The notes under the pieces were generated by a model that ran no database searches, was not told the DNA's origin, and saw only the letters and a program-made list of their open reading frames with translations. A stretch of 64,000 nt of DNA, taken from NCBI GenBank assembly GCA_913057725.1, contig CAJXOS010000001.1, positions 1 through 64,000 of the forward strand, in the 5' to 3' direction. Numbering within the stretch: position 1 is the first letter of the stretch; every line of letters starts with the position of its first letter. The position numbers and the translations under genes were made by a program. Below, in pieces: positions 1 to 64,000 of the stretch. This DNA is from an uncultured Lewinella sp. (lineage in GTDB: Bacteria; Bacteroidota; Bacteroidia; Chitinophagales; Saprospiraceae).

Positions 1-33
1 ATGATTTAGTACACAACTCTAAGCTATCCAACA

Positions 34-61
34 TTGGTTAGTTGGTTAGTTGGTTAGTTGG
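34..61. repeat. Tandem repeat, 3.5 copies of 8-mer TTGGTTAG
   Basis: Direct reading: ttggttag ttggttag ttggttag ttgg just beyond the 3' end of mfd. Confidence 0.9.
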
Positions 62-91
62 AAAATATAACCTTAACTAAACACTCCATTT

Positions 92-3000
92 CTAAGCCTC
101 TACTTCTTCCATTTTTTCCACCTTGCTCAGTATTCCTAGAAGTACCTCTTTGGCCTCCTTCAAGCTACTTACATCTTCCTTGATCACAATGAGATGACGC
201 GGAGCCTGCTTTAGGCGCAGTCCGCGGAGCTTGCCTTCAGTAGTGATTAACTGCATGATGTTATTAAAGCGCTTTGTCTCGTAGTACATGCTTTGAGGGT
301 CCTCAACAAAGAACGCGCGAAGTTTATCACTCTTCAATACGATGCGTTCAAAGCCTAACTTCTTACACTCCCACCGTAGACGTAATCCATCAAACAACTC
401 TTCCACTTGTATTGGGATAGGACCAAAGCGATCTCGAAGTGCTTTAGCAAAAGCGATAAGCCCTTCTTCTGTTTGGATATCATCCAGTTGTGTATAGAGG
501 TTTAAGCGTTCCTGGATATTTACCACATAAGCATCCGGGATCAGCATTTCTACATCGGTATCTACCTGTACATCTCGGACGAAATCGAGGCTCTTTTCCA
601 GGTCTTCTCGGAAGAGGTCTTGGAATTCTTTTTCCTTGAGTTCACGGACTGCTTCATCTAATACCCGCTGATACGTTTCGTATCCAATATCAGAGATAAA
701 TCCACTTTGCTCTCCTCCCAATAGGTTACCAGCTCCTCGGATATCCAAGTCGCGCATTGCTATATTAAATCCACTTCCTAGTTCACTGAATTCTTCCAGT
801 GTACGTAGTCTTCTCCGAGCCTCTGGTGTAAGAACACTCAATGGTGGCGCCATCAAATAGCAGAATGCTCGCTTATTAGATCGTCCCACCCGGCCACGGA
901 GCTGGTGTAAATCACTTAATCCAAATTGATGTGCATTATTGATGATCATCGTGTTGGCATTCGGAATATCCAGACCCGTTTCGATGATATTGGTACAAAT
1001 CAATACTTCGTGGCGGCGATCAATGAAGTCTAATAGTACACGCTCCAACTCCTTAGGCTCCATTTGTCCGTGCGCTACCGCTACATCCACATCTGGTACT
1101 AGTCGCCTAACGAGCGCAGCCATATCTGCCAGGCTCTTTACTCGGTTATGCACAAAGAACACTTGTCCACCTCGCTGCACCTCGTAATAGATAGCGTCCT
1201 TTATGAGTTCTTCTTTGAAAACACGAACCTCCGTATGAATCGGTCGGCGATTTGGTGGAGCAGTCCGAATGATGGATAAATCACGTGCTGCCATCAAGCT
1301 AAACTGAAGGGTACGGGGAATTGGCGTCGCCGTGAGTGTAAGCGTATCCACATTGACCTTCATGTTACGCAACTTCTCTTTTGCAGCTACACCAAACTTC
1401 TGTTCCTCATCAATAATTAATAAGCCAAGGTCTTTAAACTTGAGCTTCTTGTTCAACAAGGCATGCGTACCAATCAACAAATCTACCTCACCTGCTTCGG
1501 TGGCTTTAAAGACTTTGTTTCGTTCGCCCGTCGTCCGGAAGCGATTCACGTAATCTACATTTACTCCAAACTCTTCCAAGCGCCCTTTAAAAGTTCGAAA
1601 ATGCTGCAAGGCGAGAATCGTAGTCGGCACTAGAATTGCCACTTGCTTTCCTCCTACAACGGCTTTAAAAGCTGCTCGTACCGCAATCTCCGTTTTACCA
1701 AAACCAACATCTCCACAAATCAGGCGATCCATCGGATACGCCTTCATCATGTCCGCCTTTACATCCTGCGTTGCCGTAAACTGGTCTGGTGTATCCTCGT
1801 ACATGAAGCTTGCTTCTAGCTCATTTTGCAGATAGCCATCTGGCGGAAAGGGGTGCCCTTCACTGGCTTTCCGTTTTGCGTAAAGCTTGATCAGAGAAGC
1901 CGCAATATCCTTAACCTTCTTCTTGGTTCGTGCCTTTAGCGTTTTCCAAGCATCGGATCCAAGTTTGTTCAATCGCGGAGCCTGTGCTGCCTCCTTGCTA
2001 GAGTGCTTAGAAAGCTTATGCAGGGAGTTGATTCCTACATACAGTAGGTCATTATTTTTATAGACAATCCGAACGGATTCCTGACTTCTTCCGTTTACAT
2101 CCAGCTTCTCCAGACCACTAAAGCGTCCGACACCATGGTCGATGTGAACCACAAAATCTCCGGGTTCTAATTCCCGTAGCATTTTCAAGTTCAGCGCCTG
2201 ATCTTTCGTAAAGCCCCGCTTAAGTTTATAGCGATGAAAACGCTCAAAGATCTGGTGATCTGTATAGCAAGCAACACCCAAATCTACATCTACAAACCCC
2301 TCATGCATCGCCTTAATGATGGGGTGGAATTGGACATGCGCCTCTAGGTCATTAAAGATGCTATAGAAACGTTCTACCTGTTTGGGGTTATCCGTAAATA
2401 GGAAGTTCTCTCTGCCATCAGCGGTATTACCGTTCAGATCTTTAATGAGCAGGTCAAAATTCTTATTGAAACTTGGTTGAGGACGGGCATTGTAACTGAT
2501 CTTCTGCTGCACCGGAATAGGCTGAGCGTGATCGGTCAGAAGAACGATTGGATGATCGGACACATCCGCAGCTACCTCACCTGGACGAATAAATGCTCGG
2601 TCGCGGAATATTTCTGCTAAGTCGCCTTCATCGAGTATTGTAATAGTCTTGGCAAACTCCTCCGCCTTTTCAAAGCAAGTCTGTAGTTTATCCAAGAGTA
2701 CTTGTATATCATTGATCCATATCACTGTATCCGTCGGCAAGACCTGAAATAGAGATACTTTTTCTTCTTGGCTAAACTTGGTATTGATATTAGGCACAAT
2801 CGACACTTGACGGATTGTGCGGACCGACAATTGATCAAGTGGATTGAACGTACGGATAGTCTCTACCTCATCGTCAAATAACTCTACTCGGTAGGGATAC
2901 TCATTACCATAAGAAAAGATATCTATGATGCCTCCACGTATGCTGAACTGCCCGGGTTCGTAGACAAAGTCTTCTCTGCTAAAACCGTATTCCGTCAACA

Positions 3001-3493
3001 GTTCGATCATCGTTGGCACATCGACCGTTTCTCCTACCTGGATATTAATCCGATTCTCATTGAGCACGTTGGGAGATACTACCTTCTCGAATAGGGCCTC
3101 CGGGTAGGTAACAACAACCTCTCCTTTTGCTTTCGACTGCGTGAGTTTATTGACGGTTTCCGTGCGCTGAAGTACATGATTAGTATCCAGTACCTCAAAG
3201 TATAGTGGTCGCTTAAATGAATCAGGGAAAAAGCGGACCGGCTTAGGCTCTAGCAAGCCAGCTATTGTGTTCTGTAAGTAGGCGGCCTCTTCTTTATCGT
3301 TGGCTACCACTAAGTGATGTTGTCCTGCTTTTTGATAAGCTGAACTAATCACGAAGCTACTCAAGCTTCCTTTCAATCCTAATAACTGCAGCCGCGGGTA
3401 TACCCCGTCAGCCTCCGTATTAAGAGCTGTCAATAATTGTGTTAAGCGCTCATCCTCCTGGTAACGCTGCAATAAATCTTCTAAATTTCCCAC
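92..3493 (-). CDS. mfd: Transcription-repair coupling factor (Mfd)
   Basis: Helicase motifs GDVGFGKTEIAVRAAFKA, DEEQKFGV, TATPIPRTLQ, QLRGRVGRS and CarD-like RID domain (LEPGDFVVHIDHGVGRFSGL). Track ORF extends to 3634; GTG at 3493 preferred because TATCTTTG promoter element lies inside the longer ORF. Confidence 0.96.
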   Translation of the reverse strand: MGNLEDLLQRYQEDERLTQLLTALNTEADGVYPRLQLLGLKGSLSSFVISSAYQKAGQHHLVVANDKEEAAYLQNTIAGLLEPKPVRFFPDSFKRPLYFEVLDTNHVLQRTETVNKLTQSKAKGEVVVTYPEALFEKVVSPNVLNENRINIQVGETVDVPTMIELLTEYGFSREDFVYEPGQFSIRGGIIDIFSYGNEYPYRVELFDDEVETIRTFNPLDQLSVRTIRQVSIVPNINTKFSQEEKVSLFQVLPTDTVIWINDIQVLLDKLQTCFEKAEEFAKTITILDEGDLAEIFRDRAFIRPGEVAADVSDHPIVLLTDHAQPIPVQQKISYNARPQPSFNKNFDLLIKDLNGNTADGRENFLFTDNPKQVERFYSIFNDLEAHVQFHPIIKAMHEGFVDVDLGVACYTDHQIFERFHRYKLKRGFTKDQALNLKMLRELEPGDFVVHIDHGVGRFSGLEKLDVNGRSQESVRIVYKNNDLLYVGINSLHKLSKHSSKEAAQAPRLNKLGSDAWKTLKARTKKKVKDIAASLIKLYAKRKASEGHPFPPDGYLQNELEASFMYEDTPDQFTATQDVKADMMKAYPMDRLICGDVGFGKTEIAVRAAFKAVVGGKQVAILVPTTILALQHFRTFKGRLEEFGVNVDYVNRFRTTGERNKVFKATEAGEVDLLIGTHALLNKKLKFKDLGLLIIDEEQKFGVAAKEKLRNMKVNVDTLTLTATPIPRTLQFSLMAARDLSIIRTAPPNRRPIHTEVRVFKEELIKDAIYYEVQRGGQVFFVHNRVKSLADMAALVRRLVPDVDVAVAHGQMEPKELERVLLDFIDRRHEVLICTNIIETGLDIPNANTMIINNAHQFGLSDLHQLRGRVGRSNKRAFCYLMAPPLSVLTPEARRRLRTLEEFSELGSGFNIAMRDLDIRGAGNLLGGEQSGFISDIGYETYQRVLDEAVRELKEKEFQDLFREDLEKSLDFVRDVQVDTDVEMLIPDAYVVNIQERLNLYTQLDDIQTEEGLIAFAKALRDRFGPIPIQVEELFDGLRLRWECKKLGFERIVLKSDKLRAFFVEDPQSMYYETKRFNNIMQLITTEGKLRGLRLKQAPRHLIVIKEDVSSLKEAKEVLLGILSKVEKMEEVEA

Positions 3494-3521
3494 TATACTT
3501 GGATACGCTTGAAATGTGCGG

Positions 3522-3529
3522 CAAAGATA
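3522..3529 (-). promoter_or_regulatory. Bacteroidota -7 promoter element (TATCTTTG) for mfd
   Basis: CAAAGATA on + = TATCTTTG on -, matching TAnnTTTG; about 30 nt upstream of the proposed GTG start. Confidence 0.55.
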
Positions 3530-3632
3530 CGCATTGGAAACGTGCACAGCTCTAATATGTTTGAAAGCAGGCATAAAGTTCAACCGATCCCCTTGCACTA
3601 CTGTTCTACCATCAGCACACCCAACTCCATTC

Positions 3633-4853
3633 ATGGACAGTCTTACTCAAATCACGCTAGGCGCTGCCGTTGGCGAAGTAGTCCTTGGCAAGAAAGCCGG
3701 CAACAGAGCAATGCTCTGGGGCGCGATCGCCGGTACATTCCCAGATCTTGACATTCTGGCGAACGCTGTGACCGACCCCATTAGTTCTTTGGCTTATCAC
3801 CGAGCTTTCACGCATTCCATTGCGTTTGCCATCATTGTACCCCTCGGCTTGGGTATGCTTGTACACCGTATTTATGGTGGTCGAGAAGGTCCTCTTCCAC
3901 AACAAAAAGGTGCGGCACTTTTGGCTGGCTGGCTCTTCTTTTTTGCCACCATCTATATTGGTAGCAGCTTAATGCCACTCGAGATGTATGGAACGGGGTG
4001 GATTGCATTAGCCGTAAGTTTGGCAATGGTCGCATTTCCACTTGTGATTTACTTAAGAGAATTAGGTCGAAAGACACCTACCACCAATGAGAATCCCGGC
4101 TGGCTTAGTTGGGCCCACTTGTTCTTTTGGGCTATCTTGACTCATCCATTGCTCGATGCCTGCACCACTTACGGCACTCAGCTCTTCGAGCCTTTCAGCA
4201 CCCTGCGAGTAGCATGGAATGTAATCTCCGTAGCTGATCCTCTCTACACGGCTCCTTTCTTGATTTGCCTGATATTGGCTAGTCGGAGAATGCGAGGCAG
4301 TCGAGAACGAGCACGCTATAATTGGTCAGGTATTTTGATAAGCACGTTCTACCTCCTGATTTGCACCGGCATTTATTCCTATGCTCACAGCCGTATGGCT
4401 GCTACCCTAGAAAAAGACAGCATTAAGGCCGAACGCTATGTCATTGGACCTACAATTCTGAATAGTATCCTATGGCAAGGCACTGCTGAAACAGCGGACA
4501 ATTTCTATACAGGTCAGTATTCCTTACTCGACCAAGAACCCTATTTTAAATTACAAGAAGTACCCAAAAATCACTCACTAGTAAAAGATGCCATGGATGA
4601 CCGTGACGTCTCAATTTTACGATGGTTTACAGACGGCTACTTCAGCGTTGAGCAAGTCGGAGATTCGCTCTATCGGCTAAATGATATGCGCTATGGCCAA
4701 GTGGACATCCCCGGAAAAGATCGCCCACAGCACATTTTTTACTTCGTCCTTAAAGAAGTAGATGGTGAATTGCGTTCGGTACATGTACAACAAGGACCAG
4801 AAGATCGCCAAGCCATTATGGGACGTTTAGTGGATCGAATAATGGGGGAGTAG
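3633..4853 (+). CDS. Metal-dependent hydrolase, YdjM-like inner membrane protein
   Basis: MDSLTQITLGAAVGEVVLGKKAGNRAMLWGAIAGTFPDLDIL...HRAFTHS with several TM segments; ATG at 3633 fits family start better than track ORF start 3516. Confidence 0.85.
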   Translation: MDSLTQITLGAAVGEVVLGKKAGNRAMLWGAIAGTFPDLDILANAVTDPISSLAYHRAFTHSIAFAIIVPLGLGMLVHRIYGGREGPLPQQKGAALLAGWLFFFATIYIGSSLMPLEMYGTGWIALAVSLAMVAFPLVIYLRELGRKTPTTNENPGWLSWAHLFFWAILTHPLLDACTTYGTQLFEPFSTLRVAWNVISVADPLYTAPFLICLILASRRMRGSRERARYNWSGILISTFYLLICTGIYSYAHSRMAATLEKDSIKAERYVIGPTILNSILWQGTAETADNFYTGQYSLLDQEPYFKLQEVPKNHSLVKDAMDDRDVSILRWFTDGYFSVEQVGDSLYRLNDMRYGQVDIPGKDRPQHIFYFVLKEVDGELRSVHVQQGPEDRQAIMGRLVDRIMGE

Positions 4854-4983
4854 GAGTACCCGATGTTTAACAAAGCGCTTACCTTGTGCCGCCAGACTTC
4901 AAAAGGGAGCAAAAGCAAGCAGCAGCTCTAATTAGTACTACTTGAAAAATCAAAATCGGTACGTTAATTTTCCTGCGATCTAT

Positions 4984-5745
4984 ATGGAACTTAATCATAA
5001 GACTTTCGGTCAAGGACCTCCACTGCTAATCTTACATGGATTATTTGGGACTCTGGACAATTGGCAAACACTAGGCAAGAAGTGGGCTGAACACTACACC
5101 GTAGTGCTAATTGACCAACGCAACCATGGCCGTTCTCCTCACCTGGATGCTCATAATTATCCACTCATGGCAGAAGACCTAAAAGCCTTTATGGAAGCCA
5201 ATTGGATGTATGAGGCAACCTTACTGGGGCATTCTATGGGTGGAAAAACAGTTATGCAATTTGCCACGCACTACCCAGAGATGGTGGAGAAAATGGTTAT
5301 TGTAGATATAGGCCCCAAAACCTATCCTGGTGGGCATGAGGTCATTATTAAAGCCCTCAATGATTTACCACTGGATCAAATTGATGATCGTAAAGAAGCA
5401 GATGCTTTTTTAGCAGAAAGAATCGATGATTTCGGTATCCGACAATTTCTACTCAAGAACTTGACTCGTGAAAAGACAGGTGGTTATCGCTGGAAGATGA
5501 ATCTGCCTGTACTAACCAGAGACTACCAAGCTATTCTGGAAAACATTGAACCGGAAGAGTCTTATGAAGGACCAAGCCTATTTGTGCGCGGAGCGAAATC
5601 AAAATATGTACAAGACGAGGATTATGGAACGATTCAGTCGCTCTTCCCGGCAGCCGAATTAGTGACTATTCCAGATGCTGGGCACTGGGTGCACGCGGAG
5701 CAACCTCAAGCGCTTTTTACTGCTGTAAACACCTTCTTAGGGTAA
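4984..5745 (+). CDS. Alpha/beta hydrolase (YbfF-like esterase)
   Basis: LHGLFGTLDNW, GHSMGGK nucleophile elbow, DAGHWVHAEQP; ATG at 4984 in frame with track ORF. Confidence 0.85.
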   Translation: MELNHKTFGQGPPLLILHGLFGTLDNWQTLGKKWAEHYTVVLIDQRNHGRSPHLDAHNYPLMAEDLKAFMEANWMYEATLLGHSMGGKTVMQFATHYPEMVEKMVIVDIGPKTYPGGHEVIIKALNDLPLDQIDDRKEADAFLAERIDDFGIRQFLLKNLTREKTGGYRWKMNLPVLTRDYQAILENIEPEESYEGPSLFVRGAKSKYVQDEDYGTIQSLFPAAELVTIPDAGHWVHAEQPQALFTAVNTFLG

Positions 5746-5891
5746 GAAAACGGCTGCTTGTCATAGGGCTTTCATTGCAAAGCTATTGTCAATATTCGCG
5801 CAGCTTACAACAATCATTTATATTGAACGTATAGAATTAGTGTAACATCCGCGGTCTTAATAGAGGGTATTCCTTGAAAATTCTTAAGTAA

Positions 5892-7526
5892 ATGAATAAG
5901 CGTATTTTTCTTATTGCCGGCCTTATCGGCACCTTCCTTCTTGGCACTGCCTTTACGGTTAGCAGTGACAAAGACAAGTACTTCGAGATTATCAAGAATA
6001 TCGAAATATTCACCAACCTCTATAAAGAAGTCAACACTAACTATGTGGATGACATCGACCCTGGTCAACTCATGCGCACCGGACTAGAGGCTATGGTAGG
6101 TTCGCTGGACCCCTTCACGAATTACATCAGCGAAGCTGATATCGAAGGTTATCGTTTTATCAGCGAGGGACGCTATCATGGTATTGGCACCAAGCAGAAG
6201 CGGATGGGGGAGTATGTTACCATTACCGAACTCTACAAAGACCAACCTGCAGATAAAGCAGGTCTCAAGCCGGGCGATCAGTTCATTTCGGTAGATGGGC
6301 AGAGTGCAGTAGGTCGTTCGCTCGAAGAACTAGATGAGATCATGCGCGGCTTCCCAGGCACAACCATGAATCTCGTGATCCGTCGACCAGGAGTGGATGA
6401 GAATCTCAATATTGAGCTTATCCGTGGCGACGTGGAGATCAACAATGTTCCCTACTACGGAATGGTTAGTGACAATGTAGGTTACATCAACCTTTCTGTC
6501 TTCAGCCGTAATGCTGGGCGGAATATTCTAAATGCTTTTAATGACCTCAAGAAGAATAACCCCGATATGGGTGGTATCATTATTGACCTTCGTGGCAATG
6601 GTGGTGGTCTATTGAACGAGGCAATCAATATCAGTAATATTTTCATCCCTCGTGACCAAGTAGTGGTTACTACGCGTGGGAAGGTAAAAGACTGGGACCG
6701 TACTTATAAGACCGTTAATCAGCCGATTGATACTGAAATCCCTGTAGCGGTGCTGGTAAACAAAGGATCTGCGTCTGCTTCAGAAATTGTCAGTGGTGTT
6801 ATGCAGGACTACGATCGCGGCATTCTAATTGGTCAGCGAACGTATGGAAAAGGGCTTGTACAAAACACGATGGAAGTAGGTTATAATGCTCGCGTGAAGA
6901 TCACTACCGCGAAGTATTATATTCCTAGTGAGCGCTGTATTCAAAGTGTTGAATATGAGAACGGAGAGCCCGTAGCTATTGCGGATGACAAACGTGCTCG
7001 TTTCCAGACGAGTAATGGCCGTACAGTATTGGACGGTGGTGGTGTGAAGCCTGATGTCCTGACAGAACCAGCAGAAGAAAAAGGAATCGTCAAAGCCTTG
7101 ATTGACGAAAACATGCTTTTCAATTACGTTACGGAGTGGTCATTAGCCAACCCAAATATCGACTCAACCGATACCTTCCGTTTTACGGAGTATGATGGTT
7201 TCCAGCAATTCCTCAATACGGAGAACTTTGAGTATCAGAGCGCAGCAGAAAAGATGTTGATGAAGCTATCTGAAGTTGCTGGCGACGAAACCGTTAGTAT
7301 CGACTCCGAAGCAAAAGCTATTCGTCAAAAATTGGATGCAGCTCAAGAAGCAGAGCTAACTAAGAATAAAGACTTGATCATTCGCTTAATCGAAAAAGAA
7401 ATTGCTGGTCGCTATTACTACCAGCGTGGTAAGGTGCAGATTGGCTTGCGTAATGACCCGGAGGTTAACGAAGCGATCAGTATCCTAAATGATGATAAGC
7501 GTTACAACGAAATCTTGGGCAACTAA
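5892..7526 (+). CDS. S41 family C-terminal processing peptidase
   Basis: PDZ region (DKAGLKPGDQFISVDGQ) and S41 catalytic region (LRGNGGGLLNEAINISNIF, NKGSASASEIVSG, GQRTYGKGLVQ). Confidence 0.93.
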   Translation: MNKRIFLIAGLIGTFLLGTAFTVSSDKDKYFEIIKNIEIFTNLYKEVNTNYVDDIDPGQLMRTGLEAMVGSLDPFTNYISEADIEGYRFISEGRYHGIGTKQKRMGEYVTITELYKDQPADKAGLKPGDQFISVDGQSAVGRSLEELDEIMRGFPGTTMNLVIRRPGVDENLNIELIRGDVEINNVPYYGMVSDNVGYINLSVFSRNAGRNILNAFNDLKKNNPDMGGIIIDLRGNGGGLLNEAINISNIFIPRDQVVVTTRGKVKDWDRTYKTVNQPIDTEIPVAVLVNKGSASASEIVSGVMQDYDRGILIGQRTYGKGLVQNTMEVGYNARVKITTAKYYIPSERCIQSVEYENGEPVAIADDKRARFQTSNGRTVLDGGGVKPDVLTEPAEEKGIVKALIDENMLFNYVTEWSLANPNIDSTDTFRFTEYDGFQQFLNTENFEYQSAAEKMLMKLSEVAGDETVSIDSEAKAIRQKLDAAQEAELTKNKDLIIRLIEKEIAGRYYYQRGKVQIGLRNDPEVNEAISILNDDKRYNEILGN

Positions 7527-7543
7527 CCTAAGCGACTAAACAT

Positions 7544-7581
7544 AAAAAAGGCCGAACCGCTAAAGCAGTTCGGCCTTTTTT
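7544..7581. terminator. Bidirectional intrinsic terminator
   Basis: AAAAAAGGCCGAACcGC-TAAA-GCaGTTCGGCCTTTTTT hairpin between convergent genes. Confidence 0.9.
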
Positions 7582-7598
7582 ATTGGTATATGATTGAC

Positions 7599-8975
7599 TT
7601 AGAAGAACCGGTTGCCGTTGCTGGTATCCAGCTGTTCTTTGTCTTGTCCAAATTGTAGGTTAGCACCAATGCGGAAGTTAGCCAAGTGCGCATCTTCAGG
7701 ACGGAAAGCTGAAATAATATTATCCGTTGCTAAAAGAAGACGAACCGGGCCAAGACTAATCGTTGCATTAGCGCCCAGGTTATCAAAACGCTCATTACGC
7801 AAACCATAAAATGCACCTACTCTCAATAGTGGTGAGAAGTTGATACTACCGGTCACCGCTAAGCCCGTTGTGCTCACATTGCGATAATCGTCGGTGTAGC
7901 CAATTAAGCCCACGCTAATCTCATTATTCAACTCGTATTGTCCGCTGAAGTAGTACTTAGCTCCAATACTTGTAGTATAGCTACGATTCGTTTCTACTGG
8001 ATCATAGGTTGCATAGAGCGAGTCAACAATGGAACCAAAGGACTCTTCATTGTCCAATAGATCTTGGGCGATATCCAAGCCTTCAAACTCGTAAAGGCCA
8101 TCTAGTGTAAAGTTGGATACACCCTGGTCCCAGGTAAGATCAGCTCCTAGATCAATGGCACTTACTGCTATTTGCAGACGGTCAAGCTTCACTGCAACCC
8201 CAAGGTCGAATGCCATTCCGGAGTTACCTCCAAATAGCTCTTCGGTTGAGAAATTTCCGAAGTTAAAATCCAAATTAACATCTCGCAGACCATCATAAGA
8301 GAGGCTGCCAGCAGAGTTAACTACATAATCGGCATTCATTTCTAGTTGGTACACGTCTCCGCTGGTGGTAAGCTCCAGATCATTGCGCTCCGTATTGACA
8401 TTAGCAGCGCCACTCAAGAACTTCACTCGACCGCCGAATTTGATATTATCTCCTAACTGATAGGAAGCTCCAATAGCAAACTCATGATACGCGGTGAGAT
8501 CAAAAGCAGGGCCGAAGCTGACCGTCTCACCAATGAACTGTGCGTTACCCTCCCAGATCAATTGAGCCAATGTCTTAGGATAATCGATTAGTGCATTAAA
8601 ACGCAAACGGTGGCCAATATTCAGGCCTAGTGCTCCGAATTGAACGCCAAGACCAATTGTTTCGATATCTAGATCTTCACGAAGAAAGTTCTGCGCACCC
8701 ATTTGATCAATGGCGTTGCTGATATCTAGAACTTGGCGTCCGCCTTCCTCTACAAGAAGGTCGTTAAATGTGATATTAGTAACCCAAAGGTTGTTGTAAA
8801 CTCCAGGCAGGTTAACTACGATGCCATTTGGCTGAAGCGCTGGATTGACATTCATGTTTTGCCAGCTGTTCACCAACATCAGACTACTTAAATCATTCTG
8901 AGCCTGCATCAAGGTTGTACCAAGGCAGGAGAACAGCAGCAAGCAAAGCGCGTGCTTGGTTAAATGTGATACCAT
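7599..8975 (-). CDS. DUF5723-like outer membrane beta-barrel protein
   Basis: Signal peptide; LMLVNSWQNMNVNPALQPNGIVVNLPGVYNNLWVTNITFNDLL; repeated beta-strand pattern; conserved Bacteroidota family. Confidence 0.75.
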   Translation of the reverse strand: MVSHLTKHALCLLLFSCLGTTLMQAQNDLSSLMLVNSWQNMNVNPALQPNGIVVNLPGVYNNLWVTNITFNDLLVEEGGRQVLDISNAIDQMGAQNFLREDLDIETIGLGVQFGALGLNIGHRLRFNALIDYPKTLAQLIWEGNAQFIGETVSFGPAFDLTAYHEFAIGASYQLGDNIKFGGRVKFLSGAANVNTERNDLELTTSGDVYQLEMNADYVVNSAGSLSYDGLRDVNLDFNFGNFSTEELFGGNSGMAFDLGVAVKLDRLQIAVSAIDLGADLTWDQGVSNFTLDGLYEFEGLDIAQDLLDNEESFGSIVDSLYATYDPVETNRSYTTSIGAKYYFSGQYELNNEISVGLIGYTDDYRNVSTTGLAVTGSINFSPLLRVGAFYGLRNERFDNLGANATISLGPVRLLLATDNIISAFRPEDAHLANFRIGANLQFGQDKEQLDTSNGNRFF

Positions 8976-8999
8976 GATTTTCAGTTTAAAGGGGGTCTA

Positions 9000-10613
9000 T
9001 TAATTTCCACTTACGCCCAAGATCGCTCCGAGTCGAACCTTCACATCTTGGTCGCCGAGAATTTGCACGGATTGTTGTCCATCAGTGGTTGTAAAGAACG
9101 TCGCTACTACCTCCAATTCCGAGGCATTCTTAATTTTCGTAAAACGCTCCGCTGGAAAATCACTGAACGTGACCGTTTCCTGTACTGCTGTTGGTCGTCC
9201 AACTGCATCAACAGGTGCTCCTTCAATCACGCGAATTGAGTTTTCATAAAGGGAGTCCAGTACATTGCCTTGAGCATCGCGGAAATAACCTTGCACACCA
9301 ATAGATACTGGCATCGCATTTTCCGTGACCATTTTGAACTCAGCATAGTCGGCGCCATCCAGATCACTCAGACTCAAATCGAAAGTGTCTCGTACACCAA
9401 AATTGACGGCCCAACCGTAGAGCGGTAAGTCAACTTCAACCTGCACTATGTATTGAGAACTATCCGTAACGAATCCACGAACATCTGTATCTCCATCCGG
9501 GTTGGTGTCAGCACTTACGTCGTAAAAGATCGCTACTGGTCCAGAGCTTAAAATCTCGCGGATATTTGAATTGTCTTTATCAAAAACAAAGTCCGTTGAT
9601 TTCGTCTGTCCTACCTCATCCAAGGTTGGAAATGGAAAATCAATACCATTGGTAATAAACTCACTTTGTAGTGGCAAAGTATCACCGTCTACAGATATGA
9701 CGTCGAAACGATCCACCACTGCGCGGGTTGGAATTCCAAAGGAGTTAGTGAAGTTGAAAGTAATCACCGGATCCTCAAAAAAGACATCTCCTCGAATCCA
9801 GTTATCGAAGAAGTCAATATCAATACGATCAGGATCAGAAGAGTGATTAATCTGCCCCAAGTATCCTTCAGCATAACTAAATGCTAGGCCTGAGATCAGG
9901 ATACCTACGCCTTCTGCCGGTGCAATCTCCATCCCATCGCTATCCTCTGCGTAGTATTCCACATAAATAGAATCATTTTCTGTGGTGATAATATAATCGG
10001 CGAGGTTGATAGGATTGAAGAAATTATTTAGTTCTACACATTCACCTTCTCCGCTATATGGCCCCAGTGTCCGTACAATAGTAAGCGGCTCTCCGTCTTT
10101 CTTGACGGTAGGAAAGGTCATGGTAGTCGTAATTTCCTTTTCGTGACAATTGACAAGGCTCCAGAACATAAGGCCATCTTTCAGATCCATTTGGTCAATA
10201 ATCAAGCCGTCAGGTCCAGAAAACGGTAAGGCTTCTCTATTGCTCTCAATAGCAATACCACCTAGTCCGGAAAGCGTAGTATTGATGGCCTCAAATACAT
10301 CATCGGCGTTTTCTGTCAAAACACTTCCACTGTACTGCAAGCGTAGTAAACCATCAGGAAGCACTGTGAGTACAGAATTTTCCTCAAAATTTTCCAGCAG
10401 GTCGTTCATAGAAAAGCTGGTATTCAACAATGGGATAGCATACTCTGCTTGGTAGCGAGAACCATCAGCATCTTCCAGATCAGCGAACTGGTTACAGCCC
10501 ACTAATAGGAGCATCAGCACACCAATTGAACTCATCCCAATTGTCGAAAAAACGTTTTTTGGTAGTTTCATAAGTCTCGTAGCAATTTCATTAAAGCGGA
10601 CCTTTCCGGACAT
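9000..10613 (-). CDS. Hypothetical lipoprotein
   Basis: Lipobox-like LLLVGCNQF; same strand and immediately upstream of the DUF5723 gene. Confidence 0.7.
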   Translation of the reverse strand: MSGKVRFNEIATRLMKLPKNVFSTIGMSSIGVLMLLLVGCNQFADLEDADGSRYQAEYAIPLLNTSFSMNDLLENFEENSVLTVLPDGLLRLQYSGSVLTENADDVFEAINTTLSGLGGIAIESNREALPFSGPDGLIIDQMDLKDGLMFWSLVNCHEKEITTTMTFPTVKKDGEPLTIVRTLGPYSGEGECVELNNFFNPINLADYIITTENDSIYVEYYAEDSDGMEIAPAEGVGILISGLAFSYAEGYLGQINHSSDPDRIDIDFFDNWIRGDVFFEDPVITFNFTNSFGIPTRAVVDRFDVISVDGDTLPLQSEFITNGIDFPFPTLDEVGQTKSTDFVFDKDNSNIREILSSGPVAIFYDVSADTNPDGDTDVRGFVTDSSQYIVQVEVDLPLYGWAVNFGVRDTFDLSLSDLDGADYAEFKMVTENAMPVSIGVQGYFRDAQGNVLDSLYENSIRVIEGAPVDAVGRPTAVQETVTFSDFPAERFTKIKNASELEVVATFFTTTDGQQSVQILGDQDVKVRLGAILGVSGN

Positions 10614-10878
10614 ACCTTGGACTGATGTGTCAGTAAAGGTTTAACACAACTCAAAAGGGAAGTTCTTCAGTAAATCCGGGGAATTGGCAGTAAGTGGATG
10701 TTGCGGCAGCAAGCCAGAACAAGCATTTGTAACGCCCATTCTGTTTCTATAACGGTAAAGATACACGAAATGCTGCAAGTGATCTTTATTCTCTGATTGG
10801 AAAACGCAGGGGAGAAGACAAAAATTATATGTTGATTCAAGTACAAGTAACTATCTTGGCAATCCAACACTTCCCTCC

Positions 10879-12066
10879 ATGGAAATAGACTTGGTAATTA
10901 AGGACGATGCATTAACAGCTGCGGTGCGAAGACGCACGGCGGAGCTAAGCCTTCAACACCAAGATTCTCGCCAATTATTGCACAATGATCAGTTGGCGGC
11001 CTATCTCGAACTTCATGTAGAACGGTTTGGCCAAAATGATGGCCTTAGTGAGGAAGACCGAAAGCTAGCCCGCATCGCTGCTTTATTCTATCCCATTGGA
11101 ATACAAATAGACTCAGCTAAGCCTGGCAATGCATTGGGTGCTATTATTCCACAGCTTATGACGGAACAACATTCGGAGACGTACAGCTCCGAAGTGCAAG
11201 GTATCCTGAGCGAAGTGTATCAAGGCGCACCCGCACATGCTGCCAGCAAATTATTGATGGATGCTTTAATCGGTACACATTGCAATGATGAGCCACATCG
11301 CTGGGCGGACATACGCCAATTGGAGCAGGATCTACATCAAGGACCACAAGATCGTCTGCAACAGGCTCAGGTGCGTATGCAAGAATTACTGAGTATCCGT
11401 TTTCATACCACTGCAGGAAGGGCCTACTGGCAAGAAAAGGTCGCGCAAGCGATTTTGACTCACAAGAAAAAACTAGAAAAGCTAAGCCGAGGTATTCCGG
11501 AAGAGGTTGACGAAGTACCTTTTGCTGGCCTAGAACCACAGCTCCCTGTCAGAGGGGCGCAAACTTATTTTCGGGCCGTTTACCGAAATCATATTAACCT
11601 GAGTGCTATCGCGGATAACAAGGCAAACATCATGATCAGTGTTAACTCTATTCTGATCAGTGTACTCATCACCTTTTTATCTTATCGAAATATAGCGGAG
11701 ACCCAGCCGGCAGTACTGCTGCCAGTAGTTATTTTCTTGGTAACCGGTCTAACCTCACTAATTTTTGCGGTGCTATCAGCACGCCCAAAAGTAACAAACA
11801 GTAATGCTGACAATATTCAAAACCCTACTACAGGTTTGGCATTCTTTGGCAGCTTTGTTCATTTGGATCGCGATGCTTTCACAGAAGCTGTAGATGACAT
11901 GTTTCAAAGTAGCAACCAGCTCTATACCAATATGGTGCAAGACTTGTATCATTTGGGAAAAGTGTTGGACAAAAAATATCGCTACCTCTCCATTGCCTAC
12001 AATATTTTTATGGTTGGCTTAATTGTAACTGTTGTACTGTTCCTTTTCACCTTATTTGCCTTTTAG
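10879..12066 (+). CDS. Pycsar-effector-like (PycTM-type) membrane protein with degenerate N-terminal HD-like domain
   Basis: C-terminal YFRAVYRNHINLSAIADNKANIMISVNSILISVLITFL..RNI..TQPAVLLPVVIFLVTGLTSLIFAVLSARPKV typical of PycTM family; N-terminus aligns by eye with HD phosphohydrolases but has AALFYPIG instead of AALFHDxG. Confidence 0.75.
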   Translation: MEIDLVIKDDALTAAVRRRTAELSLQHQDSRQLLHNDQLAAYLELHVERFGQNDGLSEEDRKLARIAALFYPIGIQIDSAKPGNALGAIIPQLMTEQHSETYSSEVQGILSEVYQGAPAHAASKLLMDALIGTHCNDEPHRWADIRQLEQDLHQGPQDRLQQAQVRMQELLSIRFHTTAGRAYWQEKVAQAILTHKKKLEKLSRGIPEEVDEVPFAGLEPQLPVRGAQTYFRAVYRNHINLSAIADNKANIMISVNSILISVLITFLSYRNIAETQPAVLLPVVIFLVTGLTSLIFAVLSARPKVTNSNADNIQNPTTGLAFFGSFVHLDRDAFTEAVDDMFQSSNQLYTNMVQDLYHLGKVLDKKYRYLSIAYNIFMVGLIVTVVLFLFTLFAF

Positions 12067-12077
12067 TCTTATTACCC

Positions 12078-13148
12078 ATGCAAGATCAAGCTGTAGAAGT
12101 TAGAAATGGTGAGGAGCTCGACAAGGAGCGACTGTCACACTATTTGCAACAACACGTCCCTGATTTTACTCACATTGAGAACATCAAGCAATTTCCTGGT
12201 GGTTTCTCAAATTTGACCTACCTCCTAGAGACCAACATAGGGGAGTGGGTTTTACGCCGTCCGCCGAAGGGCGCAAAGATTAAATCGGCTCACGATATGG
12301 GACGTGAGTATAGAGTCTTAGAAAGACTTCAGCCTATTTATGGACGAATTCCTGCACCTATCCACCTTTGCGAAAACGAGGAGGAACTTGGTTACACCTT
12401 CTACACGATGGAAAGGGTAAAGGGAATTATTCTCAGAAATAAACCGCCAAAAGGTCTAGATCTTTCGGCAGAGCGAATGCGGGCGATTTCCGAAGCTACA
12501 GTAGACAATTTAGCACTGCTGCATCAGATTGACATCAACACTACTTCTGTTGGTGATATTGGCAAGCCCGAAGGATATGTAGCACGGCAAGTGGCTGGTT
12601 GGATCAAACGTTATCGGAATGCACAAACCGATGACATCAAATCAATGGACGAAGTTGCGCAATGGATGGAGGCCAACCAACCTGCCGACGGCGCCCCGGG
12701 CCTGATTCACAACGACTACAAATACGACAATTTAGTTTTAGACCATAACGAGCCAGCTCGTATTCTGGCGGTGCTGGATTGGGAAATGGCCACGGTAGGG
12801 GATACCCGAATGGATTTGGGCACCACACTGGCGTATTGGACGGAGGCTAGCGAAGCTAAAGTCATGCAATTGGCCGCTGGAAACCTAACTTGGCTACCTG
12901 GCAATTTAAACAGGGCACAAGTCGTAGAACGGTACCAACAAACAACAGGCCAAGACCTCGGCCCAGTACTGTTTTACTATGTATATGGTGCCTTCAAGAT
13001 TGCTGTTATTGTGCAACAAATCTACCGGCGCTGGAAACAAGGACATAGTAAAGACCCTCGTTTCAGTCAACTCATTCATGCGGTTCATTACTTTGGTAAC
13101 CTGGCAAGTCTGGCTATCAATAAGAATCGTATCAGTGATTTATTATAG
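12078..13148 (+). CDS. Phosphotransferase family protein (APH/ACAD10-like kinase)
   Basis: FPGGFSNLTYLL, WVLRRPP, GLIHNDYKYDNLVLD, VLDWEMATVGDTRMDLG. Confidence 0.9.
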   Translation: MQDQAVEVRNGEELDKERLSHYLQQHVPDFTHIENIKQFPGGFSNLTYLLETNIGEWVLRRPPKGAKIKSAHDMGREYRVLERLQPIYGRIPAPIHLCENEEELGYTFYTMERVKGIILRNKPPKGLDLSAERMRAISEATVDNLALLHQIDINTTSVGDIGKPEGYVARQVAGWIKRYRNAQTDDIKSMDEVAQWMEANQPADGAPGLIHNDYKYDNLVLDHNEPARILAVLDWEMATVGDTRMDLGTTLAYWTEASEAKVMQLAAGNLTWLPGNLNRAQVVERYQQTTGQDLGPVLFYYVYGAFKIAVIVQQIYRRWKQGHSKDPRFSQLIHAVHYFGNLASLAINKNRISDLL

Positions 13149-13259
13149 GCTTAAGGCGTTAAAAAAACGCTAATAAGTCGAAGTTTATAAAATACTACAA
13201 TCGTCCAGCAACGTTTATAGCATACTTTAGAGAGTATCCGTGCTGAAAAACCTGTAGTG

Positions 13260-14711
13260 ATGCGTACCAAAACCTGCTTGTTTATTGTCTTGATCGCCAT
13301 TTGTTTTGCGGATTTAACCGCGCAGCAAAGTGAGACCCAATTGGCGTACATCAATCGTTATAAGGATATCGCCGTCCGAGAAATGGATCGGGCTGGTATT
13401 CCTGCTAGTATTAAACTAGCACAGGGTATCCTGGAGTCTAATTCTGGCCAGAGTGTACTTGCTCGTCGTGCTAACAATCACTTCGGCATCAAGTGTGGTG
13501 CAAACTGGGAAGGCGGCACTGTCTACCGGGAAGATGATGATTATGATGCAAATGGCAAATTGATAAAGAGTTGTTTCCGTTCTTATAAGAACAGTGATGC
13601 CTCTTATATCGCACACTCCGAATTCTTGCGTGACCCTCGCAAAGCATTTCGTTATGGCTTCCTTTTCCGTTTAGATCCTCGTGATTATCGTCGTTGGGCA
13701 CACGGTTTAAAGCAAGCTGGATATGCGACAAGTCCAACTTATCCAGAGAAGTTGATTTCAATTATTGAGCGTTATGAGCTCTTCCGTTATGACGATGCTA
13801 CATCAGTAGATGTTGACACCCCTGCAGATATCGTGGCTAGCGGAATTCTTGACAATAATGATGTCCGCTACGTGGTTGCCAATGATGGCGAAACACTAGA
13901 GGATATTGCCCGTCGGGTAAACATCAGTGTTCGCAACCTGATTAACTATAACGAAGAGTTAAAAGATGCTCAGCAAAATGTAGATCGGGGAGAGTGGGTA
14001 TACCTACAACCAAAGCGTAACAGCTATCGTGGTCGAGATCGATACCACACCGTTGTAGCAGGGGAAAGTCTCTTTGATATTTCGCAGAAATATGGCGTAA
14101 AGCTTAGTAAGCTTTTTAAGCGAAACCGACTATCATCTGGGCAAGAGCCTGCGGTAGGGGAAAGAATAAAACTCCGTGGCGGAAAGGTAAAGGACCGTCC
14201 TAAACTACAGCAAGAAGTAGAGGAAGAGCCAGCAGTGATATCAGATGACGCTCCTACCTTGCCAAATGGAGAAATTGATTTTGACGAGCCAATTGAAGAA
14301 GAGGATACCGTGCCGGCACCAACACCAAGTCCTGCTCCGCCAGCAAACCCAGTTATTGTTCAACCGGAGGCACCAGCAGGCGGTGATCAGCCAGAAGTAC
14401 CTATTATCATCATTGATCCTAATAGTGAGCCAGCTCCTCCTCCGTCAACAGAACCTACGCAGCCGACGAATCCGGCACCAGCGCCACCAAGCAATACAGA
14501 TCCTGCTCCAGTGATTACTCCAGGGCAGCCTCCTGCACCGACACCGCCGCCGCCAAGTTCAGGCGATGGCCCAGTTTATCATACTGTCGTAGGGGGAGAG
14601 ACACTATATGGAATTTCGCGCCGCTATAATACTACGGTAGATCAGCTAAAGGCCCTAAACGGCCTCACTACCAATACAATCCAAGCGGGAATGCAACTGC
14701 GAGTCCAGTAA
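13260..14711 (+). CDS. Glucosaminidase-domain protein with three LysM-like repeats
   Basis: IPASIKLAQGILESNSGQSVLARRANNHFGIKC; LysM-like repeats (YVVANDGETLEDIARRV, YHTVVAGESLFDISQKYGV, YHTVVGGETLYGISRRYNTTVDQLKALNGL); Pro-rich linker. Confidence 0.9.
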   Translation: MRTKTCLFIVLIAICFADLTAQQSETQLAYINRYKDIAVREMDRAGIPASIKLAQGILESNSGQSVLARRANNHFGIKCGANWEGGTVYREDDDYDANGKLIKSCFRSYKNSDASYIAHSEFLRDPRKAFRYGFLFRLDPRDYRRWAHGLKQAGYATSPTYPEKLISIIERYELFRYDDATSVDVDTPADIVASGILDNNDVRYVVANDGETLEDIARRVNISVRNLINYNEELKDAQQNVDRGEWVYLQPKRNSYRGRDRYHTVVAGESLFDISQKYGVKLSKLFKRNRLSSGQEPAVGERIKLRGGKVKDRPKLQQEVEEEPAVISDDAPTLPNGEIDFDEPIEEEDTVPAPTPSPAPPANPVIVQPEAPAGGDQPEVPIIIIDPNSEPAPPPSTEPTQPTNPAPAPPSNTDPAPVITPGQPPAPTPPPPSSGDGPVYHTVVGGETLYGISRRYNTTVDQLKALNGLTTNTIQAGMQLRVQ

Positions 14712-14778
14712 GGAGATAGTATATTTTGCTATGCGTGGGGGAAGGCTTATGTTTGTGTTCTGACTAGTCTATAACAGT

Positions 14779-15537
14779 ATGCAACTCAGAATACTACTTA
14801 TCATAAGCCTTCTTTCGTGTGGTCTAATGGCCCAGGCACAAGGCACTTATTTCGGCCTCAAAGGTGGGTTGACCGTTGGAACTCAGCAATGGAATTCCTT
14901 CGATCGGGATCCCTTAATTGCTTACCACGGAATTCTATCTATTGAGAGTTTTCCCGAACAAGGTAGATTCTCTTTGTTCGCACAAGCAGGTTATCATCTA
15001 AAGGGTAGTGCTATCCGCCAGAGTCTATTTGGCAACCCGTTCAATTCTAGCTTTGTTTCTTTTCCTGCTCAGCGTTTTGAATTTCAAAATATCAGCCTCT
15101 CTGTAGGTGCTAAGCAAGTAATAAGCGAAGTGGGTAGCGGGCAACTGTACTATATGTTCGGTATCCGTGGTGACTACACTATTGACACGAACCTAGATGA
15201 GTACGAGCGCTTCGTAGAGCGCAATCAGATTACTGCTGGCATCTATCCACTGGATGTCTATTTCACAGGCGAAACCTTATTAGGCGTAAGAAGGTTAAAT
15301 TATGGTTTCCTTGCCGGCGGTGGTCTCAACTTTCCGTTTTCTGAATATGTTGAAGGACTAATTGAATTTACCGTCAACCCAGACTTTTCACTACAATACG
15401 AACAACCAGCAATTCCCAACGTTATTGACCCAATTACAGGGCAAAACAGAACGTTGCCGGAGCGCAAGATTCGCAACCTAACTTTCGAAATCACAGTAGG
15501 TGCTCGATTCTTGCGAAAGGTTGAATACATAGACTAG
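14779..15537 (+). CDS. Outer membrane beta-barrel protein (PorT-like fold)
   Basis: Signal peptide then [15 protein letters not shown] and alternating beta-strand pattern; upstream of lptB. Confidence 0.55.
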
Positions 15538-15544
15538 CGATTAC

Positions 15545-16294
15545 ATGATACTCAGAAGCGAAAACCTGGTCAAAATTTATGGCCGACGCAAAGTCGTAAG
15601 AGAGGTCTCACTACAAGTACACCAAGGTGAGATCGTGGGTCTACTAGGGCCTAACGGAGCTGGTAAAACTACCACCTTCTATATGACAGTGGGTTTTATT
15701 AAACCTAACGAAGGCCGGGTTTTCCTAAACGATGAAGACATCACCGATTTGCCGATGTATCAACGTGCTCGTAGAGGAATCGGTTATTTACCACAAGAGC
15801 CTTCCGTATTTCGCAAGTTGAGCGTGGAAGACAACATCAAGGCAGTGCTTGAGATGACCGCCTTGAGCAAAAGCGAGCAGCGCGACAAACTGGAGTCGTT
15901 GATTGATGAGTTTAGCTTAGAAAAAGTACGCAAGTCTTTCGGTGACACCCTTTCAGGGGGTGAGCGGCGGCGTACTGAAATTGCCAGAGCATTGGCCACT
16001 AACCCTAAATTTATCCTACTTGATGAGCCTTTTGCGGGTATCGACCCCATTGCCGTAGAGGACATCCAGTACATTGTAGCTAAGCTTAAAACCAAGAACA
16101 TCGGTATTCTCATCACGGACCACAATGTACAGGAGACCCTGAGTATTACCGATCGGGCATACCTCATGTTTGAAGGAAGTATCCTAAAGGCAGGAACAGC
16201 TGAAGAATTAGCAGCAGATGAAGTCGTTCGAAAGGTTTACTTAGGTAAGCACTTCGAATTGCGTCGGAAGGTCATTGATGTAAACGAGCGCTAA
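15545..16294 (+). CDS. lptB: LPS export ABC transporter ATP-binding protein LptB
   Basis: [82 protein letters not shown]. Confidence 0.96.
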
Positions 16295-16569
16295 TGAAGT
16301 TATTCCGCTTAACCATATTAGCTCTTATTATTATCAGTTTAAGCTTAAGTGCTTGCGGCTCTAAAGACACCGCTGTTAATTTACGCTTAACGCCCACCGA
16401 ACGTAATCGAATCGATACTATATACACTGCTCGCCTTGATAGTCTTCGTCCGATCTGGGATAGCTTGTGCGAGATCAATTATCCCGGCATAGTTGAGCAG
16501 GCAGTAGATAGTATCGTGCAACAGCGTTTGGAGGAAGAGGCACGCCTCCGAGCCCGAATCACCGATTAA
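16294..16569 (+). CDS. Small hypothetical lipoprotein
   Basis: [24 protein letters not shown] lipobox; start overlaps lptB stop. Confidence 0.7.
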   Translation: MKLFRLTILALIIISLSLSACGSKDTAVNLRLTPTERNRIDTIYTARLDSLRPIWDSLCEINYPGIVEQAVDSIVQQRLEEEARLRARITD

Positions 16570-16935
16570 TTGACTATGCGGATCCTACTTATTTCCATAT
16601 TACTGATCTTCTGTTCTTGTGAAAGTGCTACACACGTAGACATTGACGCAGTCATTGAGGAAAAAGTACAGGAACGCCTTAATGAGTTTCAGAGAGTTGT
16701 TATGCAGCGTTGCCGTGATCGTGCAATGGCAGAGGCAGGAGATTTGGCTGATTCCATCATCATAGAACAAGCTCGACGCTTACGTGATACCACTGCCCGC
16801 CCAATAAAGCCGCTGCGCCCAGATCAACCGGAACTTAAAACGTTGGAAGACAGTCTTGAGTTAGCTCCGCTTTTTGATACTACGCTCAATCTTCCACCGG
16901 TTAAAGAAAAGGAGTTGAAGTCTAGAGGGAACTAG
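16570..16935 (+). CDS. Small hypothetical lipoprotein
   Basis: MTMRILLISILLIFCSCESA lipobox; abuts preceding lipoprotein gene. Confidence 0.7.
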   Translation: MTMRILLISILLIFCSCESATHVDIDAVIEEKVQERLNEFQRVVMQRCRDRAMAEAGDLADSIIIEQARRLRDTTARPIKPLRPDQPELKTLEDSLELAPLFDTTLNLPPVKEKELKSRGN

Positions 16936-16938
16936 CCC

Positions 16939-17295
16939 TTAATCAATAACTCGCATGCCCAGCCAAATAGCGATCAAACCAAACGCCAGACTCATCATCA
17001 GATAGGTAAATGCAGAAAGATAGTCTGCTTGCCGGAGCATTTGAACCAGTTCATTAGAAAAGGTGGAAAAGGTGGAAAACCCTCCACAGAAACCCGTCAT
17101 TAATAAGAGACGCATCTCGACACTGAGGCTCTGCTTAGACGCCCAACCCACCAGTACTCCCAGTATAATACAGGCCAAGCCATTTGCTAACAAGGTTCCC
17201 CAAGGATATTCTCCGCTACGATTTAACCATTGCCCCAAGCCAAATCGGCAAAGGCTCCCAATACCTCCTCCTACAAAAACCCAAAAGTAGGTCAT
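16939..17295 (-). CDS. crcB: Fluoride efflux transporter CrcB/Fluc
   Basis: GGGIGSLCRFGLGQWLN, WGTLLANGLACIILGVL, TGFCGGFSTFSTFSNE. Confidence 0.94.
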   Translation of the reverse strand: MTYFWVFVGGGIGSLCRFGLGQWLNRSGEYPWGTLLANGLACIILGVLVGWASKQSLSVEMRLLLMTGFCGGFSTFSTFSNELVQMLRQADYLSAFTYLMMSLAFGLIAIWLGMRVID

Positions 17296-18218
17296 ATAGT
17301 CGCTTTTATATTTCGGAGCGCTACTGCAATTCCTGCGGCTAAGCGAGCATTATTCATAACGAGCTCGATATTAGAAACCAAACTTCTGCCTTCTGTGAGT
17401 TCTTTAATTTTGGCAAGCAAATAAGGAGTAACTGCTTTTCCTTTGACACCTTCAGAAGCCGCTAAGGCCAACGCCTTTTCTATAGTGGCATTTAAATAGG
17501 TTGGATCCATGCTGAATTCTTCCGGGACCGGATTTGCAACAATGGCTCCACCACAAAGCCCTAACTCCCACTTAATGTGCAACATCTCAGCAATAGCCTC
17601 TGCCGAATCCATTCGTGCATCGACCGATAAGCCGCTTTGACGAGTGTAAAAGGCAGGAAACTCTTCCGTTTGATACCCGAGCACTGGTACGCCAAAGGTT
17701 TCTAAATATTCCAGCGTTAACGGCAGATCTAAAATGGATTTAGCTCCTGCGCAAACGACTGCCACTTTAGTCTGCGCCAACTCCTGAAGATCTGCTGAGA
17801 TATCAAAATCTTGAGCTCCGCCACGGTGTACTCCACCTATGCCCCCCGTAGCGAAAACAGGTATTCCCGCAGCAGCAGCAACAATCATAGTAGCAGCTAC
17901 CGTAGTAGCGCCTAATTGCTTCCTTTGTATCAAAAGTGGGATATCTCTCCGGCTGGCTTTCGTCACTGATAATCCGCTGCGGCCAAGTAACTCCAGCTGA
18001 TCCGTTGTTAGGCCCGCTTGCATTTTGCCATCCATTATGGCAATGGTAGCAGGTATCGCACCAGCCTCTCGGATGGTTTGCTCAACCTGCAGTGCCGTTT
18101 CCACATTTTCTGGATAAGGCATACCATGAGATATAATCGTAGACTCCAGCGCTACAACTGCTTCGCCAGCTTCCAAGGCGGAGGCAACCTCCGGACTTAA
18201 TCTGAGATAAGGATTCAT
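17292..18218 (-). CDS. psuG: Pseudouridine-5'-phosphate glycosidase
   Basis: VVALESTIISHGMPYPENVETA, FATGGIGGVHRG, VVCAGAKSILDLPLTLEYLETFGVPVLGY, PYLLAKIKELTEGRSLVSNIELVMNNARLAA; ATG at 18218. Confidence 0.95.
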   Translation of the reverse strand: MNPYLRLSPEVASALEAGEAVVALESTIISHGMPYPENVETALQVEQTIREAGAIPATIAIMDGKMQAGLTTDQLELLGRSGLSVTKASRRDIPLLIQRKQLGATTVAATMIVAAAAGIPVFATGGIGGVHRGGAQDFDISADLQELAQTKVAVVCAGAKSILDLPLTLEYLETFGVPVLGYQTEEFPAFYTRQSGLSVDARMDSAEAIAEMLHIKWELGLCGGAIVANPVPEEFSMDPTYLNATIEKALALAASEGVKGKAVTPYLLAKIKELTEGRSLVSNIELVMNNARLAAGIAVALRNIKATI

Positions 18219-18225
18219 AATCGTA

Positions 18226-19149
18226 TTAACAGAACTTCCGAATATATTCAAGTAAGGTGGCTTCCGACAGGTCAGGACTCGTAGCCAATTCCGATCGAAC
18301 CGCAATAGTAGAGGCCGCTAATCCGGCCCGACAACAGTCTTCTAAAGACCACCTCCGGCGGCTTGCCCACAAAAGGCCCGCATGGAATGCATCTCCAGCA
18401 CCAGTCGTGTTAGCTACTTTCACCTTAGCTGCAGCCAGGTGAACAGAGTTTTCTTGATCCGCTGCAAATGCCCCTTGGCTACCAAGCGTTATAAAGACTC
18501 GCTGAACGCCTTGATCCAATAATTTAGCAGCCGCTTTCTTCATATCCTCGAGATTCAATACTCGACCACCCGTTAATATCTCAGCCTGTCGACGATTGGC
18601 TTTAATCGTATGAAATCGTCCAATATGAGGTTGCACCCGGGCTGCCAGATGACTGGAAACAGGATCAAGGTAAATGGGTATTTCCCATTCCTGTGTCAAC
18701 AACCAATCGATTGCCTCCGGTGGCATATTTGTTTCTAAACATAGAGCCTCCGATTGCTCCATTGCCTCCTTTTGTTGCTCTAGATAATCGGCCGAAAGTA
18801 CAGACAAAACCGACAAGTCAGCTATGCCGGCGTAAAGGTCTTTTCGTTCATCTAGTACCGCCAAGTGAATTGCTCCTTTGTGACCATTGGCCAATATGCT
18901 ATGCCGCACGCCAATATTTAGATCTTGACAATTTTGCAGCAACGCACGGCCGTCTTTGTCATCTCCAAAAGCTGCAACCAATTCTACGTTTAGCCCCAGG
19001 CGAACTAAATTCTCTGCAAGATTACGTCCTACACCGCCCGGCGCTTTAGTGACAACTCCAGGAACAGAATCTGTTGGCAGTGGTCTTCCTAACGGAAATC
19101 CCATCATATCCGTAATAGCAGCACCTAAGACAAAAATTGGTTTGCTCAT
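18226..19149 (-). CDS. psuK: PfkB-family carbohydrate kinase, likely pseudouridine kinase
   Basis: PGGVGRNLAENLVRLG and TGAGDAFHAGLLWA PfkB signatures; adjacent to psuG; ATG at 19149. Confidence 0.85.
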   Translation of the reverse strand: MSKPIFVLGAAITDMMGFPLGRPLPTDSVPGVVTKAPGGVGRNLAENLVRLGLNVELVAAFGDDKDGRALLQNCQDLNIGVRHSILANGHKGAIHLAVLDERKDLYAGIADLSVLSVLSADYLEQQKEAMEQSEALCLETNMPPEAIDWLLTQEWEIPIYLDPVSSHLAARVQPHIGRFHTIKANRRQAEILTGGRVLNLEDMKKAAAKLLDQGVQRVFITLGSQGAFAADQENSVHLAAAKVKVANTTGAGDAFHAGLLWASRRRWSLEDCCRAGLAASTIAVRSELATSPDLSEATLLEYIRKFC

Positions 19150-19242
19150 GCGTGATAGGTCTTTGGTTTTGGGGTAAAATCTCTCCTTCAAATGTACTAC
19201 ACAAGCGGTACTTTTGTACAGATCGATCAAACTTATTCTAGT

Positions 19243-20055
19243 ATGCCTGTTCCTTTTTCTGAACTCTTTGGCGCGCAAAAGCCGTTGATTGCTATGATTC
19301 ACGTCCCTGCACTGCCTGGTACTCCAGCCTATGAAGGAAACTGGCAAAAGGTTTTGCAAAAAGTTCGAGAGGAAGCGGACCTCCTCAGATCTGCGGGTGT
19401 AGATGCTTTAATGTTGGAGAACATGCACGACACCCCTTATCTCAATCGTACGGTAGGTCCGGAAATTGTGAGTGGGATGACGGCAGCAGCTATTGCCGTT
19501 AGAGGCGTTGCACCTGACTTACCCTGCGGCATACAAGTTTTGGCAGGTGCCAATCAGGCTGCGCTAGCGGTGGCGCTGGCCGCCGATTGTCAGTTTATTA
19601 GAGCCGAAGGATTCGTCTTTGGTCATCTGGCAGATGAAGGCTGGATGAACAGTGATGCTGGAGCACTGCTACGATACCGGAAATCAATCAATGCCGAACA
19701 TATCAGTGTCTATACCGACATTAAGAAGAAGCACAGCTCCCATACCATTAGTTCTGATGTAGACTTGGGTGAGACGGCCAAAGCGGCTCATTTCTTTAAA
19801 TCAAATGGTTTAATCGTCACCGGTACAGCAACTGGAAGCCAAGCTGAAATATCAGACCTGAGGGCGGTTAAAGAAGCTTGTCCTGACTTACCAGTCCTGG
19901 TTGGAAGTGGCATAACGGCGGATAATGCCTCCGAATACAAAGAAGTTGCTGATGGCGTTATTGTAGGTTCCTTCCTTAAGGAGAGTGGGCATTGGATGAA
20001 TGAGTTGTCTACGGTGCGTGTTCAGCAGTTGGTTTCAAGATGGAATAATAGCTAG
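19243..20055 (+). CDS. BtpA/SgcQ family TIM-barrel protein
   Basis: LIAMIHVPALPGTPAYEG, DALMLENMHDTPYL, CGIQVLAGANQAALAVALA, FIRAEGFVFGHLADEGW. Confidence 0.88.
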   Translation: MPVPFSELFGAQKPLIAMIHVPALPGTPAYEGNWQKVLQKVREEADLLRSAGVDALMLENMHDTPYLNRTVGPEIVSGMTAAAIAVRGVAPDLPCGIQVLAGANQAALAVALAADCQFIRAEGFVFGHLADEGWMNSDAGALLRYRKSINAEHISVYTDIKKKHSSHTISSDVDLGETAKAAHFFKSNGLIVTGTATGSQAEISDLRAVKEACPDLPVLVGSGITADNASEYKEVADGVIVGSFLKESGHWMNELSTVRVQQLVSRWNNS

Positions 20056-20092
20056 CAACCTAATTTTTCTACATCAACTTAGTCCATTACTG

Positions 20093-20100
20093 TATTTTTG
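20093..20100 (+). promoter_or_regulatory. Candidate -7 promoter element TATTTTTG
   Basis: Matches TAnnTTTG, 71 nt upstream of the following ATG. Confidence 0.4.
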
Positions 20101-20170
20101 TTTTAGTGTTGAGCTAATATATTAGCTTGGAATTCTCTCTCTTTTCGATTTTTTATTCAATTGCGCTCTT

Positions 20171-22051
20171 ATGAAAAAGATCAAAAGTCTATTTCTAATT
20201 CTATCTCTACCTTTTATAGCCATAGCCCAACCAGAAGCCTACAACTGGTACTTTGGGGATCAATTTGGATTAAACTTCAGTTCCGGTGAACCGGTAGTCG
20301 TATCTGAAAGTGCTATTCGCACCCGTAAAGGATCGGCCACGGTCAGCGATGCGGAAGGGAATCTGCTCTTTTACACGAATGGTGGAAGACCATTCAACAA
20401 TCCCTTTGGTTTACCTGGTCAGATATGGAATCGAAATCATGAGGTCATGTATGATATGGGGCTCATTTTTGGCGGAAGTTCAGAAGCTACGCAATCATCC
20501 CTGATCATACCAAAACCAGGACAGGATTCAGTATATATCCTTTTCACTGTAGAGGATTCTAACTGGGATGAGGGCCCCAATACTCCGAGTGGTTATCCTT
20601 TGGGTCGAGGCTTTCGTTATTTCGAAATAGATATGCGGCTTAATGATGGCCTTGGTGGTGTTACAGTAACCAATCGAAGGCTACATATCCCCGCTCATCA
20701 AGCACTTGCAGGTACACTTCATGCCGATGGTGAACGGTATTGGATACTGACTCTTGATTGGACGGAGGATAGCTTTGTACGCCTCTTAGTAGATGGCAGT
20801 GATTTCATGTTTCCGACCGACGTAGAACTTGTACCAACACCATTTGATCCTCCTTTTGCTCCGGAAATCAAGATCTCTCCCGATGGTAAATGGATCGTTT
20901 GCGCTACCAGAATTATGTCTTTTGATAATGCTACGGGTGAGATTGGTAATGTAACAGCGGTGCTTCCAAATGCCTATAGTTTTGCGGGCACTTTTAGTCC
21001 AGGAAGTCGCTACTATTATTACCGCAACTTAAGTGGTTTTATTGGACGTGTTGATTTGAATGCGCCGAATATCCCAGAATCATTGGAAGCCTTGTCGCCT
21101 ATTAATGAACAGCATGGAATAGGCAGTATGCGGCTAGGGCCCTTTAATAGAATCTATTTCTCTACCAATGACCATGATGACACAACCAGAATAGGGGAGA
21201 TTCGTTGCCCTGATACTCCGAGCCCAATTATCAATGAAGAACTTTTTATTATTCCTCCGGAGGAAGGGAGAATTCGGCGAGTTAGTGGTTTCCCAAATTT
21301 TACGGACCACATCTTCATGAGAGAACCCAATAAAGATACCCTCCCACCAGAAAACCTAACGTTTTGCGCTGGAGATGAACTCATCCTTGAGTCGCGCATT
21401 ATCAATCCCTCCTACGAATACGAGTGGAATACCGGTAGCACAAACGAACAGATAACCATCAGTGAAGGTGGAGTGTATTATCTGAATATTACCGATGAGT
21501 GCGGCGTAACCACCTACGATGAGAAGAACGTGGTTATTGTAAATCCACCAAGCATCGGGTTTGGTGAACTTGCCCTGGATGAGCTATGCATTGATGAAAC
21601 CTATACGCTGAATCTATTGACAGATTCAGGAAATGATATCATATGGTCTTCGGGTGAATCAACTGACAATATCCTCCTATCAGAATCGACAACTTTATCC
21701 GTTACAGTCAGCAACGATTGTGGAATAGCTAGTGCGGAGATCACGGCCGAATTCATTGACTGCCTTGAAGATTGTGAACTCATTTTTCCAGATATTATCT
21801 CGCCGAATGGCGACGGTATTAACGACACCTTTGGAGGCTTTAATAATTGCGCCCCCATTAGTTATGAGTTGCAAGTCTACAACCGATGGGGTAAACTAGT
21901 TTTTGAATCAGACAATATTGCCAATGCTTGGGATGGACGCTTAGATGGCACAACAGTTCCATCAGATGTATACATTTTCCGTGCTCAATATCGCTTTTCA
22001 GAAGAGGAAGACTACCAAGTCAATACTGGTCAACTGACAATACTCAGATAA
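20171..22051 (+). CDS. Secreted protein with gliding-motility-type (T9SS type B) C-terminal sorting domain
   Basis: Signal peptide; C-terminus FPDIISPNGDGINDTFGGF..YELQVYNRWGKLVFES..AWDGRLDGTTVPSDVYIFRAQY. Confidence 0.9.
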   Translation: MKKIKSLFLILSLPFIAIAQPEAYNWYFGDQFGLNFSSGEPVVVSESAIRTRKGSATVSDAEGNLLFYTNGGRPFNNPFGLPGQIWNRNHEVMYDMGLIFGGSSEATQSSLIIPKPGQDSVYILFTVEDSNWDEGPNTPSGYPLGRGFRYFEIDMRLNDGLGGVTVTNRRLHIPAHQALAGTLHADGERYWILTLDWTEDSFVRLLVDGSDFMFPTDVELVPTPFDPPFAPEIKISPDGKWIVCATRIMSFDNATGEIGNVTAVLPNAYSFAGTFSPGSRYYYYRNLSGFIGRVDLNAPNIPESLEALSPINEQHGIGSMRLGPFNRIYFSTNDHDDTTRIGEIRCPDTPSPIINEELFIIPPEEGRIRRVSGFPNFTDHIFMREPNKDTLPPENLTFCAGDELILESRIINPSYEYEWNTGSTNEQITISEGGVYYLNITDECGVTTYDEKNVVIVNPPSIGFGELALDELCIDETYTLNLLTDSGNDIIWSSGESTDNILLSESTTLSVTVSNDCGIASAEITAEFIDCLEDCELIFPDIISPNGDGINDTFGGFNNCAPISYELQVYNRWGKLVFESDNIANAWDGRLDGTTVPSDVYIFRAQYRFSEEEDYQVNTGQLTILR

Positions 22052-22052
22052 A

Positions 22053-23168
22053 TTAGACCTTTCTTCCTTTCCATCGAGAAGAGATCGGCAAGAGGGCTAA
22101 GGAACCTACTAGTACTACATACAACATATGCAAACCAAGTGCTGGAATGAACCAATTTATCCATTTTGGATTACCTAATTCTTGGCTAGCAAAGCGCAGA
22201 TAATAGTATTCTGAGAAAGCTTTTATCAAGTAGGCGCCGACCAAAATCGACACATAATAGCTAGCGGTAAATAGCAATGGAATTCCCAGAAGCAGTCCTA
22301 GGTTCAGGATATACACCGCTGCCTGAAATAGGATTAGGTACTTATCGGTATACCCACTGGTTTTGCCTGCCCACCGCAATCGCTGCCAGAAAAACTCGGA
22401 CCAACGAATAGCCGGCGGCGTTTGAACACTAGCCTTTTTATCGAATGCAAAAGCAATCTTAACCTGAGGGCTTTTGACCGCCTTTTGAAGTAAAAAAATG
22501 TCATCACCAGATGCTCGATGGGTATTCCCAATAAAGCCATCTAATTCTATAAAAAGTGACCTACTAATGGCGAGGTTTGCACCATTAGCTAGTATGGGAC
22601 TCCCTGCTTGTACGGCTGCTCCAGTAAGCAACAGCGTGCCACATACATCTAGGCCTTGAAACGCTTCCAATAGGTTTGATCTTGCGCTTAGTTGTACTGG
22701 CGCCAAAATCATATTGTTCCCGGCAAGAATTAATTGAGATATCTGATTGAGCCAATCTGGACCGGCTATACAGTCGGCATCCGTGAAGACCAATATGTCA
22801 CCTTTAGCGAGCCCAATTGCTTTGGTTATGGCTGCCTTTTTACCATGGTCCTCACCAGATAACTGTAAGAACTGGATTCGTTCATCAGCAATTGCTTGTA
22901 CTTGTACAGAAGTTCCATCTTCAGAATGGTCGTCCACAACAATGATCTCTACCCTTTCTCTTGGGTATGACTGAGTAAGTACAGCACTTAAACAGGCTTG
23001 AATGGTAGTGACTTCATTCCTGGCAGGAATAATGACGGAAAAAAAAGGTAGCTCATTTACTTGTGGCCTTAACGGTGCCTTTTTACCAGCACTCCAATAA
23101 GTAGCAACCTTATAGAGGAACAGGGCATAGAATAAGCTGCCCACAAGAAGGGCAATGCTGAATATCAT
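22053..23168 (-). CDS. Glycosyltransferase family 2
   Basis: FFSVIIPARNEVTTIQACLSAVLTQSYP, IIVVDDHSEDGT, VFTDADC, plus TM segments; ATG at 23168. Confidence 0.9.
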   Translation of the reverse strand: MIFSIALLVGSLFYALFLYKVATYWSAGKKAPLRPQVNELPFFSVIIPARNEVTTIQACLSAVLTQSYPRERVEIIVVDDHSEDGTSVQVQAIADERIQFLQLSGEDHGKKAAITKAIGLAKGDILVFTDADCIAGPDWLNQISQLILAGNNMILAPVQLSARSNLLEAFQGLDVCGTLLLTGAAVQAGSPILANGANLAISRSLFIELDGFIGNTHRASGDDIFLLQKAVKSPQVKIAFAFDKKASVQTPPAIRWSEFFWQRLRWAGKTSGYTDKYLILFQAAVYILNLGLLLGIPLLFTASYYVSILVGAYLIKAFSEYYYLRFASQELGNPKWINWFIPALGLHMLYVVLVGSLALLPISSRWKGRKV

Positions 23169-23170
23169 TA

Positions 23171-24409
23171 TTATTGAATCCAACCCTCTGGATTGAGGCG
23201 TTCTTTTTGACGCCACACTTCGAAATGCAGTTCGCCTGCCTGCTTACTGATTTGCCCTAAAGACTGGCCCGCACGTAGCTCAGTACCACTATTAACGCTG
23301 ACTGTTTCCAGATTAGAGTATACTGTATAATAATTGCCGTGTCGCACAAGGACCATATTACGATAACCGGGAACAAAGTGCGTACTGACAACTGTACCAT
23401 CAGCGACTACCGCTACATCGGTCCGGCCACTTACGCTGATGTCAATACCGTTATTAGAAATCTCTACACCCTTAACGGTAGGGTGGGGCTGCCTGCCAAA
23501 ACGCTTAGTGATCTCTCCTTCAACAGGCCAGGGTAAGTTTCCTTTTAAACGAGAGAATGTTCCATCTTCAGCAGAAGCTTTATTTGAAGAAGTACTAGCC
23601 GTCGCTCCGCTGGTACGAGAGGCACGTTCTTCCCGACGAATTCGCGCCATCTCAGCGGCAATGGCCTTTTCGATCGCTTGGTTAAGTTCCTCCTTCGCTG
23701 CTTCTTGCTCTTTCAAGTGAGCAAGGATACTGGCCTCACTCTTCTTCAGCTGATTCAAAAGCTGATCTTGCGCATTCTTTTCCCGTCCGAGCGCAGTTTG
23801 TTGATTTTGCTCCGTAGTTAAAAGGACAGCTTTTTCTTCTCGGTCCTTTTCCATCTGCGTCAGCTTCGACTGCAGAGATTCCTGAGTAGCTAATATGAGT
23901 TTAGCTTGGCGAGAACGGAACCGTTGATATTGCCGGAGGTATTGCCAGCGACGAAAGGCCTCGTTAAAGCTGCGAGAAGATAAGATGAAGGTGAGCCAAG
24001 AATGTTGTAGACGGGCCCGATATGCAGCACGAACCAGTTCGCTGTATTCATTCTTCAAGCGACTAATATCATCGCTTAAAGCCAGTACTACTTCATTAGT
24101 ACGTGAGATACTGTTTTCCGTCTGTTGTACTTCTTGCTGAAGGGTAAGGATGAGTTCCTCCCGATTGCGGATCTGCTTTTGCAGGAGTGCAACCTGCACC
24201 AATGCTGCCTCTTTGTTACGACGAGTATCTCCGAGGCGACGCGTGTTCTCCTTAATCTCAGCCTGTAACGCTTCCCTTTTTTGACGTAGTTCGTTCGTGG
24301 ATTGGCCCCACAAACTGAACGTTACCAGTAAGAGGCAAGCGCTAATTAGACATTTTCTGATAACGAGACGGTACGCTAAACTTGATATCGGTAGGAACGT
24401 TGAGTTCAA
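23171..24409 (-). CDS. Murein hydrolase activator EnvC-like / M23 peptidase-family protein
   Basis: Coiled-coil N-terminus and C-terminal LytM domain (GVEISNNGIDISV..VVADGTVVSTHFVPGYRNMVLVRHGNYYTVYSNL..LHFEVWRQKERLNPEGWIQ). Likely true start is a GTG near 24364. Confidence 0.88.
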   Translation of the reverse strand: MNSTFLPISSLAYRLVIRKCLISACLLLVTFSLWGQSTNELRQKREALQAEIKENTRRLGDTRRNKEAALVQVALLQKQIRNREELILTLQQEVQQTENSISRTNEVVLALSDDISRLKNEYSELVRAAYRARLQHSWLTFILSSRSFNEAFRRWQYLRQYQRFRSRQAKLILATQESLQSKLTQMEKDREEKAVLLTTEQNQQTALGREKNAQDQLLNQLKKSEASILAHLKEQEAAKEELNQAIEKAIAAEMARIRREERASRTSGATASTSSNKASAEDGTFSRLKGNLPWPVEGEITKRFGRQPHPTVKGVEISNNGIDISVSGRTDVAVVADGTVVSTHFVPGYRNMVLVRHGNYYTVYSNLETVSVNSGTELRAGQSLGQISKQAGELHFEVWRQKERLNPEGWIQ

Positions 24410-25139
24410 CTTTTGTGAATTCTATTTCAATATCTGCTTTACCTGTTTCGCGGCTGTTTACCGCTATCTTACGAAGGTAAGAAAAATCGCGATTGGCCCC
24501 TGCGTCCTGATAGTTCTGCAGATCAATGGCCAAGGTCCGTTGCTGTGAGGTTTGCTCTACCTCCATGCGTTCTAGCAAATAGTTAGGTAAGGAAAACCAA
24601 TAATCGTTCTTTGCATTGGTGCCACTGGCTGACCAGCGAAGTTGCTCGCCTTGGGCTAGTGCTTTTGCCGATGCTTGAGTAAGGAATATTGGATTTCCCA
24701 GAAGCATCTGCTGGAGCGTAGTGATATCTCCTGGCAGGTTATATTTTTCCGAGATGTAGCTAATAGGCTCAGCCGCATACTCTTTGTTGAAGCGATCCAG
24801 AATAAAGAGCGAATCTGGAGTTATCATCGCCCGAGCGATCTCAAATCCAAATTTCTTTACACTCATCCAGATGGCTTTGTCTTTTTCCATCTTGATCGTA
24901 GCTGTAGCACCTACGGCCATACTACCATCATCGTAAGACAACTTTGCACTGGCATTAAGCCAATCTGCTTGTAGTTGTTGTTGGATGATGTTTTCTAGAT
25001 AAGCTTCCGCCGAACTTGGTGCCTCCTCTACTACAACTTCCTCGGTAGCTTTTTTTCCTGTATTACAGGCCAGGCCTACCAAAACGATATGTGCTAGCAA
25101 TAAAAAAGATGAAAAACGGGATATACGAGCGAACATCAT
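24342..25139 (-). CDS. DUF4292 family lipoprotein
   Basis: Lipobox VGLACNTG; KMEKDKAIWMSVKKFGFEIARAMITPDSLFILDRFNKEY typical of DUF4292. Confidence 0.8.
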   Translation of the reverse strand: MMFARISRFSSFLLLAHIVLVGLACNTGKKATEEVVVEEAPSSAEAYLENIIQQQLQADWLNASAKLSYDDGSMAVGATATIKMEKDKAIWMSVKKFGFEIARAMITPDSLFILDRFNKEYAAEPISYISEKYNLPGDITTLQQMLLGNPIFLTQASAKALAQGEQLRWSASGTNAKNDYWFSLPNYLLERMEVEQTSQQRTLAIDLQNYQDAGANRDFSYLRKIAVNSRETGKADIEIEFTKVELNVPTDIKFSVPSRYQKMSN

Positions 25140-26836
25140 AGACTTCGATTAGCAATTTTATCTAGTAAACGCTGACTATTCTCTCCTAGTGTCTTAGCAG
25201 CTTCCCAATATTCCACAGCTTGGTCGGTATTCTTCAATTGATACTGAATATCACCTGATAGTTCCAGGGCTGCAGGCCAATATTTCGCTCCTGCAACTCG
25301 TGCTTTAGCCATCGATTCCTCTGCATCCTCATAACGTCCTTGCTGGTAAGCAATTCGAGCCACGAGTTCATTATAATAAGGATGAGTAGGTACACGCTCA
25401 GCCGCTTTTCTGCTGGCTGCTCTTGCATCTTTCACATCCCCTTTTTCAAATAAAAAGGCAGCGTAGCGATAATTCACATCAGGAGAATCGCCAGCTAGAT
25501 CGAGGGCTTCATCAAAGGCACTTTGCGCTCCCGACCGATCCCCTTGATGACTCAAAACTTGACCCTCAAGTGCTTTTATCTCTCCTTTCAGTGCAGGGTT
25601 ACGGCCACTCATCATATCAGCCATACTTATTGCATCCAATGCGTCGTCATATTCTTCTGTTGCATCCGCACCAATTGCCAAATAGTACTGAATGATCGAC
25701 CGATTAGGGAAGACATCAAGCGCATCATTGGCTGTATCATATAAACCGGCCGCATCTCCAACCTCATAAAGAGATGCTAAGAGTTGTTCCCAAACTGGAA
25801 ATACGTTCTCGTCGCGCTCTAGCGTTGCGCGATACTTTTCAATCGCTTCTTTTTTACGGCCACTATGGTATAGCAGGTCACCTGCAGCTGAGAACGGTTT
25901 AGGATCACTACCGTGTAGCTCCTCCATAATACTTGTCAACTCCAGCGCTGCATCTGCAATCACTACATCGCCCGTTTCAGCTACTTGTGAGATAAAAGGA
26001 TAGAGTTTGCTGATCTTTAAATCAACAGCTACATCACTACGTTCAAATGCAGGTCGAAGGTCTGCTAAGTAACGTAACTCATCTTGGCGCATATTGGACC
26101 CACCAGCCAATGCGAGTTGTGCTTTAGGGTCTTCTGGATTTTGCTCAATAATCTGCTGGTATACTTCTTTCGCTGCCTCTTGATCTCCCTGGCTTTCATA
26201 AAAGGACGCCAACAGGTGCTTGTATTCTAGTACTTGTGGAAATGCCTCCATTAGATCAGCGAGTGCTCTAGCAGCTCGTTTGGTATCACCAAGGCCTAGA
26301 AATAGCGTATGCTTGCGCCGAGCAATTTCTTCATTAACCCCCACTTCCTTTTCTAAATCCTCATAGACATTGATCGCTTTGTCAATTTCTTGTGCTCGTA
26401 CTAAGAAATACGCCAAGCGAAATGCCAAGTATTGGTTATCTGGTGACTGCTCAACTAGTTTTTCGTAGAGATCGGCTCCTTCTTGATTGCGGCCTTCTTG
26501 CTGATAGACATCAGCTAAGAATTTTAGATACCATTCATTGGATGGCTCTTCGTCCACTGCCGTTTTCAGATAACGGACAGCTTCTTCCAACTGGCCTTCA
26601 GCATGCAATAAGCGACCAAGCTCGTAAGCTAATGCGGCCTTATTATCTTCATTCTCTTGGCGAAAAAGTTCCCGCAACATCGTGATGGCCTTATCATAGT
26701 TGCCCAGGAGTTTTTCCCGATTAGCTTCAATGAGAAGCTTTTCCCGATTTACTTCCTCTTCTGTAATCTGTTCTTGAGCCCAAGCAGGGGAAAGAAAGAG
26801 CAGTAGTAGTAAGAATGTTAAACTAGTTCGAATCAC
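25136..26836 (-). CDS. Tetratricopeptide repeat protein
   Basis: Many TPR-like 34-residue units (e.g. AYELGRLLHAEGQLEEAVRYLKTAVDEEPSN); signal peptide. Confidence 0.92.
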   Translation of the reverse strand: MIRTSLTFLLLLLFLSPAWAQEQITEEEVNREKLLIEANREKLLGNYDKAITMLRELFRQENEDNKAALAYELGRLLHAEGQLEEAVRYLKTAVDEEPSNEWYLKFLADVYQQEGRNQEGADLYEKLVEQSPDNQYLAFRLAYFLVRAQEIDKAINVYEDLEKEVGVNEEIARRKHTLFLGLGDTKRAARALADLMEAFPQVLEYKHLLASFYESQGDQEAAKEVYQQIIEQNPEDPKAQLALAGGSNMRQDELRYLADLRPAFERSDVAVDLKISKLYPFISQVAETGDVVIADAALELTSIMEELHGSDPKPFSAAGDLLYHSGRKKEAIEKYRATLERDENVFPVWEQLLASLYEVGDAAGLYDTANDALDVFPNRSIIQYYLAIGADATEEYDDALDAISMADMMSGRNPALKGEIKALEGQVLSHQGDRSGAQSAFDEALDLAGDSPDVNYRYAAFLFEKGDVKDARAASRKAAERVPTHPYYNELVARIAYQQGRYEDAEESMAKARVAGAKYWPAALELSGDIQYQLKNTDQAVEYWEAAKTLGENSQRLLDKIANRSL

Positions 26837-26993
26837 AACTTCGGGTTATCTTAAGTATTCCTGCAAATTTACCATTGTTTTGGCCATTTGCCTGCTATTT
26901 CAGCGCAGAGTGCAAAGTGCACTTATTTCTTACAACAACGAAAAATCCTTAGTGGTTATTAGGCTTTCGACTTACTTAAGCATTAAAGCGTTT

Positions 26994-27001
26994 TATCTTT
27001 G
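26994..27001 (+). promoter_or_regulatory. Candidate -7 promoter element TATCTTTG
   Basis: Exact TAnnTTTG match upstream of the mce gene. Confidence 0.5.
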
Positions 27002-27168
27002 CAGCAAATGACGTTTCTATGAAACAAACATGCTTTTCTTCAATCACACATTCGTACTAGCGGCTGATTAAAGAAGACCATGTAAGAGCGCAGTGGTTGC
27101 ATAAATGCAGTCCCGATAGCTATCGAGATTCTGCAGTTTATCAAGCTGCAAAAAAAACTTTCAAATAC

Positions 27169-27579
27169 ATGAAAATCGAGCATCTTGGAATTGCCGTGAA
27201 GGATATCGATTCTGCGAATGAACTGTACACCTCTTTACTAGGAAGTGGCCCCTACAAAGCAGAAGAAGTAGCTAGTGAGAAAGTACTGACCTCCTTTTTC
27301 CAAACAGGAGAGTCAAAGATTGAGCTTCTAGCTGCTACTGCTCCAGATAGTGCCATTGCCAAGTACATTGAAAAACGAGGTGAAGGCATTCATCATGTCG
27401 CCTTTCGAGTAGAGGATATTCGGGCAGAAATGGAACGTCTCCGAGAAGCCGGGTTCCGTCTACTCAATGAAGAACCTAAGCGTGGTGCAGATAATATGTG
27501 GGTTTGTTTTGTACACCCAAAATCTGCCAATGGGGTATTAGTAGAGCTATGTCAACCCATTGAAGCAGACGCTGAATAA
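27169..27579 (+). CDS. mce: Methylmalonyl-CoA epimerase
   Basis: MKIEHLGIAVKDIDSANELYTSLLG; GEGIHHVAFRVEDI; VLVELCQP; ATG at 27169. Confidence 0.92.
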   Translation: MKIEHLGIAVKDIDSANELYTSLLGSGPYKAEEVASEKVLTSFFQTGESKIELLAATAPDSAIAKYIEKRGEGIHHVAFRVEDIRAEMERLREAGFRLLNEEPKRGADNMWVCFVHPKSANGVLVELCQPIEADAE

Positions 27580-27619
27580 CAACTAACAATTTCTTTTACC
27601 CAAAGCCAAACGGTGCATC

Positions 27620-27787
27620 ATGGGATATCAAAGTAGAAAAACAAAATACCGTACCCCACGGGAAAAAAATGCCATAACCTGGCGAAACACCAAGCTAATT
27701 TCCCTCTTCTTGTTCTTAGGAGCCTTGGTGTGGATCTTCAAAAATCGCTATGAATATTGGGCTTGGATCAAGACCTATTTCTATTAG
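27620..27787 (+). CDS. Small single-TM protein (55 aa)
   Basis: My translation: MGYQSRKTKYRTPREKNAITWRNTKLISLFLFLGALVWIFKNRYEYWAWIKTYFY; below the 60-aa cutoff of the track. Confidence 0.65.
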   Translation: MGYQSRKTKYRTPREKNAITWRNTKLISLFLFLGALVWIFKNRYEYWAWIKTYFY

Positions 27788-27841
27788 TACTAATAGTAGT
27801 ATCTTTGACTATTAGCTTGTCTAAATAACGCAGTCCCTTAT

Positions 27842-29632
27842 ATGAGTAATTTCGTCGTTTCGGCCCGTAAATATCGCCCCCAGCGCTTTGATGAAGTCGT
27901 GGGGCAAAAGCACGTGTCGCAAACGCTGAAGAATGCGCTCCAGAGCGATCATTTGGCACATGCGTTCTTGTTCTGTGGACCACGAGGAGTAGGTAAAACA
28001 ACCTGCGCCCGTATCCTGGCGAAGGTATTAAATTGCCAAAATCCAACCAGCGATTTTGAGCCTTGCAACACCTGTGACAATTGTGTTTCCTTCAGTGGTA
28101 ATGCCTCATTCAACATCACTGAATTAGATGCCGCCAGTAACAACTCCGTAGAACACATCCGGGCTTTAATTGAGCAGGTTCGTTTCCAACCACAACAAGG
28201 AAAGTATAAAGTATTCATCATTGATGAGGTACACATGCTCTCGCAAGCGGCATTCAATGCTTTCTTGAAAACACTGGAAGAGCCACCTCCCTACGCCATT
28301 TTCATTCTGGCTACGACGGAGAAGCACAAGATAATACCAACGATCTTGTCGCGCTGTCAGATTTTCGACTTTAAGCGGATCCAGAGTCCGGATATGGTAG
28401 CTCATTTAGCAGGCATTTGCGAACAGGAAAAGATCGAAGCGGATCCTGATGCATTACATATCATTGCCCAGAAGGCAGATGGTGCATTGCGAGATGCTTT
28501 ATCCATTTTCGATCGCATTGTGTCTTTTTCCGGCAAGAGCATTTCTTACGAGGATGTAATTACCAACCTCAATGTTCTCGACTACGACTACTTCTTTCGG
28601 GTGGTAGAAGCTTTGCTGACAGAAGATATCCAGCAGACGCTTCTAATTTTTGATGACATTCAACGCAAAGGCTTTGATGGCGATTTGTTCATGACGGGCT
28701 TGGCCCAGCATTTACGCAATATTCTGGTGTGTAAAGACGAACAAACGCTAAGCCTACTAGATGCTAGCGACAGTTTGAGAGATCGATACCGCAGCCAAGC
28801 TCAAATATCTGGCAGTGATTTTCTTTTGACTTGCCTTAATCTTGCCAATGAGTGCGACATCAACTATAAACTCGCACGGAATAAAAGGCTCCACGTAGAA
28901 ATGAGCCTGATCAAGATGGCTAGCGTTGGTCGAGCTTTTCGTATTGCTTCCATGCCAACGACCGCAGAACCGGAAAAAAAAACGCTTGACGGAACTGAGC
29001 AACGTCCCGAAGTAGCTAATGTCACCGATGTTCCAACGGTAGGAGCAGCACCACAACCTCATCCCACCCAACCGACCGCGAGCAAAGACGATAGCAACGC
29101 TCGGCAAGCCAACTCTTCAACCGCTCTAAGTGAGCCCGAGCAGCCTACACCTGCGGCACCAATTGCTGTACAACAAAAAGCAAATACACTAGCTAAGGCA
29201 AACTTGAGCAGCATGCTCAAAGAGCTAAAAGCGGAGGAAGAGCAGGTTACAGATAGTGTCGAATCTGTAACGCTAGAAGATGTCCAAGCCGCCTGGAAGA
29301 CCTACGCCGAAGCAGTAGAACGTGATAGTCTTCGATTCCAACTACAAAGTGCCCAATTGGAAGTAGATGAACTTACAATTACCGTTAAGGTGGGATCATC
29401 ATTGGTAGAGGGTGCCTTACGCGAGGAGCATGGACTTACAGATAGCCTTAGAAAAACATTGAAGGCACCAGGCTTAATGCTTAAAATTGAGATTGACCCC
29501 TCAATGCGTAAAGAAGAAGTAAAGACTAAACCCAAAGTGCTCAATGCCCGTGAAAAATACATCATGATGGCTGAGCAAAATCCTGCAGTCAAAGAACTGG
29601 TTAAGCGGTTTGAGCTAAAACCAGATGAATAA
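27842..29632 (+). CDS. dnaX: DNA polymerase III subunit gamma/tau
   Basis: VSARKYRPQRFDEVVGQKHVSQTLKNAL, FCGPRGVGKTTCARILAK, Cys4 zinc motif, DEVHMLSQAAFNAFLKTLEEPP. Confidence 0.97.
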   Translation: MSNFVVSARKYRPQRFDEVVGQKHVSQTLKNALQSDHLAHAFLFCGPRGVGKTTCARILAKVLNCQNPTSDFEPCNTCDNCVSFSGNASFNITELDAASNNSVEHIRALIEQVRFQPQQGKYKVFIIDEVHMLSQAAFNAFLKTLEEPPPYAIFILATTEKHKIIPTILSRCQIFDFKRIQSPDMVAHLAGICEQEKIEADPDALHIIAQKADGALRDALSIFDRIVSFSGKSISYEDVITNLNVLDYDYFFRVVEALLTEDIQQTLLIFDDIQRKGFDGDLFMTGLAQHLRNILVCKDEQTLSLLDASDSLRDRYRSQAQISGSDFLLTCLNLANECDINYKLARNKRLHVEMSLIKMASVGRAFRIASMPTTAEPEKKTLDGTEQRPEVANVTDVPTVGAAPQPHPTQPTASKDDSNARQANSSTALSEPEQPTPAAPIAVQQKANTLAKANLSSMLKELKAEEEQVTDSVESVTLEDVQAAWKTYAEAVERDSLRFQLQSAQLEVDELTITVKVGSSLVEGALREEHGLTDSLRKTLKAPGLMLKIEIDPSMRKEEVKTKPKVLNAREKYIMMAEQNPAVKELVKRFELKPDE

Positions 29633-29985
29633 ATATTGATTACTAGAAGTAGTTCTTTGATCTACTTTCGTATTATCCTTTGTCCTCCTCCTTTCTATAC
29701 TTGATTCACTTTCAGCATAATAGTACGCTCTATCGTAGAGTATACATTGATGACGATATACTGAAACAACTAATGTAAACCGTCAAAGTGGCGACATGTC
29801 TATATTAGAGTACTAGGTAGAAGCAACTAATAAAATGCATCAAAACTTCCTCTGATATAGAACTAAGCTTGACCGAAGTTTCTTTTATGAATATCATAAT
29901 TAGTGATAGTCTAGTAAACACTATCCGTTCTTACGAGCTTTTAATATTGAAGTAAAGACAATATTCATCGATACCGGCAACAACC

Positions 29986-30696
29986 ATGGACAGAAGTAAT
30001 TCATTGTGGCACCTTGAGAATATTGATATCAGCGGCATTTTTTGTCCACAGAAAGTGGAATCTGGCGCTTTAGATCAACAAAAACATAGAGATCACAAAC
30101 GTGGAGAGTATATCTTCTTGCCAGAAGAAGATGCAGATAAGGTATATTTCATTTCTGAAGGCCGTGTCAAAATTGGCAGCTATAACGAGGAAGGAAAGGA
30201 AATAACGAAGGCTATCCTTGGTCCAGGTGAGGTGTTTGGTGAGCTATCAGTATTGAGTAAGGAGCATGAAACCAGGCGCGATTTTGCCTATGCCATGGAA
30301 AAGACCAGTACTTGCATCCTCAGCATGGATGAAATCGCTTCTCTTATGCGGGAGTATACTGGCTTTAGTCTATTCATGATGAAACTCATGGGGCGCAGAA
30401 TCTTACAAATGGAAAAACGCCTGGAGTCCTTAGTCTTTAAAGATAGTCGTACCAGAATTATCGAATTCCTTTACAATCTAGCAAATGACAAAGGACAGCG
30501 AGTAGGTTATGAAGTAGTAGTGCGCAAGTTTATGACCCACCAAGAGATTGCTAACCTAACAGCTACCTCTCGTCAAACGGTCACTACCATTCTCAATGAT
30601 CTTCGAAATCGAAACATCCTAACTTTTAATCGGAAACGCTTATTGGTAAGAGATATGGATTTGCTTGAAAAAGAGATGTCAAGCACCGGCGTGTAA
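29986..30696 (+). CDS. Crp/Fnr family transcriptional regulator
   Basis: Cyclic-nucleotide-binding-like domain (FISEGRVKIGSYNEEGKE..LGPGEVFGELSVL) and HTH MTHQEIANLTATSRQTVTTILNDLRNRNIL. Confidence 0.93.
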   Translation: MDRSNSLWHLENIDISGIFCPQKVESGALDQQKHRDHKRGEYIFLPEEDADKVYFISEGRVKIGSYNEEGKEITKAILGPGEVFGELSVLSKEHETRRDFAYAMEKTSTCILSMDEIASLMREYTGFSLFMMKLMGRRILQMEKRLESLVFKDSRTRIIEFLYNLANDKGQRVGYEVVVRKFMTHQEIANLTATSRQTVTTILNDLRNRNILTFNRKRLLVRDMDLLEKEMSSTGV

Positions 30697-30727
30697 TCCT
30701 TGAGCTACGCTAAACTTTGATCCTTCT

Positions 30728-32446
30728 TTAAGGCCATTTCTCACCCGAAAAATCAATATCCTTAATCATTAATTGGAGTTTGGTTTTTCCTCCCCAGTGA
30801 TTTTCCTCAATGGAATAAGCGATAGTAAATTGTTGATTTACAGCAAATTGCTCATAATAATTCCGCATGCCGAAAGCAATAGCATGAAGGGGCGTTGAGC
30901 CATCTTGAGTTACTTGCAAGCGAATGTGCTCATCCTTAAGTAAATCAATGGAACCAAAGGCTTCTACATTCTTACTAACAAATACCGGGTTGTGATTAGC
31001 GGGCCCAAAAGGAGCAAATTGGCGTAGGATTTTATAGAAATCTGAGGTAACATGCCCCAACTCTAGCTCAGCAGCAATATCAATCTTAGGTTGCAATCCA
31101 TCTTCTGGCATGGTTTGATCGATCGCATTCTCAAACCGCTTGGTGAAGGCAGGCCAATTTTTTTCTTCCATTGATAAGCCAGCAGCATTCGTATGCCCAC
31201 CATAACTTAGCAAGAGGTCTTCACAAGATTCAATAGCCTCAAAAAGGTTAACGTTTCCTGCTGAGCGGGCAGAACCAATCAATACATCATCGGATTTAGT
31301 GAGAATGATCGTCGGTCGGTGAAAATCCGTTGACAAGCGAGCTGCCACGATTCCAATAACTCCTTTATGCCAATGAGGCTGATAAAGAACCAAACTATTC
31401 TTTTCCTCCCAGTTATCAGTATCCGTTACCTCCTCACGTGCTTCGTCCGCTGTTCGCTTATCGTATTCCTTGCGCAATTCATTCCGGTTGCGTAATTGCT
31501 CGGCATATTCTTTGGCAACGGATAGAGTTCGGGCTAACATCAACTTCACCACTAGACCAGCGTCTGCCATTCGACCCGATGCATTAATGATGGGGCCAAT
31601 ACCAAATACGATATCACTAATCCGAAAAGGGCGTTTTCGATTGGTGACGCGTATAAGCGCTTGTAGCCCGGCTTTGCGATTAGTATTTAATTGTCGGAGA
31701 CCATAACTAGCTAATATCCGGTTTTCTCCAACTACCGGCATCACATCACTAGCAATGCTAATTGCTACAAAATCAGCAAGTTCTTGCAAAGAAGTATCTG
31801 GCTTATCCCAACTTCGGAGTAATCCTTGTGCTAGTTTAAATGCAACTCCACACCCGCTAAGATTTTCGTTCGGGTAGTTGCAATCAGGGCGTTTAGGATC
31901 GAGTACCGCCGTAGCAAAAGGCCATTCATCGCCAGGTAAATGGTGGTCGCAAATAATCACGTCCATTCCCTTTCCTCTAGCACTATCAACCTGTTCCTGG
32001 GCACGAATACCACAGTCTACCGTAATCAATAGAGACACTCCTTGCTCAGCTGCATGCTCTACTCCCTCTTCAGAAAGTCCATACCCTTCTTTGTAACGAT
32101 CCGGAATGTAGAATTCCAATGATCGATGACCAACATCAAGAAGAAACTGATAGAGAAAAGATACCGACATGGTACCATCGACATCATAATCACCGTAAAT
32201 CATGATTTTTTCATCACGGCGAATGGCCAAATCCAAACGATCAACCGCGCGATCCATGTCTTTCATTAAGAATGGATCATACAATTGGTCCCAGTGTGGC
32301 TTAAAAAAAGGCTTGACTTCCTCCGCCTCTGTAATTCCACGCTGCACCAATAGCTGACCTACAACCGGATGAAGTTCCAGTTGCTGCGTCAACTCAGCTG
32401 CCTTGTCAGAATCAGCGGCTACCGGAAGCCAGATGGGACTTTGCAT
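30728..32446 (-). CDS. recJ: Single-stranded-DNA-specific exonuclease RecJ
   Basis: MIYGDYDVDGTMS, VDCGIRA, ICDHHLPG, GVIGIVAARL, SYGGHTNAAGLSM. Confidence 0.95.
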   Translation of the reverse strand: MQSPIWLPVAADSDKAAELTQQLELHPVVGQLLVQRGITEAEEVKPFFKPHWDQLYDPFLMKDMDRAVDRLDLAIRRDEKIMIYGDYDVDGTMSVSFLYQFLLDVGHRSLEFYIPDRYKEGYGLSEEGVEHAAEQGVSLLITVDCGIRAQEQVDSARGKGMDVIICDHHLPGDEWPFATAVLDPKRPDCNYPNENLSGCGVAFKLAQGLLRSWDKPDTSLQELADFVAISIASDVMPVVGENRILASYGLRQLNTNRKAGLQALIRVTNRKRPFRISDIVFGIGPIINASGRMADAGLVVKLMLARTLSVAKEYAEQLRNRNELRKEYDKRTADEAREEVTDTDNWEEKNSLVLYQPHWHKGVIGIVAARLSTDFHRPTIILTKSDDVLIGSARSAGNVNLFEAIESCEDLLLSYGGHTNAAGLSMEEKNWPAFTKRFENAIDQTMPEDGLQPKIDIAAELELGHVTSDFYKILRQFAPFGPANHNPVFVSKNVEAFGSIDLLKDEHIRLQVTQDGSTPLHAIAFGMRNYYEQFAVNQQFTIAYSIEENHWGGKTKLQLMIKDIDFSGEKWP

Positions 32447-32650
32447 GTTTACTGATTAGCCTATACTTGAGCGTATTCTTGCCGTGAAATTCCGAAGGTA
32501 TGACTTTCTCTATCGCTTACAAAATGGTTTACCAGGCTTGCTTGTATTTTGCCTGGGTATCTTGAAGATTAGAAAGTTGATTAGAATTTTCGATCATCAT
32601 ACGATCGCAATACTAACAAAGAATCGTTTACGAAGGTTCTTAAATAGCGA

Positions 32651-32679
32651 AAGCCGGATTTGCAATGCAAACCCGGCTT
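32651..32679 (-). terminator. Probable hairpin terminator after the OmpA-family gene
   Basis: AAGCCGGaTTTGC-AAT-GCAAAcCCGGCTT stem-loop just 3' of the - strand gene; U-tract weak. Confidence 0.6.
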
Positions 32680-32719
32680 CACCTTTGGTATTAGTAAGTT
32701 GCTTTACAGCAATAAAAGC

Positions 32720-33484
32720 CTAGTTATTACCACCAGCAGCTTTCAATACACCACCCAAGTCTGGGTTAGGTGCAACTACAGTACGGCGGTTTTCGGAACG
32801 GCCTTCAGTAGTCTCGTTGTCACCAGTTGGCATAGTGTCACCGTGACCAGCGATAGTGATCTGAGATGGATCAACACCACCCTTGATCAAACGAGTAGCA
32901 ACAGCCTTAGCACGAGCGTAGCTCAAGTCCCAGTTGTCAGTACCAGCGTCCGCAGCAAATTTGCGATCGTCAGTGTGACCTTCTACCAATACTTTGATAG
33001 CTGGGTTAGCTTTCATCTTCTCAGCCATAGCGTCGATAGCGTCACGCTGATCTTTGTTCAGGCGAGAAGAGCTGTTACGGAAGTTAACAGGCTGCTCAGT
33101 AACAAGGTACAAACGACCTTCACGCTCTTCCATAGTAAGACCAGCGTCTGAGTAACCAGCAAACATGCCGTTAATTTCGTCTTGTACAGCTTTCAATTCA
33201 GCTTCAGTCATGCTCAACTTCTCGTTAAGCTGGCCGATCTGAGTGTTCATATCTGTGCGCAAGTCTGCCAATTCGCCATTTAGGCGCTCCTTTTCAGAAG
33301 CCATTTCAGCAGCCAATGCAGCATTATCGTCTTCTAGGCCCTTTACTTGAGCTTGAGTTTCTGCAAGAGCTTGATCAGTAGCATCCTTAGCAGCTTGTAG
33401 TTCGTCGAATTTTTTCTTTGATACGCAAGACTGGAAAGAACCCGCTAGCATAACGAAGATCAACGCAGTGAGTATAAAACGCAT
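32720..33484 (-). CDS. OmpA family lipoprotein with coiled coil
   Basis: Lipobox SFQSCVSKKKFDELQ; OmpA-like domain IKVLVEGHTDDRKFAADAGTDNWDLSYARAKAVATRLIKGGVDPSQITIAGHGDTMP..RSENRRTVV. Confidence 0.93.
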   Translation of the reverse strand: MRFILTALIFVMLAGSFQSCVSKKKFDELQAAKDATDQALAETQAQVKGLEDDNAALAAEMASEKERLNGELADLRTDMNTQIGQLNEKLSMTEAELKAVQDEINGMFAGYSDAGLTMEEREGRLYLVTEQPVNFRNSSSRLNKDQRDAIDAMAEKMKANPAIKVLVEGHTDDRKFAADAGTDNWDLSYARAKAVATRLIKGGVDPSQITIAGHGDTMPTGDNETTEGRSENRRTVVAPNPDLGGVLKAAGGNN

Positions 33485-33869
33485 GTTCCCTTTAAATTTG
33501 ATTTAAAAATTTTTTTTGAGCCTCTTTTAAAAGAGGCGACAAGTTACTTATTGGTTTGTTCGCTTTTGCAACTCCTTGCAAAGCAAAACATATTTTTTGA
33601 ATAAAACAAAGTTTATCTTCTCCAATTATCCACAGAAGGAACGGAAGCCGGTAGAATAACCGGTTGTTAGGGGTGTAATTTTCAGTTTTAAACAAAAGTT
33701 ACTCAGTAGCTATTGTTCTACGCAAATATACGGGCTTATACAGATATTGTATTAGTGGATAAGGCCTAAAAACGCTATTTTTGCAAAAAATCGCTTATTC
33801 TCGCCTTTTTTTACCACCTAACGACGAAGTTGAGTACCCATTGCAACTGACATTGCCTTAATATACTAC

Positions 33870-34628
33870 ATGGAATACCAAATTATCGAGGAGGAGAAGT
33901 TCCAATACATTGAGACGAAAGGAGGACAAAGGACGCTCTTGTTACTGCATGGGCTATTTGGAGCATTGAGTAATTTCTCAGGAATACTGCAACATTTTGG
34001 CACCCGCTTCAATGTGGTTGTACCTATGTTACCCATCTTTGAATTGCCCCTCCGCAAGGTCTCATTGGCAGGTCTAGTTGATCATGTCGCAAAATTCGTT
34101 GAAGCCAAAGGTTATGAGAATGTCCATGTATTGGGCAATTCCCTTGGTGGTCACGTGTCCTTATTATATACACTAGCTCATCCTGAACGAGTAAGTACAG
34201 TATGCCTAACCGGAAGTTCTGGCCTATTTGAAAACTCTATGGGAAATTCTTTCCCGCGCCGTGGCGACTATGAGTTTATCCGAAACAAGACCGAGAAGAC
34301 TTTCTTTGACCCGACGGTTGCTACAAAAGAACTAGTCGACGAGGTATTCAATACGGTAAATGATCGAAACCGAGCTATCCGTATTATTGCTACGGCAAAA
34401 TCTGCCGTTCGTCATAACCTCAGTGACAAGCTCGATCAGATCAAAGTCCCAACCCTTCTCATCTGGGGTAAGCAGGATATCATCACCCCTCCTTTTGTCG
34501 GTGAAAAATTCAATGAACTCATCGATGATTCAACGCTACACTTAGTAGACGAATGCGGACACGCGCCGATGATGGAACATCCCGAGACATTTAACAGTAT
34601 TCTCGAGGATTTTCTTGAAAAATATTAA
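33870..34628 (+). CDS. Alpha/beta fold hydrolase
   Basis: LLLHGLFGALSNFSGILQHF, VLGNSLGGHVSLLYTLAHPERV, DECGHAPMMEHPETF. Confidence 0.87.
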   Translation: MEYQIIEEEKFQYIETKGGQRTLLLLHGLFGALSNFSGILQHFGTRFNVVVPMLPIFELPLRKVSLAGLVDHVAKFVEAKGYENVHVLGNSLGGHVSLLYTLAHPERVSTVCLTGSSGLFENSMGNSFPRRGDYEFIRNKTEKTFFDPTVATKELVDEVFNTVNDRNRAIRIIATAKSAVRHNLSDKLDQIKVPTLLIWGKQDIITPPFVGEKFNELIDDSTLHLVDECGHAPMMEHPETFNSILEDFLEKY

Positions 34629-34688
34629 GCTCGGCCACACCATGTGGCACCTATATACCATCTACCCCACCAAGAAAACAATGCTTGT

Positions 34689-37277
34689 ATGAATCGATTA
34701 TTAGCATTAGCCACTATCCTTTTCCTCTCGGCATGCGGTACCCCAAGGGTTGCTACGATTGAGGAACCACTCGAAATTGAAGAGCGTCAGCTCGACACCT
34801 TAGTCATCACCGCTCCCGCGATTACTGACGAAGAGAAGGAAGAAGAGGAAGACTACCAGCTCCCTGTCTACAATGCTAGCCATACACAGACAATTGATCT
34901 CATCCACACAAAGCTAGAACTCGCTTTCGACTGGTCAGAAGAACAAGTCATCGGTTTGGCTACTTTGCAATTGCGTCCGTACTTCTATCCAATTAGTGAT
35001 TTCATCTTGGATGCTAAGAACATGAAGTTCAATAGTATTCAGCTAGAAGATGGAACAGCGTTGGAATATGAGAACAATGGCGTTCAAGTTGAGATCATGC
35101 TTCCTCGCACTTATACTCGCGACGAAGAAATTACACTGTTAATTGATTATTTAGCTACGCCTCGCGCTGATGGTGGCAGTGACGCTATCACCTCCGATAA
35201 GGGTCTTTTCTTCATTAACCCACGAGGTGAAGAAGGAACAAAACCTCAACAGATCTGGACTCAAGGTGAGACAGAAAACAACTCACGTTGGTTTCCTACA
35301 GTAGACAAACCTAATGAGCGTTGCACCCAAGAGATGTACGTGACGGTTGAAGATCGTTTCGCAACCTTGTCTAACGGTCTACTCATTTCTTCAGAAGACA
35401 ATGAAGATGGCACCCGGACTGACTATTGGAAAATGGATGAGCCACATGCACCATATCTGTTCATGTTGGCTATTGGTGAATTTGCAATAGTAGAGGATAC
35501 ACCTTATAAAGGTAAGCCTGTAAACTACTACGTGGAACCAGAATATGAAGAGCACGCAAAGGCGATTTACCCACATACTCCAGAGATGCTTTCTTTCTTC
35601 TCTGATGTAACTGGCGTAGACTACCCGTGGTCGAAATATTCTCAGGTGGTAGTACGCGACTACGTGTCTGGGGCCATGGAAAATACGACGGGAGTTATCT
35701 TCGGCGAATTCATGCAACATACTGAGCGTGAATTGATTGACGTACTTATTAACGACAAGATCGTTGCTCACGAAATGTTCCACCATTGGTTTGGTGATTA
35801 TGTTACTTGTGAGAGCTGGGCCAACTTGACCTTAAATGAAGGCTTTGCCAACTACAGTGAATATTTGTGGTTGGAACACCATTATGGTCGTGACGAAGCG
35901 GACCAACATATGATGGAAGAGTGGCAAGGTTATCTTGGTTCCATTCGCAATGGCGGTGCACACCCTCTTATTCATTATGGCTATGATGATAAGGAAGATA
36001 TGTTTGATGCCCACAGCTATAACAAGGGAGGGTCAGCACTACATATGCTTCGCAAAATCATTGGTGATGATGCTTTCTTTGCTGGTTTCGAACGCTACTT
36101 AGTCGACAACGCATTGTCGGCAGTTGAAGTTGATGAGCTTCGTATGGCATATGAAGAGGTCACTGGCCAAGATCTTCAGTGGTTCTTTGACCAGTGGTAC
36201 ATGAGTGAAGGGCATCCATATATTGAACTCAATTATGATTACGATGCGGATAGCAAAGAGGCTATCATCATGGTTGAGCAAACCCAAGATGGCCGGTCTA
36301 TGCCGCCGATCTTTCAGTTGCCAACTAGCGTAGATATCTATTTTACAGGTAAAGCGGAGCCTGTCCGTCATGAGGTATTCGTGAACCAACGCAAACAAGA
36401 AATTCGGCTACCAGCTAGTTCCGAACCAGCTCTCATGATCTTCGATCCCGAGCGTAGCATTCTTGCTCAATGGGATGATAACAAAACCCATGAGCAACTA
36501 GCATATCAACTAAAGCATGCACCACGATTCTTGGATCGTTTCCAAGCCGTTAATGGTCTGGATGCTGAAGCTGAAGATTATCTAGAATTGGTAGAACTAG
36601 CATTGAAAGACCCATTCTATGGTATCCGTTCTGCTGGCTTAAGCAACTTGCCTTCTGAAGATCTACCAGAAAGCCTTACCAATACCATTGCCAATATTGC
36701 CGAAAACGATGAGCACTCGGAGGTAAGATCAATCGCACTTATGGTGCTTGCAGAAATGGCTTACCCCGGTGTCGATGCCCTGGCACAAAAAGCCTTAGAA
36801 GCAGAACCATACCCTGTAGTGGGTACGGGTTTGGATGTCCTCTATATGAGAAGTCCCGAATTGGCACTGGATGCAGCTAATCAATTAGCCGATGAAACTA
36901 ATACTGATATTGTAGAAGTGATCGGTTCTATTTATGCCGATACTGGAGATGCAGAATACCTCCCGTACTTCACTAAGAGTTTAGAGTCATTGGATGGCTT
37001 TGCTGCTATTTCTTTTTACGAAAGTTATGGTGTATTGCTATTGGAGGTCAAAGGTGACTACTTAAATAAAGGTGTAAAGCAATTGCGCACCATTGGGGTT
37101 GATCAAGGGCAATCACCTTGGTGTCGACTTTCATCAATCAAGACTTTGAGTGAAGTAGCAGGTGAGCTTTCTGAGGAAACAGAATCTGACCAGATTACAA
37201 GAATTCAAGAAGCGATTGACGCTATCAAGGCTGCCGAAACCAATCCGCAATTGAAAGGCATCTACCAACAGTTCTAA
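34689..37277 (+). CDS. M1 family metallopeptidase (aminopeptidase N-like) lipoprotein
   Basis: GAMENTT, HEMFHHWFGDYVTCESWANLTLNEGFANY (HExxH-x18-E), lipobox LFLSACG; ATG at 34689. Confidence 0.93.
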   Translation: MNRLLALATILFLSACGTPRVATIEEPLEIEERQLDTLVITAPAITDEEKEEEEDYQLPVYNASHTQTIDLIHTKLELAFDWSEEQVIGLATLQLRPYFYPISDFILDAKNMKFNSIQLEDGTALEYENNGVQVEIMLPRTYTRDEEITLLIDYLATPRADGGSDAITSDKGLFFINPRGEEGTKPQQIWTQGETENNSRWFPTVDKPNERCTQEMYVTVEDRFATLSNGLLISSEDNEDGTRTDYWKMDEPHAPYLFMLAIGEFAIVEDTPYKGKPVNYYVEPEYEEHAKAIYPHTPEMLSFFSDVTGVDYPWSKYSQVVVRDYVSGAMENTTGVIFGEFMQHTERELIDVLINDKIVAHEMFHHWFGDYVTCESWANLTLNEGFANYSEYLWLEHHYGRDEADQHMMEEWQGYLGSIRNGGAHPLIHYGYDDKEDMFDAHSYNKGGSALHMLRKIIGDDAFFAGFERYLVDNALSAVEVDELRMAYEEVTGQDLQWFFDQWYMSEGHPYIELNYDYDADSKEAIIMVEQTQDGRSMPPIFQLPTSVDIYFTGKAEPVRHEVFVNQRKQEIRLPASSEPALMIFDPERSILAQWDDNKTHEQLAYQLKHAPRFLDRFQAVNGLDAEAEDYLELVELALKDPFYGIRSAGLSNLPSEDLPESLTNTIANIAENDEHSEVRSIALMVLAEMAYPGVDALAQKALEAEPYPVVGTGLDVLYMRSPELALDAANQLADETNTDIVEVIGSIYADTGDAEYLPYFTKSLESLDGFAAISFYESYGVLLLEVKGDYLNKGVKQLRTIGVDQGQSPWCRLSSIKTLSEVAGELSEETESDQITRIQEAIDAIKAAETNPQLKGIYQQF

Positions 37278-37297
37278 ACAACCGAAAGTAGAAATAG

Positions 37298-37338
37298 AAG
37301 AGCGGCCTGGTTCCAAGATGTGAATCAGGCCGCTCTTT
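37298..37338 (+). terminator. Intrinsic terminator
   Basis: AAGAGCGGCCTG...CAGGCCGCTCTT hairpin after the M1 peptidase gene. Confidence 0.85.
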
Positions 37339-37518
37339 CATTTTATGTAATCGTATAAATTGCAGGTTACTCGTCGGAATTACTGTAGATATTTCTGCTT
37401 TTCAAGACACACAGGAGTGCTCATTTTTAGATACATTTATCGCTTCATTTTTTTAGGTCACTGCTAGTTCTTTTCCCTAACCCATTGTAGTGATTCGCTG
37501 GGTAAAAATCATAATATT

Positions 37519-39978
37519 ATGAAAGTGCTGAAATTCGGCGGCTCGTCTGTAGCCAAACCGGAGCGTATACGCGCTATTGTGGAAATACTTAACTCGTATT
37601 ACGCTGATGGAGAACACTTTACAGTAGTATTCTCTGCTTTTGGTGGCGTAACAGATATGCTCATTGAAATGAGTGAGCTAGCAGCAAAAGGGGAAGAAGA
37701 TTATCAAAATCTCTTTGACGCCTTTAGTGAGCGGCATACCCTGGCTGTCAAAGACTTACTCTCTGAGGAATATCAAAAAGAAGTACTTCCGCAACTAGAT
37801 CGCAATCACGAAGTTTTGCGAAACCTGCTGCACGGCATCTATCTTGTTCGGGAAGCATCACCTCGGACAATGGATTATGTCCTCAGCTTTGGTGAACGTA
37901 ATTCAGCTTTCATCATTTCATATGTCTTGCGCCAGGCAGGTATCAAAGCTGCTTATCTAGACGCACGAAAGGTGATCAAGACTGACAAGCAATTCAATTC
38001 AGCCAAGGTTGATTTCGATGTAACGTATGATAAGATCCATACCTACTATACTGAGCATCCAGAGATACAAATCGTCACTGGATTTATTGCTTCTGCAAAG
38101 GGTGGATTAACGACTACTTTAGGTCGGGGAGGTTCGGACTATACGGCTTCTCTTTTAGCTGCTGGCCTGGGTGCAAAAGTTATCGAGATCTGGACAGATG
38201 TAGATGGAGTACTTACAGCTGACCCTCGAAAGGTGAAGAAAGCTTTTACGATTGAAAACATGACCTATGCAGAGGCCATGGAAATGTCGCACTTCGGAGC
38301 TAAGGTTATTTATCCACCAACCTTACAGCCTGCCTTAAAGAAGCAGATTCCTCTTTATATAAAGAATACCTTTAACCCGAATTACCGGGGTACCTATATT
38401 TCTGGACAGTCAGATCCGGAAGGGACTCCTGTTAAGGGTATTTCTTCTATTGGTGACGTAGCATTGCTCACCCTTTCCGGTAGCGGTCTTTTTGGTGTTC
38501 ACGGAATTGCTGCTCGCCTATTCAGCTCCCTTGCTCAGGCAGAGATCAACATAATTTTGATTACCCAAGGTTCAAGTGAGCACGCAATTAGCTTTGCCAT
38601 TCAACCCAAGTTTGCGAAGAAAGCAAAGCGTTATGTCGAAGAGGCATTTCAGTACGAAATAGATCGGGGAGTAGTAGATCCTATTAAGATAGAGGAAGAC
38701 TTATCGGTAGTTGCCATTATCGGTGAAAACATGCGTTATCGCACCGGCATCTCCGGACGACTCTTTCAAGCATTAGGTAAGAATGGTATCAATATTATTG
38801 CCATTGCCCAAGGGTCGAGTGAGTTGAACATATCTGTCGTCATTCCAAAGACCGACGAGACCAAAGCACTCAATGCTTTACATGAAGCCTTCTTCCTAAG
38901 CGACACCCAAGAGCTGCACGTATTTATGGTTGGTGTTGGCTTGATTGGTAGTACGCTATTAAAACAACTTAAAGAACAAACTGCCTTTCTATTAGAAAAG
39001 CGTTCATTAGAAATCAAGGTCGTTGGCTTAGCCAACACGAAGAAGATGATCTTTGACTCTGAAGGTATCGATCTTGATAATTGGAAAGAGAGTCTAGATC
39101 AATCAGAGCAGGTAAGTGACTTACCGATCTTTATTGCAGAGATGAAAAACCGGAATCTCACGAACAGTATCTTTATTGACAATACTGCAAACGAGACGGT
39201 AGCTAGCTATTATGAGTCCATCTTGGATCATAGTATTTCAGTATCGACGCCAAACAAGATTGCAACCTCTTCTTCATTCCTCCAATATCAACGTCTAAAA
39301 ACCATTGCCAACAAACGTGGGGTAGCCTTCAGGTATGAGACTAATGTTGGAGCTGGCTTACCTGTGATTTCCACACTCAATGACCTCATTGAAAGTGGAG
39401 ACCAAATCCTGGGAATAGAAGGAGTATTATCAGGTTCACTATCATTCATCTTTAATCAGTTTGATGGCAGCCGACCATTCAGTGAAATCGTGCAAGAAGC
39501 TAGAGAGCGGGGATATACTGAGCCTGATCCTAGAGTGGACTTAAGTGGTAAGGATGTACGTCGCAAGATCTTGATCCTGGCCCGGGAAGCTGGTTGGCCA
39601 CTTGAACAAGATGATGTAGAAATTGAATCCATTTTACCACAGGCAGTCCAGGAAGCATCTTCCGTTGAAGACTTCTTCACTCAACTAGCAGCACACGATG
39701 ATCATTTTGAGCAATTAAGATTAGAGGCAGAAAAAGCAAACAAGATGCTTCGGGTCATCGCTTCACTTGATGAAAACGGGAAAGCAAATATTCAATTGGC
39801 TGCCGTTGAAAATAGCAGTCCTTTCTATTTCTTAAGTGGCAGTGACAATATGATTGTATTCACTACAGGCAGATACAAGGACAGACCATTAGTCGTACGT
39901 GGTCCTGGTGCAGGAGCAGAAGTAACTGCAGCGGGAGTTTTTGCAGAGATCATTTCTATCGGTCAATTCCTACATTAA
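37519..39978 (+). CDS. thrA: Bifunctional aspartate kinase / homoserine dehydrogenase
   Basis: MKVLKFGGSSVAKPERI aspartokinase N-terminus, ACT domains, homoserine dehydrogenase C-terminal half (VSTPNKIATS, YETNVGAGLPVISTLNDL). Confidence 0.97.
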   Translation: MKVLKFGGSSVAKPERIRAIVEILNSYYADGEHFTVVFSAFGGVTDMLIEMSELAAKGEEDYQNLFDAFSERHTLAVKDLLSEEYQKEVLPQLDRNHEVLRNLLHGIYLVREASPRTMDYVLSFGERNSAFIISYVLRQAGIKAAYLDARKVIKTDKQFNSAKVDFDVTYDKIHTYYTEHPEIQIVTGFIASAKGGLTTTLGRGGSDYTASLLAAGLGAKVIEIWTDVDGVLTADPRKVKKAFTIENMTYAEAMEMSHFGAKVIYPPTLQPALKKQIPLYIKNTFNPNYRGTYISGQSDPEGTPVKGISSIGDVALLTLSGSGLFGVHGIAARLFSSLAQAEINIILITQGSSEHAISFAIQPKFAKKAKRYVEEAFQYEIDRGVVDPIKIEEDLSVVAIIGENMRYRTGISGRLFQALGKNGINIIAIAQGSSELNISVVIPKTDETKALNALHEAFFLSDTQELHVFMVGVGLIGSTLLKQLKEQTAFLLEKRSLEIKVVGLANTKKMIFDSEGIDLDNWKESLDQSEQVSDLPIFIAEMKNRNLTNSIFIDNTANETVASYYESILDHSISVSTPNKIATSSSFLQYQRLKTIANKRGVAFRYETNVGAGLPVISTLNDLIESGDQILGIEGVLSGSLSFIFNQFDGSRPFSEIVQEARERGYTEPDPRVDLSGKDVRRKILILAREAGWPLEQDDVEIESILPQAVQEASSVEDFFTQLAAHDDHFEQLRLEAEKANKMLRVIASLDENGKANIQLAAVENSSPFYFLSGSDNMIVFTTGRYKDRPLVVRGPGAGAEVTAAGVFAEIISIGQFLH

Positions 39979-40014
39979 CAGTAAAACTACTATAAAAGAT
40001 GGTAAAACTCCGAA

Positions 40015-40956
40015 ATGAAAATACTCAATGAAGTTCGTGTCTTTGCCCCAGCTACTGTAGCCAATGTAGCCGTGGGGTTTGACATTCTGGGTTTTGCGTT
40101 CCATGGACCGGGAGATGAAGTTGTTCTTAGACGTTCGACACAAGCGGGCTTAAAGATCACGACCATCACAGGAACAGGGGACAAGAAACTTCCACTGGAG
40201 CCAGAACGAAATACCGCTGGTTTTGCAGCACTAGGATTGCTTCGTCATCTTGGTCAAGAAGATCTGGGGCTGGAGATGGAGATACATAAAAAAATGCCTT
40301 TTGGCAGTGGTTTAGGATCAAGTGCGGCCAGTGCTGCTGCGGGAGTTTTTGCAGCGAACACACTACTAGGATCACCTCTTTCAAAAGAAGAACTCTTGCC
40401 ATTTGCAGTTGCGGGTGAAGAGATTGCTGATGGTGCATACCATGCTGACAATGTTGGACCTGCTTTGTTAGGAGGTATCCTTTTTATTCGTGAAAACAAA
40501 ACGCTTGATGTACATAAACTGCCTGTACCTGAAGAACTACATGTAGCCGTAGTATATCCACACATTGAAGTTCTAACTAAAGATGCGAGGGCAGTACTTA
40601 GTAATCAATTAGAGCTATCTCAGCATATCCAGCAGAATGGAAACCTCGGGGCATTGATCATCGGCTTGTATGAAAACAATTATGACTTAATAGGCAGAGC
40701 CTTAGAGGATGTTATTATTGAGCCTCAGCGAGCTCAGCTCATCTCGGGTTTTGCCGATGTAAAAGCTTCCGCTATTACTCAAGGTGCATTGGGTGCGAGT
40801 ATCTCCGGTGCTGGCCCAAGTGTATTTGCCTTATGTAGAGGAGAAGCTACCGCCAAGCATGTAGCTCAAGAAATGAAATCTGCATTCCAGAAATATGGTA
40901 TAATGAGTGACGGATACGCATCGCCCATTAATACCGCGGGCGCCATTCAAATGTAA
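40015..40956 (+). CDS. thrB: Homoserine kinase
   Basis: GHMP kinase: VRVFAPATVANVAVGFDILGFA, PFGSGLGSSAASAAAG, GASISGAGPSVFAL; thrA-thrB-thrC order. Confidence 0.95.
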   Translation: MKILNEVRVFAPATVANVAVGFDILGFAFHGPGDEVVLRRSTQAGLKITTITGTGDKKLPLEPERNTAGFAALGLLRHLGQEDLGLEMEIHKKMPFGSGLGSSAASAAAGVFAANTLLGSPLSKEELLPFAVAGEEIADGAYHADNVGPALLGGILFIRENKTLDVHKLPVPEELHVAVVYPHIEVLTKDARAVLSNQLELSQHIQQNGNLGALIIGLYENNYDLIGRALEDVIIEPQRAQLISGFADVKASAITQGALGASISGAGPSVFALCRGEATAKHVAQEMKSAFQKYGIMSDGYASPINTAGAIQM

Positions 40957-40991
40957 ACTTCTCCTCTACCCTATCTAAACAGACAATTATT

Positions 40992-42329
40992 ATGCAGCTA
41001 TATAGTACCAAAAACCTCGACCATAAAGTTGATCTCAAGAGAGCGGTCTTCGAAGGATTGCCTCCAGACAATGGCCTATACATGCCTGTCTCTATTCCAA
41101 AACTCCCTTCATCCTTCTTCGAAAAACTCCCAGATCTCAATATCACTGAGATAGGAATTGAAGTTTGCCGTTGCCTCTTAGGCGATACTATTGCGGAGAC
41201 AGACCTGCGAAACATAGTTGAAACAGCGATTAACTTCCCAGCACCGGTAATGCAGCTAGATGAGCAAAAGGCAATTTTGGAATTATTCCATGGCCCTTCT
41301 TTAGCTTTCAAAGATTTCGGTGCTCGATTTATGGCTCAATTGATGAGCTACTTCAACCAGGGAGAGGAACAAGATCTGACTATTCTAGTAGCAACTTCAG
41401 GTGATACTGGAGGTGCAGTTGCGGCAGGGTTCTACCAGACTCCAGGGATACGAGTGGTTATCCTCTACCCTTCTGGCAAAGTGAGTCCTTTACAAGAAAA
41501 GCAACTCACTACGCTTGGTCACAATATCACAGCACTGGAAGTAGATGGCACATTCGACGATTGCCAAGCCTTAGTCAAACAAGCTTTTCTTGACCAAGAT
41601 CTAAGGAGTAAGATTCGTATTAGTTCGGCTAATTCAATTAATATTTCTCGTCTGATTCCTCAATCATTCTACTATTTCGATGCCTATCGTCAAGTCATGG
41701 ACCAAGGCAAAAAGCTTGTCTTTTGCGTACCATCAGGTAACTTTGGCAATTTGACTGCAGGACTTTTAGCGCATAAAATGGGCTTACCTGTTCATCACTT
41801 CATTGCGGCCACTAACAGCAACGATGTAGTTCCAGCTTATTTACGAGAAGGAGATTACATCCCACGGCCTTCTGTTCGGACAATTTCTAATGCAATGGAC
41901 GTAGGCAATCCAAGTAATTTTGCTCGAATGATTGACCTTTTTAGTACTGCAAAAGGACGTGGTGTACCTACCGATAATGGTATATGGAAAGACATGAAAG
42001 GCATGATTTCAGGTTATGCCTTCGATGACCCTACCACCGAAAAGGCAGTGCAGTCTGTAAAAACAACTTACAACTACACTATCGATCCTCATGGTGCAGT
42101 GGGTTATTTGGCGCTAGATTCATATCAAGCGGATCATCCAGACACCCTTGGACTCATTTTGGAAACGGCTCACCCAGCCAAATTCCGAGAAGATATGGAG
42201 CGCATAATGGATGGTCCAATCCACATTCCAGAACGTCTTGCCGCCATCGAAAACGACATAAAGGTATCCGTGAAGATGGGAATTGGGTATAAAGAATTCT
42301 CTTCCTGGCTAAAGGACAACCTTCTCTAA
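40992..42329 (+). CDS. thrC: Threonine synthase
   Basis: FHGPSLAFKDFGARFMAQLM, VATSGDTGGAVAAGF, SANSINISRLIPQ. Confidence 0.96.
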   Translation: MQLYSTKNLDHKVDLKRAVFEGLPPDNGLYMPVSIPKLPSSFFEKLPDLNITEIGIEVCRCLLGDTIAETDLRNIVETAINFPAPVMQLDEQKAILELFHGPSLAFKDFGARFMAQLMSYFNQGEEQDLTILVATSGDTGGAVAAGFYQTPGIRVVILYPSGKVSPLQEKQLTTLGHNITALEVDGTFDDCQALVKQAFLDQDLRSKIRISSANSINISRLIPQSFYYFDAYRQVMDQGKKLVFCVPSGNFGNLTAGLLAHKMGLPVHHFIAATNSNDVVPAYLREGDYIPRPSVRTISNAMDVGNPSNFARMIDLFSTAKGRGVPTDNGIWKDMKGMISGYAFDDPTTEKAVQSVKTTYNYTIDPHGAVGYLALDSYQADHPDTLGLILETAHPAKFREDMERIMDGPIHIPERLAAIENDIKVSVKMGIGYKEFSSWLKDNLL

Positions 42330-42350
42330 GAAAGAAAAAACGCTTGATCT

Positions 42351-42382
42351 AAAGCCCCTGTTACTTGGTAGCAGGGGCTTTT
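42351..42382 (+). terminator. Intrinsic terminator of the thr operon
   Basis: AAAGCCCCTG-TTACTTGGTAG-CAGGGGCTTTT. Confidence 0.88.
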
Positions 42383-42389
42383 CTTATGA

Positions 42390-42405
42390 TGTTCCACGTG
42401 GAACA
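42390..42405. promoter_or_regulatory. parS-like ParB-binding palindrome, copy 1
   Basis: TGTTCCACGTGGAACA, perfect 16-bp palindrome; one substitution from the canonical TGTTCCACGTGAAACA. Confidence 0.85.
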
Positions 42406-42481
42406 TTAGGCACAAAAAAGCCGTTTTTATGTAAACATTTGCCCCCCTTTTTCACTTCTTATTACACTAATTTCAGTGCAA

Positions 42482-42497
42482 TGTTCCACGTGGAACA
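42482..42497. promoter_or_regulatory. parS-like ParB-binding palindrome, copy 2
   Basis: Identical TGTTCCACGTGGAACA 92 bp downstream of copy 1. Confidence 0.85.
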
Positions 42498-42548
42498 CGC
42501 ACATGCTTGTGCAATTTATCACCTTTGTGCTTGTCAAAAAACGCTACC

Positions 42549-44885
42549 ATGAGTCTTAAAAAACTTTCCTTCTTCAGCTTCATTGCGCTACTTGGGCTTA
42601 CACTATCTGCCCAAGATAAGCGCTACAATCACAGCAAGTTTAAACAACTTCAGTACGAACTATCAACTCCAAATGTATACCGGACTGCCTCTGGTGCACC
42701 AGGTCATATGTACTGGCAACAGCAAGCAGACTATGTAATTTCCGTCGAACTGGACGATGAAAACCAGCGCATCTCCGGAGACGAGACCATCACATACCAT
42801 AACAACTCACCAGACGCACTGTCCTTTTTATGGGTTCAACTCGATCAAAACATGCGAGCGAAGGACTCTGACACCTATAAGGTGCGGACCAATAGCATTG
42901 ATGATCGCATGTCATTGCGTGGCATCAATGGTCTTGAACCATGGTTTGACGGTGGCTTCAAACTTGAACATGTGAGAGATGGGTCGAATAGTCCCCTCCC
43001 CTATACCATCGTAAAAACCATGATGCGCATTGATTTACCCGAGCCATTAAAGGCCGGAGAAAAGACTACTTTGAAAATTAAGTGGTCTTATAATATCAAT
43101 GATCGTATGAAAATCGGTGGACGTTCAGGTTTTGAATACTTCGAAGAAGACGATAATTACCTATATACTATAGCTCAGTTCTTCCCAAGAATGGCTGTAT
43201 ACAGTGATAATGAGGGATGGCAAAACAAGCAATTCCTAGGTAGCGGTGAATTCACTTTGCCTTTCGGAAACTACGATGTAAAGATCACTGTACCTTCTGA
43301 TCACAAAGTTGCATCAACCGGAGTACTACAAAATCCAAAGGATGTACTCTCTAAAGAAGAGCAAGATCGATTCGCAGAAGCAAAGAAAGCTAGAGAAGAA
43401 CCCGTAATTATTGTTACGGAAGAAGAAGCAATTGCTAACGAAAAAGAGAAAGCTACCACTACTAGCACCTGGCACTTTAAAGCAGAGAATGTACGTGACT
43501 TCGCTTTTGCATCTTCTCGGAAATTTATCTGGGATGCGATGGGGGTAGATCAAGAAGATGGTTCAGTAGTATTGGCAATGTCAATGTACCCTAAGGAAGG
43601 TAATCCACTTTGGGAACAATACTCAACTAAAGCAGTAGCACATACACTAAAGTGGTACAGCCATTATACCTTCCCCTACCCTTACCCAGTTGCATGGTCT
43701 ATTCACGCTGCTCGTATAGGTATGGAGTACCCAATGATTTGCTTCAACTTCGGACGTCCTGAGAAAGATGGAACTTACTCTCAACGGACTAAGTATGGTA
43801 TGATTGGTGTAATCATTCACGAAGTAGGCCACAACTATTTCCCAATGATTGTAAACTCTGATGAGCGCCAATGGACCTGGATGGATGAAGGGCTGAACTC
43901 ATTCTTGCAGTACCTTACCGAGCAACAGTGGGAACGTGACTACCCTAGTCGCCGTGGTCCAGCAAAGAATATTGTATCATACATGAGTGGTGATAAAGAT
44001 GGCATTGTACCAATTATGACCAACTCTGAATCTGTTCTTCAGTTTGGAAACAATGCTTATGGTAAGCCAGCAACAGCATTGAATATTCTTCGGGAGACAG
44101 TCATGGGTCGTGAGCTCTTTGATTATGCCTTTAAAGAATATTCAAATCGTTGGATGTTCAAGCATCCTTCTCCAGATGATTTCTTCCGCACGATGGAAGA
44201 TGCTTCAGCAGTAGATCTTGATTGGTTCTGGCGTGGATGGTTTTTCACCAATGATCATGTAGACATTGCTTTGAGTGATGTCAAGTGGTACCAAATCAGT
44301 ACTAACGATCCTGATGTAGAAAATGCCTTGGCTCGTCAGAAAGAAGAGGAAGACCCTCGCCGCATTGGTAGTATTCGTAATGAGGAGCAGATTGCACAAA
44401 CACAGGATGAGATTGATACAAGCCTTCGTGACTTCTATACAGAGTATGATCCACTGGAAGTAAGTGTTCTTGACCGACAAGATTATGAGCGTTTTGTCTC
44501 TTCTCTTTCCGATGATGAAAAAGCTGTACTAGAGGCAAACAAGAATTACTATGAACTCACCTTCGATAATGAAGGAGGTCTAGTAATGCCAATTCTTATC
44601 CAGTTGGAGTTCGTAGATGGTAGTACGGAAGATCACCATATCCCTGCTGAGATCTGGCGTCGTAACAATGACAGAGTAACTAAAGTTTTAGTTACAGATC
44701 GTGAAGTATCCTCTATTGTTATCGATCCATACCTAGAAACAGCTGACACAGATCGTAGTGACAACTACTTCCCTGCTCGCAGAGAATCAAACCGCTTTGA
44801 ACTTTACCGTCGCCAGAATTGGGGTGGTGGTGAAAACCCAATGCAACGTGCCCGCCGAGCAAAGGAAGCTCAGGGCTCAAACTAG
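42549..44885 (+). CDS. M1 family metallopeptidase
   Basis: GMIGVIIHEVGHNYFPMIVNSDERQWTWMDEGLNSFLQYL (HEVGH zinc motif with downstream E); signal peptide; ATG at 42549. Confidence 0.92.
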   Translation: MSLKKLSFFSFIALLGLTLSAQDKRYNHSKFKQLQYELSTPNVYRTASGAPGHMYWQQQADYVISVELDDENQRISGDETITYHNNSPDALSFLWVQLDQNMRAKDSDTYKVRTNSIDDRMSLRGINGLEPWFDGGFKLEHVRDGSNSPLPYTIVKTMMRIDLPEPLKAGEKTTLKIKWSYNINDRMKIGGRSGFEYFEEDDNYLYTIAQFFPRMAVYSDNEGWQNKQFLGSGEFTLPFGNYDVKITVPSDHKVASTGVLQNPKDVLSKEEQDRFAEAKKAREEPVIIVTEEEAIANEKEKATTTSTWHFKAENVRDFAFASSRKFIWDAMGVDQEDGSVVLAMSMYPKEGNPLWEQYSTKAVAHTLKWYSHYTFPYPYPVAWSIHAARIGMEYPMICFNFGRPEKDGTYSQRTKYGMIGVIIHEVGHNYFPMIVNSDERQWTWMDEGLNSFLQYLTEQQWERDYPSRRGPAKNIVSYMSGDKDGIVPIMTNSESVLQFGNNAYGKPATALNILRETVMGRELFDYAFKEYSNRWMFKHPSPDDFFRTMEDASAVDLDWFWRGWFFTNDHVDIALSDVKWYQISTNDPDVENALARQKEEEDPRRIGSIRNEEQIAQTQDEIDTSLRDFYTEYDPLEVSVLDRQDYERFVSSLSDDEKAVLEANKNYYELTFDNEGGLVMPILIQLEFVDGSTEDHHIPAEIWRRNNDRVTKVLVTDREVSSIVIDPYLETADTDRSDNYFPARRESNRFELYRRQNWGGGENPMQRARRAKEAQGSN

Positions 44886-44907
44886 GAAATATTAGTTTGC
44901 AGTGAGT

Positions 44908-44950
44908 AGGCTCGCCTTAGGATGACACATCCTGGGGCGAGCCTTTTTTT
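44908..44950 (+). terminator. Intrinsic terminator overlapping the convergent hipT 3' end
   Basis: AGGCTCGCCttAGGATgacacATCCTggGGCGAGCCTTTTTTT. Confidence 0.9.
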
Positions 44951-45945
44951 AGATAATTCCGTCGAGTACGAAAGTCTTGGATGTAACCACGTTTCGCATT
45001 GGAAGCCAATAAGGATCGTTCAACTAATTGTACAACCTCGTCTGTTTTCTCCAGATAACTATCCAGAAGTTTTGCCGTTCGCTTGGGCCGCATCTGCCAA
45101 CGTTGCGCTAGCTCCACAAAATCAGCATAGGCAGGATGGCCTTGTTTTATCCATTCCTCCGAACGATGATCATCAGCAAAGAGACCAGCACTCAGCGCAA
45201 AGTCGGTATCGTCTACGTGGAGACGAGTATTCAACAAATCATATGCAGGACTTAAGAAGTAATCCCCTTGTGGACTCTCGAGTACAGAGAAATTCTTCAA
45301 ATGTGCATCACCATTAGAAAACAGGTAATTGAACACTACTAATTGAAAGAGTTTCTCGATCTCTACTCGCCACGCAGGCAAGAACTCCTGTAGTACTAAT
45401 CCGAGTGCCTCATAACTATAATTATACTTGAAGTTAGGTCCCGCATTTTCACTAGTTTTTCCGGCTAGTGATGCAAAGTCCTCACTCCCCCATTTATGTC
45501 CATCGGCTCCCAGGTCAAATCGTCTTGTTAAATATGCTGGTGTTCCGTCAGCAAAAAAAACAAGTGCATTTGCTGCAGTACGAATTCCAAACACTTGCTC
45601 AGCAATCTGCATCGTCAAGTGCTCATTCATAGGAGCCTGGTCTACCCTCTTTAAATCTCTCGGGATCGGCTTGAGGATATATTGTCCTTGTTCATGAGCA
45701 TGAGTCAGTCGCAAAGATTTCCCATCTAAAACCATACTTGATTTTTCCTGAACGCCAGAAACCGAGAGCCTTTTACGATTATCAATGAACGCTGCAGCCG
45801 TTTCTTCATTTACTGTTGGTGGAGCAAATGGTAAAACATGCGAGACTCGTGCACCATCAAATAGACGGCGTAGAGCAACTGGACTGTAAGTAGTATAACC
45901 TTCAGCCAAAGTACTAGGACAATATTGTAGTTGTTCCAGATTCAT
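44917..45945 (-). CDS. hipT: HipA/HipT-like serine/threonine kinase toxin
   Basis: Gly-rich loop RLSVSGVQEKSSM, catalytic NYLFSNGDAHLKNFSV, metal-binding SPAYDLLNTR; lacks the HipA N-terminal subdomain, which is a separate upstream gene. Confidence 0.88.
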   Translation of the reverse strand: MNLEQLQYCPSTLAEGYTTYSPVALRRLFDGARVSHVLPFAPPTVNEETAAAFIDNRKRLSVSGVQEKSSMVLDGKSLRLTHAHEQGQYILKPIPRDLKRVDQAPMNEHLTMQIAEQVFGIRTAANALVFFADGTPAYLTRRFDLGADGHKWGSEDFASLAGKTSENAGPNFKYNYSYEALGLVLQEFLPAWRVEIEKLFQLVVFNYLFSNGDAHLKNFSVLESPQGDYFLSPAYDLLNTRLHVDDTDFALSAGLFADDHRSEEWIKQGHPAYADFVELAQRWQMRPKRTAKLLDSYLEKTDEVVQLVERSLLASNAKRGYIQDFRTRRNYLKKGSPQDVSS

Positions 45946-45951
45946 GTTTCT

Positions 45952-46278
45952 TTATTCTTCTGCTTCCACAGTAATTGCTCCAATCGTATCATGAACTGCC
46001 GTAGCAAGTAGTAATCCAAAATGATCATTTTCATCAATCTTCAACTGCTGACTTTGCAAACGCCGATTCACACCTTCACTTAACATGTTGAAGAAAAAAG
46101 GAAATAGGTAGTCACTCTCATATGCTCCTATTCGCTTTGGCAAACGTAAGCTTACAGCTGAAGCTTTAGGATCCACAACCCAAGCTTCATCATAAGTAAA
46201 AACATAACCACCTCCAGCACGCTCAGCCAATGTACCCACCCGTTTTCCATTGCGATAGACAATCGCTCTACGTTCCAT
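45952..46278 (-). CDS. hipS: HipA N-terminal-subdomain protein (HipS-like)
   Basis: MERRAIVYRNGKRVGTLAE..FTYDEAWVVDPKASAVSLRLPKR..PFFFNMLSEGVNR resembles the HipA N-terminal domain. Confidence 0.85.
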   Translation of the reverse strand: MERRAIVYRNGKRVGTLAERAGGGYVFTYDEAWVVDPKASAVSLRLPKRIGAYESDYLFPFFFNMLSEGVNRRLQSQQLKIDENDHFGLLLATAVHDTIGAITVEAEE

Positions 46279-46537
46279 GATCAGTCATTTTCTTCACTTG
46301 CAATACCAACTCTAAGCCTAAAACTTCGGTTAGCTTTTCCAATACCTCAAGCGTTGGATTATTCTGACCACGCTCCAATTTATAGAGGGTATTTATACTG
46401 ATATCAGCCAACTCCGCTAAATGAGGTTGAGTAAGGCCTAATGACTTTCGCCTAGCCTTAATAATTGTTCCTATTTGCTCAACTAACACTATAGTGTGAT
46501 TTTTACTTAAAATAAGGGGTTCTTCTATACTTGTCAA
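46268..46537 (-). CDS. hipB: XRE-family HTH antitoxin (HipB-like); possible internal GTG start
   Basis: QIGTIIKARRKSLGLTQPHLAELADISINTLYKLERGQNNPTLEVLEKLTEVLGLEL; 11-bp overlap with hipS. Confidence 0.87.
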   Translation of the reverse strand: MTSIEEPLILSKNHTIVLVEQIGTIIKARRKSLGLTQPHLAELADISINTLYKLERGQNNPTLEVLEKLTEVLGLELVLQVKKMTDHGT

Positions 46538-46623
46538 GTCTAAATCACACCTTAATGTGATTTTAATCTAAATAAGTAAAATTTAAGCTTTCAAACTACC
46601 AAAATCATATTTTAATGTGATTT
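46481..46623. promoter_or_regulatory. Three phased palindromic operators (candidate HipB sites)
   Basis: 46481-46502 AACTAACA-ctatag-TGTGATTT; 46542-46563 AAATCACA-ccttaa-TGTGATTT; 46602-46623 AAATCATA-ttttaa-TGTGATTT. Confidence 0.8.
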
Positions 46624-46709
46624 CAGCTACCATGCATTAATATCCATGCAGTATTGTCCTGAAGTCCGCTTCAGAATGAACCAAACAGATGCTTCACTCA
46701 TATTAAGAC

Positions 46710-46717
46710 TATCTTTG
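46710..46717 (+). promoter_or_regulatory. Candidate -7 promoter element TATCTTTG for mvaD
   Basis: Exact TAnnTTTG match 26 nt before the ATG at 46744. Confidence 0.5.
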
Positions 46718-46743
46718 GCACATCAAAGCCATCTGTATCATCA

Positions 46744-47832
46744 ATGGAGTATAGTAATCCAAAACTCATACTGGATAGTAGTACGATTGAAGCCGGCAAA
46801 ATTCGTTGGCGTAGTCCGAGTAATATTGCCCTCGTCAAATACTGGGGTAAGTACGGTCAACAGCAGCCGCGTAATCCATCTATTAGTTTAACGCTATCGC
46901 AAGCAGCAACTGATACAACTCTCAGTTACGGACCAAAGCAAGCAGATCGAGACATTGATCTTGAATTCTATTTTGCCGGAGAGTCACGTCCTGACTTTGC
47001 GCAGAAGGTCGAAAAATACTTCCTCTCTCTGCTTCCAGTTTTTCCTTTCCTAAAGCAGCTTCACCTTAGGATCGATACAGACAATAGCTTTCCCCACTCT
47101 GCGGGTATTGCTTCTTCCGCATCAGCGATGAGTGCGTTAGCGCTTATTCTTTGTGGCATGGAAAAACGCTTCTTCAATACACTTTCGGAAGAATCCGAAT
47201 TCTTACAAAAAGCATCTTATCTATCTCGCTTGGGTTCAGGTAGTGCATGCCGCTCAGTTTATCCGCATGTTGCTATCTGGGGAGATACGGCTAGTGCTCC
47301 CGCAGCCAGCAATGATTTTGCTATTCCATATGCAGATGAGGTAGATCCAATTTTCCAGAGTTATCATGATGATATATTAATCATTAGCCGCGCCGAGAAA
47401 AGTGTTAGTAGTAGAGCTGGACACCAGTTAATGGAGGATAACCTGTATGCAGAAAATCGCTACCAACAAGCACGTCAAAGACTGACTCGCCTAATCGATG
47501 CAATGAAGGAGGGTGACCTGGAGACTTTCGGGAAAATCACCGAATCGGAGGCACTTACCTTGCACGCCTTAATGATGACCTCTAATCCGCCTTACCTACT
47601 TATGGAGCCAAATAGTATTGCAGCTATTCGCAAGGTTCAGGATTTTCGGGCTGATACTGGCCATCCATTGTATTTCACTTTGGATGCAGGTCCAAATCTA
47701 CATTTACTCTATCCGGATAATATTGCGGAGCCCGTAAAGGAGTTCATTCGCACTGAATTGGTACCGCTTTGTCAAGATGGATTATACATTGCTGACCGTT
47801 GTGGTGCCGGACCAGAAGAATTAGAAGCTTAA
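46744..47832 (+). CDS. mvaD: Diphosphomevalonate decarboxylase
   Basis: WRSPSNIALVKYWGKYGQQQPRNPSISLTL; NSFPHSAGIASSASAMSALA; LSRLGSGSACRSVYPHVAIWG. Confidence 0.93.
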   Translation: MEYSNPKLILDSSTIEAGKIRWRSPSNIALVKYWGKYGQQQPRNPSISLTLSQAATDTTLSYGPKQADRDIDLEFYFAGESRPDFAQKVEKYFLSLLPVFPFLKQLHLRIDTDNSFPHSAGIASSASAMSALALILCGMEKRFFNTLSEESEFLQKASYLSRLGSGSACRSVYPHVAIWGDTASAPAASNDFAIPYADEVDPIFQSYHDDILIISRAEKSVSSRAGHQLMEDNLYAENRYQQARQRLTRLIDAMKEGDLETFGKITESEALTLHALMMTSNPPYLLMEPNSIAAIRKVQDFRADTGHPLYFTLDAGPNLHLLYPDNIAEPVKEFIRTELVPLCQDGLYIADRCGAGPEELEA

Positions 47833-47912
47833 GTCAATGTAGAGATAGTAAATCCGAACCTTTTTTACTTCCCGCTGAAAACTCTTCTTGCCTTTAATTC
47901 TGACCAAACGCT

Positions 47913-47920
47913 TATCTTTG
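47913..47920 (+). promoter_or_regulatory. Candidate -7 promoter element TATCTTTG
   Basis: Exact TAnnTTTG match about 58 nt upstream of the ATG at 47978. Confidence 0.5.
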
Positions 47921-47977
47921 CATCTTAATCCTAACAAAACGAAGCCATAAATCTAAGGGCTTCAAAAAGTGTGTCTT

Positions 47978-49225
47978 ATGGATTTATTTGCAAAGATGAA
48001 AGCAGACCGGGGGCCACTCGGTAAATACTCAGAGTTTGCTCACGGCTACTATACCTTTCCAAAACTTGAAGGTGAACTTGGCAGTCGAATGAAATTCCAA
48101 GGCAAGGAGATGATTGTCTGGAGTGTCAACAATTACCTTGGTTTAGGTAACCACCCTGAAGTACGTAAGGCTGATGCCGATGCGGCTAAGGATTGGGGGT
48201 TGGCTTACCCAATGGGTAGCCGAATGATGTCAGGTGAAACTAAGTACCACGAGGAGCTCGAGCAAAAGTTGGCAGATCACGTGCAGAAGGAAGAAGGCCT
48301 ACTGCTCAACTTTGGTTATCAAGGTATCATGTCTATTGTGGATGCATTGCTGACTCGTCGTGATGTAGTTGTCTACGACAAAGACAACCATGCATGTATC
48401 TATGATGGTATCCGCATGCACATCGGACCACGTTATGCTTTTGAGCACAATGATATTGATAGCTTTAAAAAGCAAATGGAGAAAGCTACTGCCAAAGCAG
48501 AAGAAACTGGCGGTGGTATCCTTGTTATTACTGAGGGTGTATTTGGTATGCGTGGTGAACAAGGTATCCTAAAGGAGATTGTTGCTACTCGTGATCAGTA
48601 TGACTTCCGTCTACTTGTAGATGATGCTCACGGTTATGGTACATTAGGTGCTACTGGCGCTGGTGCTGGTGAGGAGCAAGGTGTACAAGATGAGATCGAT
48701 ATCTACTTCAGCACATTCGCAAAATCAATGGCTGGAATAGGCGCCTTTGCTGCCGGTGATGCCGACGTTATCAACTTCCTACGTTATAACCTTCGTTCAC
48801 AGATCTACGCGAAGTCACTTCCTATGCCAATGGTAATTGGTGCATTGAAGCGTTTCGAGTTGATGCGAGCTATGCCAGAATTGAAAGAACGTCTTTGGCG
48901 TAATGTGAACATGTTGCAGAAGGGGCTACAAGATGCTGGTTTCTATATCGGAAATACTGGTGCCTGTGTTACACCTGTATACATGAAAGGTAGTGTAGGT
49001 GAAGCCATTGCACTGGTTAAAGACCTACGTGAAAACTTTGGTATCTTCTGTTCAATCGTGGTTTATCCAGTTATCCCGAAGGGGCAAATGATCTTGCGTC
49101 TGATCCCTACTGCTTCGCACACCGAAGAGGATATCACAACTACTTTGGAAGCCTTCAAAGCTATTCGTACTAAGTTAGAGGACGGTATCTATGCTGCTGA
49201 AGGAGCCTTAGTTACTGATGATTAA
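47978..49225 (+). CDS. Class I/II PLP-dependent aminotransferase, KBL/AONS/serine palmitoyltransferase family
   Basis: VWSVNNYLGLGNHPEVRKA, LVDDAHGYGTLGATGAGAGEE, STFAKSMAGIGAFAAGD. Confidence 0.88.
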   Translation: MDLFAKMKADRGPLGKYSEFAHGYYTFPKLEGELGSRMKFQGKEMIVWSVNNYLGLGNHPEVRKADADAAKDWGLAYPMGSRMMSGETKYHEELEQKLADHVQKEEGLLLNFGYQGIMSIVDALLTRRDVVVYDKDNHACIYDGIRMHIGPRYAFEHNDIDSFKKQMEKATAKAEETGGGILVITEGVFGMRGEQGILKEIVATRDQYDFRLLVDDAHGYGTLGATGAGAGEEQGVQDEIDIYFSTFAKSMAGIGAFAAGDADVINFLRYNLRSQIYAKSLPMPMVIGALKRFELMRAMPELKERLWRNVNMLQKGLQDAGFYIGNTGACVTPVYMKGSVGEAIALVKDLRENFGIFCSIVVYPVIPKGQMILRLIPTASHTEEDITTTLEAFKAIRTKLEDGIYAAEGALVTDD

Positions 49226-49250
49226 TTGATACTTTTCATCAATATAGAAG

Positions 49251-49287
49251 AAGCGGCCCGGAACATCACTGATGATTCGGGCCGCTT
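49251..49287 (+). terminator. Intrinsic terminator
   Basis: AAGCGGCCCGgA...TtCGGGCCGCTT hairpin. Confidence 0.85.
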
Positions 49288-49332
49288 TGATTATGAGGCT
49301 TTTAGGAATTAATTTGAGGCATTATCGGATGC

Positions 49333-50199
49333 TTACAGGGAGCCAAATTTCACTAGCTCAAACTCAGGTGTCGATTCAAATTGCTGCTTAAGAATTCCCA
49401 GGTGGCCAGCACCAAATAGCACAAGTACTCGATCGTCTTCTTGGATATCAAGACGTTGAATTTTCCGAAAAATCCGCAGATTGCGGTTATACCAATAGGT
49501 AGCTAAAAAGTCTGGCCCGATCGTTTCTCCCAGGGTAAAATCACCAATGAGATAAGCTCCATGTCCCCGGCGAATGACGTCATCGCGATTCATATACTTA
49601 AATACTTCCAGCAAGGACAATTCATTTTCGAGATAGGTTTCGTAGTCGTAAAAAGTAGTGTATAGGGAGTCAAATAAACCCTCGCTTTGCCAATCATAAT
49701 CCTTGAACATTTCTTCAAATACTGGACGAACACTAGCAAAACGCTCATCCTCTTGCATATCTCCCAGTATTGACCCAGCATCACATCCATAGATGGTATC
49801 TAATCCCATCCGGTGCATTAGGCGAATACCGATTTGATCACGCTCATTGCGCTTAAGTTCTTCTTCCCCCTTCAACCAACGCTCGTAACGACGCATTAAA
49901 TAACCGGTATTCGCACCAGATTCAACTACAATTTTCGTCGGTTTAAAGCGTGCCAGGTAGTCCAATAGCTCGCGTACTTCGGCTTGCTTCTCTTGCGACT
50001 TCACGTCAATTTGATCCTCTTCCGCAATCTTGTGTGCATCCAGATTTGGATAGGAAAAATGAAAGGTCCCGACGAGCAAAACCTGTGGTAATTGTCGATC
50101 TCCAACTAAGATTGAGTCGGGTGAAGACTGCGCTTGAAGATCTGCTGTACCAAATACAACTAGCAACAAAAGTGCGGCAAATGAATATCTAAAGTTCAT
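49333..50199 (-). CDS. DUF5694-like (TraB-like) exported protein
   Basis: Signal peptide; VLLVGTFHFSYPNLD, KIVVESG, DRVLVLFGAGHLGILKQQF. Confidence 0.75.
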   Translation of the reverse strand: MNFRYSFAALLLLVVFGTADLQAQSSPDSILVGDRQLPQVLLVGTFHFSYPNLDAHKIAEEDQIDVKSQEKQAEVRELLDYLARFKPTKIVVESGANTGYLMRRYERWLKGEEELKRNERDQIGIRLMHRMGLDTIYGCDAGSILGDMQEDERFASVRPVFEEMFKDYDWQSEGLFDSLYTTFYDYETYLENELSLLEVFKYMNRDDVIRRGHGAYLIGDFTLGETIGPDFLATYWYNRNLRIFRKIQRLDIQEDDRVLVLFGAGHLGILKQQFESTPEFELVKFGSL

Positions 50200-50286
50200 A
50201 ACAAAATACAGTTTGGTTAATCGGATACTTCAAATGTAAAGGCTTGATTAACAGGTCAAAAGCGCGATCGATAATTCCTGGGATGC

Positions 50287-50350
50287 AATCGGCGAATCAC
50301 AGACCAGCACAAAATCTAAATTCACCGATTGAATTAGGTAATTCACCGAT
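50287..50350. promoter_or_regulatory. Candidate LytTR operator: two direct repeats AATTCACCGAT plus an inverted copy
   Basis: AATTCACCGAT at 50319-50329 and 50340-50350; AATCGGCGAAT at 50287-50297. Confidence 0.6.
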
Positions 50351-50390
50351 AGTTGGCTCTAGTACTACCTTTAAAGAGTAATTTTATAGT

Positions 50391-51431
50391 ATGAAACGGA
50401 AGATTGGCAGCCTGCTACTTTACACATTCCTATTCTATCAAGTATTCGGTCCACTCAGGGAATATTTGGAGGGAGACGATCCATATGAGATATGGAACTG
50501 GTTCGACACGACACAAGCATTTCTCTTAGTGTCTACTAGTATTTTGGCCTTTATGGCCTACAGCTTAGGAGCTTATCTAGTCCTATACTATTGCTATAAA
50601 AAAGTACCCACTTGGTTACTCGCAATTCTCATTGTTTTAGTAGTCCCGGTATCGATTGCTTTCCGATATCTGCTTCAAGAAGTTTTGATGTATTGGCTGA
50701 CAGGAGAGGGAAATTATACCGAAGGCTACCCTTTAGATATCTACTTCATTGATAACCTTTACTATGCTTTCGTCTTTGTCAGTTTCGGTGTAATTATCTA
50801 CTTCTTACATTACTCTCAATACAAGGAAAAACAAGAACAACAGCTCCAAATTGAAAACCAAAAAATTCAATTGTCATTACTTCGCTCTCAAATAAACCCG
50901 CATTTTCTCTTCAATGCGTTGAATAATATTTACGCACTTGTGAATGAAAATAATAAGCAATCTCTTCCTGCTTTAGAAAAGCTTTCCAGCATACTTCGTT
51001 ACAGTCTTTACGAACAATCGGAGTTCGTACCATTTGATAAAGAGTGGCAAAAAATCGAAGATTATATCACCTTAGAGAGCATGCGTTTACCGTATCGTCC
51101 AGCATTTCTTTTGGACGTTCCTCCTACTCTACCAGCAGTTTGCATCCCTCCGTTTCTATTTATTGGACTAGTAGAAAACACTTTCAAGCATGGGCAATTA
51201 GACCAAGCTGAAAGCCCTGCTCGCATCAAAATTAGCCAAGAAAACGAACTACTCCGCTTTCAAATCAGTAATGGAATAGCACAAAAAACCAAAGATGAAA
51301 TAGGAGGAATTGGGCTACAGAATATCCGAGATCGACTCGCTTTAATCTATCCCAATACACATGTATTTGAAGTCGAAAATATTGAGCAACAATTCTCTGT
51401 TCTTATCGAAATCCCCGCTAAACCATGTTAA
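50391..51431 (+). CDS. Sensor histidine kinase, LytS/YehU type
   Basis: TM segments then LSLLRSQINPHFLFNALNNIYALVNENN; PPFLFIGLVENTFKHG; GGIGLQNIRDRLALIY. Confidence 0.93.
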   Translation: MKRKIGSLLLYTFLFYQVFGPLREYLEGDDPYEIWNWFDTTQAFLLVSTSILAFMAYSLGAYLVLYYCYKKVPTWLLAILIVLVVPVSIAFRYLLQEVLMYWLTGEGNYTEGYPLDIYFIDNLYYAFVFVSFGVIIYFLHYSQYKEKQEQQLQIENQKIQLSLLRSQINPHFLFNALNNIYALVNENNKQSLPALEKLSSILRYSLYEQSEFVPFDKEWQKIEDYITLESMRLPYRPAFLLDVPPTLPAVCIPPFLFIGLVENTFKHGQLDQAESPARIKISQENELLRFQISNGIAQKTKDEIGGIGLQNIRDRLALIYPNTHVFEVENIEQQFSVLIEIPAKPC

Positions 51432-52126
51432 AGTGTATCATCATCGATGACGAGCCCCTGGCAGTAAAACTCCTATTAGACTACGCGAGTAAAACTCCTG
51501 ATTTAGAGGCTGTTGCACATTACAGTAATCCAATCACTGGCATACAGGAATTAGAACAATTTCAGCCAGATGTGATTCTATTAGATGTACAAATGCCAGA
51601 ATTAAGTGGGATACAGTTTGCTAAAATCGTTCAAGGAAAATACCCTGTAATTCTCACTACAGCGTATGAGCAATATGCATTAGAGGGCTATGATTTGAAT
51701 GTGGTAGATTACCTCTTAAAGCCTATTTCTCTGGAACGTTTTCAACAGGCAATTGATAAGCTTCAAGAACGCCTCACTCCTTCTACTAAAAGTATAAGCA
51801 CAGTAGATACGACTCAATATATCTTCGTCAAAAGTGGCTACAAAACGGTTCGTATAGATCTCGCCGACATACTCTACTTGGAAGGACTCAGTGATTATGT
51901 TCGGATCCAAACGACAAAGGAGTCTATTCTTACACTCGATACGATGAAACATCTGCTTGCAGAACTGCCATCAGATCGTTTCATGCGAGTGCATCGTTCT
52001 CACATTATTGCCTTGGATAAAATTGACTTTATCGAACGAAATAGGATAATCATTCAAGAGAAATATATCCCGATTAGTGCTTCCTATTTAGATGAGTTTT
52101 GGGCACGTATTAAACCAACTTCTTAA
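51425..52126 (+). CDS. LytTR family response regulator
   Basis: Receiver (CIIIDDEPLAVKLL, VILLDVQMPELSG, VDYLLKPI) and LytTR domain (IFVKSGYKTVRIDLADILYLEGLSDYVRIQT, FMRVHRSHIIALDKIDF). Confidence 0.95.
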   Translation: MLKCIIIDDEPLAVKLLLDYASKTPDLEAVAHYSNPITGIQELEQFQPDVILLDVQMPELSGIQFAKIVQGKYPVILTTAYEQYALEGYDLNVVDYLLKPISLERFQQAIDKLQERLTPSTKSISTVDTTQYIFVKSGYKTVRIDLADILYLEGLSDYVRIQTTKESILTLDTMKHLLAELPSDRFMRVHRSHIIALDKIDFIERNRIIIQEKYIPISASYLDEFWARIKPTS

Positions 52127-52580
52127 GTGCCATCATGGTTCCCAAGTGCATTGCTTCGTGCGCCAGGTTGAATTGAAAAGCCTCTTCTATTCGACTCAAT
52201 TCTACACCATAGCTCGTAGGGTACACCTTGAAGGTTTGAAACATACCTTGAGCATAGTCAGTCTCAAACTGCGTCAAAGCAGTGTCGCTCAAGCTTTGTA
52301 GTTCTTGATAAGCAGCTTCATCTACGAAACCATCAGGAGCAGTTCCTTTACGATAGGCCTCAATAAGCGCTTTATCCACAACCGGCTTTTGACCTGACAA
52401 GCTATAGCAAAGCAGTTGCTGCGTAACAATGATATGTCCGAAATTCCAGATCAGGTTATTACGAAATCCTTGTGGAATTGCGTTTAGCTGTTCAATACTC
52501 AGGCCTTGCATTAAGCCTAACATATTTGCCCTGGTCTGGCGTACTCCCTTCAGGATGAATTGAAAGTTGGCTATAGTCAT
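52110..52580 (-). CDS. DinB family protein
   Basis: WNFGHIIVTQQLLCY and C-terminal FNLAHEAMHLGTMMALKKL typical of DinB-like fold. Confidence 0.85.
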   Translation of the reverse strand: MTIANFQFILKGVRQTRANMLGLMQGLSIEQLNAIPQGFRNNLIWNFGHIIVTQQLLCYSLSGQKPVVDKALIEAYRKGTAPDGFVDEAAYQELQSLSDTALTQFETDYAQGMFQTFKVYPTSYGVELSRIEEAFQFNLAHEAMHLGTMMALKKLV

Positions 52581-52804
52581 TGCTATCTACTTGATTGGTA
52601 ATGCGTTGCCCAAAGTTAATATTATGCGGTAAGGATCGCAGAAAAATTAACTGACCAATTTCGACATTTCAATCGTGAACAGAATGGCCCATTCTAAGCG
52701 CGTTCACAATTGGAATGTCGTTTTGGAAATTGATAAGTTATTTTTCAGGTAGTACTAAACATCCAGTAGCTTTCTATTTTTGCTGCGTATTAAAAACAGA
52801 AATC

Positions 52805-53257
52805 ATGCGGGTTGTCATTCAGCGAGTAAGTGAGGCTTCAGTAACCATCGACGGAAATGTAAAATCGGCTATCGGAGATGGTCTGTTGGTACTATTAGGT
52901 ATTGAGCATGAAGATGAGCAGGATGATATCAATTGGCTATGTAAGAAGATCGTACAGCTACGGATCTTTGGAGATGAAGAGGGAAAGATGAATCGTTCCG
53001 TATTGGATATTAACGGAGATATTCTGGTCATCAGTCAATTTACCCTACATGCAAGTACCAAGAAAGGAAATAGGCCTAGCTATATAAAAGCGGCTCGTCC
53101 AGAGGTAGCAATCTCCCTCTACGAGCGATTCCTGGATCAACTGAGTCTTAGTCTGGGCAAACCAGTTGGTAGTGGTGAATTTGGTGCCGACATGAAAATA
53201 CGCCTCCTCAATGACGGCCCCGTCACCATTTGGATTGATTCCCGCAACCGGGAATAA
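52805..53257 (+). CDS. dtd: D-aminoacyl-tRNA deacylase
   Basis: MRVVIQRVSEASVTIDG, GLLVLLGIEHEDEQDDI, SQFTLHASTKKGNRPSYIKAARPE, GEFGADMKIRLLNDGPVTIWIDS. Confidence 0.96.
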   Translation: MRVVIQRVSEASVTIDGNVKSAIGDGLLVLLGIEHEDEQDDINWLCKKIVQLRIFGDEEGKMNRSVLDINGDILVISQFTLHASTKKGNRPSYIKAARPEVAISLYERFLDQLSLSLGKPVGSGEFGADMKIRLLNDGPVTIWIDSRNRE

Positions 53258-53259
53258 CG

Positions 53260-55614
53260 CTAGTTTATAAATAGAATCTTAGCTACAGATGCATCTGGTT
53301 GTGCCAAGCCTGCCTCACGTGGATTGGTACTACTAAATACCAAATAGACGCCGGTCTGAACTTTGCGCCCATTATAATCCCGACCATCCCAAATTGCTTG
53401 TCCACCAAGGGCTTGTGTTTCATAAACCAGCTTGCCGTTTACATCCGTAATTTTCACTTCAGCATTAACAGCAAGGCCTCGTACGGTAATTGGGCCATTG
53501 TACTCTGGCCGTACCGGATTAGGAAATACCAGTGGATTGGCACTGAACACTCGATTACCTTCGGTAGCATCACCCTGATAAGAAACAATCCCTTTATCCG
53601 TACCGATAAACACCTCACCGGTGCGATTATTCAATGCGATCGAACGCACGGTATTATCCGGTAGTGGTGAGTTTTCTACCGTAAAATGAAGGAGTTCTTC
53701 TTTACCGTCTGGAGAAAGCAGATAAGCGCCACTAGCAGTGCCCACCCATTTGCGATTAGCTCCATCAACAGCAATTGTAAGTACGGTTTGAGTTTTGAAC
53801 AGAAACTCCAAAAAACCATCAAGGTCTACTGTACGCAGAGAACCTATACAATTATCATCAAATGCCGCACCACCACATTCAAAAATGACGATACCTTGCT
53901 CCGTACCTACCCACACATCACCATCCTGATCAATGGCAAGGCAATTGGTATCATTGGTAGGAACATTGGAATTATTAGAGGTGAATGCACGACAACGATC
54001 ATCATCCAGATTATTCAAATCTCCTTCATCAAAAAGGAGTACACCCGAGGTATTGCCCCCCGTAATGATCCATTTAAATCCGTTCGGATCTATCTCAATT
54101 TGGAACAAGTCATTTTGTCCACAGGTCTCATTAAAAGAAACCCAAGTACCATCAGGCGCTAGGCGATGCAGTGGACGTCCTTCCAGTGCACGATAATTAC
54201 TTACCCACAATCCTCCTTCTTCATCAACCGCTAAGCCACTTACTCGAGTACGGTTCTCATCGCCTGTGGTATTACTCAAAGGCGAGTTGGTATCATTAAA
54301 TAGGCGCGTTTCTGCTCCATCAATCTCAACCAAGCCGGTATAATAAGAGGCACCATAAACCTTATTTGTCACTTCATTTTTGATGGCCTCAATAACTGCG
54401 AATACATCATCATCGCGAAAATCACTTGCCGTATTGAATCCTTTGAAAGTCTCGTTGGTCCATCGGTTATAGATGGTCCAACTTCCTCCTCCGAAGGATG
54501 CCATGCCATGATCGGTAGCAACCGGCGTACGCGTAGAACTGAATGCACCCGCAGCCATCCATAAGGTATCATCATACACCTCCATATTCCAGACGCGCTG
54601 GCTGTAAGGTGAGTTAATCTCGAAGTTATTACAGAATTCATCAGCGGTATTATCCAACCAACGGAAGCCCATCCACTCATCACCAAACCAAAAGCGGCCG
54701 GATTGGTCTTCGATCGCATAATTCGTACGACCAACACAACCTCTGGCAAGTTCGCCACCAGTACCATCCTCAGAAAAATAAAGTACCTGGCCATTGCCAC
54801 AATCACCATTACAGCGGTAGCCAGCTAGCAGATAATTACCCTCTGCAGAGAAGTATCGTAGTTCGAAATCCTCGCTCTGGTCAGAGAACAAAACAGGCGC
54901 TCCATCTTCTAGTCGATAGATATCTTCATTGATACCGATGTAAAGCTGATTTTGATAAACAGCTAAAGCTCCAGTAGTATAGTCGTCAGGGAACCCTTCA
55001 TCCATACCTAGAAAATCCCAAGTCCCGAAATCATCCGCGGCAGGGTTAGTAACACCAGTACGGTAAATTCCTTCCACTGTTCCGGCATAAATATTCCCTT
55101 CAAATACTGCAACGGAAAGTACATTGGCATCACCCATGAAAGTGGTAAATGGAAAAGAGGCATTGTCTAAACGAAAAGCAGATACCCCATAGCTTCCCGC
55201 TAGGAATACCAGATTATCATCAAACTCAAAGATGTCATTGACTGTCTTTTCCCCGGTGATATTGGTGAAGTTCTTGATAGAGCTTACTGTGCGAATATCT
55301 CCCTCTTTATAGAGATCGATAATACCATCCTCATACACGATAATTAACTGCTCTGTAGGCTCATGATAACGGATCATGCGAAAGTCTACTCCAGTCAGAC
55401 CATCAACTGTGGTTCTGAATTTTGGAGCAATCTCATTCTTATCAGTAATCATTAATGCCGCCCGAGTGGTATAGAAAATCTGGTCTGTACTTTGAGTTAC
55501 AGATTCTCCTACCCGTTTCGGAGGAAAAGAGCGCCAAGAACCAATAGGCATAACATTCTGGCCAGCCAAAAAGAAAGGTAATGTGGCCAAGAGCAAGAGT
55601 AGCTTGTTTCTCAT
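53260..55614 (-). CDS. Beta-propeller protein with T9SS C-terminal domain, PorZ-like
   Basis: Signal peptide; GSWRSFPPKRVGESVTQSTDQIFYTTRAALMITDK; two-component-regulator propeller-like blades; FPNPVRPEYNGPITVRGL..VKITDVNGKLVYETQALGGQAIWDGRDYNGRKVQTGVYLVF. Confidence 0.75.
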   Translation of the reverse strand: MRNKLLLLLATLPFFLAGQNVMPIGSWRSFPPKRVGESVTQSTDQIFYTTRAALMITDKNEIAPKFRTTVDGLTGVDFRMIRYHEPTEQLIIVYEDGIIDLYKEGDIRTVSSIKNFTNITGEKTVNDIFEFDDNLVFLAGSYGVSAFRLDNASFPFTTFMGDANVLSVAVFEGNIYAGTVEGIYRTGVTNPAADDFGTWDFLGMDEGFPDDYTTGALAVYQNQLYIGINEDIYRLEDGAPVLFSDQSEDFELRYFSAEGNYLLAGYRCNGDCGNGQVLYFSEDGTGGELARGCVGRTNYAIEDQSGRFWFGDEWMGFRWLDNTADEFCNNFEINSPYSQRVWNMEVYDDTLWMAAGAFSSTRTPVATDHGMASFGGGSWTIYNRWTNETFKGFNTASDFRDDDVFAVIEAIKNEVTNKVYGASYYTGLVEIDGAETRLFNDTNSPLSNTTGDENRTRVSGLAVDEEGGLWVSNYRALEGRPLHRLAPDGTWVSFNETCGQNDLFQIEIDPNGFKWIITGGNTSGVLLFDEGDLNNLDDDRCRAFTSNNSNVPTNDTNCLAIDQDGDVWVGTEQGIVIFECGGAAFDDNCIGSLRTVDLDGFLEFLFKTQTVLTIAVDGANRKWVGTASGAYLLSPDGKEELLHFTVENSPLPDNTVRSIALNNRTGEVFIGTDKGIVSYQGDATEGNRVFSANPLVFPNPVRPEYNGPITVRGLAVNAEVKITDVNGKLVYETQALGGQAIWDGRDYNGRKVQTGVYLVFSSTNPREAGLAQPDASVAKILFIN

Positions 55615-55720
55615 AAACACTAGTGCATGAATTCTAGAAGGTAAACCCAGAAGCAGCAAAATGTATTGCTTCTTTGCCCAAAATTAGCATCTTAAGTTAA
55701 GTCAGCGACACAAGATGGCG

Positions 55721-56404
55721 TTAGAATAAAGTCAAAGGGTCATCACTCACTGCCTGATGCAGCTCAGGACCATTATTCCGAACTGAATTTACCTGCTGAC
55801 TGATACGATAATACTTCAACACATCGTCGGGTGGAGTCTGCAATAATTCTAAGGTATCTTCTAGTGGTAAGTCATCCAGCCAGCGCTGTTGAGAATTCTG
55901 ATCTAACAATAGTACCGGCATTCTATTATGGATTCCTTCCATTTCTGCATTAGGCTCGGTAGTGATGACAGAGAACGACTTTACGCGTTGCCCATCTTGT
56001 TGCCAAATCTCCCAGATTCCCGCCATCACGAGCACCTCATCATTAGACCTTAATATACGGTAGGGAAGTTTCTGTTGGCCAGAGCGACGCCATTCGTAAA
56101 AGCTATCCGCAAATACCAGGCAGCGTCTTTGACGAATAGCGATCCGGAACGACGGTTTAGTAGCAATCCCTTCCCGCCTCGCATTGATAAGGCGTGCCCC
56201 ATAACTGATGTCTTTTGACCAATGTGGAATAAGCCCCCAGCGTAGTGCCTGTAAGGTGTTGGGCTGATCATTGGTTAAGACTATTGCGTCCTGCGTAGGA
56301 GCTACATTATAATTAGCAGGAATACTAACCGCACTAGAGAGCGGAATCTGCAGTTGTTGCTCTAATTGTTCAAAACTATAGACCTGTGAATAACGGCCAC
56401 ACAT
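55721..56404 (-). CDS. SOS response-associated peptidase (SRAP/YedK/HMCES family)
   Basis: MCGRYSQV, NVAPTQDAIVL, RWGLIPHWSKD, INARREGIATKPSFR, CLVFADSFYEWRR, IHNRMPVLL. Confidence 0.95.
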   Translation of the reverse strand: MCGRYSQVYSFEQLEQQLQIPLSSAVSIPANYNVAPTQDAIVLTNDQPNTLQALRWGLIPHWSKDISYGARLINARREGIATKPSFRIAIRQRRCLVFADSFYEWRRSGQQKLPYRILRSNDEVLVMAGIWEIWQQDGQRVKSFSVITTEPNAEMEGIHNRMPVLLLDQNSQQRWLDDLPLEDTLELLQTPPDDVLKYYRISQQVNSVRNNGPELHQAVSDDPLTLF

Positions 56405-56928
56405 AGGCTAAATTAACTGGACAAAAGTTTTCCACACGCTATTTTCAGCGATTTGCCTAAGTACGTAAAAAACAGCACTTTATCCAAATCTATTTTCCAC
56501 AGCAGGCGTGGATAAACTCGGGGAAAACTTCTAGTTTTTTGACATTCACTAACAGCTCTTAACAGAACTATGACAACGAATAATCCGATTTGCCGTTTTT
56601 GGTGAAAAACTATTTCAGTTATTGACATTAAAAGGTCAAAAATCAAGGCCCGTTTTTAAAAAAGTTATTCTGTTGACAATTATTAACGGTAGTGTGAATA
56701 AGTTTGCATTCCCTTGTTTTATAAGGGTTCTGGCTGTGGAGAAAATGTGTATAGCAAAGGAATTACTCTTAACAGTGAATTAACCTAGCATTAACCTAGA
56801 TTTTTCTCCACCAAACTAACAGCACTAATAATAATAAGGGAATTCAAAAAAAATTATAATAATCTATTAATAGGGACTATTACCGAACACGGTTTTGAAG
56901 CCTATTTGAAGTATAAAAGCACACTTTT
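56405..56928. other. oriC: Candidate replication origin (oriC): DnaA-box-like cluster plus AT-rich segment
   Basis: TTTTCCACA at 56428-56436 and 56493-56501; TTATCCAAA 56480-56488; TTATCCACG (rc) 56507-56515; TTCTCCACA (rc) 56735-56743; AT-rich tract about 56820-56873. Confidence 0.6.
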
Positions 56929-58008
56929 ATGAGCAGTATGTCTGCCAAGGCCGGGAATTCTGAATTTCATTATCGACCAATAGTCAAATGGTGGCTTGTC
57001 GTGGGTGTTATCATGATTATCGGCCAGGTTGTAATCGGGGGAATTACCCGATTGACTGGATCTGGCTTGTCTATCACTAAGTGGGAGATCGTAACGGGAA
57101 CACTTCCTCCGATGAATGCCGAGCAATGGGAATCAGAATTTGATTTGTATAAGGCTACCCCTCAATATGAGAAGATAAACGAGGGAATGTCTATCGGCGA
57201 ATTCAAGTTTATTTACTTCTGGGAGTATTTTCATCGCCTCTGGGCGCGTTTAATGGGATTTGTGTTCGCAATCCCCTTTGTCATCTTTTGGCGCAAAGGA
57301 TGGCTTGACAAGCCTTTAATGCGAAGATTAGGGATTACGGTGCTCCTGGCGGCCATCGTAGCTTCTTTTGGCTGGATAATGGTCGCTAGTGGGCTTATAG
57401 AGCGTCCCTGGGTAAATGCTTACAAGTTGACAATGCACTTATCCTTAGCCTGTATACTGTATGCATACCTTTTATGGACTGTATTTAAGGTGTTTCAACC
57501 CAATCCTGTAGGTTTTCCACATTCAGTGTTGAAAACCTGGGCCAAGGTCATTACCGTACTCACTGCGATACAGATTATTCTGGGTGGAATTATGTCTGGC
57601 GCTAAAGCTGGACTGTTCTATCCTACGTGGCCAGATATGAACGGAGAGTTGATTCCTTCGATACTTCGTGATGGAAGTATGTGGAATGTGGAAAACTTTG
57701 TGAACTATGACGCTACTTTGTTCCTTTCTGCATTCATTCAGGTTACCCATAGAGGAGTAGCTTACTTACTGACAATCATTGTTTTATACTTTGTATGGCG
57801 ACTGCTAAAAAGTACGTCAGCAGGAATTATTCACAAAGCTGCATACCTGTTAGTAAGTATGTTGATAATTCAAGTATTGTTAGGAATCCTTACCGTTATT
57901 AACTGTGTAGGAGTTATTCCGGTAGGGTTAGGTGTAATGCACCAGGCAGGAGCAATATTCCTATTATCTACAGTACTATTCGTTGATTATCAACTGCTAC
58001 GAGAGTAA
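56929..58008 (+). CDS. ctaA: COX15/CtaA family heme A synthase
   Basis: IGGITRLTGSGLSITKWEIVTGTLPP; FKFIYFWEYFHRLWARLMG; HRGVAYLL; LGVMHQAGAIFLL. Confidence 0.92.
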   Translation: MSSMSAKAGNSEFHYRPIVKWWLVVGVIMIIGQVVIGGITRLTGSGLSITKWEIVTGTLPPMNAEQWESEFDLYKATPQYEKINEGMSIGEFKFIYFWEYFHRLWARLMGFVFAIPFVIFWRKGWLDKPLMRRLGITVLLAAIVASFGWIMVASGLIERPWVNAYKLTMHLSLACILYAYLLWTVFKVFQPNPVGFPHSVLKTWAKVITVLTAIQIILGGIMSGAKAGLFYPTWPDMNGELIPSILRDGSMWNVENFVNYDATLFLSAFIQVTHRGVAYLLTIIVLYFVWRLLKSTSAGIIHKAAYLLVSMLIIQVLLGILTVINCVGVIPVGLGVMHQAGAIFLLSTVLFVDYQLLRE

Positions 58009-58013
58009 TGCAC

Positions 58014-58072
58014 AAAAGACTGTGGAAAACATGTATATAGTTGCCTATGCAAGTAGTTTTCCACAGTCTTTT
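58014..58072. repeat. 17-bp perfect inverted repeat between convergent ctaA and scpA
   Basis: AAAAGACTGTGGAAAAC (58014-58030) and GTTTTCCACAGTCTTTT (58056-58072); could be a bidirectional terminator and/or DnaA-binding element. Confidence 0.9.
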
Positions 58073-58090
58073 CCACAAATGTGTAAAGTC

Positions 58091-58852
58091 CTATTCTTCT
58101 TCGTCTTCGGGATAAGGTTCGAGCCAAAAACTATTTACTTCGGCTCCACCCACCAGACGGATTTGCTGCAGATTGAGCAGCTCTAGAAGGCCAAGAAAGG
58201 TAACGATAGCATGAATTCGGTTTTTACAGCCACCAAAGACATCAATAAAGCTAGGACGTTCTCCACCGGCGTGAACAAGTGTGAGGATGTTCTGCTGTTG
58301 ATCTTCAATCGAGTAATTGAATTGAACAATTTGGTGTACTGTCGGACGTCGATTAGCGTCTTCCATCCGCTGCATAACCCGCTCAAAAGCACGTAAAAGT
58401 TTAAAGAGGGTAACTGATTCCAGCTCTGCATCTACCAATGCTTTCGTAGCTATCTGCTGAAGTTCTCCACTTACATTTCCACGATAGTTACGCAGACTAC
58501 GACTTTCCTCTAGTTGGCGCATTTCCTCCAATACGCTTTTGTATCGCTTGTATTCGAGTAGGCGAAGAACTAGTTCTTCCCGCGGATCAATTTCGTTGCC
58601 TTCTTCATCAACAGGTTTGCGAGGAATGAGCAGTTTAGCCTTGATCCGACATAGAGTAGCCGCAACAAGAACAAATTCACTAGCCAGGTCAATATCCATC
58701 TCTTCCATCTGCCGAATGTAGTCCAGGAAATCATCCGTAACTTTGGAGATCGGGATATCATAGATATCGAGCTCATCTCGTTCGATGAAGAACAAGAGCA
58801 GATCGAAAGGACCTTCAAACTGTGGCAACTTAATGGTATAAGTCGTGCTCAT
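58091..58852 (-). CDS. scpA: Segregation and condensation protein A
   Basis: YTIKLPQFEGPFDLLLFFIERDELDIYDIPISKVTDDFLDYI; VLVAATLCRIKAKLLIPR. Confidence 0.94.
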   Translation of the reverse strand: MSTTYTIKLPQFEGPFDLLLFFIERDELDIYDIPISKVTDDFLDYIRQMEEMDIDLASEFVLVAATLCRIKAKLLIPRKPVDEEGNEIDPREELVLRLLEYKRYKSVLEEMRQLEESRSLRNYRGNVSGELQQIATKALVDAELESVTLFKLLRAFERVMQRMEDANRRPTVHQIVQFNYSIEDQQQNILTLVHAGGERPSFIDVFGGCKNRIHAIVTFLGLLELLNLQQIRLVGGAEVNSFWLEPYPEDEEE

Positions 58853-58943
58853 GGCGCAAAGGTAAGCAACCTTGATATAATTGATTTGACATTTTCTCGC
58901 AGATGAATTTCAGGATTCATCTCGGAAGTATACCTAGTATTTA

Positions 58944-59660
58944 ATGGCTAACGGAAAACTCTATCTATTACCAGTGCCTTTAGGGGAGAATGCGTGGCAC
59001 ACCATCCCTGAGTATGTGAGTACAATCATTCACGAGTTAGATGCTTTTGTGGTGGAACGGGCTAAAACTGCTCGCCATTTTTTGAAAGCTTCCGGTTTTC
59101 CACGGGCCTTTGATGATTGTTTATTCTTTGAGTTAAATAAAAGAACAGAGGCACACGAAATTCCAGGTTTTTTGGCGCCTACTAAAGAAGGCCGTTCAGT
59201 GGGCCTACTTTCAGAGGCCGGTGTACCAGCAGTGGCTGATCCGGGAAGCAAGCTGGTCTTAGCTGCCCATAAGCAAGGTATAGAGGTAGTTCCCTTGGTG
59301 GGGCCCTCTTCTATTCTGCTAGCGTTGATGGGAGCAGGAATGAATGGGCAATCATTTGCCTTCAAAGGTTACTTGAGTGCAAAGCGGCCACAGCTAGGAC
59401 GCGACCTTAAACAACTTGAAAAGCATGCTCACCGATCCGGTGAAACTCAGATTTTTATTGAAACACCATATCGTAATCAGTCGGTTTTAGAAACAGCCCT
59501 TCAGGTACTAGAACCACAAACACTCTTCTCAATAGCTGTAGATATTACCTTGCCTACACAGTGGATAAAAACGATGGCCATTAAAGACTGGCGTAAAATA
59601 GAAGTACCAAATCTACATAAGCGACCTGCAGTATTTGTCATCGGATCTCACAAACGCTAG
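58944..59660 (+). CDS. SAM-dependent tetrapyrrole-methylase-fold protein (RsmI-like)
   Basis: GLLSEAGVPAVADPGSKLVLAAHKQGIEVVPLVGPSSILLALMGAGMNGQSFAFKGYL; FIETPYRNQ. Confidence 0.88.
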   Translation: MANGKLYLLPVPLGENAWHTIPEYVSTIIHELDAFVVERAKTARHFLKASGFPRAFDDCLFFELNKRTEAHEIPGFLAPTKEGRSVGLLSEAGVPAVADPGSKLVLAAHKQGIEVVPLVGPSSILLALMGAGMNGQSFAFKGYLSAKRPQLGRDLKQLEKHAHRSGETQIFIETPYRNQSVLETALQVLEPQTLFSIAVDITLPTQWIKTMAIKDWRKIEVPNLHKRPAVFVIGSHKR

Positions 59661-59724
59661 AACTGGCGTGAGGGCTAATTGTTGATGGAGTGCAAGCTAA
59701 ACTCATCAACACAATCTACGATAG

Positions 59725-60591
59725 ATGCCCACACTCAAAAATGTTATTATTGATCTGCTCCAAGTACTAATTGGAGTGATTCTAGCGGCCATTGGTTTAA
59801 ATGCTTTTCTGTTACCCAATGGTTTTCTGGATGGGGGAGTAACCGGTGTGGCTTTGCTTACCAATATATTCTCGGGAATCGATATTTCATGGCTTCTCAT
59901 TTTATTGAATGTCCCCTTCCTGATTATGGCCTATTACATGGTTTCTCGCTGGATATTCTATAAGTCCATTTTTTCAATTCTTGGCTTGGCCATATTTGTG
60001 CATTTGGGCATACTGCCTCCCATGACCGAGGATAAACTTCTCATTGCCATTTTTGGCGGATTATTTTTAGGAATGGGAATCGGCATTACGATCCGAGGTG
60101 GAGCTGTATTGGATGGAACGGAAGTATTGGGAATCTTTATCCATGACCGATGGGGAATTAGTATTGGGAAGGTCATTTTGATATTTAATATCATCCTTTT
60201 CACCATTACCACTTACGTAACTAGTCCTGAAACAGCAATGTATTCAATCCTCACCTTTGTCGTTACAGCCAAGGTGACGGACAGCCTAATCGAGGGCTTC
60301 GAAGATTATATCGGACTTACAATTATCTCATCACAATCTCGCGAAATCAGCAAATCTATTGTTGAAGATGTCGGGGCCGGTGTGACGATATATAAGGGTG
60401 AAGGAGGTTTTGGTACAAAGGGAAGTAGTCAGAACCTAGAGATTATTCATACGATTATTAACAGGATAGATCTTCGTAAGATTCACCGAGTTATCGATCA
60501 CATTGATCAAGGGGCTTTTGTAGTTGAGTTTGACGTTAACAACGTACAAGGAGGAGTGCTACGTAAGTACTTAAGCCGTAAGTCTAAATAG
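59725..60591 (+). CDS. YitT family membrane protein (DUF2179 C-terminus)
   Basis: GVILAAIGLNAFLLPNGFLDGGVTGVALL; GLFLGMGIGITIRGGAVLDGTEVLGIF; C-terminal DUF2179-like VGAGVTIYKGEGGF. Confidence 0.9.
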   Translation: MPTLKNVIIDLLQVLIGVILAAIGLNAFLLPNGFLDGGVTGVALLTNIFSGIDISWLLILLNVPFLIMAYYMVSRWIFYKSIFSILGLAIFVHLGILPPMTEDKLLIAIFGGLFLGMGIGITIRGGAVLDGTEVLGIFIHDRWGISIGKVILIFNIILFTITTYVTSPETAMYSILTFVVTAKVTDSLIEGFEDYIGLTIISSQSREISKSIVEDVGAGVTIYKGEGGFGTKGSSQNLEIIHTIINRIDLRKIHRVIDHIDQGAFVVEFDVNNVQGGVLRKYLSRKSK

Positions 60592-60598
60592 AATCAGA

Positions 60599-61990
60599 TT
60601 ATAGCTGAGCTAACAACCATTCTTTTTCTGTCAATGGTTCTGTATTAATAATCTGTTGCCGGAGGGCATTGCGTTTTTCCTGATCATAAGGAGGTAGTTT
60701 CATTAACTGATCAGTGAGGGAAAAAATATTGATGTAAATCTGTTTGTGGTAGCTATCGGTCTTGACCCTTCTCAGGTAGGCGCGCGTATTCTTGATATGA
60801 GCAGCTAACAATTGAAAATCGCCACCTTCATAAAAGATCTTTAGCTGGAGTATTTTGGCGCTTAACTGATGGATGAAATCCCGATCTGAAAACTGATGAA
60901 GTAATAACAAGGCTTCTCGATGCTCAGATAGATGATAAGCCAGGCGAGCAGCATTGAGGGCATAGATAGCTTGTCGACGATTTGGGGCTAACTGCCGTTT
61001 GTATTGCTCAATGAATTGACTCGCCCACTTCACCTCTCCTGAGCGAATGGCGATGATGACAATATTACTAAAGGTAAAGGCCGACAGATAGCCGTCCTCT
61101 CTTAGCAGATCTTTTTCCAAGCCTTGTCGATATAGACCAAGTGCTTCATTAAAATAAGACTCACCTTTCTTATTGATCTGTCTTATGCAGAAATTGATTC
61201 CCAGTAAGACCAAGTCCCTTCCCTCTTGTTCGGGAAACTGATCAAGGCAATTAAATAATAGGTCTTCGAAATCCCGAAATGCAGCTTCATTATCGGGTTC
61301 CGTAAACATAAGATAGGCGTGGTGATAGATGGCTATGGCAGGCTCTTTGGCATATATCGGATCTAAAGCCTGGTCTAATATCTCTGGAAGCATAGCAATT
61401 TTGTACTGTACACCCGATACCCGCTGGTGTGCTAAACTCAGGCAGGCCAAACGAAGCTTATAACTTAGCATTGCCTTTTGCAAAGCATCCTCCTGTTGTT
61501 GTAAGTTGAGCGGCCTTCCTCTTCCTGCTCTTGATTGAAACAGGTATAACTCTTCCTCAATGAGGTACTGCTGATAATGAAAACGATGATTCTTTAATGA
61601 ACTCTTCTCTTGCTGTTGCTGCGCTTTGCGGGCTGTACGCTCAAAATGTTTGGATAAACCCAGGTTGCGATATGCACTAAGTAATAGACTATGGTCCTTA
61701 TGCTCTTTTTGCCAACTTCTCCATTGTAGCCAAGCTTCCAAAGTTTGTAAGAGATACCGACATTCTAGTCGAAGCTTTTGATCATCATAAGGTGTCTCCG
61801 GGAATAGTACTTGATATATCCGCTCTCGTTGGGGAGTGAGCCTTAGTAGAAAATACTGTTCTTCGAGTTGATTGAATAGAATCAATGAAGCGGCCCGCTC
61901 ATTATGTATTGGAGATTGCAGCCACTTACGAGCTTGCTGACGCTCGCGAAGATCAAGAGACTGAATAAGTTCGAATAGTAATGTATTAAT
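60599..61990 (-). CDS. Hypothetical protein, probably starting at ATT upstream of the track start
   Basis: Track ORF 60599-61885 (TTG start). In-frame upstream reads (I/M)NTLLFELIQSLDLRERQQARKWLQSPIHNERAASLILFNQ, consistent with coding sequence. Confidence 0.6.
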   Translation of the reverse strand: MNTLLFELIQSLDLRERQQARKWLQSPIHNERAASLILFNQLEEQYFLLRLTPQRERIYQVLFPETPYDDQKLRLECRYLLQTLEAWLQWRSWQKEHKDHSLLLSAYRNLGLSKHFERTARKAQQQQEKSSLKNHRFHYQQYLIEEELYLFQSRAGRGRPLNLQQQEDALQKAMLSYKLRLACLSLAHQRVSGVQYKIAMLPEILDQALDPIYAKEPAIAIYHHAYLMFTEPDNEAAFRDFEDLLFNCLDQFPEQEGRDLVLLGINFCIRQINKKGESYFNEALGLYRQGLEKDLLREDGYLSAFTFSNIVIIAIRSGEVKWASQFIEQYKRQLAPNRRQAIYALNAARLAYHLSEHREALLLLHQFSDRDFIHQLSAKILQLKIFYEGGDFQLLAAHIKNTRAYLRRVKTDSYHKQIYINIFSLTDQLMKLPPYDQEKRNALRQQIINTEPLTEKEWLLAQL

Positions 61991-62173
61991 AAAATTTTAA
62001 TATATTCTACAAAATTAAACCTTATAGTAGTAAAAATAATAAGTTATTAACTCTAATGAGATTTCATTAGTTTACAAATGCCCAAAAATTGGTTTGATCT
62101 CCCTCAAGAGTAGTGGCATATTTGTATTATCGAAATTCATCCTTTGTTAGCCCCGCGCTTTAAAACCTTGAAT

Positions 62174-64000
62174 ATGTACTATAAGCTCCTTTCTGCTCTT
62201 GGAATCTTAGCCCTATGGACACTACCATTAATGGGGCAACTCACTGTAACAATAGCACCTACAGAAATCATTTGTGAAGGTGCTTCTGTACAGTTATCTA
62301 GTACTGTTTCCGGAGGAGGTGGTAATTATTCGTACAACTGGATTCCGAGCATTGGACTCAGTTGTACAGATTGTCCAAATCCGGTTGCTACGCTCAGTAA
62401 TACTACGGCCTATGCGCTAGGTGTCACGGATGGAGCGGGGGCTTCCGGCAATAGTATGATTGATGTAGAAGTTGATAATGCTAATGTCATAGATGTCAAC
62501 AATACTGTAGTCACGAATGCTAGTTGTGATGGCGGTACGGATGGAGCTATTGATCTGGCTACGTTTGATGGATCTGCCTTTACCTACTCTTGGTCTGGCC
62601 CCAATGGATACAGTAATACCACTGAGGATATTAGTGGATTGGTAGCGGGTGTATATACGGTTGTGGCTACCACCGGGAACGGCTGCGAGGATACCGCATT
62701 TTTTAATGTATCACAGGCCAATGGCAGTATCACAATCACGAGCGAAATCGTTGGTGACCTCTGTGTCGAGCCATTATCAGTATTATTGGATATTACAGTA
62801 GAAGGCGGAGTAGCACCTTACGAATATGCTTGGAGTAATGGTACAACTACCGAGGATATTACTGTTGAGTCTCCGGGTACCTACAGCGTTACAGTTGTTG
62901 ATAACAATGGCTGTACTGGAGTACATGACATAGATGTAGAGGGAAGTGTAATAATCAACTTTACTGTCACCAATCCTTTCTGTGCGGGTGAGGGAAGCGG
63001 ATCTATTGAGGTTGGTACAAATCCCAATTGGACTTATTTATGGGATACGGGCGACACCGACTCTGTGCTACAAGGAGTGGGAGTTGGTACCTATTGCGTT
63101 ACTGTAACCAATGGCGTTACTGGTTGTGACGCCTCCGATTGTGTGGAAGTTCTTGAACCGCAACCGCTCATGCTTCAGGTTGCGACAACAGACGTGAGCT
63201 GCGCTGGTAGCAACGATGGTACCATTACCGTTTTTGTAACCGGTGGCACACCTCCTTATGCTTACATATGGAATATGGGCGCTACTACCCAAACGGTGAC
63301 TAATTTGGCAGCAGGAACATATGTTGTTACGGTTGTAGATTCGAACGGTTGTACAGCGGAGATTACCGGGACGGTCTTAGATTCAGCTAGCCCTATTGAT
63401 GTACAAGTGAGTGGTTTGCCAGATGAAGCCTGTACAGAGAATTATACACTGAGTGCCTCTATAGAAGGAGGCGTTACACCTTATACTATCCTGTGGACAG
63501 ATGAGGGAAACAACGTTCTGGGAACAGATGTCGACCTCGTAAATGCCGGCCCAGGTATCATCACTTTAGCCGTTACAGATGCCAATGGTTGTACGACTGT
63601 CCGACAGTTTGAGCCTAACTATTTACCGAACGTAGTATTAAATACCACAGGTGCAATTTCCTGTGCAAGTGAATCGGTAGTAATTGATGGTACGGGTTCC
63701 GCGACAGGCCCAGAGTATACCTACCAATGGGTTAGTCCATCCGGCACTTTCACGACTGATGACCCTATAGTTGAGGTCTTTGATCCTGGTATTTATACCC
63801 TTACCGTTAGTAATTCTGCTATTGAAGGTTGTAGTAATTCTGCTACGGTAGAGATATTTGATTTGTCTACCGATTTTGAAGGTACCATTCAGGTGAATAA
63901 CGTGAGTTGTGGTGTCTACTATCTATCAGGAACAATACCGGATAATTACTTTGGCGAAGTCCTATTTCTATGGACTTTCCCTGATGGAGTTACTACAAGT
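62174..64000 (+). CDS. Large secreted SprB-repeat-like/adhesin protein (partial, runs off window)
   Basis: My translation: MYYKLLSALGILALWTLPLMGQLTVTIAPTEIICEGASVQL...; repeated modules like VSCAGSNDGTITVFVTGGTPPYAYIWNMGATTQTVTNLAAGTYVVTVVDSNGCTA; open to the window end, absent from the track. Confidence 0.88.
   Translation, partial: MYYKLLSALGILALWTLPLMGQLTVTIAPTEIICEGASVQLSSTVSGGGGNYSYNWIPSIGLSCTDCPNPVATLSNTTAYALGVTDGAGASGNSMIDVEVDNANVIDVNNTVVTNASCDGGTDGAIDLATFDGSAFTYSWSGPNGYSNTTEDISGLVAGVYTVVATTGNGCEDTAFFNVSQANGSITITSEIVGDLCVEPLSVLLDITVEGGVAPYEYAWSNGTTTEDITVESPGTYSVTVVDNNGCTGVHDIDVEGSVIINFTVTNPFCAGEGSGSIEVGTNPNWTYLWDTGDTDSVLQGVGVGTYCVTVTNGVTGCDASDCVEVLEPQPLMLQVATTDVSCAGSNDGTITVFVTGGTPPYAYIWNMGATTQTVTNLAAGTYVVTVVDSNGCTAEITGTVLDSASPIDVQVSGLPDEACTENYTLSASIEGGVTPYTILWTDEGNNVLGTDVDLVNAGPGIITLAVTDANGCTTVRQFEPNYLPNVVLNTTGAISCASESVVIDGTGSATGPEYTYQWVSPSGTFTTDDPIVEVFDPGIYTLTVSNSAIEGCSNSATVEIFDLSTDFEGTIQVNNVSCGVYYLSGTIPDNYFGEVLFLWTFPDGVTTS

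Follow-up and report, generated by a model that had tools for sequence, protein, structure and literature searches.

Replication origins of Bacteroidota usually lie far from dnaA and are hard to locate for that reason. In Bacillus subtilis and Helicobacter pylori, oriC is bipartite, with clusters of DnaA boxes flanking a spacer gene, usually dnaA, and the unwinding element in one of the two clusters (PMC4285127). The basal unwinding system (BUS) consists of tandem DnaA boxes, a spacer and DnaA-trios (PMC8287927). In Bacteroidetes, oriC is commonly far from dnaA, with predicted remote origins such as that of Prevotella intermedia (PMC4755523), and a further study warns against taking dnaA as a reliable origin marker (PMC10197239).

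The locus described here, in a stretch of 64,000 nucleotides of an uncultured Lewinella sp. (the window), resembles the bipartite origins of B. subtilis and H. pylori in having one gene flanked by two box regions some 1.1 kb from each other, an AT-rich unwinding element in one of these regions and a total length below 2 kb. Unlike in these origins, the spacer is ctaA and not dnaA (which is usual as spacer, not obligatory), boxes also lie within the coding sequence of the spacer, and dnaA is 2.35 Mb away in a closed congener. The unwinding module is like the BUS in its box with at most two mismatches, its four NAN trios, the first being 3'-GAT-5', and the AT-rich DNA behind them, and its spacer of 12 nt compares with a published peak of 10-13 (PMC8287927), whereas in most of the family the second box is degenerate (CTAACA), with TCCACA retained in some more distant Bacteroidia. 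As in the predicted remote origins of Bacteroidota, a skew transition and a box cluster are found far from dnaA; linkage to parS, a family-wide unwinding motif and the placement at ctaA go beyond those predictions.

Results

A cluster of DnaA boxes around ctaA

The locus comprises genes for SRAP (PF02586), CtaA (PF02628), ScpA (PF02616) and an RsmI-like methylase, and its features are listed in Table 1. The original prediction had reported seven exact copies of TTTTCCACA in about 1.65 kb. All seven are present at 56428-58077, with the fifth starting at 58021 and not at 58022, and they are the full set of the window, in agreement with the earlier inspection by eye. The three weaker boxes described as interleaved (TTATCCAAA, TTATCCACG and TTCTCCACA) exist, and TTATTCACA is a further weak box beside them.

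Table 1 Features of the candidate origin and of the linked parS sites (positions in the window).
Feature	Position	Strand	Remarks
parS TGTTCCACGTGGAACA	42390..42405	.	
parS TGTTCCACGTGGAACA	42482..42497	.	
Left (main) region of candidate oriC, SRAP-ctaA intergenic	56405..56928	.	524 bp, 33% GC; boxes, conserved blocks and unwinding module
DnaA box TTTTCCACA	56428..56436	+	kept in four congeners
Conserved block TAAGTACGTAAAAA	56458..56471	.	congener comparison
Weak box TTATCCAAA	56480..56488	+	
DnaA box TTTTCCACA	56493..56501	+	intact in 3/4 congeners, one copy substituted
Weak box TTATCCACG	56507..56515	-	
Weak box TTATTCACA	56693..56701	-	within conserved block TGTGAATAAGTTTGCA
Weak box TTCTCCACA	56735..56743	-	
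Whole family unwinding motif, profile R1 match	56801..56855	+	
Box 1 of unwinding module, TTCTCCACC	56804..56812	+	2 mismatches; family consensus TTATCCACA
12-nt spacer AAACTAACAGCA	56813..56824	+	contains decayed second box CTAACA; TCCACA in some relatives
AT-rich candidate DNA-unwinding element	56823..56885	.	duplex-stability calculation
DnaA-trio complement CTA ATA ATA ATA	56825..56836	+	opposite strand 3'-GAT TAT TAT TAT-5'
ctaA, COX15/CtaA heme A synthase, spacer gene between box regions	56929..58008	+	PF02628, E 2.6e-90
DnaA box within ctaA	57513..57521	+	codons GGT TTT CCA CAT; second reading phase in relatives
DnaA box within ctaA	57687..57695	-	AAT GTG GAA AAC; residue 253; same place in 18/64 ori-linked ctaA
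Right region of candidate oriC, ctaA-scpA intergenic	58009..58090	.	
DnaA box, right-hand region	58021..58029	-	
DnaA box, right-hand region	58057..58065	+	
DnaA box, right-hand region	58069..58077	+	tandem with 58057..58065 box

Shuffled versions of the window contain 0.87 +/- 0.94 copies of TTTTCCACA, and seven copies were reached in none of 100 shuffles. The complete genome-wide lists hold 86 copies of TTTTCCACA and 69 of TTATCCACA in 7.19 Mb. The genome rate predicts 0.018 copies of TTTTCCACA per 1650 bp, which gives a probability of ~1e-16 for seven or more and of ~1e-12 for the seven-box cluster once a whole-genome scan is allowed for. The cluster at 56428-58077 is unique in the genome and the biggest of its kind in the 7.2-Mb assembly. 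Equal density of the 9-mer at other loci, named beforehand as evidence against an origin, was not found in these lists, which contain only one other tight cluster, with five boxes in 100 bp, 5' of nrdB-nrdA.

When the SRAP-ctaA gap was compared among four congeners, the 56428 box, TAAGTACRTAAAAA, the 56493 box, TGTGAATAAGTTTGCA and TTTTTCTCCACCAAACTAACAGCACTAATAATAATAAGGG were kept, TTTTTCTCCACCAAACTAACAGCACTAATAATAATAAGGG being the best-kept block. Two of the kept blocks are not DnaA boxes, namely TAAGTACRTAAAAA (56458-56471) and GTTATTGACATTNAAANGTC (about 56618-56640); judged from their conservation, they are possible sites for another origin-binding protein, or a promoter.

GC skew, parS sites and the position of dnaA

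A GC-skew minimum elsewhere had also been named as a counter-argument; in the 113.8-kb contig, the cumulative skew reaches its minimum at 56,586, within the SRAP-ctaA gap, and the fine skew minimum of the closed congener (G001) lies at 2,349,196, in the orthologous gap. The window's genome is a draft of 340 contigs, and whole-chromosome skew was obtained from 42 sampled 20-kb stretches of G001, for which the best two-breakpoint fit places the origin at 2.35 Mb and the terminus opposite, at 6.03-6.10 Mb (2.35 Mb plus half of the 7.508 Mb is 6.10 Mb).

Furthermore, only two parS sites were found genome-wide, both 14 kb from the box cluster. parS and ctaA are on one contig, at most 34 kb apart, in 14 of 19 family genomes, and on separate contigs, several of them short, in the remaining five; in other families, the linkage was seen in none of the eight genomes having both.

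DnaA is encoded by one gene each in the window's genome (G000, contig C164, a different contig from that of ctaA) and in G001, where dnaA lies at base 427 and is separated from the box cluster by 2.35 Mb. An origin at dnaA was considered and rejected: the first 20 kb of G001, which begins at dnaA, contain no exact TTWTCCACA, and one copy each occurs in the last 20 kb of G001 and on the dnaA contig of G000.

A conserved putative unwinding module upstream of ctaA

According to a duplex-stability calculation, the least stable 50-bp duplex within 55-60 kb begins at the trios (56823), so that an AT-rich candidate unwinding element adjoins the boxes. TTTTTCTCCACCAAACTAACAGCACTAATAATAATAAGGG fits the published BUS rule (box with at most two mismatches, spacer of 0-16 nt, at least three NAN trios) with the two-mismatch box TTCTCCACC, a 12-nt spacer and the four trios CTA ATA ATA ATA, the first being 3'-GAT-5'. 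The module's own box is thus a poor DnaA-box match in the Lewinella genus, and of the tandem boxes expected before the trios the second is a remnant here and distinct in relatives, e.g., at loci L089 and L189.

A strict search for CTA-led trios overlooked most relatives; the core common to the family upstream of ctaA became visible when sequences were compared side by side and by a profile. The majority consensus reads TTATCCACA-AATTAACAC-CCC-TAATGATGA, followed by T/A-rich DNA, and since it starts with TTATCCACA, a canonical DnaA box emerges from the alignment. The profile scores at least 15.5 at 66 ctaA loci, every match having the orientation of ctaA and preceding the matched start by 69-414 nt, and at most 8.4 at every other locus, including Lutibacter and other families. 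Since the motif was trained upstream of ctaA, its presence there is not independent evidence, whereas its genome-wide rank and its parS linkage elsewhere are: in the window's genome the match at 56801-56855 ranks first (E 2e-8, runner-up 0.17), and in the congener G001, excluded from training, the top match is also at ctaA.

In untrained genomes of other families, the profile matched near parS at distances of 1.3 kb (G021), 1.5 kb (G019, weak), 4.3 kb (G023) and 6.5 kb (G028), and a class-wide search added matches 1.3 kb (G046), 4.3 kb (G049) and 17 kb (G065) from parS, weaker matches in G131 and G134 without parS linkage, and no confident match in most genomes of the class. In families whose origin is not at ctaA, the match instead adjoins parS, which suggests that the module moves together with the origin and that linkage to ctaA is a trait of the Saprospiraceae. 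As an order-wide rule, linkage to ctaA was discarded, the ctaA genes of other families being without boxes. At two loci in another family of the order (L186 and L190, from G140 and G065), the motif lies directly upstream of a gene that we take to be quinolinate-synthase-like (nadA), suggesting on sequence grounds that origin neighbours may have been exchanged between families. Outside the order, the motif and TTAATAGTAATAG-like trios recur in other Bacteroidia families (L188, L189 and L191), and at L189 the motif contains a pair of TCCACA boxes at a spacing of 11 bp. A class-wide origin profile seems feasible.

DnaA boxes within and behind ctaA

CtaA of the window shares 86% identity with its Lewinella cohaerens counterpart, and best hits point to a Lewinella-like member of the Saprospiraceae as the source of the DNA. 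Among 64 ori-linked loci, exact boxes reach 2.3 per kb upstream of ctaA, 0.73 inside it and 4.9 in the 150 bp behind it, over a background of 0.03-0.06 per kb at 1.5-5 kb from the gene; at 37 control ctaA loci there were four boxes upstream and none inside or behind. The 64 ori-linked genes contain 48 intragenic boxes, compared with 4.6 +/- 2.0 expected from 300 synonymous shuffles (maximum 10), a count that overstates the number of events because kinship makes the genes non-independent. The coding sequence of ctaA is thus constrained at the DNA level. At about residue 195, the box occurs in two reading phases: nine genes encode FPH/FPQ-like residues there, and seven encode VIHN-like ones. Protein constraint does not account for one DNA word being present in both phases.

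Behind ctaA, an exact box is present at 23 of 26 loci of close relatives and at 29 of the 64 loci overall. Distant Saprospiraceae often have no exact boxes there, and the right-hand part may for this reason be dispensable.

In the Lewinella genus, scpA (58091-58852), which encodes a condensin partner, directly adjoins the candidate origin; in two gut Bacteroidetes, no known condensin was found (PMC10197239).

Discussion

Together, our data make it very probable that 56405-58090 is the chromosomal replication origin, the reading put forward in the original prediction: the skew minimum and the skew switch in the closed congener, the proximity of parS, the unwinding module and conservation across the family all bear it out. 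The most suitable position for the unwinding site is about 56804-56885, a refinement of the earlier, broader assignment. Overall, the locus has the appearance of a bipartite oriC in which ctaA takes the place of dnaA as spacer. The intragenic boxes and those behind the gene seem to form a second part of this origin, and we lean towards a functional right-hand part.

At such an origin, DnaA from the distant dnaA gene would bind high-affinity boxes flanking and inside ctaA, and a filament would extend from the box at 56804-56812 onto the trios at 56825-56836, opening the AT-rich stretch up to about 56885, where the helicase would load and from where two divergent replication forks would depart. 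A second DnaA sub-complex probably assembles on the boxes within and behind ctaA and would be joined to the first by looping, in the manner of bipartite origins, and initiation may need this right-hand part. We give an even chance to the most far-reaching version, a family-wide bipartite origin with a metabolic spacer gene, in which the boxes are under DNA-level selection that sets loop residues of the enzyme (FPH or VIHN, by phase) and the enzyme gene is a structural part of oriC.

Alternatively, oriC might be continuous and confined to the left SRAP-ctaA gap, with the boxes inside and behind ctaA acting as auxiliary DnaA-titration or regulatory sites outside the melting complex. Such an arrangement, which we regard as possible rather than probable, agrees with the module, the skew minimum and the weakest duplex all lying in the left gap and with the sparser right-hand boxes of distant relatives; what speaks for the bipartite reading instead is that close relatives have a dense, well-placed set of right-hand and intragenic boxes, that these boxes do not extend beyond the same 1.7 kb and that those inside the gene are retained against codon expectation.

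It is very improbable that the origin lies at another locus and that the whole cluster serves either to titrate or control DnaA, as datA and DARS do in E. coli, or as a ctaA promoter under DnaA regulation. Box clusters may regulate, as the five boxes in 100 bp at nrd illustrate, but the skew switch, parS and the unwinding module coincide at ctaA and not at the nrd cluster, and the boxes are not limited to the ctaA promoter but continue within and behind the gene. The nrd cluster was itself considered as an origin and dismissed, having five boxes yet neither a skew switch nor a motif match; located at 12200-12300 of contig C22 of G000 (L032:8201-8301) and kept in the congener (G001:297506-297606), it is likely, from its placement, a DnaA-controlled promoter of nrdB-nrdA (ribonucleotide reductase), resembling the DnaA control of nrdAB in E. 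coli. Chance, or a base-composition artefact by which AT-rich gaps accumulate TTTTCCACA, could appeal to the SRAP-ctaA gap having only 33% GC, and is a negligible explanation in view of the shuffles and the probability for the stretch. Moreover, the genome-wide count of TTTTCCACA is not above that of the reversed control 9-mer, so that the enrichment is particular to this locus, and conservation of the boxes across the whole family refutes an origin by chance.

Remote origins of Bacteroidota were already known, and the arrangement at ctaA appears to be unreported in the literature searched, where we found no relevant paper on ctaA with an origin; DoriC may already have a Saprospiraceae entry. 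Our analysis provides an explicit origin candidate for the Saprospiraceae that is open to test, together with a profile of the unwinding motif that also picked out sites linked to parS in further families of the Bacteroidia. In addition, the locus lets one ask whether bipartite origins need dnaA as spacer, and it offers a natural case of origin elements and a protein-coding gene on the same bases, in which the trade-off between DNA and protein constraint can be addressed.
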